Shown here: positions 1 to 64,000 of the stretch, piece by piece
How positions within the stretch are numbered: position 1 is the stretch's first letter
Layout of the letters: each line of letters begins with the position of its first letter
Assembly (NCBI RefSeq): GCF_001426525.1
Contig: NZ_LMEW01000031.1
Coordinates: 1-64,000, forward strand
Reading direction: 5' to 3'
DNA: 64,000 nucleotides
Source of the DNA: Massilia sp. Root133
GTDB lineage: Bacteria > Pseudomonadota > Gammaproteobacteria > Burkholderiales > Burkholderiaceae_D
Program-made: the position numbers and the translations under genes
The notes under the pieces: model-generated
Database searches by the model: none
The model's input: the letters and a program-made list of their open reading frames with translations, nothing else
Told to the model about the DNA's origin: nothing

Positions 1-91
1 AGAGAGGGCTAACACAGCTATGCATGCACCAGCTTTTTTCACCGGAAGCTAACAGCAACCCCGTCCACCTACAAGAAAAATATGTGGGGAA

Positions 92-108
92 GGGTCAGGC
101 TCTGACCC
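92..108. repeat. Hairpin-forming inverted repeat (GGGTCAG/CTGACCC)
   Basis: A 7-bp perfect inverted repeat with a 3-nt loop lies just beyond the stop codon of the minus-strand dehydrogenase. It resembles the GGGTCAG..CTGACCC palindromes scattered between genes in Oxalobacteraceae. It could serve as a transcript end for the dehydrogenase, but no clear T-run follows on the minus strand. Confidence 0.45.
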
Positions 109-113
109 CGGTT

Positions 114-860
114 TTACGCTGCGAAGCCGCCGTCGACCGCCAGGTCCGATCCCGTGACGAAGCTCGCTTCCGGGCTCGCCAGCCAGGCGACCATCGCCGC
201 GACTTCTTCCGGCCGGCCGTGGCGCGGCAGGGCCATGAAGCCGTGCAGCGATTTGCCGAAATCCGTGTCGGCCGGATTCATGTCCGTGTCGACCGGCCCC
301 GGCAGCACGTTGTTGACGGTGATGCCGCGCGGCCCCAGGTCGCGCGCCAGCCCTTTTACGAGGCCGGTGAGGGCCGACTTGCTCATCGCGTAGACCGCGC
401 CGCCGGCGAACGGCATCCGCAGCGCGTTCGTGCTGCCGATGTTGATGATGCGGCCGCCGTCCGGCAGGTGGCGCGCGGCCGCTTGCGCCGCGGCGAACAC
501 GGCGCGCACGTTCACGGCGACCGTCTTGTCGAAGTCGGCGAGCGAGAATTCCGTCACGTGGCCGCCGAGGAAGACGCCCGCGTTGTTGACGACGATGTCC
601 AGTCGGCCGAATTTGCGCGCGGCCGTGTCGATGGCGGCGGCGAGCGCCTGCGCATCGGCCACGTCGGCGCGCAGCGCGAGGGCCCGGCCGCCGGCCGCTT
701 CGATGCGGCCGGCCAGCGCCTGCGCGGCGGCGTCCGATGACTGGTAGGTGAAGGCGACCGCCGCGCCGTCGCGCGCAAGACGCTCCACGATGGCGGCGCC
801 GATGCCGCGCGATCCGCCGGTGACGAAGGCGACTTTGTCGTTCAGGTTCGTGTTTGCCAT
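114..860 (-). CDS. SDR family NAD(P)-dependent oxidoreductase
   Basis: A classical short-chain dehydrogenase of about 248 residues with a single Rossmann domain. Visible motifs are the glycine-rich cofactor loop TGGSRGIG near the N-terminus, NNAG in the middle, the catalytic Ser in IGSTNA followed by YAMSK (Tyr/Lys pair), and the C-terminal VTGSDLAVDGG. The start at 860 is preferred over the in-frame ATG at 872 because GGAGAG sits a few bases upstream of it. It is divergent from a LysR gene 112 bp away, the usual arrangement for a LysR-controlled reductase. The substrate cannot be read from the sequence. Confidence 0.9.
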   Translation of the reverse strand: MANTNLNDKVAFVTGGSRGIGAAIVERLARDGAAVAFTYQSSDAAAQALAGRIEAAGGRALALRADVADAQALAAAIDTAARKFGRLDIVVNNAGVFLGGHVTEFSLADFDKTVAVNVRAVFAAAQAAARHLPDGGRIINIGSTNALRMPFAGGAVYAMSKSALTGLVKGLARDLGPRGITVNNVLPGPVDTDMNPADTDFGKSLHGFMALPRHGRPEEVAAMVAWLASPEASFVTGSDLAVDGGFAA

Positions 861-972
861 GATGCTCTCCATTCGGTTGGGGTGGTTGATGTCTGCAGTA
901 TCATTCCAACTCCCGGTTCAAACTAGCCGGTCAATAAGCACAAGACTTTCAACCCTCAGTTAAAGGTCGACC
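861..972. promoter_or_regulatory. Divergent SDR/LysR control region
   Basis: This 112-bp space separates divergent start codons. It contains a small dyad, CCGG-N10-CCGG (near 913-930), and is AT-richer than the flanking genes. LysR proteins usually bind such shared regions and control both directions. No convincing -35/-10 pair could be fixed by eye. Confidence 0.35.
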
Positions 973-1884
973 ATGGAGCATCTGGATTCCTTCATCTACA
1001 GCGCCGAGGACGGCGGCTTTTCGGCGGCTGCGCGCCGCCTCGGCCTGACGCCGGCCGGTGTCAGCAAGAACGTGGCCCGGCTCGAGGCGAACCTGGGCGT
1101 GCGCCTGTTCCGGCGCAGCACGCGCAAGCTGAACCTGACGGAGGAGGGCGAGCAGTTGCTGCGCGAGGTGGCCGAGCCCTGGCACCGCATCCAGGACGCG
1201 ATGGCCGTCGTGCGCCAGGGCGCCAACCGCGCCGCGGGGCCGCTGAAGGTGGCGATGGCGCCGGCCGTCGGGCGCATGCATTTCGTGCCGATGCTGGCGG
1301 AATTCCGCCGCCGCTATCCCGAGGTGCTGCCCGACCTGCACTTCGATAACCGCCAGGTCGACCTGATCGCGGAAGGGTTCGACGTCGCGATCGGTGGCGG
1401 CGTCGAGCTGCCGCAGGGTGTCGTCGCGCGCGAGCTGGCGCGGGTGCGCATCGTGCTCGCGGCGTCGCCCGACTACCTGGCCCGACGCGGCACGCCCATG
1501 CATCCGGACGACCTGGCCGCGCACGACGGCATCGCGCGCCGCTCGATCCGCACGGGCCGGCTGCAGGTACTCACGCTGCGCGATGACGCGGGCCGCGTGG
1601 CGCCTTACGATCCGCGGCCCGTGGCCGTGCTGGACGATCCGGAAGCGATGGCGCATGCGGCCGCCGCCGGTCTCGGCATCGCGCTGCTGCCCGCGCCGCA
1701 CGCTGGGCCGCTGCTGGCGGACGGGCGCCTCGTGCGCATCCTGCCGGACTGGTATGCGGAGACGGGGCCGTTGTTCCTCTACTATTCGAACCGGCGGCTG
1801 CTGCCCGCCAAGACGCGGGTGTTCGTCGATTTCGTCCTCGAGCGTTTTCGGGCGCTGGGGTTGGCGGCGCACTTCGCCGGGTGA
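973..1884 (+). CDS. LysR family transcriptional regulator
   Basis: A 303-residue LysR-type regulator. The N-terminal winged helix-turn-helix (about residues 1-60) shows the typical FSAAARRLGLTPAGVSKNVA recognition region and the LFRRSTRKLNLTEEG wing. The rest is a periplasmic-binding-protein-like effector domain. Divergent placement suggests that it regulates the neighbouring short-chain dehydrogenase. The next gene's Pho box begins 6 bp after its stop codon, so the two transcription units are tightly packed. The inducer is unknown. Confidence 0.9.
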   Translation: MEHLDSFIYSAEDGGFSAAARRLGLTPAGVSKNVARLEANLGVRLFRRSTRKLNLTEEGEQLLREVAEPWHRIQDAMAVVRQGANRAAGPLKVAMAPAVGRMHFVPMLAEFRRRYPEVLPDLHFDNRQVDLIAEGFDVAIGGGVELPQGVVARELARVRIVLAASPDYLARRGTPMHPDDLAAHDGIARRSIRTGRLQVLTLRDDAGRVAPYDPRPVAVLDDPEAMAHAAAAGLGIALLPAPHAGPLLADGRLVRILPDWYAETGPLFLYYSNRRLLPAKTRVFVDFVLERFRALGLAAHFAG

Positions 1885-1889
1885 CCTGC

Positions 1890-1923
1890 CTGTCACGGAA
1901 CTGACATCTGGCCTTAATACAAT
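1890..1923 (+). promoter_or_regulatory. Pho box and -10 of the alkaline phosphatase promoter
   Basis: CTGTCACGGAACTGACAT (1890-1907) is two 7-bp PhoB half-sites separated by 4 bp, close to the consensus CTGTCAT-N4-CTGTCAT. It is followed after exactly 10 bp by TACAAT (1918-1923), the class of -10 expected when PhoB replaces the -35 contact. The predicted transcript start is about 35-40 nt before the phosphatase start codon. An identical layout occurs at ppk1 (15502-15535). Confidence 0.75.
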
Positions 1924-1966
1924 GTACGATTGCCAACACCAGCAACCCGACAGAAAGACCGACCGC

Positions 1967-3655
1967 ATGAGACCGTCCTGGCTGAAGACTTCGCTCACCC
2001 TGATCACCTGTTCCGCGCTGTGGCTGCCCGCATTGGCCCCCGCCGCGGGCGCCGACAGGCCGGCGGCGTCCGGCCAGGCCGCCGCGCAGGTGAAGCCGCC
2101 GAAGCTCGTGGTCGTGATGGTCATCGACGGCCTGCCGGCCGAGCAGGTCCAGCGCTACCGCGACCAGTTCGGCCCCGGCGGCCTGCGCCGGCTGCTGGAG
2201 CAGGGCGCGTCGTTCACGGATGCGCACCAGGCGCACGGCATCACCGTGACGGCCATCGGCCACTCGGCCGTGCTGACCGGCGCGTATCCTTACCGGCACG
2301 GCATCATCGGCAACAACTGGATCGCTGCGGACGGCAAGCAGGTCTATTGCACCGAGGACACCCGTTACCACTACATCGACGAAGAGACGGACCCGCACGA
2401 CGGCACGTCGCCCGCGAACCTGCGCGTGGACACGCTCGGCGACCAGCTGCGCTACGCCACCGGCAACCGCAGCAAGGTCGTGACCGTGTCCGGCAAGGAC
2501 CGCGGCGCGATCCTGCTCGCGGGCAAGACGGGCACCGCGTACATGTTCATGGACAAGACGGGTGACTTTGCCAGCAGCACCTATTACATGGACAAGCATC
2601 CGGCCTGGGTCGAACGCTTCCGCGCTTCGAAACCGCAGGACCGCTACTATGCGAAGTCGTGGAAGCCGCTGCTGGACGACAAGGCCTACGCGGACGACGC
2701 CCCGTACCCGGAAGCGACGACGTCCAGGCCGGGCCGTTTTCCTTTCATGTTCTACAGCGAGAGCGGCAAGCCGGCCGCCGACTATTATGGCCGCTTGAAG
2801 GTGAGCCCGGCCGTGGATGAACTGACCCTCGAGTTCGCGGAGGCCGCCGTCGACGGCGAGCAGCTGGGCCGCAATCCGACCGGCGCGCCGGACCTGCTGG
2901 GCGTGAGCCTCTCCGGCCACGATTATGTGAACCACGCGTACGGCCCGGAAAGCCGCATGTCGCACGACCACCTGCAGCAGATCGACCGCAAGATCGGCGA
3001 ATTCTTCGCGTTCCTCGACAAGCGCGTGGGCCTGGACAACGTGCTCGTCGTGCTGACGGCCGACCACGGCTTCGCCAACACGGCCGAGTTCGCGCGCGCG
3101 CAGCATGCGGACGCGCTGCGCGTGAATCCGAAGACGCTGCTCGAGAACCTGAACGCCGCGCTGGCCGAACGCTTCGGCGGCGCGAAACTGGTCAAGACGT
3201 CGCTGCTGCCCGACATCCACCTGGACGACGACGCCATCGTCAGTAGGGGCCTCGTCCGCGCCGACGTGGAAAACGCCGCCGCCAGGTTCCTGCTGACGCA
3301 GCCGGGCATCTCGGAAGTCTTCACGCGCACGCAGCTGGAGCAGGGCGTCGCCGCGACATCGCGCCTCGGCACGCTGATGCAGCGGGCGTGGAACAGCCAG
3401 CTGTCCGGCGACCTGCTGGTGGTCACGACGCCGTACACGATCTTCAGCAGCGGATCGTCGGGCGCGAGCCATGGCACGCCGTGGCAGTACGACACCTCGG
3501 TGCCGTTATTGATCATGGGCAGGCGCTGGATCCGCCCGGGCGAGCAGGCCGGCTATGCGGAAGTCGTCGACATCGCCCCGACGCTGGCGCAGATCCTGCA
3601 CGTACGCCGTCCGGCGGGCGCGGAAGGCCGTGTGCTGAAGGAGGCGCTGCGTTGA
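1967..3655 (+). CDS. PafA-like alkaline phosphatase (exported phosphomonoesterase)
   Basis: A 562-residue alkaline phosphatase superfamily enzyme with a Sec signal peptide (about residues 1-28). Residues matching the PafA active site are all visible: metal ligand Asp54 in MVIDG, Thr95 as nucleophile in TAIGH, Asn116 in GNNW, and Lys177/Arg179 in SGKDRG; ADHGF supplies late metal ligands. Spacing from nucleophile to Asn (21) and to the Lys-x-Arg pair (about 82-84) matches PafA. It should release phosphate from organic monoesters in the periplasm. A Pho box precedes it, and ppx follows closely, so it probably begins a phosphate-starvation operon. The start at 1967 is chosen because it gives a clean signal peptide and lies downstream of the promoter. 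Confidence 0.88.
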   Translation: MRPSWLKTSLTLITCSALWLPALAPAAGADRPAASGQAAAQVKPPKLVVVMVIDGLPAEQVQRYRDQFGPGGLRRLLEQGASFTDAHQAHGITVTAIGHSAVLTGAYPYRHGIIGNNWIAADGKQVYCTEDTRYHYIDEETDPHDGTSPANLRVDTLGDQLRYATGNRSKVVTVSGKDRGAILLAGKTGTAYMFMDKTGDFASSTYYMDKHPAWVERFRASKPQDRYYAKSWKPLLDDKAYADDAPYPEATTSRPGRFPFMFYSESGKPAADYYGRLKVSPAVDELTLEFAEAAVDGEQLGRNPTGAPDLLGVSLSGHDYVNHAYGPESRMSHDHLQQIDRKIGEFFAFLDKRVGLDNVLVVLTADHGFANTAEFARAQHADALRVNPKTLLENLNAALAERFGGAKLVKTSLLPDIHLDDDAIVSRGLVRADVENAAARFLLTQPGISEVFTRTQLEQGVAATSRLGTLMQRAWNSQLSGDLLVVTTPYTIFSSGSSGASHGTPWQYDTSVPLLIMGRRWIRPGEQAGYAEVVDIAPTLAQILHVRRPAGAEGRVLKEALR

Positions 3656-3741
3656 TGGCGTTCCCTGAAGACGTAACGGGAGACGCGGGAGCGCCGGGGG
3701 CCGCTATACTGCCGTCAACGCCACTCAACGCGAGCCCATCC

Positions 3742-5193
3742 ATGTACGCAGCAGTCGACCTCGGCTCCAACTCCTTCCGCCTGCACATCGGTGAGCCGAT
3801 CGCGGGCCAGATCCACATCGTGCGCACGGCGCGCGACCCGATCCGCCTCGCGGCCGGCCTCGGCCCGGACAATGCGCTGTCCGAAGCAGCGGTCGAGACG
3901 GCGCTGCGCACCCTGCGCGACTTCAGCGGCATCCTGCGCCAGTTCCGGCTGGACGCGGTGCGCGTCGTCGCGACCAACACGATGCGCGTGGCCACCAATG
4001 CACAGGCCGTGCTGCCGCGCATGGAAGAGGCGATCGGCCATCCGATCGAGATCATCTCCGGCGAGGAAGAAGGGCGCCTGATCTACATGGGCGTCGCACG
4101 CGCACTGGGCCGGCGCACCGGGCGGCGGCTCGTGATCGACATCGGCGGCGGCTCGACGGAAGTGATCGCGGCGCACGGCGACGACATCCATATCGTCGAA
4201 TCGTTCAGCACCGGCACGCATCCGCAGAGCGCCACGTATTTCCGCGGTGGCCACATCAGCGCGGACGCGTTCGAGACGGCCGTCAACGCGGCGCGCGCCC
4301 AGTTCGAGGACCTGGCCGACCAGTACCGCCAGCATGGCTGGGATGCGGTCTACGGCTCGTCGGGCACGATGCGCGCGATTAACGAGGTCATCTCGCGCAA
4401 CCGGATCGGCGACGGCACGATGTCGCTGGCGAGCCTGCTCGCGCTGCGCGACAAGCTGGTCGAACTCGGTCACGTCGACGCGTTCGACCTGTCGGGCGTG
4501 AAACGCGAGCGCGTGATCGTGATGACGGGCGGCCTGTCGATCCTGATCGGCGTGATGCAGGAGCTGGGGGTTGCCGCCATGACAGCGATTAACGCCGGCC
4601 TGCGCCTCGGGGTGCTGTCCGACCTGGAACTGCGCGCCAACCGCCACGACCGCCGCGACCTGGCCATCCAGGACTGCATGCGCCGCTTCGGCGTCGACGC
4701 GCAGCGCGCCGCGCGCACGGCGGCTATCGCGAAGACCCTGTTCGACAAGCTGGCGCCGCAGGACGAAGCCGTCGTCCACCACCTGCTGCGCAGCGCCATG
4801 CTGCACGAGGTGGGGCAGGCAGTCTCGCACACGGGCGCGCACAAGCACGCGGCCTACATCGTCGAACACGCCGACCTGCCCGGATTCACGGCGCGCGAGC
4901 AGCGGCTGATGAGCCTCATCGTGCTGGGCCAGAAGGGCAACCTGCGCAAGGTGCGGGAGGTATTGGGCGTGCCCGACCTGGCCAAGGCGGTGCTCGCATT
5001 GCGCCTTGCCGCCGTGTTCATGCACGCGCGCGTGGATGGCGACGTGGACGCCGTCCGCCTGCGCATGAAGGGCCGGATCGACATCGAGACGCCGCGCGGC
5101 TGGCTGCGCCAGCACCCGACGGTCGCCGCCTGGTTCGAAAAAGAGGCGGAGGCGTGGAACGACGTGGGCGTGCCGTTCAGCGTGACCACCTGA
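3742..5193 (+). CDS. ppx: Exopolyphosphatase (Ppx/GppA family)
   Basis: About 483 residues, with both ASKHA phosphate-binding loops (DLGSNSF at the N-terminus and DIGGGSTEV near residue 135), the SGEEEG motif carrying the catalytic Glu, GSSGTMRA, and a C-terminal HD-like helical domain (MLHEVGQAVSHTGAHKHAAY). It degrades polyphosphate to phosphate processively in the cytosol. The start at 3742 is the family start (MYAAVDLGSNSF). An alternative ATG at 3655 overlaps the stop codon of the phosphatase, has GGAGG upstream and would add 29 residues. The close link suggests cotranscription with the phosphatase from the Pho promoter, although a separate weak promoter in the 3700 area is possible. Confidence 0.93.
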   Translation: MYAAVDLGSNSFRLHIGEPIAGQIHIVRTARDPIRLAAGLGPDNALSEAAVETALRTLRDFSGILRQFRLDAVRVVATNTMRVATNAQAVLPRMEEAIGHPIEIISGEEEGRLIYMGVARALGRRTGRRLVIDIGGGSTEVIAAHGDDIHIVESFSTGTHPQSATYFRGGHISADAFETAVNAARAQFEDLADQYRQHGWDAVYGSSGTMRAINEVISRNRIGDGTMSLASLLALRDKLVELGHVDAFDLSGVKRERVIVMTGGLSILIGVMQELGVAAMTAINAGLRLGVLSDLELRANRHDRRDLAIQDCMRRFGVDAQRAARTAAIAKTLFDKLAPQDEAVVHHLLRSAMLHEVGQAVSHTGAHKHAAYIVEHADLPGFTAREQRLMSLIVLGQKGNLRKVREVLGVPDLAKAVLALRLAAVFMHARVDGDVDAVRLRMKGRIDIETPRGWLRQHPTVAAWFEKEAEAWNDVGVPFSVTT

Positions 5194-5261
5194 TCACCCT
5201 TGAAATCCCCGGCGCGGAAGCGATACTGGAAGTCCGATCATCGACTTTCAGGAAGAGGATC

Positions 5262-5708
5262 ATGAACGAGCAAGCCAACATCAGCCTGATCAAGCAGGCG
5301 TACGACGCGTACGGCAGGGGCGACATTCCAACGCTGCTTGGCCTGGCCGCGCAGGACATCGACTGGGAACTGCCCGAGGTGGAAGGCATTCCGTTCAGCG
5401 GCAAACGCCATGGCGTGAGCGAGATGGCCGATTTCTTCCGCATCCTGGCCGAGTGCCAGGAACCGCGCGAATTCCAGCCGGACCGCTTCATCGCCCAGGA
5501 TGACCAGGTGGTCGTGCAGGGCCACGGCACGTTCGCCGTCAAGGCCACCGGCGCCGAGTTCAGCGGCGACTGGTGCCATGTCTTCCGCGTCGCCGGCGGC
5601 AAGATCGCCAGCTTCAAGGAATACGACGATACCCACCAGGCCGCGCAGGCCTACCGGCCGCGGGGTGCCGGCGCGGGCATCACCACGCCGCAGCCGTCTG
5701 TTCATTAA
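5262..5708 (+). CDS. NTF2-like / SnoaL-like protein
   Basis: A 148-residue cone-fold protein: an N-terminal helix followed by the DIDWELPEVEGIPFSG strand region and a C-terminal sheet ending FRVAGGKIASFKEYDD, typical of the nuclear transport factor 2/SnoaL-like superfamily. Members are small ligand-binding proteins or isomerases, and the reaction here cannot be named. The start at 5262 is supported by AGGAAGAGG upstream. It lies 68 bp after ppx on the same strand and just before a GNAT gene; no functional link is obvious. Confidence 0.8.
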   Translation: MNEQANISLIKQAYDAYGRGDIPTLLGLAAQDIDWELPEVEGIPFSGKRHGVSEMADFFRILAECQEPREFQPDRFIAQDDQVVVQGHGTFAVKATGAEFSGDWCHVFRVAGGKIASFKEYDDTHQAAQAYRPRGAGAGITTPQPSVH

Positions 5709-5730
5709 CGCTCTGCTATCATGGGGGGAC

Positions 5731-6375
5731 ATGAACCCCGTCCCCCTCGCAGGCCGCCACGTGCGGCTCGAACCTTTTGACGAGACGCTCCGTGCACCCG
5801 TGCGCAGCGCGCTCGATTGCGACCCCGACGCGTGGCGGCTGTTCGCGATCAACGGGCAGGGCGACGGCTTCGACGGCTTCTGGGACAGTCTCAACGCGCA
5901 GGTGGCGCAAGGCGGCTGGATCGCCTACGCCATCCGCGCCGTCGCGACCGGCGCCGTCGTCGGCACCACCAGCTTCCTGAACATCAAGCCCACGCGCCAG
6001 ACCGTGGAAATCGGCGGCACGTTCATCCATCCGGACGTGCGCTCCACGTCCGTCAACGCGGAAGCGAAATACCTGATGCTGGCGCACGCGTTCGGGAGCG
6101 GCATGCGCCGCGTCGAGCTGCTGACGGATGCGCGCAACGTGCGCAGCCAGGCCGCCATCGCGAAACTGGGCGCCGCGCGCGAAGGCGTGCTGCGGCGCGA
6201 AAGAGTCACCTGGACCGGGCACGTGCGCGACAGCGTGCTGTTCGCGATCACCGACCTCGACTGGCCGGACGTCCGGACGGGTCTGGCGCGCCGGCTCGGC
6301 GTCACCGCTCCGGCAGGCCCATGCGGGTTCCGTGACGCCGGAACGCCCCGGGCGTGCAGCCATATTCTTCCTTGA
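5731..6375 (+). CDS. GNAT family N-acetyltransferase (RimJ/RimL-like)
   Basis: A 214-residue acetyltransferase of the RimJ/RimL type (GNAT fold over about residues 10-175), with the RHVRLEPFDE start, the strand EIGGTFIHP, the NAEAKYLML acetyl-CoA region and the ARNVRSQAAIAKLGA helix that closes the fold. The last 20 or so residues (after RLGV) run through the 3' end of the convergent AraC gene, a 74-bp tail-to-tail overlap. They look like read-through coding rather than a conserved tail. The acceptor substrate is unknown. Confidence 0.85.
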   Translation: MNPVPLAGRHVRLEPFDETLRAPVRSALDCDPDAWRLFAINGQGDGFDGFWDSLNAQVAQGGWIAYAIRAVATGAVVGTTSFLNIKPTRQTVEIGGTFIHPDVRSTSVNAEAKYLMLAHAFGSGMRRVELLTDARNVRSQAAIAKLGAAREGVLRRERVTWTGHVRDSVLFAITDLDWPDVRTGLARRLGVTAPAGPCGFRDAGTPRACSHILP

Positions 6376-7474
6376 ACAGCTTGTTGAAGTACGAGACGTT
6401 CGCATAACCGACCGCGAACGCGATGTCCGCGATGGGCATGCCGGCCTGGTCGGTCAGCAGCCGCGCCGCTGCCGTCAGCCGCAATTGATTGACGTAGGCC
6501 GTGAAGGTCATGCCGAGCTCCTGCTTCAGGATCTCGTTGATCTTGTCGCGGTCCGCGCCGATCCGCGCCGTCACCGTGCCCATGTCCAGGTCGGGGTTCA
6601 TGTAATGGGTGCCGATGTAGTGCAGGATGGCGGCCTTTTCCTTGTCCCTGAACGGTTCCAGGGTCAGCTGCCGGTAGGCGACGAACTGCCTGTCGTTGTT
6701 CAGTTGCGACTGCAGGCTGGCGACGAGCGCCCGCGCGTGTCCGTGCAGGAACCAGGCGGCGAACGCGCCCCAGCCGATCACCGAGATGACCGCCAGCGCG
6801 ACGGCGTAGCGCTCGTCGTGGCCGTGCAGCGTGAATTCGCTGATCTCGACCCTGGAATCGGTGTCGCGCGGACTCTTCTGGGTGACGCCGAACACGAATC
6901 TGCCGACCTGCCCCAGATCGTAGGACTGGCGCGCCGGGTCGACCTTCGCCGTCTGGAACCACCATGGAGGAATCGTCAGGCGGGTCAGGTCCAGCGATAC
7001 CGGCGTTCCCTGCTCGCTGCAGGAGAAGTAGGTGAGCGGCGACGGGTAGGTATGAAACAGGCCCGGCGTCGAGATGCCCGGGGCGAACGTGGACAGGCTG
7101 AACAGCAGTGAATTGGCGGGCGCGCATCGGGCGACGAACGTGACGGTGGTGTACGTCGACAGGTCCGCCGGTCCCGCCTTGGCCTGGCCATCTTCCAGCA
7201 GCATTTCGGCCGCCACGTAGGGATAACTGGCGGCGGGCGTGACCCGGAAGTCGAAGCGAAGCGCAGCGCGGCCCGGTTCCAGGATGCGAATGGTCGACGT
7301 GCCACCCAGGATGGCGTCCGTGATGACGTCCGGGCGCCAGTGCACGCCGCCTCGTTCCCTGGGAATGAGCGAGGCGGACGGGTGGCTTTGGCGGATGCAG
7401 AACCAGGCGACCAGCGCATCGGCCACCAGGACGAGGATGAGCGCAACCAGCGCTTTCTTGTAGAACTCTTGCAT
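6302..7474 (-). CDS. Membrane-anchored AraC family regulator (copy 1)
   Basis: A 390-residue protein with an unusual order. A transmembrane helix (about residues 6-26) is followed by an extracytoplasmic region of about 180 residues rich in alternating strands (RFDFRV, LSTYTTVTFVA, SLDLTRL, VEISEFTLHG). A second helix (AVALAVISVIGWGAFAAWFL) leads to a cytoplasmic AraC DNA-binding domain ending SYFNKLFKEEYGCTPGAF. The outer region looks like a jelly-roll, carbohydrate-binding-type fold. This suggests a one-step transmembrane regulator sensing an external ligand. It is a clear paralogue of the gene at 9048-10181. Both flank a deacetylase-like lipoprotein gene transcribed in the same direction. 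The start at 7474 (MQEFYKK) is chosen by alignment with the paralogue. Confidence 0.85.
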   Translation of the reverse strand: MQEFYKKALVALILVLVADALVAWFCIRQSHPSASLIPRERGGVHWRPDVITDAILGGTSTIRILEPGRAALRFDFRVTPAASYPYVAAEMLLEDGQAKAGPADLSTYTTVTFVARCAPANSLLFSLSTFAPGISTPGLFHTYPSPLTYFSCSEQGTPVSLDLTRLTIPPWWFQTAKVDPARQSYDLGQVGRFVFGVTQKSPRDTDSRVEISEFTLHGHDERYAVALAVISVIGWGAFAAWFLHGHARALVASLQSQLNNDRQFVAYRQLTLEPFRDKEKAAILHYIGTHYMNPDLDMGTVTARIGADRDKINEILKQELGMTFTAYVNQLRLTAAARLLTDQAGMPIADIAFAVGYANVSYFNKLFKEEYGCTPGAFRRHGTRMGLPER

Positions 7475-7487
7475 GGGCCTATGTAGT

Positions 7488-7508
7488 GATTCCCCGCGCG
7501 GGGGAATC
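7488..7508. terminator. Perfect inverted repeat between deacetylase and AraC genes
   Basis: GATTCCCC and GGGGAATC form an 8-bp stem with a 5-nt loop, located between the stop codon at 7521 and the AraC start at 7474 on the minus strand. It could be an attenuating hairpin or an operator for the regulator it precedes. There is no T-run on the minus strand, so a true intrinsic terminator is uncertain. Confidence 0.4.
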
Positions 7509-7520
7509 ATTTTATACGCG

Positions 7521-8924
7521 TCACTGCGTCCAGCTCAGCGACTGCGTATCCAGCGACACCTCGTAGTAGCCGCGGCGATCCCAGGCCAGGGGCTTGCCGT
7601 TCTGCGACAGCGTGCCGCCGTTCACCACGACGCGCAGCTTGCGGCCCGACGGGAAGTTGGCCGGCAGCGTCCAGCGCCAGGTCGTCACGCCGGCACTCGC
7701 CGTGGGCGTGGCCGCCTGCAGCAACTGCTGGCCGCGCCAGTAGGCGCCGACGTTGACCACGCTGTCGATCCATACCGTGCCCAGCGCCTTCGCATGGGCC
7801 ATGTTGCCGGTGACCGCGCCGATGTCCACGCCGCCGCCCCAGTCCTGCGTGGTGGGCAGCAGCGTGTGGAACAGATAGATCATCCAGCGGCCCTGGTTCG
7901 CGGCGCTGTCGAATTTGGACGGGTCGCCCGGGAACTCGGCGAGCGGCAGGTTCTGCGCGTCGCTGCCCGTGCCGGGCGCCACCATGCCCGGCCACACGCC
8001 GCGCGAGACGAGGAAGCGCGATGCGGCCGCGGCCTTGTAGTCCGTGTCGCCGAACGGGTAGGCGGACGTCCAGACGGCGGACTGTCCGAGCTTCGTGCGG
8101 ATGTAGACGCCGGTGTCGTCGAACTCGGCCCCGGCGCTGCCCAGGCTTGCCGGGCAGGTATTGGGATCGTTGTCGGTCAGTTCCGCGGCCCGGCAGTGGT
8201 GCGTCGTGTGGTTGCCGATTTCCGAACCCTGCGCGACCGCGTCCTTCCACGTGGCGTCGTAGTTGGGATACCAGTTGGCGACCGGATTGACGTAATAGGT
8301 GACGCGGACGCGCTGCGCCTTCAGGTCCGGATAGTGATCGATCTGCGACGGCTGCGAGTCGTCGAAGGTATAGGACAGGGCGGCCTTGAAGCCGGCCCAG
8401 TCGAGCACGCGCAGCCCGGGCTGCCCCGTGGTGCCGCCGGGGCGGACCACGTCGCTCGCCGCCAGCGGCAGCGGCAGGCCGGCCGCGCCGCCGTCGTTCC
8501 ACGGAAGCACTTGTATCTTCAGCGGGGCCTGGCTGGTGCGCTGGCCGTCGCTGACCTGTACGCTGAGGTCGTAGTCGTTGTGGCCATCGGCATCGCCGGG
8601 GTGCGCGGTGTCCGGCGCCTGGCGGAACGAGAGGGCGCCGGTCGCGGGATCGATCTTGAAGCGCGCCGCATCGCTGCCGGCGATGGACCACGTGGCGGTG
8701 CGCCCGCCGGCCAGGGTCGCCGTCGGGATCAGGAAGGTCGCGGTCAGGCCTTCGTGGACGCTCAAGCTGGCCGGCATCGACAGGACGGGTGCCGCTGCGG
8801 CCGCGCCGCCGGCGCCCGCCTGGACGTCGGGCGCGTTGATGACACCGCTGCCCCCGCTGCAACCGGACAGACATGCCGCGAGCAGGGCAGGGATGGCGGC
8901 TCGGATGTGGTATTTCCTGTTCAA
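7521..8924 (-). CDS. Lipoprotein with cadherin-like and polysaccharide deacetylase-like domains
   Basis: A 467-residue predicted lipoprotein with lipobox LSGC (Cys22). An Ig/cadherin-like region (about 50-140; TWSIAGSDAARFKID, YDLSVQVSDG) precedes a NodB-like region with SYTFDDSQPSQ, where the Asp pair matches the TFDDG motif, and EIGNHTTHH, where the His matches the H-x(3-4)-H metal site. A small C-terminal beta domain follows. The start is probably TTG at 8924, preceded by GGAGG. It may remove acetyl groups from a surface or external polysaccharide. The usual Gly after the Asp pair is replaced (DDS), so catalysis needs testing. The two membrane AraC genes on either side probably control it. 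Confidence 0.75.
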   Translation of the reverse strand: MNRKYHIRAAIPALLAACLSGCSGGSGVINAPDVQAGAGGAAAAAPVLSMPASLSVHEGLTATFLIPTATLAGGRTATWSIAGSDAARFKIDPATGALSFRQAPDTAHPGDADGHNDYDLSVQVSDGQRTSQAPLKIQVLPWNDGGAAGLPLPLAASDVVRPGGTTGQPGLRVLDWAGFKAALSYTFDDSQPSQIDHYPDLKAQRVRVTYYVNPVANWYPNYDATWKDAVAQGSEIGNHTTHHCRAAELTDNDPNTCPASLGSAGAEFDDTGVYIRTKLGQSAVWTSAYPFGDTDYKAAAASRFLVSRGVWPGMVAPGTGSDAQNLPLAEFPGDPSKFDSAANQGRWMIYLFHTLLPTTQDWGGGVDIGAVTGNMAHAKALGTVWIDSVVNVGAYWRGQQLLQAATPTASAGVTTWRWTLPANFPSGRKLRVVVNGGTLSQNGKPLAWDRRGYYEVSLDTQSLSWTQ

Positions 8925-9047
8925 GATGGGCTCCTCCAATCGTTGTTCTTGGCCCTCGATCGTAGGCATCCGCCCGGCGGCTCTCTAACGCTTATTGCGG
9001 AAATTCCCGGTGTGTGCAGAAATTTGCATGAATTTCCTCAGATTGTT

Positions 9048-10181
9048 TTAATGGCCTGAAGGCATTTCCAGCCGGCGCGCCAGGCTCTTGAATTCCCTGG
9101 GAGAACAACCGTATTCTTCCTTGAACACCTTGTTGAAATACGAACCATTGGCATAGCCGACCGAATACGCGATTTCCGCCACGGTTGCACCGGCCTGGTC
9201 GGTCAGTAATCTGGCGGCCTCGGTCAGCCTCAGCTTCTTCAGATAGCCGGCGAACGACATGCCGAGTTCCGTCTTGAGCACGTCATTGACCTTGCCGCGG
9301 GTCGCGCCCGTGCCGGCGGCGACAGCGTCCAGGTCCAGTCCGGCCTGCGCGTAATGGGTGGCGATGAAGCGCAGGATGTCGGCCTTTGCCTTGTCCTCGA
9401 ACCGTTCGACGGTCAACTGGCGGTATGCCACGAACGACAGATCCTTCCTGAGCCGGGCTGCCACCGTCGCCCCGAGGGCGCGCGACTGCGCCCGGAAGAA
9501 CCCGATGCCGAAGGCGGTCCAGCCGGCCACCAGGACCGTCGCCAGCGCGACGAGGTAGCGGTCGTCGCGGCCATGCAGCGTGAGATCGCTGATCTCGACC
9601 TGCGCATCGAGCCCGTGCGGGCTGTACCGGCTGGCGCCGAATTCCAGCTTGATGACACGGTCCAGCGCATACGACCGGCGTGCGATGTCGACGTGTTCGG
9701 CGTCGTACCACCAGTCCGGAATGGACAAACGGGTGAGATCCAGCGAGACCGGCATGCCTTTCTCGTTATAGGAAAAGAAAGTCATGGCGGGCTTGGCGAC
9801 ACCTTCGTCGACCACGGTGATATTGAGGATCAGCGAATTGGCGGGCGTGCATTTCGCGAGGAAAGAAACGGTCGAGTACCTCGACAGATCCGCCGTCCCG
9901 TCGAACTGCAACGCCGCCCACGCCCAGGGATGCGGGATGGCGTCCGCTACCCGGAAGTCGAAGCGGAGCGATTGCCGCGTGGCGTCCTGGATGCGTACCG
10001 TCGACGCGCCGCCGAACGGGGCGTCCGTGATGGCGGCGGCGTGCCAGTGCGGCGCCGTGCGATCCCGCGGCAGGAGCGACGCGGATGGCGCGCTGCGATG
10101 GATGCAGAAACCCGCGATCAGCGCGTCGGCGGCCAGCAGCAGCACGAACGCGCCGAGGGCCTTCCTGTAGAAGTGCTGCAT
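9048..10181 (-). CDS. Membrane-anchored AraC family regulator (copy 2)
   Basis: A 377-residue paralogue of the 6302-7474 product with the same plan: a first transmembrane helix (residues 6-26), an extracytoplasmic strand-rich domain (about 30-205; LRFDFRV, DLSRYSTVSFLAK, SLDLTRLSIPDWW, VEISDLTLHG), a second transmembrane helix, and an AraC domain ending SYFNKVFKEEYGCSPREF. The outer domain is more diverged than the HTH domain, as expected if the two copies detect different ligands. Its start codon comes 1 bp after the stop of the cupin-AraC gene, so the two are probably translated together. The downstream deacetylase-like lipoprotein is the likely target. Confidence 0.85.
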   Translation of the reverse strand: MQHFYRKALGAFVLLLAADALIAGFCIHRSAPSASLLPRDRTAPHWHAAAITDAPFGGASTVRIQDATRQSLRFDFRVADAIPHPWAWAALQFDGTADLSRYSTVSFLAKCTPANSLILNITVVDEGVAKPAMTFFSYNEKGMPVSLDLTRLSIPDWWYDAEHVDIARRSYALDRVIKLEFGASRYSPHGLDAQVEISDLTLHGRDDRYLVALATVLVAGWTAFGIGFFRAQSRALGATVAARLRKDLSFVAYRQLTVERFEDKAKADILRFIATHYAQAGLDLDAVAAGTGATRGKVNDVLKTELGMSFAGYLKKLRLTEAARLLTDQAGATVAEIAYSVGYANGSYFNKVFKEEYGCSPREFKSLARRLEMPSGH

Positions 10182-10182
10182 G

Positions 10183-10974
10183 TCAGCGCTGCGCGAAAAA
10201 CGCCGACGGCGAACAGCCGAACGTCTTCCTGAACATGTGCGAAAACGCGGATTGGCTCGTATAGCCCAGTTCTTCCGCCACGCGCGCCAACGGCATCCCG
10301 CGCGCGATCAGCGGCGCCGCGTGCGCGAGGCGCACCTGCTGGCGCCATTCGGTGAAACTCATGCCCAGTTCCCGTTCGAACAACCGCGCCAGCGTGCGTT
10401 CGGACGCGCCCACCTGGCGCGCCCAGTCGGCCAGCGTGTGCGTGGCGCCGGGTTCATCGAGCAGGCGTTCGCACAGGCTTTGCAGCCGCTTGTCGCGCGG
10501 CAGCGGCACGCGGATCGGCAGCGCGGGCGAGAGCGCCAGTTCGTCCAGCATCAGTTCGGACAGGAGCGTCGCGCGCGGCGACGGTTCCAGCTGCGGCAGT
10601 TGTTCCAGTGCGAGGATCAGTTCGCGCAGCAAGGTCGACACTTCCAGCACGCGGCATTCCTCACCGGGGAAGGGCGAGCGTGCGGCGTGGATGCGCACGG
10701 GACGCAGGCGCACGGGTTCGAGCACGGTGACCTCATGCACGACGCCGGGCGCCGTCCAGATCGCGCGCGACGGCGGCACGATCCAGCTGCTGCCGGCGGC
10801 CGTCAGGCGGATCACGCCTTCGCGCGCATAGGTCAGCTGGCCGAACGTGTGCGTGTGCGGCGCAACATTATCCAGCGCCACCAGGTCGCGCGCCGTCAAG
10901 GTGACGGGCCGCGCCGGCGTGGGATCGAAGCAGTCGGGCAACGGCTGCGTATGGTGGACGACGGGGATGCTCAC
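10183..10974 (-). CDS. AraC family regulator with N-terminal cupin
   Basis: A 263-residue AraC regulator with a cupin sensor (about residues 20-110; APHTHTFGQLTYAREG, PPSRAIWTAPGVVHEV) and a double HTH (about 165-263; ASERTLARLFERELGMSFTEW, GYTSQSAFSHMFRKTFGCSP). This belongs to the group that commonly represses or activates an adjacent exporter. The start codon is GTG (10974). It is divergent from a MFS transporter gene 89 bp away, its likely target. It also sits 1 bp upstream of the membrane AraC gene, so it may be cotranscribed with it. Confidence 0.88.
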   Translation of the reverse strand: MSIPVVHHTQPLPDCFDPTPARPVTLTARDLVALDNVAPHTHTFGQLTYAREGVIRLTAAGSSWIVPPSRAIWTAPGVVHEVTVLEPVRLRPVRIHAARSPFPGEECRVLEVSTLLRELILALEQLPQLEPSPRATLLSELMLDELALSPALPIRVPLPRDKRLQSLCERLLDEPGATHTLADWARQVGASERTLARLFERELGMSFTEWRQQVRLAHAAPLIARGMPLARVAEELGYTSQSAFSHMFRKTFGCSPSAFFAQR

Positions 10975-11063
10975 GGATGTCCGATTCTCGATAGAAGTTG
11001 TCCTGCTATCGTAATTCAGCCGTGGTCCATTTGCCTACACTGGCGTTTTCCCCTGGAGTAAAT

Positions 11064-12278
11064 ATGTCACAAGACAGCACCCTGCGCGCCGACGCGCGCG
11101 TGATCGCCCTGGTGGGCCTCGCCCACGGCACGTCGCACTTCTACCACCTGATCCTGGCCGCACTGTTCCCCTGGCTGAAGCCCGCGTTCGGCCTCAGTTA
11201 CGCGGAACTGGGCCTGCTGCTGACGGCGTTCTTCGTCGTGTCGGGCGTCGGCCAGGCGCTGGCCGGCTTCGTCGTCGACAAGGTCGGCGCGCGCAGCGTC
11301 CTGTTCTTCGGCATGACGATGCTGGGCGTCTCGGTCCTCGTGCTGTCGGTGGCGGGCAGCTATGCGGCGCTGATGGGGGGCGCGCTGCTGGCCGGCGTCG
11401 GCAACAGCATTTTTCATCCTGCCGACTACACGCTGCTGAACCAGCGCGTCTCGCGCGCCCGGCTCGCGCACGGCTTTTCCGTGCACGGCATCAGCGGTAA
11501 CATCGGCTGGGCCGCGGCGCCGCTGTTCATGACGACGGTCGCCGCGTTCTCCAGCTGGCGCATGGCGCTCGCCAGCGCGGCGATCCTGCCGTTCGCGGTG
11601 CTGGCCATCCTGGTCCTGAACCGGGCGCGCCTGGCCCCCGAACGCAAGCCGACCGTTGCCGCGGCACCTGTGACCGGCGAGGGCACCTTGTCGTTCCTGC
11701 GCCTGCGTGCCGTGTGGATGTGCTTCGCGTTCTTCTTTCTGACGGCCGTGGCGCTGGGCGGCATCCAGGCCTTTGCCTCGATCGGCCTGATGCAGCTGTA
11801 CGGCATCTCGCGCGAGCTGGCGACGGGATCGTACACGGCCTACATGCTGGCGTCGGCGGGCGGGATGCTGCTCGGCGGCTTCATCGGTGCGGGCCGGCAG
11901 GACCACGACCGCACGGTCGCCATCGCGTTCGCCGTGGCCGCCGCGCTGGCGCTGCTGCTGGGCGTCGCCGTCGTGCCGGGCTGGCTCGCGTTGCCGCTGA
12001 TGGCGCTCGTCGGCTTCTTCTCGGGCATCGCGGGACCGTCGCGCGACCTGATGATCCGCGCGGCGGCGCCGAAGAATGCGACGGGGCGGGTGTACGGGAT
12101 CGTCTATTCCGGGCTGGATGCGGGGCTGTCCGTGGGGCCGGCGCTGTTCGGGTTCGTCATGGATGCGGGGCATCCGGGGTGGCTGTTTGCGGGGATCGCG
12201 CTGTTCCAGGCGCTGGCCATTGTCACGGCGGTGGGTGTCGGCGGCGGGACGAGGGGGGCGCGGCTGCAGAATGCGTGA
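11064..12278 (+). CDS. MFS transporter (fosmidomycin-resistance/Fsr-like)
   Basis: A 404-residue major facilitator with about 12 hydrophobic segments. The signature GNSIFHPADYTLLNQRVS followed by RLAHGFSVHGISGNIGWA is characteristic of Fsr-type drug exporters. CTGGAGTAA gives a good ribosome site for the start at 11064. It is divergent from a cupin-AraC gene, an arrangement typical of inducible efflux pumps. It probably exports a small toxic compound by proton antiport; the substrate is unknown. Confidence 0.9.
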   Translation: MSQDSTLRADARVIALVGLAHGTSHFYHLILAALFPWLKPAFGLSYAELGLLLTAFFVVSGVGQALAGFVVDKVGARSVLFFGMTMLGVSVLVLSVAGSYAALMGGALLAGVGNSIFHPADYTLLNQRVSRARLAHGFSVHGISGNIGWAAAPLFMTTVAAFSSWRMALASAAILPFAVLAILVLNRARLAPERKPTVAAAPVTGEGTLSFLRLRAVWMCFAFFFLTAVALGGIQAFASIGLMQLYGISRELATGSYTAYMLASAGGMLLGGFIGAGRQDHDRTVAIAFAVAAALALLLGVAVVPGWLALPLMALVGFFSGIAGPSRDLMIRAAAPKNATGRVYGIVYSGLDAGLSVGPALFGFVMDAGHPGWLFAGIALFQALAIVTAVGVGGGTRGARLQNA

Positions 12279-12335
12279 GGCGTTCACGCGCCATCGAGCC
12301 CTTCGATCCGGATGGTGGCGCGCCGTCGCCGCGAT

Positions 12336-12809
12336 CTATAAATCCATGCCGAGAAACCGGGTTCCGGCAACGGGATTGAAGGTCACGGGCGGGGCCGGCA
12401 CGAAGCCCAGCGACGCGTACAGCCGCCGGGCGGCTTCGAACTCCGGCAGGACATCGAGGCAGATACGGCGGTAGCCGGCCGCGCGGCCTTCGTCCAGGAT
12501 GCGCTCGACCAGCCGGCGCCCCAGGTCCTGCCCCCGCGCGACGGGGCGGACATACACGCGTTTCATCTCGCAAGTCTCGTCGTCCACTGCGCGGAAGCCG
12601 GCGCAACCAACGACGGCACCGGCGTGAACGGCGAGGAACAGTCCGCCTGTCGGCGCATCGTATTTGCCGGGCAGGTCGGCCAGTTCCGCTTCGTAGTCCT
12701 GGAAATCGAGGCTGACGCTGGTGCTGCCGATGTATTCGCGAAAAATGGCGACGACGGCATCGAGATCGTCGGGAAAACGGGCGCGTCGGATATCGGTCAT
12801 GTGTGCCAT
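12336..12809 (-). CDS. GNAT family N-acetyltransferase
   Basis: A 157-residue GNAT protein. The acetyl-CoA site is visible as VYVRPVARGQDLGRRLVERI (an R/Q-x-x-G-x-G/R type loop), followed by ICLDVLPEFEAARRLYASLGF, the usual end of the fold. A start three codons later (12800, MTDIRRA) is equally possible; neither has a strong ribosome site. It is the last gene of a minus-strand group with sixA and ppk1 but is separated from sixA by 63 bp, so it need not belong to the same transcript. The substrate is not predictable. Confidence 0.85.
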   Translation of the reverse strand: MAHMTDIRRARFPDDLDAVVAIFREYIGSTSVSLDFQDYEAELADLPGKYDAPTGGLFLAVHAGAVVGCAGFRAVDDETCEMKRVYVRPVARGQDLGRRLVERILDEGRAAGYRRICLDVLPEFEAARRLYASLGFVPAPPVTFNPVAGTRFLGMDL

Positions 12810-12872
12810 GGGAATGGGATCGGGCGTCTGGTTTTTGCTTTCAGCAATATTATGCCCGAAACGACCGCGTCG

Positions 12873-13346
12873 TCAGCGTAGCTTCCCGACGATATCCGGC
12901 CCCACCGCCAGCCTGACGAACGGCGCCGGCTCCTCCTCGCCCTTGCTGGCGATCCAGAACACGCTGGCCTTGCGGATCTTCCAGTCCTGTGCGGTCCCGG
13001 CAAAGATCAGCGACGCGACCTGGCCGAGCAGCGGCTGGTGTCCGACCACGACGACCGGATTCTTGTTGTCCGGCCAGCCGGCCGCTTCCAGGATGCGCTC
13101 CGCCGACGAATCCGTGTTCAGTGCTTCCACGGTGATGAACTTGCGGCCCAGCGCCTGCGCCGTCTGGACGCAGCGCGCGGCGGGGCTGGAGAGGATGCGG
13201 CAGTGCGACGGCAACTGGCGGTCGAGCCACGCGCCCACGCGCGACGCGTGGCGCGCACCCTTGGCCGTCAGCTCGCGCAACTGATCGCCCTGGCGGTCGG
13301 GCACGTGCGGCTCAGCCTCGGCGTGGCGCCACAGGATCAGTTCCAT
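12873..13346 (-). CDS. sixA: Phosphohistidine phosphatase SixA-like
   Basis: A 157-residue histidine phosphatase with the RHAEA motif at the N-terminus (catalytic His), an Arg in SSPAARCVQTA, and the second catalytic His in VVVGHQPLLGQV. Its size and motifs match SixA, which removes phosphate from phosphohistidine proteins. AAGGAGAACGACC precedes the ATG. The start lies 35 bp inside the 3' end of ppk1, so the two are translationally linked and probably share the Pho-controlled ppk1 promoter. A link between SixA and polyphosphate metabolism is common in genome neighbourhoods but not explained by sequence alone. Confidence 0.88.
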   Translation of the reverse strand: MELILWRHAEAEPHVPDRQGDQLRELTAKGARHASRVGAWLDRQLPSHCRILSSPAARCVQTAQALGRKFITVEALNTDSSAERILEAAGWPDNKNPVVVVGHQPLLGQVASLIFAGTAQDWKIRKASVFWIASKGEEEPAPFVRLAVGPDIVGKLR

Positions 13347-15471
13347 GGTCGTTCTCCTTGTTATGTCCGTGGGCGGTGCTTTGCGCGCCCAGCGTCTCCA
13401 TCAGGAATTGCTGGGCGCTGAAGGCCGCCTGGCTGCCGCGTGCCTTGCGGCGCTTGTAGCGGCCGTCGCTGCCCAGTTCCCAGGCATTGACGTTGTCCTT
13501 CAAATAGACTTGCAGGCCCTCGCGCAGCACGCGCTTCTTGAGCGCCGGCGAGCGGACGGGGAAAGCCACTTCGACCCGGCGGAACAGGTTGCGGTTCATC
13601 CAGTCCGCGCTGCCCAGGTAGATGTCGTTCTTGAGATTGTTGCGGAAGTAGTAGACGCGCGTGTGTTCGAGGAAGCGGCCGACGATCGAGCGCACGCGGA
13701 TGTTCTCCGACAGCCCCGGCACGCCAGGCCGCAGCGAGCACGCGCCGCGCACGATCAGGTCGATGCGCACGCCGTCCGCGGACGCTTCGTACAGCGCGCG
13801 GATGACGGATTCGTCGGTCAGCGAATTCATCTTGGCGATGATGCGCGCCGGCTTGCCTTCGCGCGCGATCGCCGCTTCCTGGCGGATCGCCTTGACGATT
13901 TCCTTCTGCAGCGTGAACGGCGCCAGCCACATCGCCGACAGCTGCGTGGGCCGCGTCATGCTCGTGAGGTGGATGAACACTTCGTTGACGTCGGCCGTGA
14001 GCTCGTCGTCCGACGTGAGGAGGCCGAAGTCCGTGTAGAAGCGCGCCGTCGTCGGGTTGTAGTTGCCCGTGCCGAGGTGGGCGTAGCGGCGCAGGCCGTC
14101 CGGTTCGCGGCGCAGCACGAGCGCCATCTTCGCGTGCGTCTTGAGGCCGACGACGCCGTACACGACCTGCGCGCCGGCTTCTTCCAGCCGCTCGGCCCAG
14201 TTGATGTTCGCCTCTTCGTCGAAGCGCGCCATCAGTTCGACGATGACGGTGACTTCCTTGCCGCGCAACGCCGCGTTGATCAGCGAATCCATCAACTCGG
14301 AGTTCGAGCCGGCGCGGTAGATCGTCTGCTTGATCGCGACGACGTTCGGATCGGCCGCGGCGCAGCGCACGAATTCGATCACGGGCTGGAACGACTGGTA
14401 CGGATGGTGCAGCAGGATGTCCTGCTTGCGCAGCACGGAGAACGTGTCGTGCGCGTTCACGAGCTTGGCCGGGAAGCCCGGCGAATAGGGCGTGAACTTC
14501 AGGTCCGGCCGGGCATTGCTGTTGGCGATTTCCAGCAGGCGCCCCATATTGACCGGGCCATCCACCGTGAACAGGCGCGAGCGGTCGATCGAGAACTGGT
14601 CGAGCAGGAAGTCGGCCAGGTGCTTCGGGCAGCCGCGCGCGACTTCCAGGCGCACGGCGAAACCGTAGTTGCGGCTATGGAGTTCGCTCTGCAGCGCCTG
14701 GCGCAGGTTTTTCACTTCTTCCTCGTCCACCCACAGATCGCTGTTGCGCGTGACGCGGAACTGCGAGTACGACACCACCTCGCGCCCCGTGAACAGGTCC
14801 GCCATGTGGGCCTGGATCACGGAGGTGAGCAGGCAGTAGGACGCGCCCGGCTTGTCCGACAGTTCGTCCGGCAGGCGGATCAGGCGCGGCAGCACGCGCG
14901 GCGCCTTCATGATCGCGATGCCGGTGCCGCGCCCGAACGCATCCTTGCCGGCCAGTTCGATGATGAAGTTCAGGCTCTTGTTGATCACGCGCGGGAACGG
15001 GTGCGCGGGGTCGAGGCCGACCGGCGTGAGCAGCGGGCGCACCTCCTTGTCGAAGTACTGCTTGACCCACGCCTTCTGCGCCGGGTTGCGGTCCGAGCGG
15101 CGCAGCAGGTGGATGCCGTTCGCGGACAGCTGCGGCAGGATCTGGTCGTTCAGGAGGGCGTACTGGCGCGCGATGATCTGGCGGCATTCGTCGGCGGCGC
15201 CGTCCAGGTCGGCCTGGCCGGGCTCCGGGCCGCCGTGCGCCTGGTGCTGGGCGAGCAGGCTGGCGACGCGGACCTCGAAGAATTCGTCCAGGTTGCTGGA
15301 CACGATCGTCAGGAAGCGCAGGCGTTCGAGCAGCGGGACGGATGGATCTTCCGCGTTTTCGAGCACGCGCCGATTGAATTCGAGCAGCGACAGTTCGCGG
15401 TTGAGGAACAGGTGTGGGCTATCGGGCGGAAGCGCGGCAGGTGCCTCGTCCGTTTTTAACTTCATATCCAT
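13312..15471 (-). CDS. ppk1: Polyphosphate kinase 1
   Basis: About 719 residues, full length for PPK1. Visible parts are the N-terminal helical domain (FLNRELSLLEFNRRVLENA), the middle domain, and the two phospholipase-D-like C-terminal domains with YAHLGTGNYNPTTARFYTDF and the phosphorylated His in LKTHAKMALV. It makes polyphosphate from ATP. The ATG at 15471 is taken as start; 15465 is two codons later, and neither has a clear Shine-Dalgarno sequence. An upstream in-frame extension to 15621 would run through the Pho promoter and is therefore rejected. It is followed by overlapping sixA. Confidence 0.95.
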   Translation of the reverse strand: MDMKLKTDEAPAALPPDSPHLFLNRELSLLEFNRRVLENAEDPSVPLLERLRFLTIVSSNLDEFFEVRVASLLAQHQAHGGPEPGQADLDGAADECRQIIARQYALLNDQILPQLSANGIHLLRRSDRNPAQKAWVKQYFDKEVRPLLTPVGLDPAHPFPRVINKSLNFIIELAGKDAFGRGTGIAIMKAPRVLPRLIRLPDELSDKPGASYCLLTSVIQAHMADLFTGREVVSYSQFRVTRNSDLWVDEEEVKNLRQALQSELHSRNYGFAVRLEVARGCPKHLADFLLDQFSIDRSRLFTVDGPVNMGRLLEIANSNARPDLKFTPYSPGFPAKLVNAHDTFSVLRKQDILLHHPYQSFQPVIEFVRCAAADPNVVAIKQTIYRAGSNSELMDSLINAALRGKEVTVIVELMARFDEEANINWAERLEEAGAQVVYGVVGLKTHAKMALVLRREPDGLRRYAHLGTGNYNPTTARFYTDFGLLTSDDELTADVNEVFIHLTSMTRPTQLSAMWLAPFTLQKEIVKAIRQEAAIAREGKPARIIAKMNSLTDESVIRALYEASADGVRIDLIVRGACSLRPGVPGLSENIRVRSIVGRFLEHTRVYYFRNNLKNDIYLGSADWMNRNLFRRVEVAFPVRSPALKKRVLREGLQVYLKDNVNAWELGSDGRYKRRKARGSQAAFSAQQFLMETLGAQSTAHGHNKENDHGTDPVAPRRG

Positions 15472-15501
15472 TTTTCGGGAATATTTCACTCGTGACAACG
15501 G

Positions 15502-15535
15502 AGTGTAGAAGCCGATTATGACAACATTGTGACAG
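15502..15535 (-). promoter_or_regulatory. Pho box and -10 of the ppk1 promoter
   Basis: Read on the minus strand, CTGTCACAATGTTGTCAT (15535-15518) is two PhoB half-sites with 4-bp spacing. Ten bases later comes TACACT (15507-15502) as -10. The geometry is identical to that of the alkaline phosphatase promoter at 1890-1923. The expected leader is roughly 25-30 nt. Confidence 0.75.
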
Positions 15536-15894
15536 AGAACGCTCGACAGCGTCGCCCTGTCACAACCATTAGATCGAACGCATTCTCGCAGAGAAGATGA
15601 TTGGCGTTTCCGTCCTCTCATAAAAATTTCTTGGCGGGAATTTTAGTTCCATTAAGTTGTGCATTGCAAGCCCGCGTCGGTGTAGGTCTTCTTCGCATGT
15701 TTTTTTAAGTGCGTAAATCCAGGTAGGCGCATGGTGTCTGTTATTTCTCAATGGGCGCCGTACTGTTTATGCCACGATAGCAAGCCGTCTCGACTGTATC
15801 TCCACGTTGCAAAAAGCGTCTTTGCTTTCGCTTTTGTCTCTCATTGCCTGTATTACTTCCCGGACAAATAAATAGAGATGAGGTAGCCCTTCCA
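15536..15894. other. AT-rich intergenic region at the edge of the vgrG island
   Basis: No gene is supported in the gap between the ppk1 promoter and vgrG. Base composition drops visibly to AT-rich from about 15600, which marks the left edge of the low-GC effector island. The open frame across 15569-15751 on the minus strand has no recognisable protein signature or ribosome site and is not called. The vgrG promoter must lie here, but no single hexamer pair stands out. No tRNA end or direct repeat marking an insertion was recognised. Confidence 0.5.
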
Positions 15895-18657
15895 ATGGCC
15901 GATCTGCAAACTGCTCAAACCCGTCATCAGGCTCTCATCGGACAGCAAGACAGACTCTTAAAGCTCACTGTCGGTCTTGGTAAAGACATCCTTCTCCCGC
16001 AACGTGTCGTTGCCCATGAACGGTTAGGCAGAAGTTACGAGTATGCGATTGATGTTATATCCATACGTGATGATATCGACCTGAAAAATCTTATTGCTCA
16101 TCCTGTTACTCTTTGGGTAAAGCAGGTCAATAGGAGCTATTTGCCGATCAGCGGCTATGTGCATACAGCGATGCGCCTTGGAAGCGACGGTGAGTTAACG
16201 TTTTACCAAATAAAGTTCGCACCTTGGCTTCATTTTCTTAAATTCCGCAAGGATACGCGAATTTGGCAAGACAAGAAAGCAACCGACATTCTCGCCGAGG
16301 TGTTCTCTGTACACCCACAAGCGCGTGGGAATTTTCGCTTTGATCTGACCGAGCCGATCTCACCGCGTTCCTATTGCACTCAATACGAAACTGACTGGAA
16401 TTTTGCACATCGTTTAATGGAAGAGGAAGGCTGGTACAGTTATCACGAGCAAAAAGCCGATGGTACCGGTCACGTGCTCGTTGTTACGGACACGACACAT
16501 TGCCTCAAGCCCGTCGAGCCAAAGCAGGTTTACTTCCATCGAGGAAGCACCGTGGACGAATTGCATAAAATTGTCCATTGGAGCACAAACCTTAGTTTGA
16601 AGTCGACTCAGGTGACTACCAGAACTAGCGACTACAAAGCTCCAGGCTACCAAAAGCAGAGCAACATGGCTGTACTTCCAGAGCACGGTAGACTCCCCAG
16701 TCAACTGGAGATCTACGAATATACCGGTGCTTATACCTATTCGAAGCAAGAACAGGGGGACAAACAGTCACGTATTCGCGTCGAAGAATGGGAGTCCAGC
16801 ATAAACCGGTTCTAAGGGGTCTCTGGGATACGTTCTCTGCCGGTGGGTAGCTGGTTTACGCTGGAAGGTCATCCCGCACATCGGGACAGTAGAGAGGAAG
16901 ACCGTCAGTTTCTTGTCGTCGCGGTCGAGTGGAGTATTGAAAACAACCTTCCGCTAGCAAGTAATGGCAGAGAGTTTCCAGGCAGCCTTTTCGAACAAAC
17001 TGAGGCGTTTAAATCTGCAATCGGGCTTGACATCCGGCGAACTCAGTCAAGCAGAGAGGAACTGATAAGAGACGGATACACTGGCCATTGTTTTAATCGG
17101 TTTGAAGTCCAGCGTCGCATCGTTCCTTTTCGCAGTCCGGGAGAACATTCTAAGCCAGGACTACATCCGCAGACTGCCATCGTCGTTGGACCCTCGGGAG
17201 AAGAAGTCCATACTGATTATCTCAACCGGGTAAAGGTTCGGTTCCATCGGGATCGGCTAAACCCAAGTGATGAGAGGGCTTCCTGCTGGGTGCGTGTCAG
17301 TTACTCCAACGCCGGTCAAGGATGGGGCGGTCTCAACGTGCCCCGCATTGGTCAGGAGGTCATTGTTACGTTCTTGGGCGGTGATGCCGACCGTCCCGTT
17401 ATTACCGGTAGGCTATATAACCAGGAGCAGATCCCGCAATGGCATACCAATGGCAGGCTTTCAGGCTACAAAACTAAGGAATTTAATGGCAATGGGTTCA
17501 ACCAACTTGTTCTAGACGACACGACCAGTCAAAACAGAATTCAGCTCTATAGTACGAATAGCCATGCGCAACTAAACCTAGGTTATCTGATCACTCAACG
17601 CGGCAATGAGCGAACCCGGTTTTTCGGATCAGGGTTTGCGCTGAGTACTGACGATTTCGGCGCTATCGTAACGTACAAGGGCTTATATATCAGCACCTTT
17701 GGCCGTCCCGGAGCGCAAGGCACACAACTCGATGCAACGGAAGCCTCCAGCCAGCTGAAGAACGGTGCATCGCTAGCTAAAAATCTATCCGAGAGCGCAT
17801 CGAAGGCCGGAGCCGAGCCTCTTGCCGGGCAGGAGGCACTTGGGAATTTCATTGACGCGACACATGACCGTTACGAAGGTCCGGGACAGAGCGATGCAAA
17901 TCGTTTCAAAGAACCGATCCTGCTGGCAGCATCCCCTTCCGGAATCGGGCTCGCGAGCGCCAAGGGAGCACATGTTCATGCCAGTGATCAGGTGACTCTG
18001 TCGTCTGGTAAGGACACTAATATCGCTGCGGGGAAAAGCCTCCTTGTTAGCGTCGCAGAAAAGATTAGTTTGTTTGCTTCGAATGCCGGTATCAAATTGT
18101 TTGCGGCGAAGGGTAAAGTCGAAGTGCAAGCGCAAGCGAACGACCTCGACCTTATCGCAGAAAAAGTCGTGCGTTTGTTATCGACGACATCCCGCATCGA
18201 AGTTCACGCAAAAGAAGAGGTGGTCATATCGGCGGGTGACTCCTTCATAAAAATCAACGCCTCGGGCATCACCAATGGAACGTCTGGCAAGTGGATTTCA
18301 CATGCGTCAACGCACAGCTTCCAACGACCCGCGACGAATTCTTATGTCATGCCGCATTTGCTGAAGGCCGATCTTCAAAAAACGGACCTTGAGTTTCGCC
18401 ATTTGACTGATTGGGGTGCGCCCCTAGCCGGGGCCGCTTATAAAGCGACGTTGAGCGATGGCAGCGTTCGCAAAGGGACACTCGATGCCTTGGGTATCGC
18501 ACGCATAAGCGACGTACCTGCGGGTACTACTGCGAAGGTCGAATACGACTACAAGCCGTTGCAGGTCAGCGCATTTGTAGCAACGGAATTACACGAGGAT
18601 ATCCGTCAATTGCTGAACTGGGCTACAGGCAGCAAAACCCATCAAGGTGGTGCATGA
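15895..18657 (+). pseudogene. vgrG: VgrG (T6SS spike) interrupted by one in-frame stop codon
   Basis: A full-length VgrG coding frame of about 920 codons with a single TAA at codon 307 (16813-16815). Upstream are the gp27-like domain (YEYAIDVIS, SYCTQYETDWNFAHRLMEEEGW). Downstream, in the same frame, come GVSGIRSLPVGSWFTLEGH, the gp5/OB domain (VRVSYSNAGQGWGGLNVPRI), the beta-helix/DUF2345 region and a transthyretin-like C-terminal domain (LEFRHLTDWGAPLAGAAYKA) that often holds cargo. In homologues the interrupted position reads FYGVSG, so one base change at a Tyr codon explains the stop. Reinitiation at GTG 16843 is possible. The gene ends with an ATGA overlap into the effector gene. It could be a real nonsense mutation, a suppressed stop, or an assembly error. 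Confidence 0.85.
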
Positions 18658-20264
18658 GCCAAGATCGTTCGTCACCGGAGCAACATACCGTCCTCGCGGA
18701 TGCTTGGGGACATGTCGTCGGGGGCATGGAATGGCTTCAATCAGTGCTCTTTGGCGAATTCGCCGACCATCGACCACTGTCTGCCGTCGTCGCCGATATG
18801 CTGGTCAGCTTTATTCCAGGTGTAGTCATCGTCACAAGCGCGCGGGACGCGGTCGCCGTGATTTTGCGCTTGGCGACCCATCCAGAAAGGCGCGAAGAAC
18901 TCATGGAGTGGGTGCTCCTGTGTGCGTGTTTGATCGTCATTGCCCTACCGATCGCGATGGCTGCGGGTAGTGCCGTAGCGCTAGGGGTAGGTGCGGTTGT
19001 CGGCGGAGTGGCTGGCTCGGAACTCGGCGCTGCGTTACGGGCCGTAATGCTTTTGCTGATCAAAGAGGCCTCGAAACTCGTGGAGCTTTTGCGCTTCATG
19101 CAAAAGTTCATGAAGGGGGACATCCTGAAATTTTTGCGAGCCATTCAGTTCGCTAAATATGAAAAACCTCTAATCCAGGCAATTAGCAAGATAACTGGGA
19201 AACTCGTCGAGCTCGTAAAGGCGCTGCGCGCGCATCTGGAGAGTCTAAGCTATTTTGAAAGAGTCAAAGACACAATCATCAATCTGGCAGAGTGGGAGAA
19301 GAAGTTCTACAATGTCCAGCAGGACGCGCTTAAACAGGTACCGAAAGCATTGGCAGAGCTCGACGCTAGGCTCGCGAAAGTGCTGACGCAGACCGCCCTG
19401 AAAGAAGGCCATACAGTCGCCGCCGGTGTGCTGACAGAAAAAAGCCTCGTAGCACTACCGACGAAACAAAGAGTGAAAGACACTCTCGGGAAGGTGCTTG
19501 AAAAGGGTGGGCGGAAAATACCTGAAACAAGGGGCAAAGCAGCGTCTCATGATGGCGCCGTACGGACGTCTAATCCTGATTCAAAATTAAGCGGGCAACT
19601 CAAAAACAACCCCGAGCCAATCAAGTCGCCCGGAGAATCACCGAATACGAAGAAGCAGGCGGTGTCCGACGCTACTCTAGCGGTAGAACGCGAACGGATT
19701 GCCCAGTTGTCCAAGGAAGGGAAGATTGATGAGGCACGGACCATTTTGCAGCCCCATTTGGACGCGGCAAAGAATGCAGAAACCGTGGCAGAGAAGGAAG
19801 TTGCCATGAAGGCTATAATTGCAAGATTGGACGTAACGTCGGATAAAGAAAAGATGTTCTGGTCAGGTAATAAGGAGCTGGCAGCAAAGATCGCAACCGA
19901 AAAAGGTAAAATTATTTTGGAGCAAACTTCGGGCGGGAAAGTAATTGACGATTGGGAGGATCTGAACAAAACCTTTTCCTGGGATCCAAAGGATATAGGG
20001 CCTCATGGTTGGAATTTTTGGGGTGACGTCTCTGCGGAGTATGCCAAGGATGCAGCTGGGGAAATTGAAATTATCCAGGACATTGGAAAATTTCCGGCTG
20101 GTGGTCCCACATGGAGAACGAGGGAGTGGACGACGATTATTGACGAGGGTAAGGTCACGTCAATGAAGATTTATGGAATGGATAAATCGGGTAATATCTT
20201 AAAAGCGATGACAATCGAGCCTGATAGCACGATTGCTAAAGAATTATTCGGAGGAGTACTATGA
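18654..20264 (+). CDS. Putative T6SS effector with membrane segments and ADP-ribosyl-cyclase-like C-terminus
   Basis: A 536-residue protein whose ATG overlaps the vgrG stop (ATGA). Residues 45-72 and 86-135 are hydrophobic and Ala/Gly-rich, likely membrane-insertion segments. Residues 135-250 are helical, 290-345 form a Pro/Ser/Lys-rich linker, and the last 135 residues form a separate domain. That domain has FWSG (402-405), an LEQTSGG loop with Glu423, WGDVSAEYA with Ser460, and a late Glu491 in WRTREW. This order resembles NAD-consuming ADP-ribosyl-cyclase-like toxin domains. Context (VgrG before, small acidic protein after) supports an antibacterial effector. The enzymatic assignment is an inference from motif order. 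The gene is far more AT-rich than the chromosome around it. Confidence 0.65.
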   Translation: MSQDRSSPEQHTVLADAWGHVVGGMEWLQSVLFGEFADHRPLSAVVADMLVSFIPGVVIVTSARDAVAVILRLATHPERREELMEWVLLCACLIVIALPIAMAAGSAVALGVGAVVGGVAGSELGAALRAVMLLLIKEASKLVELLRFMQKFMKGDILKFLRAIQFAKYEKPLIQAISKITGKLVELVKALRAHLESLSYFERVKDTIINLAEWEKKFYNVQQDALKQVPKALAELDARLAKVLTQTALKEGHTVAAGVLTEKSLVALPTKQRVKDTLGKVLEKGGRKIPETRGKAASHDGAVRTSNPDSKLSGQLKNNPEPIKSPGESPNTKKQAVSDATLAVERERIAQLSKEGKIDEARTILQPHLDAAKNAETVAEKEVAMKAIIARLDVTSDKEKMFWSGNKELAAKIATEKGKIILEQTSGGKVIDDWEDLNKTFSWDPKDIGPHGWNFWGDVSAEYAKDAAGEIEIIQDIGKFPAGGPTWRTREWTTIIDEGKVTSMKIYGMDKSGNILKAMTIEPDSTIAKELFGGVL

Positions 20265-20869
20265 CGCTGGCGTTTGAAAAATTTATCAAACAATATGAGA
20301 TGACGGGCAGAGAAAAGGCCGACGGCTATAGTCAGGATGTATTTGTGGGGTTGGACGAAAGTGAGAAAAAAAAGGTGTTCGAATTATTGATGGCGGAGAT
20401 GCCGTGGGGGATTGAGTGGCTATTTTTTCTTGAGCCAAAAAAAGCGCTGACGGTAGCAAAGCAGCGGGAGGGTGAATTGCGCGGGAAGCCTTATGGCGAT
20501 GCATATATGTTTCAACAGCAAATTGTCAAATACTCTGGTGACTTGCTTTATCAGAAACACATGATTGACGATTATGCTGGTTATTCGGAAAGTGTAAGGC
20601 CACTTGTCGTGGATGCTATATATCGCACGCCACAAAACGAAGATACCATTTCGTTTTTCAAACATGTTGTTCTGACAGAAGTCAGTGGAAGCGCAATTGC
20701 TAGGGCAAGTCGGCACTTGCTAGACGCCTTAAAAGTTCCCCAGGCTAGCGAAACCGAAAAGGGGAATTACAGGGCGATGGTTGCTGAACTGCGCAGCGAC
20801 GACACGCCAACGAAGCTGAGGGCGCTTGCCAAACTTGAGAAATATAGGTCACTTAGCAGTCAACCGTAA
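20261..20869 (+). CDS. Putative immunity protein for the upstream effector
   Basis: A 202-residue, AT-rich soluble protein without signal peptide or membrane segment. It is mainly helical with HEAT-like pairs (SESVRPLVVDAIYRTPQNED, LRALAKLEKYRSL). I do not recognise a named family. Its ATG overlaps the effector stop (ATGA) with GGAGG a few bases upstream, the classic toxin-immunity arrangement, and composition changes back to GC-rich right after its stop. The function is inferred from position only. Confidence 0.6.
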   Translation: MTLAFEKFIKQYEMTGREKADGYSQDVFVGLDESEKKKVFELLMAEMPWGIEWLFFLEPKKALTVAKQREGELRGKPYGDAYMFQQQIVKYSGDLLYQKHMIDDYAGYSESVRPLVVDAIYRTPQNEDTISFFKHVVLTEVSGSAIARASRHLLDALKVPQASETEKGNYRAMVAELRSDDTPTKLRALAKLEKYRSLSSQP

Positions 20870-20873
20870 TTTG

Positions 20874-21377
20874 CTAACTCGCGAATTCGAAGTCCGACGG
20901 ATAGCGATGGTAGCCATCGAAGTCGGCTTTCCCGACCGGCACGCCGCCCTGGCGCGCGATCGCATACACCATCGAATAGTGAAAAAAGAAGTTGGGCACG
21001 GCATACATCTGATAGTACTCGGCGGCCGGCAGGTCCAGCTCCGCGAAGCCGGCCGTCGTGCGCACGCGCCGCGCGTCCATGCCGGCGAAATCCGCATCGG
21101 GGATCGCCGCCAGGTACGCCATCGTCCGTTCGAGCTCGCCGAAGACGCTGGGAAACGTCGACTCGTCGGCGCGGAACGAGACGATCTCGCGTCCCGCCAG
21201 CGGGCAGGTGGCGCGTAAGGTTAACCCGATCGCGACCCGGGCCTGCTGCAGCAGCGGGAACATGTCCGGGTGCAGGCGGCGGTCCGCGACGGCCACGTCG
21301 AACGCCTCGACCTGCTTCAGGATGGCGTCCAGTTGTCCCAGGTAGTGCAGGAAGAGCCGGGTCGGCGTGACCGTCAT
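20874..21377 (-). CDS. DUF1993 family protein
   Basis: A 167-residue cytosolic protein starting MTVTPTRLFLHYLGQLDAIL and containing HPDMFPLLQQARVA and NFFFHYSMVYAIAR, typical of the DUF1993 family, a DinB-like helical bundle of unknown function. Its ATG overlaps the stop codon of the upstream AraC gene (ATGA), so the two form an operon, and it is the likely partner or target of that regulator. Confidence 0.85.
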   Translation of the reverse strand: MTVTPTRLFLHYLGQLDAILKQVEAFDVAVADRRLHPDMFPLLQQARVAIGLTLRATCPLAGREIVSFRADESTFPSVFGELERTMAYLAAIPDADFAGMDARRVRTTAGFAELDLPAAEYYQMYAVPNFFFHYSMVYAIARQGGVPVGKADFDGYHRYPSDFEFAS

Positions 21378-22246
21378 ACGACGGTCTCCCGAACGCGCCG
21401 CAGATCGTCGCGCGGCGGCCGTCCGAACATCCGGCTGTACTCGCGCGTAAACTGCGACGGGCTTTCGTAGCCCACCTGGTAGGCGACGGCGGCCACGTCG
21501 CAGCTGGCCGCCGCGAGGCGGGCGCGTGCCTCGTGCAGGCGGATCTGCTTCTGGTATTGCAGGGGGCTCAGCGACGTGAAGTCCTTGAAGTGGCGGAACA
21601 GCGACGACGCGCTCATGCCGCTCACCGCTTCCAGCTGCTGCGTCGAGACGGGTTCGGCGTAATGCTGCTGCAGCCAGCGGATCGCACGGCCGATGCGCGA
21701 TGCGCGGCTGTCGGCCAGGCCCACCTCGCGCAGCATCGGGCCGTGCGGGCCGGAGAGCAGGCGCCACAGGATTTCCTTCTCCAGCAGCGGCCGCAGGATG
21801 CGCACGTCGTCCGGATGGTCGAGCAGGGTCACCAGGCGCCCGACGGCATCCAGCAGCTGGCTCGACGCCGCATGCACGGCCATCGGCGCCGCGGCCGGCG
21901 GCGCCTCGGCTTCCGCTTCGACGATCAGGCCCGCGATCTCGGCCGGGCGCAGCGTGAGCGCGACGCCGAGATACGGCTCGTCCTCGCTGGCGTGGGTCAC
22001 CTGGCCCGTCGACGGCATCGTCAGCGACACGATCACGCAGTCGCCGGGACCATATTCGTAGGTGCGCCCGCCGATCGTCGAGCGCTTGCGGCCCTGCAGG
22101 ATCAGCGCGAACATCGGCTCTTCGATGCCGCTCATCGGCAAGGTCGGCGTCGTGACCGAACGCACCCGCAGCCCGGGCACGATGCAGTCCGGGCCCGTGC
22201 CGGCGTGGCGCATGGCGAGGTGGCGAAGGTCGTGGAGAGTCATCAT
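21374..22246 (-). CDS. AraC family regulator (AraC_N type)
   Basis: A 290-residue regulator with an N-terminal cupin-like sensor of the AraC_N kind (about 15-165; GIEEPMFALILQGRKRSTIG, YEYGPGDCVIVSL) and a C-terminal double HTH (about 185-285; MSASSLFRHFKDFTSLSPLQ, VGYESPSQFTREYSRMFGRPP). It is the first gene of a two-gene operon with the DUF1993 gene. The start has a second Met directly after it and no strong ribosome site. The ligand is unknown. Confidence 0.88.
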   Translation of the reverse strand: MMTLHDLRHLAMRHAGTGPDCIVPGLRVRSVTTPTLPMSGIEEPMFALILQGRKRSTIGGRTYEYGPGDCVIVSLTMPSTGQVTHASEDEPYLGVALTLRPAEIAGLIVEAEAEAPPAAAPMAVHAASSQLLDAVGRLVTLLDHPDDVRILRPLLEKEILWRLLSGPHGPMLREVGLADSRASRIGRAIRWLQQHYAEPVSTQQLEAVSGMSASSLFRHFKDFTSLSPLQYQKQIRLHEARARLAAASCDVAAVAYQVGYESPSQFTREYSRMFGRPPRDDLRRVRETVV

Positions 22247-22332
22247 GATGTCGTTCGTTCGTAAAGGCAGCAGATGTCATTACGGGACAGTGATCGTAAC
22301 ATGATCGACGCTACCAAGACACATATGCATCT

Positions 22333-25300
22333 CTATGGCTGGCCGGCCGGGACGCCGCCGGCGAGGCGGCGCCACCACGGCCGCCGCGCTGGACGCTCGT
22401 ACGCCTGGCCGGCGGGCACCGTGAGCGCGACGACCGTCCCACGTTCGGCGCCCGGTCCGATGTCGAGCCGCGCGCCGATCGCCGCCGCGCGCTCGCGCAT
22501 GCCCGCGAGGCCCCAGTGGCCGGGCCGGGCGGCCGCGCGGATGCCGCGGCCGTCGTCGCGCACCCGCAGTTCGAACGCCTGCTCGCCGTAGGCCACCTCC
22601 AGCACGACCTCGTTCGCATGCGCGTGCCGGAACGCGTTCTGCAGCGCTTCGCGGGCGATGAAGCACGTCTCCTGGGCCACGTCGCGGCACAGGGTGCGGC
22701 GCTGTCCCTCCACGCGCACGTCGAAGCGTACGCCGAACTGCTCGCCGAGGATGTGACCCAGCGGGACGACGGCGCCAACGAGGTCCTCGGCCGGCGCCGC
22801 CGCGCCGCGCAGCGCCGTCAGTTCGTCGCGGCCTTCGCGCAGCGCGTCGCGCGCCTGTTCGAGCGTGCGGTCGATCAGCGGACGGTCGGGGCAGTCCTGC
22901 GGCAGCCGGTCGCGCGCGTGCTCGAACAGCATCAGCAGGGCCTGCACGGATTGCATCAGCGTGTCGTGCAAGGTGCGCGCGATGCGTTCGCGTTCGCTCG
23001 CGCGCTCCTGCAGCAGGCGGCGCAGTTGCAGCGTGACCCGGCGCAGGCGCAGCCGGTACAGCAGCCACGCGCCCAGCGCGAACAGCGCGGCGCACAGCGC
23101 CTTGAACGGCGCGCCCTGCACGAACGTGGGCGCGATCGTGACGTCGAGCGCGGCGCCCGTCGGGTTCCACACGCCGTCCTCGTTGGCGGCGCTGACGGCG
23201 AAGCGGTAGCGGCCCGGCCCCAGGCGCGTGTAATAGGCCGTGCGGCGCGGGCCGGCGTCGCGCCAATCGTCGTCGACGTCTTCCAGTTTGTAGCGGAAAC
23301 GGACCCGTTCCGGCATCGTGAAGCTGGGGGCCGTGTAGGCGATCTGCAGGTCGCGCGTGCCGGCCGGCAGGATCAAGCCGCCCGCCGCGTCGAGCGTGCG
23401 TCCGCCGGCGGACACGCTCGTGATGTGCACGGGCGGCGCCAGCCGGTTGCGGGGCAGGCGGGCCGGGTCGATCCACGCGGCGCCGTCGGTGCCGTACAGC
23501 CACAGGCGGCCGTCGGGCGTCTCCAGCAGGCTCGATTGCCCCGAACGGAACTGGGCGATGCCGGGATAACCGTCGATGGCGTCGAACAGGTCGTACGTGG
23601 CAATGGTGCGGGCCGGCGCGCCCAGGAATGCGCGCCACTGCGCGGCCGGGATGCGTACGAGGCCGCGGCTGCCGTTCAGCCACAGGTCGCCGTCGGCGCG
23701 CAGCAGCATGCCCGTGATGCCGGCGAGCGCCTGCGGGTCGGCCAGGCGCACCGGAACGAAGCGGCCGCCGGCGAGCATGGACAAGCCTTTGTCGCCGGCG
23801 GCCAGCAGCACGCCGCCGGCGTCCATCACGCGTCCCACGACGCCGACGTCGAGGCCGTCCGCCATGCCGTAGCGCCTGGTCTTCCCGTCGCGCAGGGCGA
23901 CCACGGTGCTGTCGCGGTAGCCGAACCACAAGGTACCGTGCGCGTCACGCGCCATGCTCACCGGGAGCTCGTCGGACAGGCCGAATGCACGCGCCGGCGC
24001 CCAGCGGCTGCCGTCCCAGCGGTACAGCCGGTCGTAGGCGAACCCGGCCCACAGTCCCGTGCCGTCGTCGAGCATCGTGCGCACGCCGCCGTCCATGGCG
24101 GCCTGCGGCACGCTGTCCGGGAACGGGATGCGGATCGTCGTGCCGCCCTTGCGCCGCTCGATGACGCCGCGGCGTGCCACCAGCAGGGCGCCGTCGGCGG
24201 CGGTGGCCAGCACCTGCACGTCCCGTTCGGGCCGTTCGACGAGGCGGATGCCGTCGTGCATCCACAGGCGGGGCTGGCGGATGAACTCGGCGCTCGCCCA
24301 CAAGCGGCCGGCATCGTCCAGGGCCAGCGAGACGTTGGCATACCCCGGCGGCAGCCCCGCCGGAACGACCCGGTCGCGCCGGAAGCGGTCGACGCCGCGC
24401 CGCGTGCCGAGCCAGACGTTGCCCTCGCGGTCCTCGAACATGGTCATCGCATCGCCGCTGGTCAGGCTCGCGGGCGCACGTTCGCCGGGATCGGTGCGCG
24501 GGTGCACGACGTCGGTGCGCGCCAGCGCGGCCGGTCCCAGCCGGTAGAGTCCGACCCCCGCATGCCACAGGTTGCCGTCGCGGTCGAAGATGGCGTCGAA
24601 CGAATACGACGTCGTCCACCAGTCGCGCGGGTGCGGCGGGGTGGCCAGGCGCTCGGGCAGGCGCGTGATCTTGTCCAGGTACCACAGCCACAGGTGTCCA
24701 TCCGGGGCGGACATGATGTTGAAATGCTGGCCCGTGAGGCCGGTCGGCACGAAGCGGTCGACGCCGGGGTCGCGATAGAACAGCGCGTTCTCGGTATTCA
24801 CCCACAGGCGCCCGGAAGGATCGCGCCGCAGGCCTTCCGAGGTGCCGTCGAGTCCCCAGTCCGCGCCGATCTTGCGCCAGCGGCTGCCGTCGAGCATGAA
24901 CAACCCCTTGCTCGTCGCGGCCCACGTGCGTCCGCGCTCATCCGCCACGACGGAGTAGACGCCGCCGGGCTCGTAACCGTCGGCCTCGGCATAATGGCGC
25001 AGGCGGCCGTCGCGAAACACCGACAGGCCGTTGAAGCGGTACCCGATCCACAGCGACCCGTCGGGAAACGCGCGCACCGTCGCGATCACGTTGGACAGCA
25101 GGGGCACGCCGCCCAGCGACCGGATGTGCTCGAAGCGGACGCCGTCGAAGCGGTACAGGCCGGACGGCGTGGCGAACCACATGAAGCCGTCCCGGTCCTG
25201 CGTCATCTCCCACACGTCGCCCGGCATGCCGTCCTTGCTCGTCCAGGCGTCGTGGTGCAGCTGGGCGATGGAAAGCGTGGGGTCGAGCGCGTGCGCGCTG

Positions 25301-25344
25301 CCAGACAACAGCGCGAGGAGGAGGACGATGGCGGAACGGAACAT
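22333..25344 (-). CDS. Propeller-type sensor histidine kinase (Reg_prop / Y_Y_Y / HisKA_3)
   Basis: A 1003-residue inner-membrane kinase. A signal peptide (1-20) is followed by about 14 beta-propeller blades (about 25-640; DRDGFMWFATPSGLYRFDG, DGSLWIGYRFNGLSVF). Next come a Y_Y_Y domain (about 650-735; YKLEDVDDDWRDAGP), one transmembrane helix (about 745-765), and a HisKA_3 dimerisation helix with the phospho-acceptor His in RIARTLHDTLMQS (about 790). The ATPase domain ends with DDGRGI and GHWGLAGMRERA. It should sense a periplasmic ligand and phosphorylate a LuxR-type response regulator. None is adjacent on its own strand, but a response-regulator pair starts 1.2 kb away at 26523. It is divergent from the isochorismatase-like hydrolase gene. 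Confidence 0.92.
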   Translation of the reverse strand: MFRSAIVLLLALLSGSAHALDPTLSIAQLHHDAWTSKDGMPGDVWEMTQDRDGFMWFATPSGLYRFDGVRFEHIRSLGGVPLLSNVIATVRAFPDGSLWIGYRFNGLSVFRDGRLRHYAEADGYEPGGVYSVVADERGRTWAATSKGLFMLDGSRWRKIGADWGLDGTSEGLRRDPSGRLWVNTENALFYRDPGVDRFVPTGLTGQHFNIMSAPDGHLWLWYLDKITRLPERLATPPHPRDWWTTSYSFDAIFDRDGNLWHAGVGLYRLGPAALARTDVVHPRTDPGERAPASLTSGDAMTMFEDREGNVWLGTRRGVDRFRRDRVVPAGLPPGYANVSLALDDAGRLWASAEFIRQPRLWMHDGIRLVERPERDVQVLATAADGALLVARRGVIERRKGGTTIRIPFPDSVPQAAMDGGVRTMLDDGTGLWAGFAYDRLYRWDGSRWAPARAFGLSDELPVSMARDAHGTLWFGYRDSTVVALRDGKTRRYGMADGLDVGVVGRVMDAGGVLLAAGDKGLSMLAGGRFVPVRLADPQALAGITGMLLRADGDLWLNGSRGLVRIPAAQWRAFLGAPARTIATYDLFDAIDGYPGIAQFRSGQSSLLETPDGRLWLYGTDGAAWIDPARLPRNRLAPPVHITSVSAGGRTLDAAGGLILPAGTRDLQIAYTAPSFTMPERVRFRYKLEDVDDDWRDAGPRRTAYYTRLGPGRYRFAVSAANEDGVWNPTGAALDVTIAPTFVQGAPFKALCAALFALGAWLLYRLRLRRVTLQLRRLLQERASERERIARTLHDTLMQSVQALLMLFEHARDRLPQDCPDRPLIDRTLEQARDALREGRDELTALRGAAAPAEDLVGAVVPLGHILGEQFGVRFDVRVEGQRRTLCRDVAQETCFIAREALQNAFRHAHANEVVLEVAYGEQAFELRVRDDGRGIRAAARPGHWGLAGMRERAAAIGARLDIGPGAERGTVVALTVPAGQAYERPARRPWWRRLAGGVPAGQP

Positions 25345-25380
25345 TGACCGGATTGTAAAGCACGCCGTGCCTGTGCGCCT

Positions 25381-25394
25381 ATACGAACGGATAC
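25381..25394 (+). promoter_or_regulatory. Recurrent 14-bp element, site 1
   Basis: ATACGAACGGATAC, one of five related intergenic elements (see 34547, 38604, 40663, 41855). It lies between the divergent kinase and hydrolase genes, 84 bp before the hydrolase start. The two ATAC boxes are 10 bp apart, about one helical turn, which suits a dimeric activator. Confidence 0.55.
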
Positions 25395-25477
25395 TGGCAA
25401 TGGAGGAGGGGCGGGACTACCATGGCCTGGCCGGTGCACCACCAACCATCTTTTCATCCCTCCCAGAGGATCATCCC

Positions 25478-26164
25478 ATGAGCAATCCAAAACTCGAAGT
25501 GCTGACGCCGCAGAACAGCCAGATCATCTTCATCGATCACCAGCCGCAGATGGCTTTCGGCGTGCAGTCCATCGACCGCCAGGTCCTGAAGAACAACACC
25601 GTCGGCCTCGCCAAGGCGGCCCGCACGTTCAACATCCCGACGACGATCACCACCGTCGAGACGCAAGGCTTCTCGGGCTATACCTACCCGGAACTGCTGG
25701 ACGTGTTCCCGAACCAGCCCATCCTCGAGCGCACCTCGATGAACTCGTGGGACGACCAGAAAGTGCGCGACGCGCTGGCCGCCAACGGCCGCAAGAAGAT
25801 CGTCGTCGCCGGCCTGTGGACGGAAGTCTGCAACACCACCTTCGCCCTGTGCGCGATGCTGGAAGGCGGCTACGAGATCTACATGGTGGCGGACGCCTCG
25901 GGCGGCACGAGCAAGGAAGCCCACGACTACGCCATGCAGCGCATGATCCAGGCCGGCGTCGTGCCGGTGACCTGGCAGCAGGTGCTGCTGGAGTGGCAGC
26001 GCGACTGGGCGCACAAGGACACCTATGACGCCGTGACCGGCATCGCCAAGGAGCATTCGGGCGCGTACGGCATGGGCATCGACTACGCGTACACGATGGT
26101 GCACAAGGCACCGCAACGCGGCACCACCAGCCACGAAACGCTGGCGCCGGTACCGGCACGCTGA
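25478..26164 (+). CDS. Isochorismatase-like cysteine hydrolase (YcaC type)
   Basis: A 228-residue member of the isochorismatase/nicotinamidase superfamily with the catalytic Asp in FIDHQPQMAFGV, a Lys in the RKKIVVAG strand, and the nucleophile Cys in GLWTEVCNTTFALC. Its size and ends match YcaC-like hydrolases, often induced by stress and of uncertain substrate. The start at 25478 matches the family start. The 14-bp element 84 bp upstream suggests regulon control. It is followed by a small XapX protein and response regulators. Confidence 0.88.
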   Translation: MSNPKLEVLTPQNSQIIFIDHQPQMAFGVQSIDRQVLKNNTVGLAKAARTFNIPTTITTVETQGFSGYTYPELLDVFPNQPILERTSMNSWDDQKVRDALAANGRKKIVVAGLWTEVCNTTFALCAMLEGGYEIYMVADASGGTSKEAHDYAMQRMIQAGVVPVTWQQVLLEWQRDWAHKDTYDAVTGIAKEHSGAYGMGIDYAYTMVHKAPQRGTTSHETLAPVPAR

Positions 26165-26202
26165 TTTTTCGCGCGCGCCGGCCATCCCGGTGCGTGCGTC
26201 CG

Positions 26203-26232
26203 CGGCTCCGGCGCCTATCCGCGCCGGGGCCG
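26203..26232. terminator. Strong GC hairpin after the hydrolase gene
   Basis: CCGGCGC and GCGCCGG form the core stem around a CTATCC loop, extended by CGGC/GCCG with one-base bulges. It lies between the hydrolase stop (26164) and the XapX gene (26261). No U-tract follows, so it may be Rho-assisted or a processing structure. Confidence 0.4.
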
Positions 26233-26260
26233 CTCCCGCCATTCATCCACAGGGGGATGC

Positions 26261-26539
26261 ATGAAGTTCTACCTGGTTTCCTTGGCAGTCGGCCTGCTGG
26301 TCGGCTGCATCTATGCATTGCTGGGGGTCCGTTCCCCCGCGCCGCCGGCGATCGCGCTGATCGGCCTGTTCGGCATGCTCGTGGGCGAGCAGGCCGTGCC
26401 CATCGCCAAGCGCCTGATCTCGGGCGAGCCCGTCACCGTGTCCTGGTTCCGCAGCGAGTGCGTGACCCGCATCAGCGGCGTGACGCCGCCCCCGCCCGCA
26501 CCGACGGACAACAAGGCCGGCCATGATCGCGCAGCCTGA
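26261..26539 (+). CDS. XapX domain small membrane protein
   Basis: A 92-residue protein with two predicted transmembrane helices (residues 3-22 and 29-47) in the XapX pattern MKFYLVSLAVGLLVGCIYAL then PAPPAIALIGLFGMLVGE. It has a soluble Pro-rich tail from about residue 70. Function of the family is unknown. It overlaps the next response-regulator gene by 17 bp. A second, shorter XapX-like gene sits at 40743. Confidence 0.8.
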   Translation: MKFYLVSLAVGLLVGCIYALLGVRSPAPPAIALIGLFGMLVGEQAVPIAKRLISGEPVTVSWFRSECVTRISGVTPPPPAPTDNKAGHDRAA

Positions 26540-26918
26540 CGGCAGCCAGCCGGTGCTCGTGGTGGACGACGACGACACCGTCCGCACCGGCATGCTCGGC
26601 CTGCTGCGCGCGGCCGGCTACGCGGCCGAGGGCTATCCGAGCGCCGCCGCCGCGCTGGACGCCTGCGACCCCGTGCGCGCCCACTGCGCCGTGCTCGACA
26701 TCCACATCGGCGAGCCGGACGGCTTCGCGCTCGGACAAAGCCTGCGCGCGCTGGCGCCGAGCCTGCCCGTCATCTTCATCACGGGCGACGACGACCCCGC
26801 ACTCGTGCACCGCGCGGGCGTGGTCGGCGCGCTGACGCTGCTGCTCAAGCCGGTCGACGCCGACTGCCTGCTGGCGCTGATCGATTCGATCCCGGTGCCG
26901 CCGGACGCCGTCCGGTGA
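26523..26918 (+). CDS. Single-domain response regulator (receiver only)
   Basis: A 131-residue receiver domain with the acidic pocket VVDDDDT, the phospho-acceptor Asp in AVLDIHIGEPDGF, the Thr in FITGDDD and the conserved Lys in LLKPVD. There is no output domain. It overlaps the XapX gene at its 5' end and is followed directly by a second response regulator. It may act as a phosphate sink or relay between the nearby kinases and the LuxR-type regulator. Confidence 0.88.
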   Translation: MIAQPDGSQPVLVVDDDDTVRTGMLGLLRAAGYAAEGYPSAAAALDACDPVRAHCAVLDIHIGEPDGFALGQSLRALAPSLPVIFITGDDDPALVHRAGVVGALTLLLKPVDADCLLALIDSIPVPPDAVR

Positions 26919-26986
26919 CGGCGGCCCCTCCGCACAACCCGGTGTTTTCCGCTATGCTTGCGTCTGCAACAGACGAGGAGGCAGGC

Positions 26987-27610
26987 ATGGGCGAGCGGAT
27001 GGTGATGGTGGTGGACGACGATGCGAACGTGCGTTCCGGCCTCGAGGACCTGCTCGAGGCGGAGGGGTACGACGTACGCGCGTTCGCCGACGCGGCCGAC
27101 TTCCTCGTGCAGCCGGCGCCGCCGGTGCCGGCCTGCCTGATCCTCGACATGCAGATGCCGCAGCTGGACGGCATGAGCGTACTGCAGCACATGGCCGAGC
27201 GCCACCTGGCGCTGCCCGTCATCTTCCTGACCGGCCACGGCACCATCCCGCTGTCCGTGGCCGCGATGAAGGCCGGCGCCAACGAATTCCTCACCAAGCC
27301 CGTCGATCCGGACGCGCTGCTGGCCGCCGTCGACGAGGCGCTGGCCAGCGATGCGAGCCGTATTGCGCAGCGGAGCGAAGTCGACGAACTGGCGCGCCGC
27401 CACGCCCAGCTCACGCCGCGCGAGCGCGAAGTGTTCGGCCTCGCCATCGGCGGGTTGTTGAACAAGCAGATCGCGGACGAAATGGGTATCAGCGAGATCA
27501 TGGCCAAGGTCCACAAGCGCAACCTGATGCAGAAGATGCAGACGCGCACCCTGGCCGAACTGGTGCGCATGGCCGAGAAGCTCGGCATCGCGAGCGTGCG
27601 CAGCCGCTGA
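26987..27610 (+). CDS. FixJ/NarL-type response regulator with LuxR HTH
   Basis: A 207-residue regulator. The receiver (1-120) has VVDDDANVRSG, Asp in LILDMQMPQLDG, LTGHGTIPLSV and LTKPVD. The LuxR-type HTH (about 140-200) shows LTPREREVFGLAIGG and NKQIADEMGISEIMAKVHK. The ATG at 26987 has GAGGAGG upstream. An alternative GTG at 26915 overlaps the previous stop (GTGA) and would add 24 residues. A short hairpin, CGTCTG-CAA-CAGACG (26961-26975), lies just before the ribosome site. It is the best candidate DNA-binding output for the kinases at 22333 and 32453 and for binding the recurrent 14-bp element. Confidence 0.9.
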   Translation: MGERMVMVVDDDANVRSGLEDLLEAEGYDVRAFADAADFLVQPAPPVPACLILDMQMPQLDGMSVLQHMAERHLALPVIFLTGHGTIPLSVAAMKAGANEFLTKPVDPDALLAAVDEALASDASRIAQRSEVDELARRHAQLTPREREVFGLAIGGLLNKQIADEMGISEIMAKVHKRNLMQKMQTRTLAELVRMAEKLGIASVRSR

Positions 27611-27612
27611 GC

Positions 27613-28368
27613 CTACCTGTCGACCGGCGTCGCGACCACCGCGCCGTCCGGGCCGAGCTCGAACGTCACGCGGGCGTTCTTGAACAACATCCTCCGGAAG
27701 ATCGACCTGTTCAGGTACGCCGGGGTGCCGTAATCCGGGGGCGCTTCAATATCCTCAAGTCCGTATTTTTCCATGACGCCGACCGTGGCAGTCCACCATT
27801 CGGTATCGTAGTGGAGGGGCTGGGCCCCGAGCAGGACGAGCGCGCCGTCGAATCCGATTTCCTTGAAATACGCTGTCTCCAGGTCGCGCACGTCCGCGAC
27901 CGTCGAGTAGCGCCTGAGGGCCGCGACGGCGAACCTTGCGTAGGGATCGGGGTCGGGCCGCATCGCCAGCGCGACCTGTCTGCGGTACTCGTCCAGCGCT
28001 TCGGTGAATTCCCATGCCTGCACGCCGCCATGCCACATCACGACACTGTCGGGCGCGATGATCTTGTGCCTGCCGGCGGCGAATACGTAATTGGCGCAGG
28101 CGGATGCGCAGAAGAAATTGACCCGCACGTCCGCATGTTTCTGTCGCACCCACCTGCCCAGCTTGATGCCGGCGTCGAGAATGCCACCAAGCGAGGAAAT
28201 GGACAGCTGCGTCACCGGCTTGTCGTCGTTCGAGCGGATGAATTCGTCGACCGCCTTGACCGTCAACGGGCCACTGTAGCGGACCTCGTCGGCGGCTGCC
28301 GGCAGGGATGCGAGACACGACGCGGCGGCGCAGATCGCGACGCGCCGGAACAGGGAAAGAGGGACCAT
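27613..28368 (-). CDS. Exported ClpP/SppA-fold protein of unknown function
   Basis: About 251 residues, with a signal peptide (cleavage near AAA-DE, residue 27). It has a crotonase/ClpP-like core: SISSLGGILDAGIKLGRWV, then FFCASACANYVFAAGRHKI, where the Ser sits where ClpP-type proteases carry the nucleophile, then VVMWHGG. Similar periplasmic proteins are annotated as hypothetical. The remainder is helical. An ATG at 28392 is also possible; a TACAAT box just before it would leave little or no leader. It is convergent with the response regulator, with 2 bp between stop codons. Confidence 0.65.
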   Translation of the reverse strand: MVPLSLFRRVAICAAASCLASLPAAADEVRYSGPLTVKAVDEFIRSNDDKPVTQLSISSLGGILDAGIKLGRWVRQKHADVRVNFFCASACANYVFAAGRHKIIAPDSVVMWHGGVQAWEFTEALDEYRRQVALAMRPDPDPYARFAVAALRRYSTVADVRDLETAYFKEIGFDGALVLLGAQPLHYDTEWWTATVGVMEKYGLEDIEAPPDYGTPAYLNRSIFRRMLFKNARVTFELGPDGAVVATPVDR

Positions 28369-28473
28369 GCCGGTGTTGGATATCGATAACATATCTGATT
28401 GTACCGGCAGTGGCGGCCTGGAGGCTCACACAATGTCACGTGATCCGGCGCGGGGCCGGACCACGTTCACACG

Positions 28474-29436
28474 TCAACCCTTGATAAAGGCGAGGATGTC
28501 GGCGTTGATCACGTCCGCATGCGTCGTCGGCATCCCGTGCGGGAAACCTTTATAGGTCTTCAGCGTACCTTTCTGCAGCAGCTTGGCGGACAGCACGCCG
28601 GAGTCGGCGTACGGCACGATCTGGTCGTCGTCGCCGTGCTGGACCAGCACCGGCAGCGTGATCTTCTTGAGGTCCGCCGTGAAGTCGGTCTGCGAGAACG
28701 CGACGACGCCGTCGTAATGGGCCTTGGCGCCGCCCATCATGCCCTGGCGCCACCAGTTCTGGATGATGCCTTCCTGCGGCTTCACGCCCGGGCGGTTGAA
28801 GCCGTAGAACGGGCCGGACGGCAGGTCGCGGTAGAACTGCGCGCGGTTCGTCGCGACCTGCTGCTGGATGCCGTCGAACACGTCCTTCGGCAGGCCGCCC
28901 GGGTTCGCCGCGGTCTTGACCATGATCGGCGGCACGGCCGCGATCAGCACGGCTTTCGACGCGCGCGACTGGCCGTGGCGGGCCAGGTAGCGCACGACTT
29001 CGCCGCCGCCCGTCGAGTGGCCGACGTGGATCGCACCCTTCAGGTCCAGGTGTTCGACGACGGCCGCGAGGTCGTCCGCGTAGTGGTCCATGTCGTGACC
29101 GGAGCCGACCTGTGTGGAGCGGCCGTGGCCGCGGCGGTCGTGCGCGATCACGCGGAAGCCGCGCTGCACGAAGTACATCATCTGCGAATCCCAGTCGTCG
29201 GAGCTCAGCGGCCAGCCGTGCGAGAACACGATCGGCGTGCCGCTGCCCCAGTCCTTATAGAAGATGTCCACGCCGTCCTTCGTGCGTACGTAGCTCGACG
29301 TCATGCGGGCAGCGCCGCCTTTCGCCTCGGTCGCGGCCTGGGCCGGGCCGGCGGCGGCCAGCATGGCCAGGGGCAGCGCGGCGGCGCCGCCCAGCATGCT
29401 GCGGCGCTTGGCGTTCATATCGTTCATATCGTTCAT
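28474..29436 (-). CDS. Exported alpha/beta hydrolase (non-heme chloroperoxidase-like), Tat signal
   Basis: A 320-residue hydrolase. The N-terminus [17 protein letters not shown] followed by a hydrophobic stretch ending AQA is a twin-arginine signal. The mature part carries the oxyanion region [11 protein letters not shown], the nucleophile Ser in GHSTGGG, Asp in [11 protein letters not shown] and the final His in GFPHGM. This is the non-heme haloperoxidase/esterase group. AGGG precedes the first ATG. A close paralogue without signal peptide is encoded at 40913-41752, so the strain has one periplasmic and one cytosolic version. Confidence 0.88.
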
Positions 29437-29438
29437 AT
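29412..29438. repeat. Three tandem 9-bp repeats at the hydrolase start codon
   Basis: CGTTCATAT is repeated three times without interruption, encoding Met-Asn-Asp repeats and giving three in-frame ATG codons next to the ribosome site. Because the unit is 9 bp, slippage would change N-terminal length and start choice but not the reading frame. Confidence 0.85.
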
Positions 29439-29535
29439 CGTTTTCCCTTTCGTTTGGTGTTGTTGTGATGAACCGATGTTCCGTCGCTACGATGCCCGAT
29501 GCGAGCGCTAAAAACCACTCGCCGGAATGCAGGGA

Positions 29536-30237
29536 TTACGCTGTCGCCGATGCCGCTTCCAGTGCCGGCCAGTCCAGCAGCACGAGCCACGCGAGCAGCA
29601 CGAGCGCCGGCATGAAGCACCAGAATCCGAACGCCATCCACGCCATGCCGCCCGCGACGCAGCCGAGCGCGAATGCGAGCACGGGCCAGAAGAACTTCAC
29701 GAAGCGCGCCTTGACGGCCGGCGTGGCGCGGCCCGTGGCCAGGTCCGTCATGTCGATCAGGAGTTCCGTCACGTTGCCGGTCATGACCGTGGTGGGCGCG
29801 ATGCGGCCCAGCTGCAGCTTGCCGACGGCGTTCTGCACGCCCATCGCCGCGGCGCCCAGCATGCCGGTCACGAGGACCAGCGGCGCTTCCGGACCGGCCA
29901 GCGGCGACGCCGCCAGGCCCGCGATCGTGAACAGCGCCAGCAGCACGAACTGCATGCCCAGCAGCGGGCGGGCCGGATTGTCGCCCAGGCGCGCGCAGCG
30001 CACGTCCATCAGGCGCGCCACGACGACGCCGGCCGCGAACGCGGGAATCGCGAGGAATTTCAACGGCAGCACGCCGGCGTGCGACGGCCGCGCGAGTTCG
30101 CTGCCGATGAGGACGAAGTTGCCCGTCACGTGCGCCGTGAACAGGCCGAACAGGCCGACGAACGCGGACGTGTCGATGTAGCCGGCCAGCAGGCCGAGGC
30201 CGACGCCGAGCGTCAGGTCACTGGGTTTCATGGACAT
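29536..30237 (-). CDS. DUF1275 (YoaK-like) membrane protein
   Basis: A 233-residue inner-membrane protein with about six transmembrane helices, starting LGVGLGLLAGYIDTSAFVGL and carrying TAHVTGNFVLIG and TTVMTGNVTELLIDM, the repeated TGN signatures of the DUF1275/YoaK family. GGAGAGACC precedes the start. It follows the amidohydrolase gene by 9 bp on the same strand and is likely cotranscribed. The family function is unknown. Confidence 0.88.
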   Translation of the reverse strand: MSMKPSDLTLGVGLGLLAGYIDTSAFVGLFGLFTAHVTGNFVLIGSELARPSHAGVLPLKFLAIPAFAAGVVVARLMDVRCARLGDNPARPLLGMQFVLLALFTIAGLAASPLAGPEAPLVLVTGMLGAAAMGVQNAVGKLQLGRIAPTTVMTGNVTELLIDMTDLATGRATPAVKARFVKFFWPVLAFALGCVAGGMAWMAFGFWCFMPALVLLAWLVLLDWPALEAASATA

Positions 30238-30246
30238 GGTCTCTCC

Positions 30247-32109
30247 TCAGAACGCAAAACAGCTGCAGCCGAACGCGCCCCAGAACGCGCTGAAATCCGA
30301 CACCGGCACGTCCGACTTGCGCGCGCGGTCGTGCGCATGCGCGTGGACGGAGCACGCGCCGCGGCACTGGTGCGGCAGTGTCGCGGCGACCGGTTGCTGG
30401 ACGGGGCGGTAGTGGCCCGGCACCTTCGCCACGGGCGACCACTCGGGCAGCACGGGAATCGTGGGCGGCGCGAGCTTGTCGAACGCGCCCTGGCCGAACA
30501 CGATGTGGCCGCCCACGACGGTCAGCACGGATTCGATGGCCTTGATCGCGTCCTCGTCCACGCGGAAGTAGTCGGCGGACAGCACGGCCAGGTCGGCCAG
30601 CATGCCTGCCTGGATGCGGCCCTTCTGCCCCTGCTCGCTGGAGAACCAGGCACTGCCCGCGGTCCACAGTTCCAGTGCGGTGTGGCGGTCGAGGCGCGAC
30701 CCCGTATCGTACAGGCGCAGGCCGCCGACGGTGCGGCCGGAGACGAGCCAGTACAGCGCCGTCCATGGGTTGTAGCTGGCCACGCGGGTGGCATCCGTGC
30801 CGGCGCCGACGGGCACGCCGGCGTCCAGCATGCGCTTGATCGGCGGCGTCGATTCGGCCGCCTTCGCACCGTAGCGGTCGACGAAGTATTCGCCCTGGAA
30901 GGCCATCCGGTGCTGGATCGCGATGCCGCCGCCCAGCGCTTTCACGCGCTCGATGTTGCGCGGGGTGATGGTCTCGGCGTGGTCGAACATCCAGCGCAGG
31001 CCGTTGAACGGGATCTCGCGGTCGACTTTTTCGAACACGTCCAGCATGCGCGAGATGGATTCGTCGTACGTCGCGTGCAGGCGGAACGGCCAGCGGCTCG
31101 ACACGAGGTGGCGCACCACTTGCTCGAGTTCATCCTCCATGCCGGCCGGCAGGTCCGGGCGCGGTTCCAGGAAGTCTTCGAAGTCGGCGGCGGAAAACAC
31201 GAGCATCTCGCCGGCGCCGTTGTGGCGGTACCAGTCGGTGCCCTGGCCCGGCGTCACCATCTCCGTCCACGTCTTGAAGTCGTCGAGTTCCTTGCCCTTG
31301 TTCTGCGTGAACAGGTTGTAGGCGATGCGGATGGTCAGCTGGTCTTGCGCGGCCAGCTGTTCGACGACCTGGTAATCCTCGGGATAATTCTGGAAACCGC
31401 CGCCCGCGTCGATCGCGCTCGTGAGGCCGAGGCGGTTCAGTTCGCGCATGAAGTGGCGGGTCGAATTGATCTGCTGCTCCAGCGGCAGCTTCGGGCCTTT
31501 CGCCAAGGTCGCGTACAGGATCATCGCGTTCGGGCGCGCGATGAGCATGCCGGTCGGGTTGCCGGCGGCGTCGCGCACGATTTCTCCGCCCGGCGGGTTC
31601 GGCGTCGTCTTGTCGTAGCCGACGGCGCGCAGCGCGGCGCGGTTGAGCAGGGCGCGGTCGTACAGGTGCAATACGAACACGGGCGTGTCGGGCGCCGCCG
31701 CGTTGAGTTCTTCCAGGGTCGGCATGCGCCGTTCCGCGAACTGGAATTCGTTCCAGCCGCCGACCACGCGCACCCACTGCGGGTTCGGGGTGCGGTCGGC
31801 CTGCTCCTTCAGCATGCGCAGCGCGTCGGCCAGCGACGGCACGCCTTCCCAGCGCAGCTCGAGGTTGTAATTCAGGCCGCCGCGGATCAGGTGCAGGTGC
31901 GAGTCGTTCAGGCCCGGGATGACGGTGTGGCCGTCCAGGTCGATCACGCGGGTCGTGTCGCCGCGGTGGCGCATGACGTCGGCGGCGTCACCCACGGCGA
32001 CGAAGCGGCCGTCGGCGATGGCGACGGCGTCCGCCTGCGGGTTGGACCGGTCCAGCGTGTGGAAGCGGCCGTTGGTGAGGATCAGGTCGGCGATGGCGGG
32101 TAGGTTCAT
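30247..32109 (-). CDS. YtcJ-like amidohydrolase (cytosolic) with Cys/His-rich tail
   Basis: A 620-residue metal-dependent amidohydrolase. Metal and substrate motifs include NDSHLHLI (H-x-H), FRLHATYDESISR, MFDHAETIT and GTDATRVASYNPW. There is no signal peptide. GGAGGAAACC gives a strong ribosome site. The last 50 or so residues after PVQQPVAATL form an extension with HQCRGACSVHAHAHD and CSCF that the paralogue at 48331 lacks; it may bind metal. The order is amidohydrolase, DUF1275 protein, then hydrolase on the same strand. The substrate is unknown. Confidence 0.88.
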   Translation of the reverse strand: MNLPAIADLILTNGRFHTLDRSNPQADAVAIADGRFVAVGDAADVMRHRGDTTRVIDLDGHTVIPGLNDSHLHLIRGGLNYNLELRWEGVPSLADALRMLKEQADRTPNPQWVRVVGGWNEFQFAERRMPTLEELNAAAPDTPVFVLHLYDRALLNRAALRAVGYDKTTPNPPGGEIVRDAAGNPTGMLIARPNAMILYATLAKGPKLPLEQQINSTRHFMRELNRLGLTSAIDAGGGFQNYPEDYQVVEQLAAQDQLTIRIAYNLFTQNKGKELDDFKTWTEMVTPGQGTDWYRHNGAGEMLVFSAADFEDFLEPRPDLPAGMEDELEQVVRHLVSSRWPFRLHATYDESISRMLDVFEKVDREIPFNGLRWMFDHAETITPRNIERVKALGGGIAIQHRMAFQGEYFVDRYGAKAAESTPPIKRMLDAGVPVGAGTDATRVASYNPWTALYWLVSGRTVGGLRLYDTGSRLDRHTALELWTAGSAWFSSEQGQKGRIQAGMLADLAVLSADYFRVDEDAIKAIESVLTVVGGHIVFGQGAFDKLAPPTIPVLPEWSPVAKVPGHYRPVQQPVAATLPHQCRGACSVHAHAHDRARKSDVPVSDFSAFWGAFGCSCFAF

Positions 32110-32133
32110 GGTTTCCTCCAGAATGTCAATATA

Positions 32134-32460
32134 TTACTGCGCGCGGCTGTACTGCAACGGCGACAGGCCCGTGCTGCGGCGGAAGCTGCGGCAGAAATGG
32201 CTCTGGTCGGCGAAATGCAGCAGCATGGCGATTTCGCACACGCTGTGGCGGCGGTCCAGCAGCAGCCGGCGCGCGTGCTCGATGCGGCGCCGCATCAGGT
32301 AGCGCATGGGCGGGTCGCCCGTCGTGGCGCGGAACAGGCGCGAAAAATAATGGCGCGACAGGCCCGCGTGGCCGGCCAGGTCCGCCAGGGTGAGCGGCTC
32401 GGTCAGGTGGTCGTCGATGTAGCGGCAGACACGTATCACGGGGGCGGGATTCTCAGGCAT
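32134..32460 (-). CDS. HTH-only AraC family regulator
   Basis: A 108-residue protein consisting of little more than the AraC double HTH (RVCRYIDDHLTEPLTLADLA, SRHYFSRLFRATTGDPPM, FADQSHFCRSFRRSTGLSPL). It has no sensor domain. Its ATG lies 8 bp inside the end of the sensor kinase gene, so kinase and HTH protein are made together. Such a pairing is unusual, since the kinase would normally come with a receiver-containing regulator. It may act constitutively, like SoxS/MarA. Confidence 0.85.
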   Translation of the reverse strand: MPENPAPVIRVCRYIDDHLTEPLTLADLAGHAGLSRHYFSRLFRATTGDPPMRYLMRRRIEHARRLLLDRRHSVCEIAMLLHFADQSHFCRSFRRSTGLSPLQYSRAQ

Positions 32461-34468
32461 GGTCGCGGCTTTCCGAGGGTGGCACGACACTGGCGATGCT
32501 GCGCACGGGCAGCACGACGCGGAACAGCGCGCCGTGCGGCTCGGCGGCCGTGTATTCGATGCGGCCGCCGTGCGCCTCGACGATGGCGCGGCTGATCGAC
32601 AGCCCGACGCCCGTGCCGTGCGGCTTGGTCGAATACAGGGCGTCGAAGATGCGCTCGCGGTCGGCCGGCGCGATGCCGGGGCCGTTGTCGCGCACGCGCA
32701 GCTCGACCAGCGCGGGGCCGGCCGGCACGGATTCCAGCACGATGCGGCGCGGCCGGTCGCTGACACAAGCCAGCGCCTCGATCGCGTTCAGCAGCAGGTT
32801 GATGAGCACCTGCTGGATCTGGGCGCGGCTGGCGTGGATCTGGCGTTCCGGCAGCAGCAGGCGCGTCTCCAGCTGCACGTTCTGGCGCACCATCAGTGCG
32901 CGCAGCAGTTGCGCCACTTCGCCGACCGCCGTGTCGAGTGCGAACATGCTGGCGGCTTCGCCCTCGCGCCGCGCGAGGCCGCGCACGCTGCGCACGATGT
33001 CGCCGGCCTGGCGGCCGCAGGCCGTGATCTGTTCCAGCGCTTCCAGCGCGCGCGTCGTGTCGGGCTGGCCGCGGCGCAGCCAGCGCCGGGCGGCCGCCGC
33101 GTGCAGCAGGATCGCGGCCAGCGGCTGGTTGACTTCGTGCGCGATCGTGATGCCGAGTTCGCCGACCGTGCCGGCACGGGCGGCGCGCGTCTGCTGGTCG
33201 TGGTCGGGCGCGGCGGGCGTCGCGTCCCAGGCCTGCATCAGGTCGCGCACGCGGCCGTGCGCGCCCCAGTCGCGCCAGGCGTTCAGCGCGAGCTTGCGGT
33301 AGCCCGGCAGCGCGCCAGCAAGGCCGTTGCGGGCGCACAGGCCGGCGGCGCCTTCCCAGGCCAGTGCGGCAATCCACGCCTGGCCGGCCGACTGGGCCTG
33401 CGCGGCGGCGCGTTCGTAGGCGGTGAGCGCCCGGCCGGCCCCCACGGCATCCTGTTCGACCGCGAGCGCGAGCAGCGCCATCGCGCCGGCGACGTCGGAC
33501 GCGCGCCGGGCCCAGGCCTGCAGGGCGCGGCGATGGACGCGCAGCGCGGCCGTGGCGCCCGGCACATGGTCGAGCCGCGCCAGCGTCAGCGCACCGAACA
33601 GGTGATACGGCAGCAGCTCGCACGGGGGCGTGAGCGGCGTGACGAGCTGGCGGGCGGCGGCCAGCGCCGCACGCGCGGCGCCCGTGTCGCCGCGCAACCA
33701 GGCGGCCTGCAGGCTGCCGAGCCAGCACCCGAACTGCATTGCGTCGGCGGGCACCGTCGGCAGGTATGGCGTGCGCGGGCCGTCCGCGAGCGCGCGGAAC
33801 AGGGCGATGCGACTGTCCAGCTGGCTGGTGGCGACGGAAACGTTGCCAAACGGGACCGACTGACGGATGGCGTCGGCGTAATGGAGCAGCTCGGCCAGCG
33901 GCGCGCCGCACAGCAGGCGCACGCCCGTCCACAGCACGGCGTTGCGGGCCAGCGTGTCCGGGCGGCCGGCTTCCAGGCGGCAGGCCTCGGCCTGCAGCAG
34001 CGCCGCTTCGCGCAGCGGTGCGCAGCGGGACAGGATGAGCGTGGCGTGGGCGCGCAGCACGGCGCCGGCGACGGCGCGCGCATCGTCATGGCGGGCGCGC
34101 ACGGCGCAGGCGTCGGCCAGCAGCATGGCGCGGCGGCCGCCCCGGAAGCGGTCGAGCGCGACGGCCGCCAGCAGCACGGCGGCCAGCAAGGTCGCATCGC
34201 GCGGGCCGTCCAGCAGCGCGCGCCGGATCTCCGCTTCGATCAGTGCGCCGGGCAGGCGGCCGGCGTTGAAGGCATCCTGCAGCGCGTCGGCGAGCAGCGG
34301 GTCGGCGGCCAGCACGGGAGCGTCGGCCAGCGTGGGCATGCCGGCGGCGCACAGCAGCTGCCAGGCGCGCCGGCAGGCGGCGATATGGGGCTCGGACGCC
34401 GCGGCGCCGGCGTCGAGCGGGGCGGGCGGGGCACAAGCAGGTTCGTTAGGTACGGTGGTTCGATTCAT
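32453..34468 (-). CDS. Soluble sensor histidine kinase
   Basis: About 671 residues with no transmembrane helix. Residues 1-430 are Ala/Leu-rich helical repeats of TPR/SEL type (ARAALAAARQLV, AWIAALAWEGAAGLCARNG). HisKA follows, with the phospho-acceptor His in AHEVNQPLAAIL, then a HATPase domain (LINLLLNAIEAL, RVRDNGPGI, YSTKPHGTGVGLSI). The His box belongs to the FixL/DctB class, which usually pairs with FixJ-like regulators such as 26987-27610. The start at 34468 is favoured over an in-frame upstream frame that would overlap the operator-like element at 34547. The helical domain resembles those of large bacterial signalling kinases and may sense a cytosolic partner. Confidence 0.85.
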   Translation of the reverse strand: MNRTTVPNEPACAPPAPLDAGAAASEPHIAACRRAWQLLCAAGMPTLADAPVLAADPLLADALQDAFNAGRLPGALIEAEIRRALLDGPRDATLLAAVLLAAVALDRFRGGRRAMLLADACAVRARHDDARAVAGAVLRAHATLILSRCAPLREAALLQAEACRLEAGRPDTLARNAVLWTGVRLLCGAPLAELLHYADAIRQSVPFGNVSVATSQLDSRIALFRALADGPRTPYLPTVPADAMQFGCWLGSLQAAWLRGDTGAARAALAAARQLVTPLTPPCELLPYHLFGALTLARLDHVPGATAALRVHRRALQAWARRASDVAGAMALLALAVEQDAVGAGRALTAYERAAAQAQSAGQAWIAALAWEGAAGLCARNGLAGALPGYRKLALNAWRDWGAHGRVRDLMQAWDATPAAPDHDQQTRAARAGTVGELGITIAHEVNQPLAAILLHAAAARRWLRRGQPDTTRALEALEQITACGRQAGDIVRSVRGLARREGEAASMFALDTAVGEVAQLLRALMVRQNVQLETRLLLPERQIHASRAQIQQVLINLLLNAIEALACVSDRPRRIVLESVPAGPALVELRVRDNGPGIAPADRERIFDALYSTKPHGTGVGLSISRAIVEAHGGRIEYTAAEPHGALFRVVLPVRSIASVVPPSESRDHA

Positions 34469-34546
34469 CTGCGCGCTCAAGAGTGCCGCCGGCGGGAATT
34501 GGGCCGGAGCTGAACCAGTATCGCGGCCTTGTAGGACAATCCCCTC

Positions 34547-34560
34547 ATACGAAAGGATGA
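34547..34560 (+). promoter_or_regulatory. Recurrent 14-bp element, site 2 (imperfect)
   Basis: ATACGAAAGGATGA, matching the shared consensus except in the last two bases. It lies in the 130-bp space upstream of the soluble histidine kinase, about 80 bp before its start, and suggests autoregulation of the signalling genes. Confidence 0.45.
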
Positions 34561-34598
34561 TCGATGCGGGTCTTGAATGCATGGCGAGCATCTCGGCC

Positions 34599-36836
34599 TC
34601 AGGCGGGGAAGGGCCGCCCGAGCAGCGGCAGGTCGTGGCGGCGCGCGCCGGTCGCGTTGGCCAGGCCGTTCGCGAGCGCGGCCGCCATCGGGCCCTGAGC
34701 GGCTTCCGCCACACCCAGGAAGGGTAGGCCGGGCTGGTCCAGCAGGTCGACGTCGATCCGCTCCGGCACTCCGGAAAAGCGCAGGATCGGGTACGTGCTC
34801 CAGTCCATGCTGGCGATGCCGTCCGGGCCGTAGCGCAGCTGTTCGTGCAGGGTCCAGCTCGCGGACTGGATGATGCCGCCTTCGAGCTGGTTGCGCGCGC
34901 CGTCCGGATTCACGACCTGGCCGCAGTCGGCGGCGCACGCCACGCGGACGATGCGCACGGTGTTCTTGTCCTTGTCGACGGCCAGTTCCAGGGCGATCGC
35001 GACGTAGGCCATGATGTTCTTGTACTGGCCGAAGCCGAAGCCGTAGCCGTGCCCCGGCGCCGGCTTTGACTTGCCCCAGCCGAAGCGCGCGGCCGCCTTT
35101 TCGATGACGGCGCGGGCGCGCGGCTCGCTCCCCAGGTGGTCGAGGCGCAGGCGCACGGGGTCGACGCCCGCCAGCTGCGCCAGCTGGTCCATCGTCCCTT
35201 CGATCGCCGTGATGTTGATGTGCGCCCCGAGCGAGCGCATGGCGGAGCTGCGCAGCGGCGTCACCGGCAGAAAATGGTTCACGACGCGGGCGTTCGGGAT
35301 GGCGTACAGCGGCAGGGCATTGCGGTCGCCGCCGCCTTCGGGCATCGGCATCGGCTGCGACGGCGACGGCGCGATCGGCTGCGCCAGCAGCCACGCGGGG
35401 ACCAGCTTGCCCGCATTCCCGGGCCGTTCGTTGTGCGAACCGCTCCACAGCGCGTAATCCCAGTGCGAGATGCGGCCCTGGCCGTCGAGCGCCGCGCGCA
35501 CGGTCGTCACCATCGCGGGGGCGTACGGCTCCCACAGGTTTTCCTGGTCGCGCATCAGCTGCACGCGCACGGGCGCGCCGGGCACGGCGCGCGCGAGCAG
35601 CGCGGCATCGGCCGCCACGTCGTCGGCGCCGTTCTGGCCATAGCAGCCCGACCCCTCCGTGTGGATGCAGCGGACTTTATCGAGCGGCATGCCGGTCAGC
35701 TCCGCCAGCGCGGCCCGGAGGGGATACACGCCCTGCGTGTGCGTCCAAACGGTCAGCATGTCGCCGTCCAGCCGGGCGACGGCGCACGATGGCCCGATCG
35801 AGCCGTGCATCACGTACTGCTTCGTGTAGCGGGCGGAGACGCCGGGGCCGGCCGCCGGCGAGTTCACCTTGCCGCGGTCGAGGATCGTGATGCTCTGCGC
35901 GGGCAGTCCCTGCAGGGTCGCGTGGATGGCGTCCGCCTGCGGCAGCGGCGCGCCGCCCTGCCACTGCGCGTTCGCGGCCAGCGCGTTCATCGCCTGCACG
36001 GCGCGCCATTCGCCGTCCGCCAGCACGGCCAGGTAGTCGCCGTCGCGCACGACGTGGCGCACGCCCGGCAGGCGCCGGACGCCATCGAGGTCGGCGCGCA
36101 CGAGCTTCGCGCCCGGACGCGGCGGCCGCACGACGCGGGCGTGCAGCATGCCGGGCAGGCGCATGTCCTGCACATAGGCCACGCCGCCCGTGACTTTCGC
36201 CGGGATGTCGAAGCGGGCGAGCGGCTTGCCGATCAGGCGGTAGCGCGCGGGCGGCCGCAATGGCGACGTCTCGCTGGCCGCGCGGTGCAACCCGGCCGCG
36301 TCGAGACCGCGCAACGCCTCGCCGTAGTGCATGCTGCGGCCGTCGGGGCCGACGGCGCGGCCGGCGCGCAGGAAGACCGTCTCCGGCCCCACGCGCCATT
36401 GCGCCGCCGCGCCCTGGCGCAGCAGTGCCGCCACCTGGCTCGACGCATGCAGCAGTGCGCTGCCGCTGTCGGCCATCGTGTGGCTGCCGGCCGTGAACCC
36501 TTCGTTCGGCGTGCGCGCCGTGTCGCCCTGCACGAACTCGATGTCGCCCGGCTGCAGTTCCAGCTGTTCGAGCGCGACCTGCGCGAGCGCCGTGCGCACG
36601 CCGGTGCCCAGTTCGACCTTGCCGCTGAAGACCGTCACCTTGCCGTCAGGCGCCACGCGGATCCACGCGTCCAGGAACGGCGTGCGCTGCAGGCTGCCGG
36701 CCAGTTTGGCATTGGCGACCGGCGGCACGCCCATCCCATTGAATTCGGCGCGCGCGGCACGGGGCAGCAGCGCGAAGGCGAGGACGAGGGCGCCCCCTTC
36801 GAGGAAGGCGCGGCGGCCTTGATTGACTTCATTCAT
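34599..36836 (-). CDS. Molybdopterin-binding subunit of a xanthine oxidase-family hydroxylase (IorB-like)
   Basis: A 745-residue molybdenum subunit with a twin-arginine signal (QGRRAFLEGGALVLAFALLP). Typical IorB/aldehyde-oxidase segments are present: GKVELGTGVRTALAQVALEQL, SEGSCYGQNGADD-like (EGSGCYGQNGADDVAADAA), NARVVNHFLPVTPLRSSAMR and the late GVAEAAQGPMAAALANGLAN with the catalytic Glu. It forms the active site that hydroxylates an N-heterocycle or aldehyde in the periplasm. Its ATG overlaps the stop of the iron-sulfur subunit gene (ATGA). The exact substrate (isoquinoline, nicotinate or aldehyde) cannot be read. Confidence 0.9.
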   Translation of the reverse strand: MNEVNQGRRAFLEGGALVLAFALLPRAARAEFNGMGVPPVANAKLAGSLQRTPFLDAWIRVAPDGKVTVFSGKVELGTGVRTALAQVALEQLELQPGDIEFVQGDTARTPNEGFTAGSHTMADSGSALLHASSQVAALLRQGAAAQWRVGPETVFLRAGRAVGPDGRSMHYGEALRGLDAAGLHRAASETSPLRPPARYRLIGKPLARFDIPAKVTGGVAYVQDMRLPGMLHARVVRPPRPGAKLVRADLDGVRRLPGVRHVVRDGDYLAVLADGEWRAVQAMNALAANAQWQGGAPLPQADAIHATLQGLPAQSITILDRGKVNSPAAGPGVSARYTKQYVMHGSIGPSCAVARLDGDMLTVWTHTQGVYPLRAALAELTGMPLDKVRCIHTEGSGCYGQNGADDVAADAALLARAVPGAPVRVQLMRDQENLWEPYAPAMVTTVRAALDGQGRISHWDYALWSGSHNERPGNAGKLVPAWLLAQPIAPSPSQPMPMPEGGGDRNALPLYAIPNARVVNHFLPVTPLRSSAMRSLGAHINITAIEGTMDQLAQLAGVDPVRLRLDHLGSEPRARAVIEKAAARFGWGKSKPAPGHGYGFGFGQYKNIMAYVAIALELAVDKDKNTVRIVRVACAADCGQVVNPDGARNQLEGGIIQSASWTLHEQLRYGPDGIASMDWSTYPILRFSGVPERIDVDLLDQPGLPFLGVAEAAQGPMAAALANGLANATGARRHDLPLLGRPFPA

Positions 36837-37291
36837 GCGGGTTCTCCCGCCGCGGCGCGGATGGCCGCAAGGATGCGGTGGTGGGTGCCGCAGCGGCACA
36901 GGTTCGGTTCCATGTGGCGGCGGATTTGCTCGTCGGTCGGATGCGGCACCTTGTCGAGCAAGGCCTGCGCCCGCACGATCATGCCGGCGATGCAGTAGCC
37001 GCACTGCGCGGCCTGGTGCTCGATGAACGCTGCCTGCAGCTTGCCGGGCCGGGCGGCGCTGCCGAGCCCCTCCACGGTGCGTACCTTGCGCCCCGCACAG
37101 GCGGCCAGCGGCGTCACGCAGGAAAACACGGGCTTGCCGTCCAGCTGGACGGTGCAGGCGCCGCACTGGCCCATGCCGCAGCCGAACTTGGCGCCGTTCA
37201 GGTTCAATTCATTGCGCAGCACGTACAGCAGCGGCGTGGCGGGATCCGCGCGCAGCTCGTGCGCGCGGCCGTTGACTTCGATCTTGGTCAT
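36833..37291 (-). CDS. [2Fe-2S] subunit of a xanthine oxidase-family hydroxylase (IorA-like)
   Basis: A 152-residue two-cluster subunit: plant-type ferredoxin Cys set in CGMGQCGACTVQLDGKPVFS then Cys, and the second cluster in CGYCIAGM with CRC near the C-terminus. GGAGATGCAACC precedes the ATG. It overlaps the cytochrome gene upstream and the molybdenum subunit gene downstream by 4 bp each, so all three are translationally coupled. It passes electrons from the molybdenum centre to the cytochrome. Confidence 0.93.
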   Translation of the reverse strand: MTKIEVNGRAHELRADPATPLLYVLRNELNLNGAKFGCGMGQCGACTVQLDGKPVFSCVTPLAACAGRKVRTVEGLGSAARPGKLQAAFIEHQAAQCGYCIAGMIVRAQALLDKVPHPTDEQIRRHMEPNLCRCGTHHRILAAIRAAAGEPA

Positions 37292-38544
37292 GGTTGCATC
37301 TCCTTGCGCAGCTTCGCGCTGGCGGCGGCCACGCCGGGCCAGGCGGGACGGCCGGCGCCGGTGCGGACCCACGCGGCCAGCTCGGCGACCTGGGCGTCGG
37401 ACAGCACGTCGGCGAACGGCGGCATGTAGGCGGCAGCCGCGCCACCGGGCGCGGGGCGTTCCCACGGGATCCCGTGCAGCACGGTCTGGATGAAATTGGA
37501 TGGATCGTCGCCCAGCACGGCGCTGCTGCGGTCGAGACCCGGCCGTCCGCCCAGGCGCATCATCGGTGCGGCCGGCGTGTGGCAGCCGGCGCAGGCGGCC
37601 GCGAACAGGGCGGCGCCCGACGTCCCGGTTTGTGCCGCGGCGGGGACGGCCGCCGCGGCGGCAGGCTGCTGGATCGTCATCAGGTAGGCGGCCATCGCCT
37701 CGACGTCCGCGCGCGGAACGCCGGCGAGGCGCTCGGTCACGGGCCGCATCGGCCCCTTCGCGGCTCCGTGTGCGAGCGCCAGGCCGCCCTGCAGATAATC
37801 GGCGAGTTCGGCGCGCGTCCACGGCGCGCTGCCTTGCGCGAGGCGAGTGAGCGCGGGCGCATGCCAGCCGTCGACGGTGCCGCCCTGGAACGCGGGACTG
37901 CGCTCCCCGCCCAGCACATTCATGCCGCTGTGGCAGGACGCGCAATGGCCGAGCGTATCGACGAGGTAACGGCCCCGCTCGACCTGGCCCGTGCCGGGCG
38001 CGGCACCGTCGCCGGGACGCAGATACAAGGCATTCCAGAACGCGAGCAGGGGCCGGAAATTCAGCGGGAACGCGAGGTCGTTGTCCGGCTGTTTGACGCG
38101 CACCGGCGGGCGCGACATCAGCCAGGCGTAGGCCAGTTCGATATCCTCGTCGGACATCCTCGTGTAATGGATGTAGGGGAAGGCGGGATACAGCAGGTGG
38201 CCGTCGCGCGCCACGCCTTCGCGCAGGGCGCGCTTGAACGCGGCGCTGGTCCAGCGGCCGATGCCCGTCTCGGGATCGGGCGTGATGTTGGTGCTGTAGA
38301 TGATGCCGAACGGCGTCTTCAAACCGAGGCCGCCGGCATAGGCGGGACCATCGGGTGCGGTATGGCAGACCATGCAGTCGCCCAGCGCCACGACGCGCGC
38401 GCCGGCCGCGAGGACGGCGGGAGAGAGTGGTGGCGGAGGAGCGGCGGCGGGCGCGATGGCTTCCGGGCGGGTCCAGGCATACAGGCCGCCCAGAACGACG
38501 GCCACGAAGGCCGTGCCGGCGGCGGCGAGGGTGCGCAGTCTCAT
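37288..38544 (-). CDS. Triheme cytochrome c (electron acceptor of the hydroxylase)
   Basis: A 418-residue exported cytochrome with an N-terminal signal/anchor (4-24) and three CxxCH heme sites: CMVCH (57-61), CASCH (about 205) and CAGCH (about 325). This is the triheme type that serves as membrane electron acceptor for periplasmic dehydrogenases. It is the first gene of the cytochrome-IorA-IorB operon, with AAGGAACC before the ATG. The 14-bp element at 38604 lies 60 bp upstream, so this operon is a candidate member of that regulon. Confidence 0.92.
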   Translation of the reverse strand: MRLRTLAAAGTAFVAVVLGGLYAWTRPEAIAPAAAPPPPLSPAVLAAGARVVALGDCMVCHTAPDGPAYAGGLGLKTPFGIIYSTNITPDPETGIGRWTSAAFKRALREGVARDGHLLYPAFPYIHYTRMSDEDIELAYAWLMSRPPVRVKQPDNDLAFPLNFRPLLAFWNALYLRPGDGAAPGTGQVERGRYLVDTLGHCASCHSGMNVLGGERSPAFQGGTVDGWHAPALTRLAQGSAPWTRAELADYLQGGLALAHGAAKGPMRPVTERLAGVPRADVEAMAAYLMTIQQPAAAAAVPAAAQTGTSGAALFAAACAGCHTPAAPMMRLGGRPGLDRSSAVLGDDPSNFIQTVLHGIPWERPAPGGAAAAYMPPFADVLSDAQVAELAAWVRTGAGRPAWPGVAAASAKLRKEMQP

Positions 38545-38603
38545 CGTGGGTTCCTTGATTCAGTTGCGGCGATTGTCGATTCCTGCCGCCCCATCGTCTA
38601 GTT

Positions 38604-38617
38604 ATACAAAGGGATAC
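38604..38617 (+). promoter_or_regulatory. Recurrent 14-bp element, site 3
   Basis: ATACAAAGGGATAC, preceded by GTCTAGTT. It lies between the divergent cytochrome c operon (start 38544, minus) and LLM oxidoreductase (start 38758, plus). The flank GTCTAGT is shared with site 5 at 41855. Confidence 0.55.
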
Positions 38618-38757
38618 GCGAAGGGCTAGCGGCAGGCCGTCACTGTAGCGCCGGACCGCCCGGTCGATTGATGCTTTTGGCGCAAGAGTGTCTTGCGCGG
38701 CAGGCGCCGGCGCGCGCGCCGCCGACGCGGTATGCTGGGCGTTCGCAGGAGATATCC

Positions 38758-39714
38758 ATGACCGATACCGCTTACAACCACGCCTGGCACCGCGTGCTGG
38801 GCGCGCGCCACCTCACGCTGGGCCTGATGACGCCTCTCGCACGCGCGTCCGGCGCGCCGGCCGACATCGCGCGCGAGACGGCGCTTGCCGCCCGTGCCGA
38901 TGCGCTCGGCATCGCCGCGCTGTGGACCCGCGACGTGCCGCTGATCGTCCCGCAGGGCAGCACGCGGGAAGCCGCGGTGCTGGACGATCCGTTCATCTGG
39001 CTGACGCTGCTGGCAGGCGCGACGGCGTCCGCCGCATTGGGCACAGCCGCCGCGGTGCTGCCGCTGCGCCATCCGCTGCACGTGGCCAAGTCCGCGTGGT
39101 CGCTGGACCGGCTGAGCGGCGGCCGCTTCATCCTCGGCCTCGGCTCGGGCGACCGGCCGGAGGAACTGGCGCCGTTCGGTGTCGACAGCGCGCCGGAAGT
39201 CCTGTTCCGCGAGCGCTGGCAGACGCTCGCCGCCGCGCTGTCGACGGATGCGCGGGTGCGTGCGGACCTGCTCGAGGACACGGGCGGCTACGCGCCGACA
39301 CCGCTGCCCACCGCGCGCATCCCGCTGCTCGCGGTGGGCACCGCGCGCCAGTCGCTGCAATGGATCGCGGCGCACGCGGACGGCTGGGCCACGTACCACC
39401 GCGAGGAAGCGCGCCAGCAGGGCCGCATCGCGCTGTGGCAGCGGGCGCTGGAAGAGCGCGCCGGCAGCGTGGCGAAACCGTTCGTGCAGTCGCTGCAACT
39501 GGAACTGCTGGCCGACCCGGACGCGCCCGCGGAAGCGCTGGAACTGGGCCTGCGCGCCGGCCGCCGCGCGCTGCTGGGCTATTTCGAGCGGATGGCGGCG
39601 CTGGGCGTGGCGCACATGCTCGTCAACCTGCAGGGACCGCGGCCCGTCGAGGAGCAGGTCGAGGAACTGGGGCGCGAGATCGTGCCGCGGCTGCCTACGC
39701 TGGCGGTGCGCTAG
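38758..39714 (+). CDS. LLM class (luciferase-like) flavin-dependent oxidoreductase
   Basis: A 318-residue TIM-barrel flavoenzyme with the bacterial luciferase pattern: LTLGLMTPLARASGAPADIA, ALWTRDVPLIVP, HPLHVAKSAWSLDRLSGGRF and LGLGSGDRPEE. It resembles the luciferase-type oxidoreductase group typified by Bacillus BA3436. CAGGAG lies 8 bases before the ATG. It is divergent from the cytochrome operon and convergent with a LysR gene (20-bp overlap of the 3' ends). It is probably a reduced-flavin-dependent monooxygenase or F420-free dehydrogenase of unknown substrate. Confidence 0.88.
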   Translation: MTDTAYNHAWHRVLGARHLTLGLMTPLARASGAPADIARETALAARADALGIAALWTRDVPLIVPQGSTREAAVLDDPFIWLTLLAGATASAALGTAAAVLPLRHPLHVAKSAWSLDRLSGGRFILGLGSGDRPEELAPFGVDSAPEVLFRERWQTLAAALSTDARVRADLLEDTGGYAPTPLPTARIPLLAVGTARQSLQWIAAHADGWATYHREEARQQGRIALWQRALEERAGSVAKPFVQSLQLELLADPDAPAEALELGLRAGRRALLGYFERMAALGVAHMLVNLQGPRPVEEQVEELGREIVPRLPTLAVR

Positions 39715-40630
39715 GGTGGTCGCCCAGGTCCTGCGCCGCGAGATGTTCGGCCAGCAGGTCGACGAAGGCACGGATCTTCGTCGAGTTGCGCCGGCTCGCG
39801 GGATACAGCGCGTACAGCCCGACGTCCATCGGGCCCGGATTGACGCGGTAGCCGGGCAGCACCTGTACGAGCGTGCCTGCGCGCAGGTCGCGCTGCACGA
39901 GCCAGCGCGCGAGCATGGCGATGCCGAGGCCGCCCAGCGCAGCCTGGCGCAGTACTTCCGAATTATTCGCGTGAACGACGCCGCGCACCTCGACGTCTTC
40001 CGCGTCGGCGTTCGAATCGTCGGCCTGCAGGCGCCATGTGCGGCGGCCCGCGCCGAACGCGAACTGCAGGCAGTCGTGCGCCGCGAGGGCGATCGGCGTC
40101 TCCGGTGCGCCATGCGCGGCCAGGTAGGCCGGGCTCGCGCACAGCACGCGGTCGTGGGCGGCGAGCTTGCGGGCGACGAGGTTCGATTGCGGATCGAGGC
40201 TGCCGATGCGGATGGCCACGTCGATCGCTTCGTCGACGAGGTTGGCGGGCGCGTCGTCCAGGCGCAGGTCGAGCGTCAGGCGCGGGTGGCGCGCGCGCAG
40301 CGCGGGCAGGATCGGTGCGACGTACAGGGTGCTGAAGGTGACGGGGGCCGCCACGCGCAGCACGCCGGCCGCGCCGTCCGCCGCCGCTTCGTCGGCCGCG
40401 TCCAGGCGTTCCAGGATGCGCAGGGCTTCCTCGTAGTACGTGCGGCCCGCGTCCGTCAAGGTGACGCTGCGCGTGGAACGGTTGAGCAGCACGGCGCCGA
40501 GGCGGCCTTCGAGGGCGTCGACGAGGCGGGCGACGGACGACGTGACGAGGCCGAGCCGGCGCGCGGCGGGCGAGAAGCCGCCGGTGGCGGCGACGGTGCA
40601 AAAGGCTTTCAGTTCGGCGAAGCGGTCCAT
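39695..40630 (-). CDS. LysR family transcriptional regulator
   Basis: A 311-residue LysR regulator of the DsdC/CrgA-like group that starts MDRFAELKAFCTVAATGGFS. It has the HTH segment FSPAARRLGLVTSSVARLVD and wing VLLNRSTRSVTLTDAG, then an effector domain. It is divergent from the small XapX gene; the 14-bp element lies between them. Its 3' end overlaps the LLM gene. Confidence 0.9.
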   Translation of the reverse strand: MDRFAELKAFCTVAATGGFSPAARRLGLVTSSVARLVDALEGRLGAVLLNRSTRSVTLTDAGRTYYEEALRILERLDAADEAAADGAAGVLRVAAPVTFSTLYVAPILPALRARHPRLTLDLRLDDAPANLVDEAIDVAIRIGSLDPQSNLVARKLAAHDRVLCASPAYLAAHGAPETPIALAAHDCLQFAFGAGRRTWRLQADDSNADAEDVEVRGVVHANNSEVLRQAALGGLGIAMLARWLVQRDLRAGTLVQVLPGYRVNPGPMDVGLYALYPASRRNSTKIRAFVDLLAEHLAAQDLGDHPSAPPA

Positions 40631-40662
40631 CTTATCCTCGGCGTGTGTGTTTTTCGGTACTC

Positions 40663-40676
40663 ATACCAAAGGATAC
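40663..40676 (+). promoter_or_regulatory. Recurrent 14-bp element, site 4
   Basis: ATACCAAAGGATAC, preceded by CTC as at site 2. It sits between the LysR gene and the XapX-like gene, 67 bp before the XapX start codon. Confidence 0.55.
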
Positions 40677-40742
40677 TGTCCCGTGCGCGAATATGCGCCT
40701 ACCATGATTTCATGATCGATGTGGCGGCTTGAGGAGGCGATG

Positions 40743-40907
40743 ATGCGTTACTACCTGACGTTCGCGATGCTGGGCCTCCTGATGGGCGGCCTGTGTATCG
40801 TGCTGGAAGTGCATACGGCGGCGCCGGCCGTCGCGATGATGGGGTTGTTCGGCGCCAGCGACGCGCCGGCGCCCGCGCCCTGCGCGGACGCGGCGCTGCC
40901 GGCGTGA
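40743..40907 (+). CDS. Small XapX-like membrane protein
   Basis: 54 residues with two short hydrophobic segments (MRYYLTFAMLGLLMGGLCIV and APAVAMMGLFGA), clearly related to the XapX protein at 26261 but ending soon after the second helix with an Ala/Pro-rich tail. GAGGAGG precedes two adjacent ATG codons; the second gives better spacing. It faces a convergent hydrolase gene 5 bp away. The function is unknown. Confidence 0.7.
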   Translation: MRYYLTFAMLGLLMGGLCIVLEVHTAAPAVAMMGLFGASDAPAPAPCADAALPA

Positions 40908-40912
40908 TTGCA

Positions 40913-41752
40913 TCAGGAGCGCAGGAACGCGAGCAGGTCGGCGTTCAGGCGGTCCTTGTGGGTGAAGGCCAGGCCGTGCGGGCCGCCTTCGTAGACGACC
41001 AGGCGGCCCTGCGGCAGGATCTCGACGGCGCGGCGCGCGGTGGTGTCGATCGGGACGATCTGGTCGTCGCTGCCGTGGATGACGAGGGTCGGGATCGTCA
41101 TCTTCTCGAGGTCTTCCGTGAAGTCCGTTTCCGAGAACTGCTTGATGCATTCATACGCGGCGCGCACGCTGCACTGCATGCCCTGCAGCCAGAACGTGTC
41201 GCGCGCGCCCTGCGAATCCTTGGCGCCTTCGCGGTTGAAGCCGTAGAACGGGATGCTCAGGTCCTTGAAGAACTGGGCGCGGTCGGCCTGCACGCCGGCG
41301 CGGATGCCGTCGAACACGGACATCGGCACGCCGTTCGGGTTCGCGTCCGACTTGGCCATCTGCGGCGTCACGGCGCCCACCAGCACGGCGCGCTTGACGC
41401 GGCCGGTGCCGTGGCGGCCGATGTAGCGCGCGACTTCGCCGCCGCCGGTCGAGTGGCCGACGTGCGTCACGTCGGTCAGGTCCAGCGCTTCGACCAGCTG
41501 CGCCAGGTCGTCCGCGTAGTCGTTCATGTGGTTGCCGTGCCAGGGCTTGCTCGACAGGCCGTGGCCGCGGCGGTCGTGGGCGATGACGCGGTAGCCGTGG
41601 TTCGCCAGGAACATCATCTGGTCTTCCCAGGCGTCGCCCTGCAGCGGCCAGCCGTGGCTGAACACGACGGCGGGACCGTGGCCCCAGTCCGTGAAGTGGA
41701 TGATGGTCCCGTCGCGGGTCGTGATGGTATTGGCGGTGCGGGTGATGGTCAT
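40913..41752 (-). CDS. Alpha/beta hydrolase (non-heme chloroperoxidase-like), cytosolic
   Basis: A 279-residue hydrolase with [27 protein letters not shown], nucleophile Ser in [13 protein letters not shown], Asp in [11 protein letters not shown] and His in GGPHGLAF. It has no signal peptide. It aligns along its whole length with the Tat-exported hydrolase at 28474. AAGGGACACGCC gives the start at 41752. The 14-bp element lies about 103 bp upstream. Such enzymes catalyse esterase, lactonase or peracid/halide chemistry; which one applies is not clear from the sequence. Confidence 0.88.
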
Positions 41753-41854
41753 GGCGTGTCCCTTCAGGTTGGTGGCTGGAAGCCGGAAGGGACAGCGCGC
41801 GCCGCCGCATCCGGACCCGGACATTGTCGGGAGCGGCGCGCGGGCGGTCTAGTC

Positions 41855-41868
41855 ATACGAACGTATAG
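41855..41868 (+). promoter_or_regulatory. Recurrent 14-bp element, site 5 (imperfect)
   Basis: ATACGAACGTATAG, preceded by GTCTAGTC as at site 3. Here the core ATACGAACGTAT is also an inverted repeat. It lies between a LysR gene end (41876) and the hydrolase start (41752). Confidence 0.45.
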
Positions 41869-41875
41869 GTTTTGC

Positions 41876-42823
41876 TTACCCGGCGGTATCGGGTGTTGCC
41901 TTCTCGACCGGGCAGTTGAGGGCCAGCATGCGCTCTACCGGCGACGACGTCCGCATGCGCTCGCGCCACCACTTCAGCGCGGCGCCTTCCTCGCCCGTGC
42001 GCCACGCCATGTACAGCGTCTCGTCCGGCTTCGGTTCCTCGACGTCCTTCTGCACGAGGCGGCCGGCCGCGATGTCGGCGCGGGCCCAGGCCTCGGGCAG
42101 GAAGCCGAAGCCGAGGCCCGCCAGCTGGAATTCGTACTTCGTCTGCATGTCGGGCACGGTCAGGGTGTCCTGGCCGAACAGCAGGCCTACCGTGCGCGCC
42201 TGCAGCAGCCGGACGGAGTCGGCGACGGACACCGCGCGGTGCGCCGTCAGCTCCGCCTTGCCCAGCCGATGCCGGACCCTGGCCAGCGGGTGGGACGGCG
42301 CGACGACGAACACGAACGACATCGTCCCGAGCGGTTCGGCCGTGTAGCCGCCGCCGGACGGCCCTTCGCCGGCCGCGCCCACGAGCAGGTCGACGCGGCG
42401 GTCGAGCAGGCTTTCCCACGTGCCGGACAAGGCTTCGCGCACGATGCGCAGCCGGGTCTGGTCGGCCACTTCATAGAAGGCGCGGATGTCGTCCTGCAGG
42501 CCGAGCGGGGCGAGGGCGGAGTCCATGCCGACGGTGAATTCGGTCTCCCAGCCGGAGGCCACGCGGCGCACGCGGCTCTCCAGATCGCCCGCGGCCTTGA
42601 GCAGGTAGCGGCCTTCCTTCAGCAGCTCTTCGCCGGCCGGCGTGAGGACGACGCGCGGGCCGAAGCGTTCGAACAGCTGCACGCCCAGGTCGTCCTCCAG
42701 CTTGGAGACGGTGTACGAGATCGTCGACGGCACGCGATACAGTTCCTTCGCGGCGGCCGAGAAGCTGCCGCGGCGGGCGATGGTGTCGACGGTGAGGAGG
42801 GCGTCCAGGCTGAGTCTGAGCAT
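41876..42823 (-). CDS. LysR family transcriptional regulator
   Basis: A 315-residue LysR regulator with HTH (about 5-60; GSFSAAAKELYRVPSTISYT) and wing LFERFGPRVVLTPAGEELL, followed by an effector domain. It belongs to the group resembling YhaJ/AllS. It is transcribed in the same direction as the flavodoxin-like quinone reductase gene upstream (34-bp gap) and the hydrolase gene downstream, so it may be cotranscribed with the former. YhaJ-type regulators respond to aromatic electrophiles, which would fit the neighbours; this is inference. Confidence 0.88.
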   Translation of the reverse strand: MLRLSLDALLTVDTIARRGSFSAAAKELYRVPSTISYTVSKLEDDLGVQLFERFGPRVVLTPAGEELLKEGRYLLKAAGDLESRVRRVASGWETEFTVGMDSALAPLGLQDDIRAFYEVADQTRLRIVREALSGTWESLLDRRVDLLVGAAGEGPSGGGYTAEPLGTMSFVFVVAPSHPLARVRHRLGKAELTAHRAVSVADSVRLLQARTVGLLFGQDTLTVPDMQTKYEFQLAGLGFGFLPEAWARADIAAGRLVQKDVEEPKPDETLYMAWRTGEEGAALKWWRERMRTSSPVERMLALNCPVEKATPDTAG

Positions 42824-42856
42824 GTGCGGGCAATCGAGGGCGAAGGGCGCATCGTA

Positions 42857-43456
42857 TCAGGCGCGCGCCCACTTCGACAACGTCCTTCCGATCCGGGCGC
42901 GGAACGCGTGCACCTGATCCGGCGCGAGCGACTCGGCCCGGTACAGCGACAGCATCCCGAACCGGCACTGCGGCGCGCACGTGCCCAGCAGCGCCGTCTT
43001 CAGCACGCGTTTCACGGGCTGGCGCAGGACGAAGCGGTCGACCCACCACGGCGAGCCGAGCGACGTGATCGCGAGCGCATGGCGCAGCTTGTCCAGGCGC
43101 GGCCGGATCGGCCCCAGGTCGCCGGCGTGGTCGTAGGCGACGCCCGGCGCCCACACGCGGTCGAACCAGCCTTTCAACATGGCCGGGAAACCGAACCACC
43201 AGGTCGGGAACACGAGCACGAGGGCCTCGGCGGCCTGCAGGCGCGCGATGTGCGTTGCGGCGGCGTTCGTGTCGAACACGGGCGCGTAGTAGCTCGCGCG
43301 TTCCGTCGCCGTCAATGCGGGCGCGAAGCCGGCGCCGTACAGGTCGTCGACGACCACGTCGTGGCCATGGGCGGTGAGGGTGGAGATGGCGTGCTGCGCC
43401 AGCGCGCGGCACAAGCTGTCATGGACGGGGTGGGCGATCACGACGAGACACTTCAT
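42857..43456 (-). CDS. NAD(P)H-dependent quinone/FMN reductase (flavodoxin-like fold)
   Basis: A 199-residue Flavodoxin_2-type protein with MKCLVVIAHPVHDSLCRAL for the first strand and flavin phosphate loop, and FPTWWFGFPAMLKGWFDRVW for the second flavin loop, the signature of the MdaB/NQO1 family. AGGAAG precedes the ATG. Two-electron quinone reduction protects against redox-cycling compounds. It lies directly upstream of a LysR gene. Confidence 0.88.
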   Translation of the reverse strand: MKCLVVIAHPVHDSLCRALAQHAISTLTAHGHDVVVDDLYGAGFAPALTATERASYYAPVFDTNAAATHIARLQAAEALVLVFPTWWFGFPAMLKGWFDRVWAPGVAYDHAGDLGPIRPRLDKLRHALAITSLGSPWWVDRFVLRQPVKRVLKTALLGTCAPQCRFGMLSLYRAESLAPDQVHAFRARIGRTLSKWARA

Positions 43457-43486
43457 GAATGACTTCCTGAGGAGTAAGAGCTGTCG

Positions 43487-43563
43487 CCCCCGCGGAGGCG
43501 GGGGCCTGATTTTGCGAGCGGCAACGCAGCGCGTGCAAACTTGGGTTCCCGCCTGCGCGGGGA
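43487..43563. repeat. Pair of REP-like GC hairpins
   Basis: Two palindromic elements lie between minus-strand genes: CCCCCGC-GGAG-GCGGGGG (43487-43504) and TTCCCGC-CTGC-GCGGGGA (43547-43563). The second belongs to the GGGTTCCCGC..GCGGG type frequent between genes in betaproteobacteria. They may end transcription from the acyl-CoA synthetase gene or be mobile REP elements. Confidence 0.55.
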
Positions 43564-43570
43564 CGACGTG

Positions 43571-45244
43571 CTAAGTGTGCAGGCCCAATTCATCGGCTGC
43601 TTCCTTGCGCAGCATGAACTTCTGGATCTTGCCGGTCACCGTCATCGGAAACCCGTCCACGAACCGGATATAGCGCGGGATCTTGTAGTGCGCGATCTGC
43701 CCCTGGCAAAAGGCCCGGATCTCGTCCGCATCCGCGTGCTCGCCCGGCCGCAGCACGATACACGCGCACAGCTCCTCGCCGTATTTCGGATCGGGCACGC
43801 CCACGCACTGCACGTCCAGCACCTTCGGGTGGCGGTATAAAAACTCCTCGACCTCGCGCGGGTAGATGTTCTCGCCGCCGCGGATCACCATGTCCTTGGC
43901 GCGGCCCACGATGCGGCAATAGCCGTCCGCGTCCAGCGTGGCGAGGTCGCCCGTGTGCATCCAGCCGGCCGCATCGATCGCTTCGCGCGTGCGTTCGTCG
44001 TCGCCCCAGTAGCCGAGCATCACCGAGTAGCCGCGCGTGAGCAGCTCGCCGGTGTCCCCGCGCGGGACCACGCGGCCGTCCGCGTCGACGATCTTGACTT
44101 CCAGGTGCGGGTGGATCCGCCCGACCGTGCCGACGCGGCACGCGAGCGGGTCGTCGACCGACGTCTGGAAGCTGACGGGCGACGTCTCCGTCATGCCGTA
44201 GGCGATCGTGATCTCGTCCATGTGCATCTGCCGGATCACGCGCTGCATGACTTCCATCGGGCAGGGCGAGCCGGCCATGATCCCCGTGCGCAGGCTGCCC
44301 AGGTCGAACGATGCGAACTCGGGATGGTCCAGCAACGCGATGAACATCGTCGGCACCCCGTGCAGCGCCGTGCAGCGCTCGGCCTGCACGGTCGCCAGCA
44401 CCGCGCCTGCATCGAAACCTTCGCCGGGATAGACCATCGCGGCGCCGTGCGTCATGCACGCGAGGTTCCCCAGCACCATGCCGAAGCAGTGGTACAGCGG
44501 GACGGGGATGCACAGGCGGTCGCGTTCCGTCAGGCGCATCGCCTCGCCGATGAAGAAGCCGTTGTTCAGGATGTTGTGGTGCGTGAGCGTGGCGCCCTTC
44601 GGCGCGCCCGTCGTGCCGGACGTGAACTGGATGTTGACCGGATCGTCGAACTGCAGGGTGCGCGCCACGTCGTGCAGGCGCGCCATGTCGGCCGGGGTCG
44701 CGCATTGCGCCACGGTGTCGAAGTCCAGCATGCCCGGTGTCGATTCGTGACCGAGCCGGATCACGTGGCGCAGCTCGGGCAGCTTCGCGCTGCGCAGTTC
44801 GCCGGGTGCGGCGCCATCGAGTTCGGGCACGAGGTCGCGCAGCATGCCGAGGTAGTCGCTCGACTTGAAGCCGGGGGCGAGGATCAGCGCGCGGCAGCCG
44901 ACCTTGGCCAGCGCGTATTCCAGCTCGGCGCGGCGGTAGGCCGGATTGATGTTGACCATGACGAGGCCGGCCTTGGCGGTGGCGAACTGCGTGAGCACCC
45001 ATTCCGCGCGGTTCTGCGACCAGATGCCGATGCGGTCGCCGGGGTCCAGGCCGAGGCCCAGCAGACCGGCCGCGAGCCGGTCCGCGCGTTCGCGCAGCTG
45101 GCGCCAGCTCCAGCGCACGCACTGGTGCGGGATGACGAGCGCATCGCGGTCGGGATAGCGCTCGGCGATGCGGTCGAGGTGGACCCCGACCGTGTCGCCG
45201 ATGAGGGGGAGCGAATGCGCTCCGTGGACGTAGCTGGCTTGCAT
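43571..45244 (-). CDS. AMP-binding acyl-CoA synthetase
   Basis: A 557-residue ANL-superfamily ligase with the P-loop [62 protein letters not shown] and the catalytic Lys region [13 protein letters not shown]. Overall order and length match medium/long-chain fatty-acid-CoA ligases of the FadD3/AcsA-like group. AGGAGACACAG precedes the ATG at 45244. It is divergent from a pirin gene 225 bp away. It activates a carboxylic acid with ATP and CoA; chain length is not predictable. Confidence 0.92.
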
Positions 45245-45469
45245 CTGTGTCTCCTGTTTATCCCTTGCGACACAGTGTAGCGTCCCGCATTGCGGGTGAC
45301 TATCGAAAAAATCGATCATAGACCATAAAACAACTCGTTTTTCTTCTTGCCCGGCACCGCCCATAATGCTTTCCATGGCAACGCGCTTTCGACGGCAGCG
45401 AGTCGACAAGGAAGCGCAGTGTGTTCGAAGAGTTCGAACACGGAACTTTACAATCACAAGGAGAACATC

Positions 45470-46171
45470 ATGCTGAAAGTACGTAAAAGCTCGGACCGCG
45501 GTGTCGCCAGTTTCGGTTGGCTGCGCTCGCAGCACACCTTCTCGTTCGGTCACTACCACGACCCGGCGCACATGAATGTCGGCCCGCTGCGGGTGATCAA
45601 CGAAGACCGCGTGGCCGCGGGCCGCGGCTTCGATCCGCACAGCCACAAGAACATGGAGATCATTTCCTACGTGCTGGACGGTGCGCTGGAGCACAAGGAC
45701 AGCATGGGCAACGGTTCGGTCCTGCGCTACGGCGACGTGCAGCGCATGAGCGCCGGCACGGGCGTCACCCACAGCGAGTACAACCACTCGGCGACCGAAC
45801 CGGCGCACTTCCTGCAGATCTGGGTGATCCCGGCCGAGGCGGGCGGCGAGCCGGGCTACGAAGAGAAGCACTTCGACACCGACAGCAAACGCGGCACGCT
45901 GCGCCTGATCGCGTCGAACGACGGCCGTGACGGTTCCGTCTCGCTGCGCCAGGACGCCGCCATCTACGCGACGATCCTCGACGGCGGCGAGCGCGCCGAC
46001 CATGCGCTGCTGCCGGGCCGCCAGGCCTACGTGCAAGTGGCGCGGGGCAGCCTGACCGTGAACGGCTGCGCCCTGGAAGCCGGCGACGCCGTCCAGGTCA
46101 GCGAAGAGGCCGTCGTGGCGCTGTCGGACGCGAAGGATGCCGAAGTGCTGCTGTTCGACCTGCCGGTCTGA
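45470..46171 (+). CDS. Pirin family protein (YhaK-like)
   Basis: A 233-residue bicupin. The N-terminal cupin holds the metal ligands in [19 protein letters not shown] and [12 protein letters not shown]. It starts [20 protein letters not shown], the YhaK-type signature. AAGGAGAACATC is a strong ribosome site. YhaK/pirin proteins respond to redox stress and can degrade quercetin in vitro. It begins a plus-strand cluster of pirin, DoxX, OsmC and second pirin genes. Confidence 0.92.
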
Positions 46172-46221
46172 ACCTGGTGAACATTGACGAGTCAAACGCA
46201 ACGATATTCAAGGAGAAGATC

Positions 46222-46641
46222 ATGGAAACCACTAAACTGTATCCCGTCGGCCGCGCCCTGGTGGGCGCCCTGTTCCTCGCATCGGGCATCAACAAGATCA
46301 TCGGCTTCGGCTACGTGGCCGGATGGATGAACAGCCTGGGCATCCCGGCGGCCGGGTTGCTGCTGGCGGGCGCGATCCTGCTCGAGGTCGGCGGCGGACT
46401 CGCGCTGGTTACCGGGATCCAGGCGAAATATGCGGCGCTGGCGCTCGCGCTGTTCACGGTGCCCGTCACCCTGATCTTCCACGGCTTCTGGCATGTGGAC
46501 GCGGCCGAGTTCCAGAACCAGCTGAACCACTTCCTGAAGAACGTGGCGATCTTCGGCGGCCTGCTGGCCCTGTTCGACGTCGAACGCCAGCGTGAGACGA
46601 GCGCCGCACGAGTGAATGTCCTGCGCAGCCGCGCTGCCTGA
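46222..46641 (+). CDS. DoxX family membrane protein
   Basis: A 139-residue inner-membrane protein with four hydrophobic segments (ALVGALFLASGINKIIGF, PAAGLLLAGAILLEVGGG, AALALALFTVPVTLIFHGF, NVAIFGGLLALF), typical of DoxX/DoxD-type proteins often linked with thiol and oxidative stress. AAGGAGAAGATC precedes the ATG at 46222. It is 50 bp after the pirin gene. Confidence 0.9.
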   Translation: METTKLYPVGRALVGALFLASGINKIIGFGYVAGWMNSLGIPAAGLLLAGAILLEVGGGLALVTGIQAKYAALALALFTVPVTLIFHGFWHVDAAEFQNQLNHFLKNVAIFGGLLALFDVERQRETSAARVNVLRSRAA

Positions 46642-46721
46642 CACGAGTACAATCAGTCCGCGACCTGGCGCACACGGGTGGCGGACATCCACGCAAACGA
46701 AAGAGACGAGGAGAACGAGCC

Positions 46722-47105
46722 ATGGAAGTGACGACGCATCGCGGCACGGGGCCGCTGCAGCAGGTGATCGAGATCGGCCCACACCGCATCCTGACGGACG
46801 TGAAGCCGGAATTCGGCGGCGAGGACAGTGGCCCGGAACCGCACGACATCCTGGCCGCAGCGCTGGCGGCCTGCACGACGCTCACCGTGAGCCTGTACGC
46901 CAAGCGCAAGGGCTACCCGCTGGACGAAATCAAGGTCTCGATCAAGCATGGCCAGGAGGGCGCGGCCTATGGCCTGCACCGCACGATCGAATACATCGGC
47001 GCGCTGGACGACGAGACGAAGGCGCGGCTGACCGACATCGCCAACAAATGCCCGGTGCACAAGACGCTGTCGGGCACCATCCAGATCACCACGGAGGCTA
47101 TCTAG
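46722..47105 (+). CDS. OsmC family peroxiredoxin-like protein
   Basis: A 127-residue OsmC/YhfA-type protein with the two redox Cys in [17 protein letters not shown] and [13 protein letters not shown]. It reduces organic hydroperoxides using dihydrolipoamide-type thiols. GAGGAGAACGAGCC precedes the ATG. It ends 1 bp before the second pirin gene, so these are cotranscribed. Confidence 0.92.
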
Positions 47106-47106
47106 C

Positions 47107-48027
47107 ATGGACGCGTTCGAACACGAAAGCCTGGAAACCATCGTCGTTCCCCGCACGCACGACCTGGGCGGCGGCTTCGAAGTGCGGCGCGCGCTGCCGC
47201 ACAAGGACCGGCGCATGGTGGGCCCGTTCGTCTTCCTCGACCAGATGGGGCCGCACGTCTTCCACGCGGGCGAGGGCATCGACGTGCGGCCGCATCCACA
47301 CATCGGCCTGGCCACCGTCACGTACCTGCTGGACGGCCAGATCCGCCACCGTGACAGCCTCGGTACCGTGCAGGACATCAAGCCGGGTGAGGTGAACTGG
47401 ATGACGGCCGGGAAGGGCATCGTCCACTCCGAGCGCACCGGCCCGGACGTGCGCGCCGCCGGCTCCAACCTGTTCGGCCTGCAGTGCTGGGTGGCGCTGC
47501 CGAAAGACAAGGAAGAGTGTGATCCCGCCTTCGCGCACGTCGGCTCGCAGGAGCTGCCGATCCTCGACGGCGACGGCGCCACCGCCCGCATCATCGCCGG
47601 CAGCTATTTCGGCAAGCGCTCGCCCGTGTCCGTGCAATCGCCGCTGTTCTACGTCGACCTGGCGCTGCAGCCGGGCGCGCGCCTGACGCTGCCGGCCGAA
47701 TATCCGGAACAGGCGCTGTACGTGGTCGACGGCACGCTCGACCTGGGCCGCGATGGCCGCTTCGAACAGGGCCAGCTGCTCGTGCTGAAACCGGGTGCGA
47801 CGGTCACGCTGGCGGCGACCGAGAACCGGGGCGCACGCGTGATGCTGCTGGGCGGCGAGCCGATGGATGGCCCGCGCTACCTGACGTGGAATTTTGTGTC
47901 GAGTTCGTCCGACCGCATCGAGCAGGCCAAGGAAGACTGGAAAGCCCAGCGCTTCCCGCAGGTACCGGGCGAGACGGAATTCATTCCCTTGCCCGATCTG
48001 CCGGGCCGGCCGGTCCGCTATCCCTGA
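47107..48027 (+). CDS. Pirin family protein (classical)
   Basis: A 306-residue bicupin with the pirin metal ligands in [20 protein letters not shown] and [11 protein letters not shown], and a C-terminal pirin domain ([31 protein letters not shown]). It is longer than and distinct from the YhaK-like pirin at 45470. It starts right after the OsmC stop. It is predicted to be a cytosolic iron-dependent redox sensor or quercetinase. Confidence 0.92.
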
Positions 48028-48029
48028 GC

Positions 48030-48227
48030 TTAGCCCTGGGCGTCCGCGCTGCGCGGCGGCGGCACCGCATGGCGCCGCTCGTCCGGGCGCGTGAGCACCC
48101 GCATCGCAATCTCGAACGGCACGCCCAGCGACGCCAGTGCGCGCGCGGGCGAGCGGTTCTGTTCCTGGGCCTCGTGGATCGTTGATTCGATCATGAGGGC
48201 GGTCTTGTAGTCGCTTCGTCGTTCCAT
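48030..48227 (-). CDS. Small conserved-looking hypothetical protein
   Basis: 65 residues (MERRSDYKTALMIESTIHEA..), with a helical middle (SPARALASLGVPFEIAMRVL) and a disordered basic/Pro tail. It is convergent with the pirin gene, with 2 bp between the coding ends. No clear ribosome site is visible. The helical part reads like a real small protein rather than a GC shadow, but I do not recognise the family. Confidence 0.45.
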   Translation of the reverse strand: MERRSDYKTALMIESTIHEAQEQNRSPARALASLGVPFEIAMRVLTRPDERRHAVPPPRSADAQG

Positions 48228-48330
48228 CGTTCGATGCTAACACGAAGGCTGCGTGCCCGGTCGTAAGACAGTGGTGGCGCGCATGACGATCCGCTAACCT
48301 GCCCCCGTTGAAAAACCGAAGAAAGACATC

Positions 48331-50112
48331 ATGAATACGATTCGTATCCCCGCGCTGCGCGCCGCCCTGGCCGCAGCGGGCTTCCTCACGGCCGGCGCCG
48401 CCTTCGCGCAGGCCGACCTGATCCTCAAGAACGGCAAGATCGCCACGATGGCGAAAGAAGGCGAGTTCGTGCAGGCCATCGCTGTCAAGGACGGCAAGGT
48501 GCTCGCCACCGGCAGCAACGCGAAGGTGCTGAAACTGAAGCGCGCGAACACGCAGGTGATCGACGCGCACGGCCGCACCGTGATCCCGGGCCTGAACGAC
48601 TCGCACCTGCACGTGATCCGCGAGGGCCTGAATTACAACATGGAGCTGCGCTGGGACGGCGTGACGTCGCTGAAGCGCGCGCTGGAGATGCTGAAGGAGC
48701 AGGCCGCGCGTACGCCGGACGGCCAGTGGGTGAAGGTCGTGGGCGGCTGGAACGAATGGCAGTTCGAGGAAAAACGCCTGCCCACGCTGGAAGAAATCAA
48801 CGCCGCCGTGCCGGACAAGCCCGTGTTCATCCTGTACCTGTACGGCCTCGGCTTCCTCAACAAGAAGGGCATCGACACGCTCGGCTACGACCGCAACACC
48901 AGGTACAAGGATGGCGAAGTGGAGCTGGACGCGAACGGCCAGCCGACCGGCAAGCTGATCGCCAAGCCGAACGCGCTGATCCTGTATTCGACGCTCGCGA
49001 AGACGAACAAGCTGGGGCACGACGACCAGGTCAACTCCACCTTGCAGTTCTACCGCGAACTGAACCGCCTGGGCGTGACGAGCGCCATCGACGCGGGCGG
49101 CGGTTTCCAGAACTACCCGGACGACTACGGCGTGTCGCTGGAACTGGCGAAGCAGGGCAAGCTGACGGTGCGCACGGCCTACTACCTGTTCGCGCAAAAG
49201 GCCGGCAAGGAACTGGAAGACTTCCAGCGCTGGCTCACCATGACGCATCCGAAGCAGAACGACCACATGCTGTACCCGAACGGCTTCTCGGCGGAAGGCG
49301 CGGGCGAAAACCTCGTCGCCAGCGCGGCCGACTTCGAGAACTTCCTGGAGCCGCGTCCGGACCTGCCGGCCACGATGGAACACGACCTGGAACCCGTCGT
49401 GTCGCTGCTCGTGAAGAACCGCTGGCCGTTCCGCCTGCACGCGACGTACGGCGAGAGCATCGCGCGCGATCTCGACGTCATCGAGAAGGTCGATGCGCAG
49501 ACGCCGCTGAACGGCCTGCGCTTCATCATCGACCACGGCGAGACCGTGACCGACGCCGACCTCGCGCGCATCAGGAAGCTGGGCGGCGGCATCGCCGTGC
49601 AGGACCGCATGCACTTCCAGGGCGAATCGTACTGGAAGCGCTACGGCGAACAGACGCGCCAGATGCCGCCGATCCGCAAGATGCTCGCGCAGGGCATCCC
49701 CGTCGGCCTGGGCACGGACGGCACGCGCGTGTCCAGCTACAACCCGTGGCCGTCCGTGTACTGGGCCGTCACCGGCAAGACCGCCGGCGGCCTGCAGATC
49801 TGGCAGGACGGCGACCGCCTGTCGCGCTTCGAAGCGCTGAAGCTGATCACGACGGGGTCCGCGTGGATGAGCGGCGAGGAGAACGTGAAGGGCACCCTGA
49901 AACGCGGCCAGTACGCCGACTTCGTCGTGCTGCCGCAGGATTACTTCGGCATGTACGCGGAGGGCATCAAGCGCCTCGAAAGCGTGCTTACCGTCGTCAA
50001 CGGCAAGGTCGTGTACGGCGCGGGCGACTATGCACCGCTCGCACCGAAGGCGCTGCCGGTGTCGCCGGCGTGGAGCCCCGTCGCGGCGTACGGCGGCTAC
50101 CAGAACCGCTAA
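48331..50112 (+). CDS. YtcJ-like amidohydrolase, exported
   Basis: A 593-residue paralogue of the cytosolic amidohydrolase at 30247, but with a Sec signal peptide (ALRAALAAAGFLTAGAAFAQ). Metal-site motifs are NDSHLHVI, FRLHATYGES, IDHGETVT and GTDGTRVSSYNPW. It ends soon after SPAWSPVAAYGGYQNR and lacks the Cys/His-rich tail. GAAAGACATC precedes the ATG. It is convergent with a LysR gene (4-bp overlap). It probably hydrolyses an amide or carbamate in the periplasm. Confidence 0.9.
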   Translation: MNTIRIPALRAALAAAGFLTAGAAFAQADLILKNGKIATMAKEGEFVQAIAVKDGKVLATGSNAKVLKLKRANTQVIDAHGRTVIPGLNDSHLHVIREGLNYNMELRWDGVTSLKRALEMLKEQAARTPDGQWVKVVGGWNEWQFEEKRLPTLEEINAAVPDKPVFILYLYGLGFLNKKGIDTLGYDRNTRYKDGEVELDANGQPTGKLIAKPNALILYSTLAKTNKLGHDDQVNSTLQFYRELNRLGVTSAIDAGGGFQNYPDDYGVSLELAKQGKLTVRTAYYLFAQKAGKELEDFQRWLTMTHPKQNDHMLYPNGFSAEGAGENLVASAADFENFLEPRPDLPATMEHDLEPVVSLLVKNRWPFRLHATYGESIARDLDVIEKVDAQTPLNGLRFIIDHGETVTDADLARIRKLGGGIAVQDRMHFQGESYWKRYGEQTRQMPPIRKMLAQGIPVGLGTDGTRVSSYNPWPSVYWAVTGKTAGGLQIWQDGDRLSRFEALKLITTGSAWMSGEENVKGTLKRGQYADFVVLPQDYFGMYAEGIKRLESVLTVVNGKVVYGAGDYAPLAPKALPVSPAWSPVAAYGGYQNR

Positions 50113-50996
50113 GCCTCGCCCGCCAGCGCGGCGCGCGCCGCGTCGACCGTCTCCGCGAGGAAGTCAGCGACGGCGCGCACCCGGCTCGACGCGGCGAGGT
50201 CGGCATGCAGCACGAGCCAGACGCCGTCGCTGAACACGTCGCCCGGCGCCAGCACGCGTACGAGATCGGGATCGGTGACGAGGAAGTCGGGGATGATGGC
50301 CAGGCCGAGCCCCGCGCGCGCGGCCGCGATCTGCGCGCGCAGCGTGGACACGGCCAGCACCACGTGCGCTTCCGGCGCGCGCTTCACGAGCCACTGCGCG
50401 GCCGGCAGGTGCGCGTGCGCTTCGTCCCACGTGATCATGGCGCGGCCCGCGAGCGGATCGTCGGCGGGTGCCGGATGGCGCGCGAGATAGTCGCGGTGCC
50501 CGTACACGCCATACGACATCGCACCGAGCCGGCGCGCCTTCAGGTTGCCGTGGCTGGGGCGCACGAGACGCAGCGCGAGATCGGCGTCGCGCCGGCCCAG
50601 TTCCACGGCGGCCGTCGTCGTGACGATCTCCAGGCGCAGCTGCGGATGGCGCGCGACGAAACGGGGCAGGGCGGGGATCACGAGGTCGGATGCGAGGTTG
50701 TCCGACGTGGCCAGGCGCACGAGGCCCGACACGCCCGGACTCAGGCCGGACGCGCCCCGTTCGAAGGCGAGCATATTGTCCTCGACCGCCTCCGCGCGCC
50801 CGAGCAGTTCGCGGCCTTCGTCCGTCAGGTGGTAGCCCGTCTGGTGGCGGGCGAACAGGCGCGTGGACAAACGTGCCTCCAGCTCGGCGATGCGCCGGCT
50901 GACGGTCGACTGGCTCACGCGCAGCACGTCCGCCGCGCGCGTCAGGCTGCCGCCGCGCGCGACTTCCAGAAAGTATTTAAGATCGTTCCAGTCCAA
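50109..50996 (-). CDS. LysR family transcriptional regulator
   Basis: A 295-residue LysR regulator beginning MDWNDLKYFLEVARGGSLTR, with HTH SQSTVSRRIAELEARLSTRL and wing RHQTGYHLTDEGRELL. The start codon is TTG (50996), preceded by AGGGG. It is divergent from an aldo/keto reductase, its probable target; a TTCCA/TGGAA dyad lies between them. Confidence 0.9.
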   Translation of the reverse strand: MDWNDLKYFLEVARGGSLTRAADVLRVSQSTVSRRIAELEARLSTRLFARHQTGYHLTDEGRELLGRAEAVEDNMLAFERGASGLSPGVSGLVRLATSDNLASDLVIPALPRFVARHPQLRLEIVTTTAAVELGRRDADLALRLVRPSHGNLKARRLGAMSYGVYGHRDYLARHPAPADDPLAGRAMITWDEAHAHLPAAQWLVKRAPEAHVVLAVSTLRAQIAAARAGLGLAIIPDFLVTDPDLVRVLAPGDVFSDGVWLVLHADLAASSRVRAVADFLAETVDAARAALAGEA

Positions 50997-51013
50997 GCGC
51001 AGTTACCCCTATC

Positions 51014-51027
51014 TTCCATTTTTGGAA
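51014..51027. promoter_or_regulatory. LysR-type dyad between LysR and aldo/keto reductase
   Basis: TTCCA-TTTT-TGGAA, a perfect 5-bp inverted repeat inside an AT-rich stretch, 17 bp upstream of the LysR start codon. It contains the T-N(11)-A pattern of LysR boxes and is the best candidate operator for both genes. Confidence 0.5.
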
Positions 51028-51032
51028 AATGA

Positions 51033-52115
<1,083 letters not shown>

Positions 52116-52138
52116 CGGGAGGCGCGGCCTCGCGCATG

Positions 52139-52384
52139 TCAAGCGTTCCCCGTGGCGTAGCGCAGGTTCTCGACCGGCACCCCGGCGCGCTGGCTCGCAT
52201 AGATGACTTTGGCGACGCCGGCGTAGTACTCGGCCTTCACCGGTTCGATCACGAGCGCCACGTTCGGGTTGTCCCGCAAGGCCGACCTGAGCGCGTCGAC
52301 CAGTTCGGCATTCCCTGCCATGACGCGTCCATCGATGCTGATCGTCTCGTCATCGGTCACGCGCACGTGTAGTGAGTCATCCAT
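52139..52384 (-). CDS. Small ExbD-like periplasmic-domain protein
   Basis: 81 residues (MDDSLHVRVTDDETISIDGR..) resembling only the soluble C-terminal half of ExbD/TolR: NVALVIEPVKAEYYAGVAKVI and ASQRAGVPVENLRYA match the ExbD strand-helix-strand end. No transmembrane helix is present, so it is not a complete ExbD. Its ATG lies 8 bp inside the preceding exported-protein gene, so the two are cotranslated. It could be a remnant or a stand-alone domain. Confidence 0.55.
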   Translation of the reverse strand: MDDSLHVRVTDDETISIDGRVMAGNAELVDALRSALRDNPNVALVIEPVKAEYYAGVAKVIYASQRAGVPVENLRYATGNA

Positions 52385-52757
52385 GGCGCGCGGCCCGGTT
52401 CGCGCCATCCGTCGGCTCCAGCCGGCAGTTGTCGAGCGAAGGATCGATGACGTCGACCGGCCCAAACCACTGGTAGACGCCCACGAAGCCGCCGGTGCGG
52501 AGAATCCAGGCTTTCTTCGTGCTGCGGTCCATGACGATGGTGTGGTGGAAGCCATCCAGCACATTGCTTGCGTCCGGCATGCGTACGCGGACGAACGAGC
52601 CGCCGTGGGCGGTGTCGGGCGCGGCGGATTCCGGGACTGCGGTGCTGAAACCCGAGAACGAGATGCCATAGCGCTTCGCCAGCGAGTCGGACAGAGGGCA
52701 GGCAAGCGCCTGCACCGAAGACAGGCCGATGGCGGTGGCCAGCACCAGGTGTTTCAT
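52377..52757 (-). CDS. Exported hypothetical protein
   Basis: 126 residues with a signal peptide (MKHLVLATAIGLSSVQALAC). The mature part is strand-rich (GSFVRVRMPDASNVLDGFHH, TIVMDRSTKKAWILRTGGF). I do not recognise a family. GGAAATCACG precedes the ATG at 52757. It overlaps the ExbD-like gene by 8 bp. Confidence 0.65.
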   Translation of the reverse strand: MKHLVLATAIGLSSVQALACPLSDSLAKRYGISFSGFSTAVPESAAPDTAHGGSFVRVRMPDASNVLDGFHHTIVMDRSTKKAWILRTGGFVGVYQWFGPVDVIDPSLDNCRLEPTDGANRAARHG

Positions 52758-52983
52758 CGTGATTTCCAGTCGTGTGTTCATGTCGTTTCGAATCGGCCCC
52801 GCGTAACGATAGCACCTCGGCCGCGCTACAGGCTCACACATTTTCACGCACACGCGTATGCGTCATGGATGGGCGCGCACGCTTGCGCCAGGCTGTGGAC
52901 ATGAGCTTGAGTACTGAATAGTATCGCTACCGCTCCAGCCTGCCCGCACAGGGCCTTCTCAACTCAACGTCAACGTCTATCCG

Positions 52984-53625
52984 ATGAAAAAACTGTTTTG
53001 CTCGCTGTTCCTGTCGGCCTGCGGCCTTGCCGCCATGCCCGCTTTCGCAAGCCCTGTCCTCATCGATTTCGAACACGTCCCCGGCACGGACGGCGTGCTG
53101 GGTACCGCCGACGACGTGCCGACCGCCTCCACCTTCCTGCAACCGCTGGACCAGCTGTACGCCGCGCTCGGCCTGAGTTTTATCCAGGGGACGCTGCTCC
53201 AGGCCGACTTCTACGATGGGAATCCATCGAATCACTTCATCAGCTCGACCTATCCGATTGCGCTGCTGAGCAAGCCCGTGACTGCCATCGGCATCGACAG
53301 TTTTTCGTCGTGGGACGTGAACCTGGTCGCGTACGACAAGAATGGCCAGACTATCGCCAGCGCATTGCTGGCCAACCCGAACCCGGGCGGGGTCAACCTG
53401 CGCGGACATGTGACGCTGACCAGTGCGCAGGACATTTATGGATTCGCGATCCATGCGGATGATCCCAACCACATCCTCAACCTCGATAACCTGGAACTGA
53501 CTTTCGCCGATCCGGCGGCCGCCGTTCCGGAGCCGTCCAGCCTCGCACTGATCGGGCTCGGCGTGTCGCTGGCGGGGCTGATGCGGCGTGCGAAGACGCA
53601 GGGCAAAGTGGCCGGGAAGGCCTGA
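52984..53625 (+). CDS. PEP-CTERM sorting domain protein
   Basis: A 213-residue exported protein. It has a Sec signal peptide (1-22, ending AFA), a beta-sandwich body (ITAIGIDSFSSWDVNLVAYD-like, LNLDNLELTF) and a C-terminal PEP-CTERM signal: VPEPSSLALIGLGVSLAGLM followed by RR. The exosortase system would cleave near the PEP motif and anchor or release the protein, usually with exopolysaccharide. No exosortase gene is present in the window. No clear ribosome site precedes the ATG. Confidence 0.88.
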   Translation: MKKLFCSLFLSACGLAAMPAFASPVLIDFEHVPGTDGVLGTADDVPTASTFLQPLDQLYAALGLSFIQGTLLQADFYDGNPSNHFISSTYPIALLSKPVTAIGIDSFSSWDVNLVAYDKNGQTIASALLANPNPGGVNLRGHVTLTSAQDIYGFAIHADDPNHILNLDNLELTFADPAAAVPEPSSLALIGLGVSLAGLMRRAKTQGKVAGKA

Positions 53626-53636
53626 GCCGGCGCGCG

Positions 53637-53662
53637 GCCCGGCGTGCCGGAAAGCGCCGGGC
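53637..53662. terminator. GC hairpin between convergent genes
   Basis: GCCCGGCG and CGCCGGGC form an 8-bp stem with a 10-nt loop between the PEP-CTERM stop (53625) and the minus-strand gene ending at 53683. The position suits a bidirectional terminator. No T-run is visible. Confidence 0.45.
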
Positions 53663-53682
53663 TGGCGTCGCTCAACGCGCGC

Positions 53683-54156
53683 TCATTGTCTCTCGACGCG
53701 GATGAGATCGTCGTATTGTCCGAATTCGGGCCTCATGTCGTAAAGCGGCGCTGGATCGAACGACGACGTTGCGGTTTCCGCGCGATGCGGGCGGAAATAC
53801 TCTCGCCGGATCCGCATCGTGCCGCTTCGATCGAATATGTACGTCACGCCACCCGTCACGTTGTCGGTATCGGCCTCGAACTCGCGGTGAACCGCCATCG
53901 TCATGAACAGCTTCCCGGCCTCGACTTCCTTGAATGCATACGTCAGCGATTCGCGCAGCAGGCTGTCGAGAAAACCGACGACAACGACCTTGGCGGCGAC
54001 GTCCACGAAACAATATGGCCGTTCGGCGCTGCCGACGAGCGCCGTATAGGGTTGCCGCTGCAAATGCGCCGCCTCGGCCTTCTCGGCAGGCCAAAGCTCG
54101 GTCGTCCTTTTCTTCGCACGGAACCAGCTTTTGCAGTAATGGACAGGGTGTTTCAC
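53683..54156 (-). CDS. Hypothetical protein, last gene of the T6SS cargo operon
   Basis: 157 residues, GTG start overlapping the TPR gene stop (GTGA). It is strand-rich with RPYCFVDVAAKVVVVGFLDS, KLFMTMAVHREFEADTDN and VTYIFDRSGTMRIRREYFRP. It has no signal peptide or membrane segment. I do not recognise the family. Position at the end of an effector/immunity operon suggests an accessory or second immunity protein. Confidence 0.6.
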   Translation of the reverse strand: MKHPVHYCKSWFRAKKRTTELWPAEKAEAAHLQRQPYTALVGSAERPYCFVDVAAKVVVVGFLDSLLRESLTYAFKEVEAGKLFMTMAVHREFEADTDNVTGGVTYIFDRSGTMRIRREYFRPHRAETATSSFDPAPLYDMRPEFGQYDDLIRVERQ

Positions 54157-54557
54157 AGCGAGATTCTTGTCTCGAGAAACGCCAGGTATCTGGCGTCGTC
54201 TTCCATGAAGAGATCGATCCCGCCACCCATGTATGCACGCGTCAGTTCATCGGCTGCCTTGTCGAAGAGACGCTGTTCGAAGTAGATCTGCCCAAGACGC
54301 AGGTGAATGTAGGCGTTGCCGAGTCCTTTTGGACAGTGGACCGCGTTATAAAAACACTTGAATGCCTTGTCGAAGTCCTGCGCGTGGAAGTGCACGTCGC
54401 CCAGCGCCACATAAATCCATGTCGTCGCTTCCCAGTGCCCAGGCTCCCCGGGCAGCAATTTCAGCGCCGCGATGTATTTCTGTTTGGCGTCGTCGGGTCG
54501 ACCGGCCGACGCCAGTGCATCGCCTTCCTTGCACAGGGCGGCGATCCGCTCATGCAC
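54153..54557 (-). CDS. TPR repeat protein in the T6SS cargo operon
   Basis: About 134 residues, starting at GTG 54557 that overlaps the SUKH gene stop. It contains three TPR-like helix pairs (ALCKEGDALASAGRPDDAKQ, YVALGDVHFHAQDFDKAFKC, HLRLGQIYFEQRLFDKAADE). An upstream extension in frame would lie inside the SUKH gene and is rejected. TPR proteins often accompany polymorphic toxin loci as immunity or scaffold proteins; its exact role is unknown. Confidence 0.65.
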   Translation of the reverse strand: MHERIAALCKEGDALASAGRPDDAKQKYIAALKLLPGEPGHWEATTWIYVALGDVHFHAQDFDKAFKCFYNAVHCPKGLGNAYIHLRLGQIYFEQRLFDKAADELTRAYMGGGIDLFMEDDARYLAFLETRISL

Positions 54558-55278
54558 CGTGGCGGTCCGCTTCTTCCAGAAAAATGCCGACCCAGGCATC
54601 CAGCACGCCCCAGAAATCGACCTGCTCGGGATTCTCCGGATCTTCGTGCCACCAGATGACTCCCGTCGCTTCACCGTTGCCCACGCAATTCAGGCACAGG
54701 TAATCGCCGGCGCCGTTGTGAAACACGGCGACGGTACGCGAGATATCGATGGGCAGCCGGCGTGCGGTGTCGTCGTCGATGTCGAACTTGTCGTCGGACA
54801 GGAATGCCCAATCCTCGACCGGCAGCGGTCCCATCGAATTTGCCGGCAGGAAGGTCCAGCCGTCGTGCAACTGCGTATAAAAATCGCGGAATTTGGCGGG
54901 CACCCAATCCCAGATCGGACGCAGGCGCTCCGGCACGTTGGTCATCGGCGCGCGGCCGCGGAAAAAGTTCAGGTCCTTGCCGCCGACGGTGTAGAGATAC
55001 AGCAGCGACAGTGTGTCGTCCTGTTCGCGCATCACGTACAGGCGCTTCAGCATCGTCCGCAGGAAATCCTGCACGCTGGGCCACTCCGCGGCGAAGTCGC
55101 TCCATTCCGTGAGCAGCGCGAGCCTGCGGCCGTGTTCCTGCTCGTCGAGGAAGCGCAGCCACTGCACGGGCACGGCTGGATCCGCTTCCGCTTCGGCCGG
55201 CGTGGCCATCAATGCGGCCGGCTGCACGAACTGCTGCAATTCATTCAGTACCGCGTTCTTGTCGGGTGTTGTTGTCAT
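54550..55278 (-). CDS. SUKH (SMI1/KNR4-like) immunity protein
   Basis: A 242-residue protein whose C-terminal half matches the SMI1/KNR4 fold: FRDFYTQLHDGWTFLPANS, ISRTVAVFHNGAGDYLCLNC, TGVIWWHEDPENPEQVDF and FWGVLDAWVGIFLEEA. The SUKH superfamily is the commonest immunity family for secreted nuclease toxins. It follows the PAAR-HNH effector gene by 31 bp, so it is the likely cognate inhibitor. The start at 55278 (MTTTPDKN) is preferred; a GTG at 55308 would add 10 residues. Confidence 0.78.
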   Translation of the reverse strand: MTTTPDKNAVLNELQQFVQPAALMATPAEAEADPAVPVQWLRFLDEQEHGRRLALLTEWSDFAAEWPSVQDFLRTMLKRLYVMREQDDTLSLLYLYTVGGKDLNFFRGRAPMTNVPERLRPIWDWVPAKFRDFYTQLHDGWTFLPANSMGPLPVEDWAFLSDDKFDIDDDTARRLPIDISRTVAVFHNGAGDYLCLNCVGNGEATGVIWWHEDPENPEQVDFWGVLDAWVGIFLEEADRHGA

Positions 55279-55309
55279 CGCTTCGTCTTTCAGTGATTGC
55301 CGGTGCACG

Positions 55310-56584
55310 CTAGCCGCCGCCCAGGAGATTATAAATCTGCTGTTGCAACTCGGCCGCCATGTCGACCTCTTTCTGCATCATCTCCTGCCGGAATGCCGGG
55401 TCCACGGCGATGCCGCCTTTCTTGTATTCTGTCCAGTCGGCGAACGATTTCGCCCCCTTCGACGTATTCGCCGTTTCGCTCAGGCCGATGAAGTTGCGGG
55501 GATTGTTCAGCACCGCGAGCTGATCTTCCTGCGACAGCCGGGCGAATCCCTCCATTTCCGTGATCTGCTTCATCGACACGATATGGTCCGCGTGCAGCGG
55601 CTTCGTCACCGTCAGGCCCGGTAGTGCCCGGTCGGGCATCGGCAAGGTCACGCCTTCGTTGACCTGCTTTTGAATCGCGGAACTCGGCGTCTTGGCGCGC
55701 AGCCGCGCATACGTCGATGCCGAGACGCGTGCCGGCGGCTCCACCGGCGGCGTGGCCGGCGGCTCGGCGGCCGTCGCAGGCGGGCGCAGCGAGACGCGGA
55801 CGTTCCCGCCGTTCATGCCCAAGGTGCCCGGTTCGACCGACACCTGGACCCGCTGCGCGAACTCCCACGCCCCCGGCGCCGCCTTCGCCCCCAGATACCC
55901 ACCCAGGAAACTGCCCGCGATCGCCGACCATTTCTGCCCGTCGCTGCCTTCGCCGAACATCTTGCCGCCGACCCAGCCGCCGCCGATCCCGCCCGCGAAC
56001 GCGCCGACCAGGCCGCCCACCGCGATCACGGGCCCGGCGAGGACGATCGCCGAGCCGACGCCGACGACCAGCAGCGACGCATGCACCCAGCCCGGCACGA
56101 GGTTTTCCGGATTGATCGTGTCGGTCTGCGCCGTGCCGCCGCCGATGTAGACATTGCCCGACCCCTTCGTGATGACGGCGCTGCAGCCCGTCTTGTCGTC
56201 CACCCGCGCGGCCGGCATACCGTTGATGTAGACCTGGCCGCTGCCCGTCGCGATCGGTATCGGTCCCGGATGCTTGGAGCACGCGACCATGTCGACGTGG
56301 GCGCGGGCCGCAGCCAGGTTGTTGACGAAGACATTGGACGATCCGCTCATCGCGATGGCGCCGGTGACTTCCTTGGCCGCGAAGCTCATCGTGCTCATCG
56401 CTTCGCCCAGGCCCGCACCCATGGCCGCGCCGGCGCCGACGACAGCGACCGCCGCGAGGCCGCCCGTGCCCACGATCGCCACCCCGGCCACCGCGATGGC
56501 CGCGCCGATGAGCAGGCCTTTCAGGAGCCAGCTCATGGTCGGGCTGTGCCCGATCGGGTCTCCCAGCCGTGCCGCCGCCGGCAT
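55310..56584 (-). CDS. prePAAR-PAAR T6SS effector with C-terminal HNH nuclease
   Basis: 424 residues. Residues 4-13 AARLGDPIGH match the prePAAR motif AARxxDxxxH exactly. Hydrophobic segments (18-62) follow, then the PAAR core (75-157; VACSKHPGPI, GSGQVYINGMPAARVDDKTG, GSGNVYIGGG), a second membrane region (165-210), a Pro-rich linker (265-290) and a C-terminal nuclease. The nuclease shows HADHIVSMKQIT (His331, Asp333, His334) and LNNPRNFIGLSETANTSKG with the HNH Asn residues. It should sit on the VgrG tip, cross the target inner membrane and cut DNA. It abuts its chaperone gene (TAG-ATG) upstream and a SUKH immunity gene downstream. Confidence 0.85.
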   Translation of the reverse strand: MPAAARLGDPIGHSPTMSWLLKGLLIGAAIAVAGVAIVGTGGLAAVAVVGAGAAMGAGLGEAMSTMSFAAKEVTGAIAMSGSSNVFVNNLAAARAHVDMVACSKHPGPIPIATGSGQVYINGMPAARVDDKTGCSAVITKGSGNVYIGGGTAQTDTINPENLVPGWVHASLLVVGVGSAIVLAGPVIAVGGLVGAFAGGIGGGWVGGKMFGEGSDGQKWSAIAGSFLGGYLGAKAAPGAWEFAQRVQVSVEPGTLGMNGGNVRVSLRPPATAAEPPATPPVEPPARVSASTYARLRAKTPSSAIQKQVNEGVTLPMPDRALPGLTVTKPLHADHIVSMKQITEMEGFARLSQEDQLAVLNNPRNFIGLSETANTSKGAKSFADWTEYKKGGIAVDPAFRQEMMQKEVDMAAELQQQIYNLLGGG

Positions 56585-57439
56585 CTAGCGCTCCGCCACC
56601 TGATCGAGATGCGCGCGCACCTCCGTCAGGCTGTAGAACGGCACGGACGACGAACTGGCCTGGATGTACCGGGCCAGATGCAGCCGTTCCGCCAGCGCCG
56701 GTCCCGGTGGTTCCGCCTTGCGTTCCAGCGTGACCGTGCCCGATGGCCGCAGCAGCGACAGGCCGGCGTTCGTACGGGAGACGTTCGCCTGCAGGCGCGT
56801 GCCCTCGGCGTCATAGAATTCCCAGTGGTCCTGGTTGACGTCCCGCGCCGACAGTTTGCTGCCCGCCTCGTGCCTGTCCGCGAACACGTGCAAGGTCTTG
56901 CGCGGTTCGGACAATGCGAAGATCGTCGGCAGGGCAGGGGACGGCGCCGCGGGCGGCCCGTCCTGGGCCTTCGGCAGCGGGCGGCGCAGCCTGATGCTGT
57001 CCACGATGGCGTCGAACGCGGCATTCCACTCGTCGCTGAACTCGCGCAGGCACGTCGCCGCCATCAGCATGGCCTCGATCGTGCCCGGCTTGCTGCCCTG
57101 GACCAGCGTGATGACCTGGCGCTGGTGCATGAAGCCCGCCTCGTTGCGCCAGCTGTAGGCCAGTTCCAGCGCCGGCGCGCCGTCCACAAGGCGTTCCGTC
57201 ATCGCCTTCAGCTGGAAGCGTGGCAAGGCGCGCGTCAGTTCCTTCGTCAGGCGCTCGCCGAACTTGTCCAGTTGTTCCTCGGGTTTGACGTCCGCGTGCG
57301 AGACGACGACGTTGAACTCGCTCGGACCATCGTCGCGCAAGGTGAACATGTGCATCGTCTTGTCCTTCAACTGCGCGGGCAGTTCGAAGGTGGCGTGGTT
57401 GGCGTGGTACATGGCGCGCTCGCTCATTGGCTCATTCAT
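56585..57439 (-). CDS. DcrB/DUF1795 (Eag-type) T6SS chaperone with C-terminal extension
   Basis: 284 residues. The first 150 form a DcrB-like domain (FTLRDDGPSEFNVVVSHADV, LVDGAPALELAYSWRNEAGF, ATCLREFSDEWNAAFDAIVD), the fold of Eag chaperones that shield prePAAR transmembrane helices. The remaining 130 residues form an extra domain (EPRKTLHVFADRHEAGSKLS, HWEFYDAEGTRLQANVS) not found in minimal Eag proteins. The ATG overlaps the vgrG stop (ATGA) and the gene abuts the PAAR effector gene. It should load the effector onto VgrG. Confidence 0.85.
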   Translation of the reverse strand: MNEPMSERAMYHANHATFELPAQLKDKTMHMFTLRDDGPSEFNVVVSHADVKPEEQLDKFGERLTKELTRALPRFQLKAMTERLVDGAPALELAYSWRNEAGFMHQRQVITLVQGSKPGTIEAMLMAATCLREFSDEWNAAFDAIVDSIRLRRPLPKAQDGPPAAPSPALPTIFALSEPRKTLHVFADRHEAGSKLSARDVNQDHWEFYDAEGTRLQANVSRTNAGLSLLRPSGTVTLERKAEPPGPALAERLHLARYIQASSSSVPFYSLTEVRAHLDQVAER

Positions 57440-59802
57440 TTATTCAGGTCGATCCGGCTGCCCATCACCGCGACGTTCACGCCCTGGATCAGGATCGTGC
57501 CGTCGGCCTGCAGCACGATCTTGCTGCTGCCGACTTCCAGCGTGATGTCGGTGTTGGCCTTCAGGTGGATGTGCTCCGTCTGCGACGTCAGCTCGATGTT
57601 CTGCTTCGCGGTCTGGTGCAGGTGGGCCGTTTGCGCCACGAGTTCGATATTGGTCTTGGCCGTCGCGTGGATGTAGTCGTCTTCGGCGGTGAGCTCGATG
57701 TTCGTCTTGGCCGTGTCATGGATGTGGCCCGTCTGCGCCGTCGTCACGATGTACTGCTTGACCGTGTTGGTCTGGTAGCCCGTGCTGACCGTGTTGGTCT
57801 GGTGCGGCCCGTTGACGACCGTCGCCTGCGTGTGCTGCACGGTCGTGACCATATCCTTCTGCGAATGGATGTTGATCAGTTCCTTGCCCTTGCTGTCATG
57901 GATCACCATCTCGCAGAAGCCGCCGCCGCCCGGCGTGGAGCGGCTCTTGAAACCCATCATGTGGGCGCCATCCGGCAGGCCGTACGGGACCGGCTGGTCC
58001 GCATTGAACAGCCGTCCCGTGCAGACGGGGCGGTCGGGGTCGCCCTCGAGGTAGTCGATGATGACTTCCTGCCCGATGCGCGGCACGGAAATCGTGCCCC
58101 AGCCGCGCCCGGCCCACGGCTGCGAGACGCGGATCCAGCACGAGCTGCGTTCGTCGCGGCGGCCGTAGCGGTCCCAGTGGAACTGCACCTTGATGCGGCC
58201 GTACTGGTCCGTGTGGATCTCCGCGCCCTTGGGGCCGACGACTGTCGCCGTCTGCGGCCCGGGCATGCGCGGCGGCGGGTGCGCGCGGCGCGGGCGGTAG
58301 GGGATCTTGCGGCGGATCGCGGTGAACGTGTTGCGGTAGACGTCGCTCTGGCCCCGTTCGAAATAATTGTTGCGGGCGCTGACCTGCACCGACAGCGCGA
58401 GGAAATCGTTGTCGCCCTCGGTGGCCGGATCGAACCAGTGGTGGCCCTGCAGCTTGAACGTGCGTCCGGCGACGAGGCCGCGGCAGTCGGACGCACCCGT
58501 GAAGACCTTGGCCTGCCACTCCAGTACTTCCAGGCGCTGGCGCGCTTCGCGCTGGCCGTCGTCCTTGTCCTTGTACGAGAAGGCCGGGTTGCCGTCATAG
58601 ATTTCCATGGCCGGCATGTCGCCCTGCTGCGTCACGGTGGGCAGCTCCACGTACTGCATCGCATTGGGCGCCTTGAAGTCGAACGTGTTCAGGGCGACCT
58701 TGGTCGGCTGCAGGTTGCGTTCGGCGGCGAACGCCGTCACGCTGTCGCGGTCGTGCCAGCGGTTGCCGCCGTTGAATTCGACGTCGGCGTGATCCGGCTG
58801 CGGCGGGCAGAACGCGCCCGAGCGCGAATCGTCGCTGATCACCATCACGTGGCCGTTAGGCTTGTGGTCGAAATAGTAGAACAGCCCGTATTTCTCCATC
58901 AGGCGGCAGACGAAGTGCTCGTCCGTCTCGTCGTATTGCACGATGTAGTTTTCGGGCCGGTAGGTCTGGCTGACGCGGAATTCGTATGCGGCGAGGCCGT
59001 TGTAGTCGCCCTTGAAGATCGTGTCCAGCACGTCGAGCACGCTCTGGTCCTGGAAAATGCGCGAGTTGACGCGCTGCTTCAGGTAGCTGAGCCAGGGCAC
59101 GATCTGCGCGTGATAGAACGCGAAGCCGCCGTCCGCATGGCTGAAGCCGAACGAGTGCACGTAGCCGTTGACGAAGTGTTCGCTGCCGTCCGCGAGCTGC
59201 ACGCCCACGCTGACGTTCTTGCCCATCAGGTCTTTCAGGTCGATGGCGGCGTTTTCCGAAATCAGGCTGAGGTTGAACACGAACTGGTCGGACATGGCCG
59301 ACGAGCCGCTCAACGACTCGACCAGCAGGGTCTTGTCGCCTTGCAGCGGCGAATAGAAACGCAGCAGGCGCTTGCCGTCGTTGAACTTCGCCAGCAGGGA
59401 TGCCACGGCCGATGCGGCGTCGTCCTGTCCGGCGGGATCGATATTCGGCGGCACGTAGTGCGGCTCGTTGCCGGCGAAATCGTTCACGGCCTGGCCCGCC
59501 AGGGGGTGTTCTTCGAGCGCGAGGTTTTCCGCCACCGCAGCGCCTTGCGCCAGCGCCGCGGGCTGGTCCGCGCCTGGGCCCGCATGGTCGGCCAGCGCGC
59601 CGGCATGCTGCGCCAGCGAGTGCGCCTGCGATGCGACCTGGAGCGCCTGGGCCAGTTGGGGACTCGCGTGCCCGGCCAGACCGGCGGCGCCCGACGCCAG
59701 GGCCGCGCCGCCCGAGCCGGCTTTCAGCAGCGTAGCGGTGTCGAGGGCGGTGCCGGCCACGCCGAGCGCCTTGATCCGGTTATCGAGCGAATCTGATGAC
59801 AT
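57436..59802 (-). CDS. vgrG: VgrG with Ala-rich N-terminal extension (T6SS spike)
   Basis: 788 residues. Residues 1-140 are an Ala/Gly/His-rich helical extension (GGAALASGAAGLAGHASPQL..) absent from ordinary VgrG. The gp27-like domain starts near LLRFYSPLQGDKTLLVESLS, followed by YIVQYDETDEHFVCRLMEKY. The gp5 OB domain (WIRVSQPWAGRGWGTISVPR) and GDPDRPVCTGRLFN follow. The C-terminal needle is built from 15-16-residue repeats (HIHDTAKTNIELTAEDDY, HATAKTNIELVAQTAHLH, QTAKQNIELTSQTEHIH). AGGAGCTGCGAT gives a strong start. It leads an operon with chaperone, effector and immunity genes. It is intact, unlike the vgrG at 15895. Confidence 0.9.
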   Translation of the reverse strand: MSSDSLDNRIKALGVAGTALDTATLLKAGSGGAALASGAAGLAGHASPQLAQALQVASQAHSLAQHAGALADHAGPGADQPAALAQGAAVAENLALEEHPLAGQAVNDFAGNEPHYVPPNIDPAGQDDAASAVASLLAKFNDGKRLLRFYSPLQGDKTLLVESLSGSSAMSDQFVFNLSLISENAAIDLKDLMGKNVSVGVQLADGSEHFVNGYVHSFGFSHADGGFAFYHAQIVPWLSYLKQRVNSRIFQDQSVLDVLDTIFKGDYNGLAAYEFRVSQTYRPENYIVQYDETDEHFVCRLMEKYGLFYYFDHKPNGHVMVISDDSRSGAFCPPQPDHADVEFNGGNRWHDRDSVTAFAAERNLQPTKVALNTFDFKAPNAMQYVELPTVTQQGDMPAMEIYDGNPAFSYKDKDDGQREARQRLEVLEWQAKVFTGASDCRGLVAGRTFKLQGHHWFDPATEGDNDFLALSVQVSARNNYFERGQSDVYRNTFTAIRRKIPYRPRRAHPPPRMPGPQTATVVGPKGAEIHTDQYGRIKVQFHWDRYGRRDERSSCWIRVSQPWAGRGWGTISVPRIGQEVIIDYLEGDPDRPVCTGRLFNADQPVPYGLPDGAHMMGFKSRSTPGGGGFCEMVIHDSKGKELINIHSQKDMVTTVQHTQATVVNGPHQTNTVSTGYQTNTVKQYIVTTAQTGHIHDTAKTNIELTAEDDYIHATAKTNIELVAQTAHLHQTAKQNIELTSQTEHIHLKANTDITLEVGSSKIVLQADGTILIQGVNVAVMGSRIDLNK

Positions 59803-59845
59803 ATCGCAGCTCCTGCATCGAATGTGTCCTCCGGACGGGGGATTG

Positions 59846-59874
59846 TTAGATTTATGTTAAATCATGTATATACT
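59846..59874 (+). promoter_or_regulatory. Candidate rhs promoter in the vgrG/rhs divergent space
   Basis: TTAGAT (59846-59851) and TATACT (59869-59874) are 17 bp apart in a strongly AT-rich stretch (59840-59935) between the divergent vgrG (59802) and rhs (59941) starts. The predicted leader is about 60 nt. Confidence 0.45.
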
Positions 59875-59940
59875 ATCAGAAATTTCCTGTTCGTTAAATC
59901 GGCCATTGGCGCCGTTCACAATTGTTTTCCTGCGAGCACC

Positions 59941-62900
59941 ATGCCTGACTTTTCGAGCAACTGGACCGATCTGACGCGCACCCTCGACACCATGCAGCGC
60001 CACTATGCCCAGGCCGGCGCGCAGGCGCGGCTCGACATCGCGCGGCGCGTGCAGCGCTGGTCGAACGAGGCGAGCGCCACGCTCGGCCGCATCGCCGACG
60101 CGGGCGCCGACATGGGCGGCGTGCGCAACGCCTTGGCCGTCAAGCAGGCGCTCGATGCATCCCGGCCGCGCTTCGCGGAACTGCTCAGGCAGCAGTTCGC
60201 CGGCCTGAACTTCGCGGTGATCGTCGACGTGTTGTACGAGGTCATGAAGCAGATGGCACTGTACCTGGGCGGCGGCGCCGTGCTCGGCGCGGCGGCGGGC
60301 GGGGCGTTGGGATCGCTGGCTTTTGGCGTGGGCGCCATCCCGGGCGCGGCCGTGGGCGCGCAGGCGGGCGTCGCGATCGGCGGCGAGATCCTCGCCTGGA
60401 TGGGTCTCGGGATGCTGGTCATGGACATGAGCAGTACGGTGCCGGACCTGTGCCGGCACGCCGCCCACGGTTTCGCGACCGCCTGGCACGCCGGCGACCT
60501 GCCGACGGACGCGACCGCCCGGCGCACGACGATGCTGCGTGAGGCGACGGAATCGTTCGCGCAAGGGCAGATGCTGCTCGTGAAGGCAATCCTGACGGCG
60601 CTGGTGCTGTACCTGTCGCGCGGCCAGGTGCAAAGTTCGCTCCTCGTGCGCAACCTGTCGAACAGCAGGCTGGGTCCGAAGTTCGCGGAATGGGTCGGCC
60701 AGAACCGCGACAAGCTGATGACGCATCCGAACCTACAGCCCAGGCTCGCGTCGGCGCAAGGCCAGGCCGAAGCCGGCGCCGGCAAGGGCGTCGCGAGGGA
60801 ACCGGTGGAGGCGCAGAAACCGGCCGAGAAGCCGTCGGAGGTCAAGCGCGGCGTCGCCACCAGCAAGCCGCCGTGCAACCTCGTCGGCCAGCCCGTCAAC
60901 CCGATCACGGGCGACAAGATCCTCCTCGGCGACCTGGACCTCGACTTCGCGTTACCCGCGCCGCTGCCGCTGGTCTGGCAGCGCACGTACAGCTCGGCGC
61001 TGCACCGCGTCGGCTGGCTGGGCCAGGGCTGGGCGCTGCCCGTCAGCGACAGCCTGCAACTCAGCGCCGACGAGGTCGTCGTGCTGGACGCGTTCGACCG
61101 CGGCATCACGTTCTCGCTGCCGCGGGTCGGTGACGCGATCTATTCGCCGTCCGAACAGATCACGCTGGCGCGCACGGGAGATACGACGTTCGAGCTGGTC
61201 GACAACAATGGCCTGCGCACGCAATTCGCCGTCCTGTACGGCGACGGCGTTGCCCGGCTGACGGGCTGGCAGGACGCCAACGACAACCACATCCGCGTCA
61301 CCTACGACGCCCGCCGGCTGCCCGCGCGCGTGGACGACAGCGCGGGGCACAGCCTGGCCCTCGAGTTCGGCCGGGTCGCGGGCGGCATGCGCCTGCTGGG
61401 CGTGACCTTGATGCCCGCGGAACCGGAAGGCAGCGCGCATACGCTGGTGTCCTACGAGTACGACGGCGCGGGCGACCTGCGGCGCGTGCGCAACCGCGCG
61501 GGCGACGTCGTGCGCGAGTTCGGCTACCGTAACCACGTCATGGTGGAGCACGGCCAGCCGGACGGCCTCGTGTCGCGCTATGAATACGACGTCGAGGGGC
61601 CGGATGGGAAGGTGCTGCGCAACTGGACCAACACGGGCCAGTGGTGGGCGTTCCGCTATCTCGACAAGGAAACGATCGTCACCGACCAACTGGGCCGCGC
61701 GCAGCACTACCGGTTCGACGCGCACGGGCGCCTGGTCGCGCAGGTGGATGCGGCGGGCGGCGTCACGACGCATCGTCTGGACGAGAACGACAACCTGCTC
61801 GAACTGACCGACCCGGCCGGCCGCACGGTGCGCTACCGCTACGACGAGCGCAGCCGCATCGTCCGTGTCGAGCGGGGCGGGCGGGGTACGGGCATCGTCT
61901 ACGACGCGCGCTTCGACAAGCCGGCCCTCATCACCGACGCCCTCGGCGCCACGACGGTACTGCGCTACGATGCGCAGGGCAACCTGACCAGCGTGACGAA
62001 CGCGCTGGGCCAGCGGACCGCGTACCAGTACGACGACCGCGGCCTGCCGGTGAAAGTCACCGACGCGCGCGGCGGCGTCAAGTCACTTGCCTACAACCGC
62101 GCCGGGCAGCTGATCCGCTACACGGACTGCTCGGGCAGCACGAGCAGTTTCGATTACGACGACCAGGGGCGCCTCGTGCGCGCGCTCGACCCGAACGGCG
62201 ATGCGAGCACCTACGCCTACGACGCGCTCGGCCGCCTGCACGCCGTGACGCATGCCGACCGGACCACGGAGCGCTACGAATACGACCGGCTGGGCCGGCT
62301 CGTCGCCCACGTCGACGCCGCGGGCCACCGCACCGCCTACGAACTCGATCGCGACGGCAAGCCGCTGAAACGCATCGACGCGCGCGGCGGCGTGCTGGAA
62401 TACCGCTACGACACGGCCCGCCGGATCGCGGAGCTGATCAATGAAAACGGCGACGTGCACCGGTTTGTTTACGACACGCTGGACCGCCTCGCCGAAGAAA
62501 CGAGCTTCGATGCGCGCGTGACGCGTTACCGCTACGACGACAGCGGGCTCATCGTCGGCAAGGAGGAATTGGGCTGCGCACCGCGCACGGAGACCACGCC
62601 TATTGCGACGACGTATGTGCGGGATAGCCTGGGCCAGCTGACGGAAAAGGTGATTTCGCGCGTGACGGGTGCGGCGCAGGCGCAGCAAATGCGGTTGCGC
62701 TTCGCCTACGACGCGCTGGGGCGCATGACGCAGGCGATCAATGCGGATGCCGTTGTCAGCATGGCGTATGACGCTATCGGTCAGCTGGTGATGGAGCAGA
62801 CGGATGCCTCGGGTACGTCGACCGTGCTGCGTCATGAATACGACGAGCTGGGCAACCGGGTGCGGACGACGCTACCGGATGGCCGCATCCTGAACAACCT

Positions 62901-64000
62901 GTACTACGGCTCGGGTCACCTGCACCAGGTCAACCTGGACGGCGAGGTCATTACCGATATCGAGCGCGACCGGGCGCATCGTATGATCGCCCGCACGCAG
63001 GGGGCGCTCGTCAGCCAGTTCCGGTACGACCCGGTGGGGCGGCTGTTGTCGCAGACCGCGGGCGAGGGCGCGTCGACCGTCATCGCGCGGCAGTACGAGT
63101 ACGACGAGGTGGGCAATCTCGTGTCGATCGACGACCAGCGCAATGGTGTGACACGCTACCGCTACGATCCGATCGGACGCATTTTGTCGGCCGTGCAGCC
63201 GCAGCTGAGCGAACGGTTTGCATTCGATCCGGCGCATAATCTGCTCGATACGACGGTGGCGCCGGTCGGCCGCGTGGAAGGCAATCGCATTCGCGTGTAC
63301 GAAGACAAGCGTTACGACTACGATGCGCACGGCAACGTGGTCGAGAAGCTGGTCGGCAAGCATACGCGGATGCGGTTCGAGTGGAATCCGGCGCATCAGC
63401 TGGTGCGCAGCGTCGTTTCACGCGGGCCTTCGGATGTGGCGCAGACGGTCAGCTATGCCTATGATCCGTTCGGGCGGCGGATTGCAAAGCGGGATGCGTT
63501 TGGCGTCACGCGGTTCGTGTGGGATGGGAACCGGTTGCTGTGCGAGAACCGGGGGAGTCATGCGCGGACGTACGTGTATGGCGAGGATGCGTTCGTGCCG
63601 CTGGCGCGGGTGGATACCGTCGCTGATGCGGATGGCGCGGCGCGGGCCGAGGTGCGGCATCTGCATACGGATCATCTCGGGACGCCGCGGGAGATGACCG
63701 ATGCGGGTGGGCGGGTCGTGTGGGCTGCGCGGTATCGGGCGTGGGGGAATGTACTTGAGGTTGCGCAGCAGGATTCGCCGGAGGTGGTGTCGCCCGATGA
63801 GATCGGGGAAGTGCAGCCTGTTCGGTTTCAGGGGCAGTATTTCGACAGCGAAACGGGCTTGCATTACAACCGGTCCCGTTATTATGATCCGGACATTGGG
63901 CGATTTGTTTCGATTGATCCCATCGGATTGTCTGGCGGGGCAAACACTTTCGCATACTCTGCCAATCCAACAGCCTCGGTCGATCCGCTCGGTCTAAGTC
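59941..64000 (+). CDS. rhs: Rhs repeat protein, PAAR-less N-terminus, toxin tip cut by window edge
   Basis: The frame is open from ATG 59941 to the end of the window (1353 codons) with no stop. Residues 1-300 form an N-terminal domain with a Gly/Ala-rich membrane hairpin (about 103-165) and no prePAAR or PAAR motif. DUF6531 begins near NPITGDKILLGDLDLDF (about 320), followed by at least 20 YD repeats. The conserved core end reads YYDPDIGRFVSIDPIGLSGG and finishes with DPLGL at 1348-1352, one residue before the window ends. The variable toxin and its immunity gene therefore lie outside. Codon use becomes AT-richer from about 63,500, as expected when the core passes into a transferred tip. It is probably delivered by T6SS and divergent from the VgrG operon. 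Confidence 0.92.
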   Translation, partial: MPDFSSNWTDLTRTLDTMQRHYAQAGAQARLDIARRVQRWSNEASATLGRIADAGADMGGVRNALAVKQALDASRPRFAELLRQQFAGLNFAVIVDVLYEVMKQMALYLGGGAVLGAAAGGALGSLAFGVGAIPGAAVGAQAGVAIGGEILAWMGLGMLVMDMSSTVPDLCRHAAHGFATAWHAGDLPTDATARRTTMLREATESFAQGQMLLVKAILTALVLYLSRGQVQSSLLVRNLSNSRLGPKFAEWVGQNRDKLMTHPNLQPRLASAQGQAEAGAGKGVAREPVEAQKPAEKPSEVKRGVATSKPPCNLVGQPVNPITGDKILLGDLDLDFALPAPLPLVWQRTYSSALHRVGWLGQGWALPVSDSLQLSADEVVVLDAFDRGITFSLPRVGDAIYSPSEQITLARTGDTTFELVDNNGLRTQFAVLYGDGVARLTGWQDANDNHIRVTYDARRLPARVDDSAGHSLALEFGRVAGGMRLLGVTLMPAEPEGSAHTLVSYEYDGAGDLRRVRNRAGDVVREFGYRNHVMVEHGQPDGLVSRYEYDVEGPDGKVLRNWTNTGQWWAFRYLDKETIVTDQLGRAQHYRFDAHGRLVAQVDAAGGVTTHRLDENDNLLELTDPAGRTVRYRYDERSRIVRVERGGRGTGIVYDARFDKPALITDALGATTVLRYDAQGNLTSVTNALGQRTAYQYDDRGLPVKVTDARGGVKSLAYNRAGQLIRYTDCSGSTSSFDYDDQGRLVRALDPNGDASTYAYDALGRLHAVTHADRTTERYEYDRLGRLVAHVDAAGHRTAYELDRDGKPLKRIDARGGVLEYRYDTARRIAELINENGDVHRFVYDTLDRLAEETSFDARVTRYRYDDSGLIVGKEELGCAPRTETTPIATTYVRDSLGQLTEKVISRVTGAAQAQQMRLRFAYDALGRMTQAINADAVVSMAYDAIGQLVMEQTDASGTSTVLRHEYDELGNRVRTTLPDGRILNNLYYGSGHLHQVNLDGEVITDIERDRAHRMIARTQGALVSQFRYDPVGRLLSQTAGEGASTVIARQYEYDEVGNLVSIDDQRNGVTRYRYDPIGRILSAVQPQLSERFAFDPAHNLLDTTVAPVGRVEGNRIRVYEDKRYDYDAHGNVVEKLVGKHTRMRFEWNPAHQLVRSVVSRGPSDVAQTVSYAYDPFGRRIAKRDAFGVTRFVWDGNRLLCENRGSHARTYVYGEDAFVPLARVDTVADADGAARAEVRHLHTDHLGTPREMTDAGGRVVWAARYRAWGNVLEVAQQDSPEVVSPDEIGEVQPVRFQGQYFDSETGLHYNRSRYYDPDIGRFVSIDPIGLSGGANTFAYSANPTASVDPLGLS

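What the first reader, a model, noticed from the sequence alone, without database searches (positions are those of the whole stretch)
6302..10181. Twin transmembrane AraC regulators flank a polysaccharide deacetylase-like lipoprotein
Both regulators have one helix, an external strand-rich jelly-roll-like domain, a second helix and a cytosolic AraC domain. Direct transmembrane one-component AraC regulators are rare. The external domains have diverged more than the DNA-binding parts, suggesting two different glycan signals controlling one enzyme.
Basis: partly seen in the sequence, partly recalled or inferred. Interest (0 to 1): 0.6.

Follow-up and report, generated by a model that had tools for sequence, protein, structure and literature searches.

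The report
Membrane glycan sensors flanking a deacetylase
Two membrane-spanning gene regulators, each with an outward-facing domain predicted to fold like a known sugar-binding module, flank a secreted polysaccharide-deacetylase gene; they belong to a larger set of such regulators beside plant-fibre-degrading genes, and the same sensing domain has also been joined to other kinds of signalling protein.

Summary
RegB (9048-10181), a CE4-like deacetylase lipoprotein (DAC, 7521-8924) and RegA (6302-7474) lie in that order on the minus strand; the unit is kept in five relatives. Each regulator has two membrane helices, a strand-rich outer domain and an AraC domain.

The pair is not isolated. The genome has nine such regulators. 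At one cut-off, 6 of the 7 outside the window have a glycoside hydrolase among the nearest two genes per side, against 1 of 16 soluble AraC genes. The same outer domain also sits on histidine kinases, diguanylate cyclases and a LytTR protein. A ~75-bp box precedes DAC in 6 of 6 genomes; copies precede GH74 xyloglucanase genes in Duganella (strong) and in G026 (weak).

Best reading: periplasmic oligosaccharide sensors switching on their neighbours. 'Two different signals' is neither shown nor excluded. Membrane-bound AraC regulators beside cellulases were reported in Saccharophagus (2008); the sensor domain and its several outputs are the newer part.

The parts
9048..10181 (-). RegB, two-helix membrane AraC regulator, 377 aa
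   Evidence: ORF; HTH_18 3.4e-21; helices
10101..10157 (-). RegB membrane helix 1 (residues 9-27)
   Evidence: hydropathy
9555..10100 (-). RegB outer (periplasmic) domain, residues 28-209; lacks a short loop and the second of two family cysteines
   Evidence: alignment; fold not predicted separately
9498..9554 (-). RegB membrane helix 2 (residues 210-228)
   Evidence: hydropathy
9087..9320 (-). RegB AraC-type DNA-binding domain (residues 288-365)
   Evidence: Pfam
8976..9054 (-). Conserved box before DAC with AAATT..TGCA-like repeats; candidate regulator site; its far end overlaps the RegB stop codon
8983..8988 (-). Candidate -35 (TTAGAG)
   Evidence: read in the alignment; inference
8959..8964 (-). 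Candidate -10 (TACGAT), 18 bp from the candidate -35
   Evidence: read in the alignment; inference
7521..8924 (-). DAC, CE4-like polysaccharide deacetylase lipoprotein with TTG start
   Evidence: Polysacc_deac_1 1.3e-7; Cys22, TFDD, HTTHH, YLFH invariant in 6 of 6 orthologues; activity not tested
6302..7474 (-). RegA, two-helix membrane AraC regulator, 390 aa
   Evidence: ORF; HTH_18 5.1e-24; helices
7394..7450 (-). RegA membrane helix 1 (residues 9-27)
   Evidence: hydropathy
6806..7393 (-). RegA outer (periplasmic) CBM11-like domain
   Evidence: prediction pLDDT 75.7, pTM 0.78; CBM11 Z 16.2
6746..6802 (-). RegA membrane helix 2 (residues 225-243)
   Evidence: hydropathy
6335..6568 (-). RegA AraC-type DNA-binding domain (residues 303-380)
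   Evidence: Pfam

Best explanation
RegA and RegB are one-component transcription activators anchored in the inner membrane. A periplasmic CBM11-like domain binds an oligosaccharide of a plant cell-wall polysaccharide; binding changes the dimer through the second helix, and the cytoplasmic AraC domains act at the ~75-bp box next to the -35 region, switching on DAC and, probably on the same transcript (46-bp gap), regA, which would be positive feedback. In relatives the box also serves a GH74 xyloglucanase gene, so the likely signal is a xyloglucan-type oligosaccharide. Shown by computation: architecture, predicted fold, conserved unit, conserved box, linkage of the family to glycoside hydrolases. 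Inferred: ligand binding and identity, box binding, activation rather than repression, shared transcript.
For: CBM11-like fold. Unit in 5 of 5 relatives; full-length DAC in 5 of 62 genomes of the genus, own included, each time between the two regulators. Box before DAC in 6 of 6 genomes, and before GH74 genes in L035 (34.9 bits) and L218 (12.5 bits), 0 of 2000 shuffles each. Glycoside hydrolase near 6 of 7 other family regulators against 1 of 16 soluble AraC genes, p 0.0005, or 0.004 with neighbouring regulators counted once. Both regulators under constraint, dN/dS 0.16-0.43 by domain.
Against: No binding or expression data. The fold is a prediction from 12 sequences (five models, mean pLDDT 59.2 to 75.7) and is also shared with NDUFAF1/CIA30 (Z 14.2), which is not a sugar sensor (recalled). 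Ligand residues were not compared. The L218 box is weak (E 0.12 over 1.47 Mb). No box at 8 intergenic stretches of other family loci. By eye, without a Pfam scan, no glycan genes beside the 4 kinase/cyclase loci of this genome that carry the same domain. The deacetylase's own glycan is unknown (model failed).
Confidence: 0.6

Rival explanations
1. Two inputs, one output: RegA and RegB bind different glycans, and either or both together turn DAC on.
For: Both kept as separate 100/100 clades in six genomes; the outer domains are only 51% identical and the RegB of three genomes (window, L031, L032) lacks a short loop.
Against: The extra outer-domain divergence is no larger than between orthologues; RegA and RegB are more alike outside than the average family pair.
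Confidence: 0.35
2. RegA and RegB act as a heterodimer or in sequence on one ligand, with each AraC domain reading a different half of the long box.
For: AraC domains unusually different for the family (60% against a 66% mean); the box is long with several repeats; both regulators always accompany full-length DAC in the genus sample.
Against: In G026 one RegB-sister regulator alone precedes a GH74 gene with a weak box, so a partner may not be needed; no interaction data.
Confidence: 0.3
3. The outer domain is a dimerisation or protein-contact domain with a CBM-like fold that no longer binds sugar, and the linkage to glycan genes reflects another signal such as a transporter or cell-wall state.
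For: NDUFAF1/CIA30, a CBM11-like protein of another function, ranks second; some kinase and cyclase members show no glycan genes nearby by eye.
Against: Glycoside-hydrolase linkage of the AraC branch; the next ranks are CBM30, CBM29 and other sugar-binding modules.
Confidence: 0.2
4. The box is an unrelated promoter element, and the regulators act elsewhere.
For: No binding shown; the box was not found at other family loci.
Against: Among all stretches held (1.47 Mb) hits at E under 0.2 lie only beside RegA/RegB-clade regulators: six DAC cassettes, GH74 next to RegA in L035 and, weakly, GH74 next to a RegB sister in L218.
Confidence: 0.15

Closest known systems
Membrane-bound AraC regulators of Saccharophagus degradans 2-40 (PMC2386152, passage read)
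   Same: AraC domain with membrane segments (two in Sde_0324 and Sde_3613); beside cellulase and xylanase genes; a lineage-specific expansion (13 of 16 paralogous); hypothesised there to sense extracellular polysaccharides.
   Different: Other organism; several have 6-7 membrane segments; whether the outer domain is related could not be tested (no sequence at hand). No paired regulators or box mentioned in the passage.
CBM11 of Clostridium thermocellum Lic26A-Cel5E (PDB 1v0a, 6r31)
   Same: Predicted fold over nearly the whole domain.
   Different: About 11% identity; a module of a cellulase, not a membrane sensor; ligand residues not compared.
Hybrid two-component systems (HTCS) of Bacteroides (PMC10766802, passages seen; PMC3404733 and PMC11253607, search listing)
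   Same: Membrane glycan sensors with AraC-type output, expanded, next to their polysaccharide loci.
   Different: RegA and RegB have no kinase or receiver domain: one component, one step.
RsgI anti-sigma factors of Clostridium thermocellum (search listing with abstract starts)
   Same: Membrane proteins sensing polysaccharides outside the cell (carbohydrate-binding sensor modules are recalled).
   Different: They release a sigma factor; the DNA-binding part is a separate protein.

Membership tests
AraC/XylS family of transcription regulators | C-terminal AraC-type double helix-turn-helix domain | tested here: met
   HTH_18 above cut-off in both (84.8 and 75.8 bits, cut-off 33.6)
Membrane-bound AraC one-component regulators (Saccharophagus type) | Membrane segments plus AraC domain in one protein, without kinase or receiver domain | tested here: met
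   Hydropathy and Pfam; topology not tested by experiment
Membrane-bound AraC one-component regulators (Saccharophagus type) | Genes for polysaccharide degradation adjacent | tested here: met
   6 of 7 other family loci against 1 of 16 controls; the window pair itself flanks a deacetylase
Membrane-bound AraC one-component regulators (Saccharophagus type) | Outer domain homologous to that of the Saccharophagus proteins | not testable with these tools
   No Saccharophagus sequence was at hand; see next steps
CBM11 | CBM11 beta-sandwich fold | tested here: met
   Predicted model of RegA: Foldseek rank 1, Z 16.2, rmsd 3.3, 167 aligned
CBM11 | Recognition by the sequence profile of the family | tested here: not met
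   No CBM_11 match at E<=10 in 20 members; no PDB sequence match at E<=10
CBM11 | Glucan-binding residues and binding | not tested
Hybrid two-component systems | Histidine kinase and receiver domains in the same chain | tested here: not met
   No such domain in RegA or RegB
CE4 / NodB polysaccharide deacetylases (for DAC) | Polysacc_deac_1 profile above cut-off | tested here: met
   32 bits, cut-off 23.1
CE4 / NodB polysaccharide deacetylases (for DAC) | Metal-binding Asp and two His (motifs recalled as T-F-D-D and H-(S/T)-x-x-H) | tested here: met
   TFDD and HTTHH invariant in 6 of 6 orthologues
CE4 / NodB polysaccharide deacetylases (for DAC) | Deacetylase activity on a glycan | not testable with these tools
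   Structure prediction failed (pLDDT 31.5)

The most novel reading that the evidence does not exclude
The outer domain is an undescribed, portable periplasmic glycan-sensor module with a CBM11-like fold. It has been joined to AraC, LytTR, hybrid-kinase, kinase and diguanylate-cyclase outputs. Its AraC branch radiated in Massilia and relatives into an array of one-component sensors, each serving its own plant-polysaccharide locus, so that one cell could read related glycans into gene activation, phosphorelay and c-di-GMP at once.
Probability: 0.45. Interest if true: 0.7.

Novelty: new variant of a known kind. Interest (0 to 1): 0.5.

Why it matters
If true, each regulator is a one-protein route from an oligosaccharide in the periplasm to a promoter, with the neighbouring enzymes hinting at its ligand. 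Nine such regulators in one genome, and a conserved promoter box at one locus, would make glycan perception in Massilia-like bacteria directly testable and give parts for glycan biosensors. No Pfam family was recognised for the domain, so naming it would let a sensor be assigned to kinases and cyclases that now show none.

Tried and rejected
The DAC model failed (pLDDT 31.5) and was not used, so its substrate stays open. DAC had no PDB sequence match at E<=1. Searches of the sensor domain found no PDB sequence and only single-member Pfam matches at E 0.12-0.29, judged chance; one kinase relative matches CIA30 at E 0.012, below cut-off. The box model gave no match at 8 intergenic stretches by other paralogues, so a family-wide operator was rejected. 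A search of the own genome with the core repeat (up to 3 mismatches) gave 14 hits, only the window site exact and the next with 2 mismatches, against 2 for the reversed control pattern; no further target was claimed. A weak box hit in L088 (E 0.35) is not before a gene of interest and was set aside. A recent tandem duplication of RegA and RegB was rejected (one search leaves their join with the C24 regulator unresolved). Outer-domain divergence as proof of two signals was rejected. A 23-bp palindrome between DAC and RegA (7487-7509) is seen in three of six genomes and was not taken as part of the mechanism. Paper searches for 7TMR-DISMED2, Massilia with xyloglucan or AraC, CBM11 sensors and Paenibacillus AraC regulators gave nothing on the point as judged from titles and abstract starts; this does not prove absence in print.

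Rows dropped before counts: in the soluble-AraC control, locus L197 (no gene call over the hit), the two XylR genes beside family members and the AraC genes inside the window were left out, so 16 loci with 62 neighbours were scanned; its cut-off (1e-20) hides weaker matches. In the domain tree, rows under 150 residues, identical domains, and L153, L161 and L164 were left out. L031-L034 appear to be the same genomes as G015, G052, G025 and G004 (identical scores), so they are not independent evidence.
Full report
What is there. On the minus strand, in this order, lie RegB (9048-10181), a deacetylase lipoprotein (DAC, 7521-8924) and RegA (6302-7474; the family's N-terminus puts the start at 7474, not 7510). 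Pfam finds only helix-turn-helix DNA-binding domains in the regulators, and in DAC a Polysacc_deac_1 domain above and a cadherin domain below its cut-off. DAC starts with TTG after an AGGAG motif in all six genomes aligned. Cys22, TFDD, HTTHH and YLFH are invariant in 6 of 6 orthologues; before Cys22 stands LSG, LEA or LAG, so lipidation is likely but less canonical in two. The window lies in an unnamed 7.1-Mb genome of 36 contigs; the named genomes with the closest RegB are Massilia, Telluria and Duganella.

Topology. Hydropathy gives helices at residues 9-27 and, depending on the protein, between about 210 and 254; 18 of 19 homologues show both at the threshold used, L090 misses the second. 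Two cysteines of the outer domain are kept in 18 of 19 AraC members; the window's RegB has lost the second. The seven kinase, cyclase and LytTR members looked at carry another pair, 11 residues apart. This fits an oxidising periplasm but does not prove it.

Fold. The RegA outer domain was predicted from 12 sequences: pLDDT 75.7, pTM 0.78, nearly all strands. Foldseek ranks CBM11 first (6r31, E 1.7e-7). VIA-align 2, on Foldseek's own candidates, gives CBM11 Z 16.2 (1v0a, rmsd 3.3, 167 aligned), the complex-I intermediate with NDUFAF1 14.2, CBM30 13.7 and CBM29 12.2. Sequence searches recognise no known family.

The unit is conserved. Of 56 loci found with RegB, five match over the full length, and all five hold RegB-DAC-RegA in the same order; the outer neighbours tested differ in three of them. 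Full-length DAC is found in 5 of 62 genomes of the genus (own included), each time between the two regulators; 32 further genomes have only partial matches. In the full-length tree each regulator forms its own 100/100 clade of six with the same inner order; in the outer-domain tree RegA is sister to the regulators of a GH42/GH5 locus (100/97), not to RegB. dN/dS between close orthologues is 0.20-0.43 in the outer and 0.16-0.33 in the DNA-binding domains.

The divergence argument. RegA and RegB are 50.5% identical outside and 61.2% in the AraC domain. Orthologues show the same trend (about 73% and 80%). Over the nine paralogues the means are 41.5% and 66.3%, so this pair has rather different DNA-binding domains and rather similar outer domains. 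Two ligands remain possible but divergence does not point to them.

A family beside glycan loci. The genome has nine such regulators. The flanks of the seven outside the window hold (family numbers of arabinofuranosidase, galactosidase and fucosidase models recalled): GH42 and GH5; TonB receptor and GH43; GH5, a Sde182-like protein, GH51 and GH43; two TonB receptors, GH3, a BD-FAE-type esterase and GH29; GH97, GH31, an esterase, GH42 and XylR; GH27 and GH51; XylR, TonB receptor, a protein matching GH42/GH35 weakly, and GH51. Control: among the nearest two genes on each side, at E<=1e-20, a glycoside hydrolase occurs at 6 of 7 family loci (the seventh only at 2e-9) and at 1 of 16 soluble AraC loci. 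Fisher p is 0.0005, or 0.004 with neighbouring regulators counted once. In genomes with one AraC-type copy the regulator lies between a GH3 and a GH39 gene with CE2 and transporter genes near (Pfam-checked in L138; alike by gene starts only in L136, L137 and L140, and on one side in L139); in L135 it follows a xyloglucanase gene (PDB match E 4e-101 to a chain named xyloglucanase).

The box. In Duganella (L035) a second copy lies before a gene next to RegA whose product matches PDB xyloglucanases (E 1.9e-89 to 6p2n; GH74, label recalled): 34.9 bits, 0 of 2000 simulated stretches. In G026, which has no DAC match, a RegB-sister regulator is followed by a xyloglucanase-like gene (E 5.7e-101 to 6p2n) with a weak copy: 12.5 bits, E 0.12 over 1.47 Mb, 0 of 2000 simulated stretches of that gap. 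Eight gaps at other family loci have none. I take the box as the regulators' site and xyloglucan-type glycans as the likely signal; neither is shown.

A portable sensor. In this genome the same outer domain sits on three hybrid kinases (two in tandem) and three diguanylate cyclases (two in tandem); in relatives on a LytTR protein and another kinase type; and all 9 domains found in other families of the class stand on GGDEF proteins. Nearby glycan genes were not recognised by eye at the four kinase/cyclase loci of this genome; these were not scanned. Prevalence, own genome counted: 22 of 62 in the genus, 28 of 294 in the family sample (6 of 44 genera), 8 of 398 in the phylum sample, 1 of 369 in the class sample. 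In the last three only 8 to 11 candidates per genome were scored, so they are lower bounds. In a tree of 76 domains the 47 AraC carriers form one side of a 100/100 branch; hybrid kinases and the LytTR protein branch among cyclases; four output changes are needed, the least that five output types allow.

Known or new. Membrane-bound AraC regulators expanded beside cellulase and xylanase genes were reported in Saccharophagus degradans in 2008, two of those tabulated with two membrane segments (PMC2386152, passage read). That makes the arrangement a known kind. The CBM11-like module without a Pfam entry, its several outputs, and paired regulators with a conserved box are the variant. The listings showed no description of this domain; apart from passages of two papers only listings were seen.

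Noticed in passing
L132:3828-8389 and L133:4803-7537 (own genome): Two hybrid histidine kinases in tandem and two diguanylate cyclases in tandem, all four with the same outer domain as RegA and RegB.
   Followed up: partly
L151:781-2151: The same outer domain on a membrane LytTR-type DNA-binding protein (Pfam LytTR 1.5e-21), a second kind of one-component regulator.
   Followed up: partly
L155-L160, L162, L163: A kinase type with the same outer domain and a C-terminal region after the kinase that Pfam did not recognise in L155.
   Followed up: no
L164:1279-3075: An amidohydrolase with a C-terminal CIA30 domain (2.8e-9) that the outer-domain model matches weakly, a possible bridge to the CIA30 superfamily.
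   Followed up: no
window 7487-7509: A 23-bp palindrome in the 46-bp gap between DAC and RegA; counterparts in L031 and L032, not in L033-L035.
   Followed up: partly
L092:3206-4835 (own genome): An arabinofuranosidase gene that appears split in two ORFs; whether it is a real break or an assembly error was not tested.
   Followed up: no
L031:7420-7821: A small called ORF inserted between RegB and DAC in one relative, leaving the box before DAC in place.
   Followed up: no
window 16843-20869: ORFs that look like a type VI secretion VgrG gene and followers (recalled resemblance, not searched).
   Followed up: no
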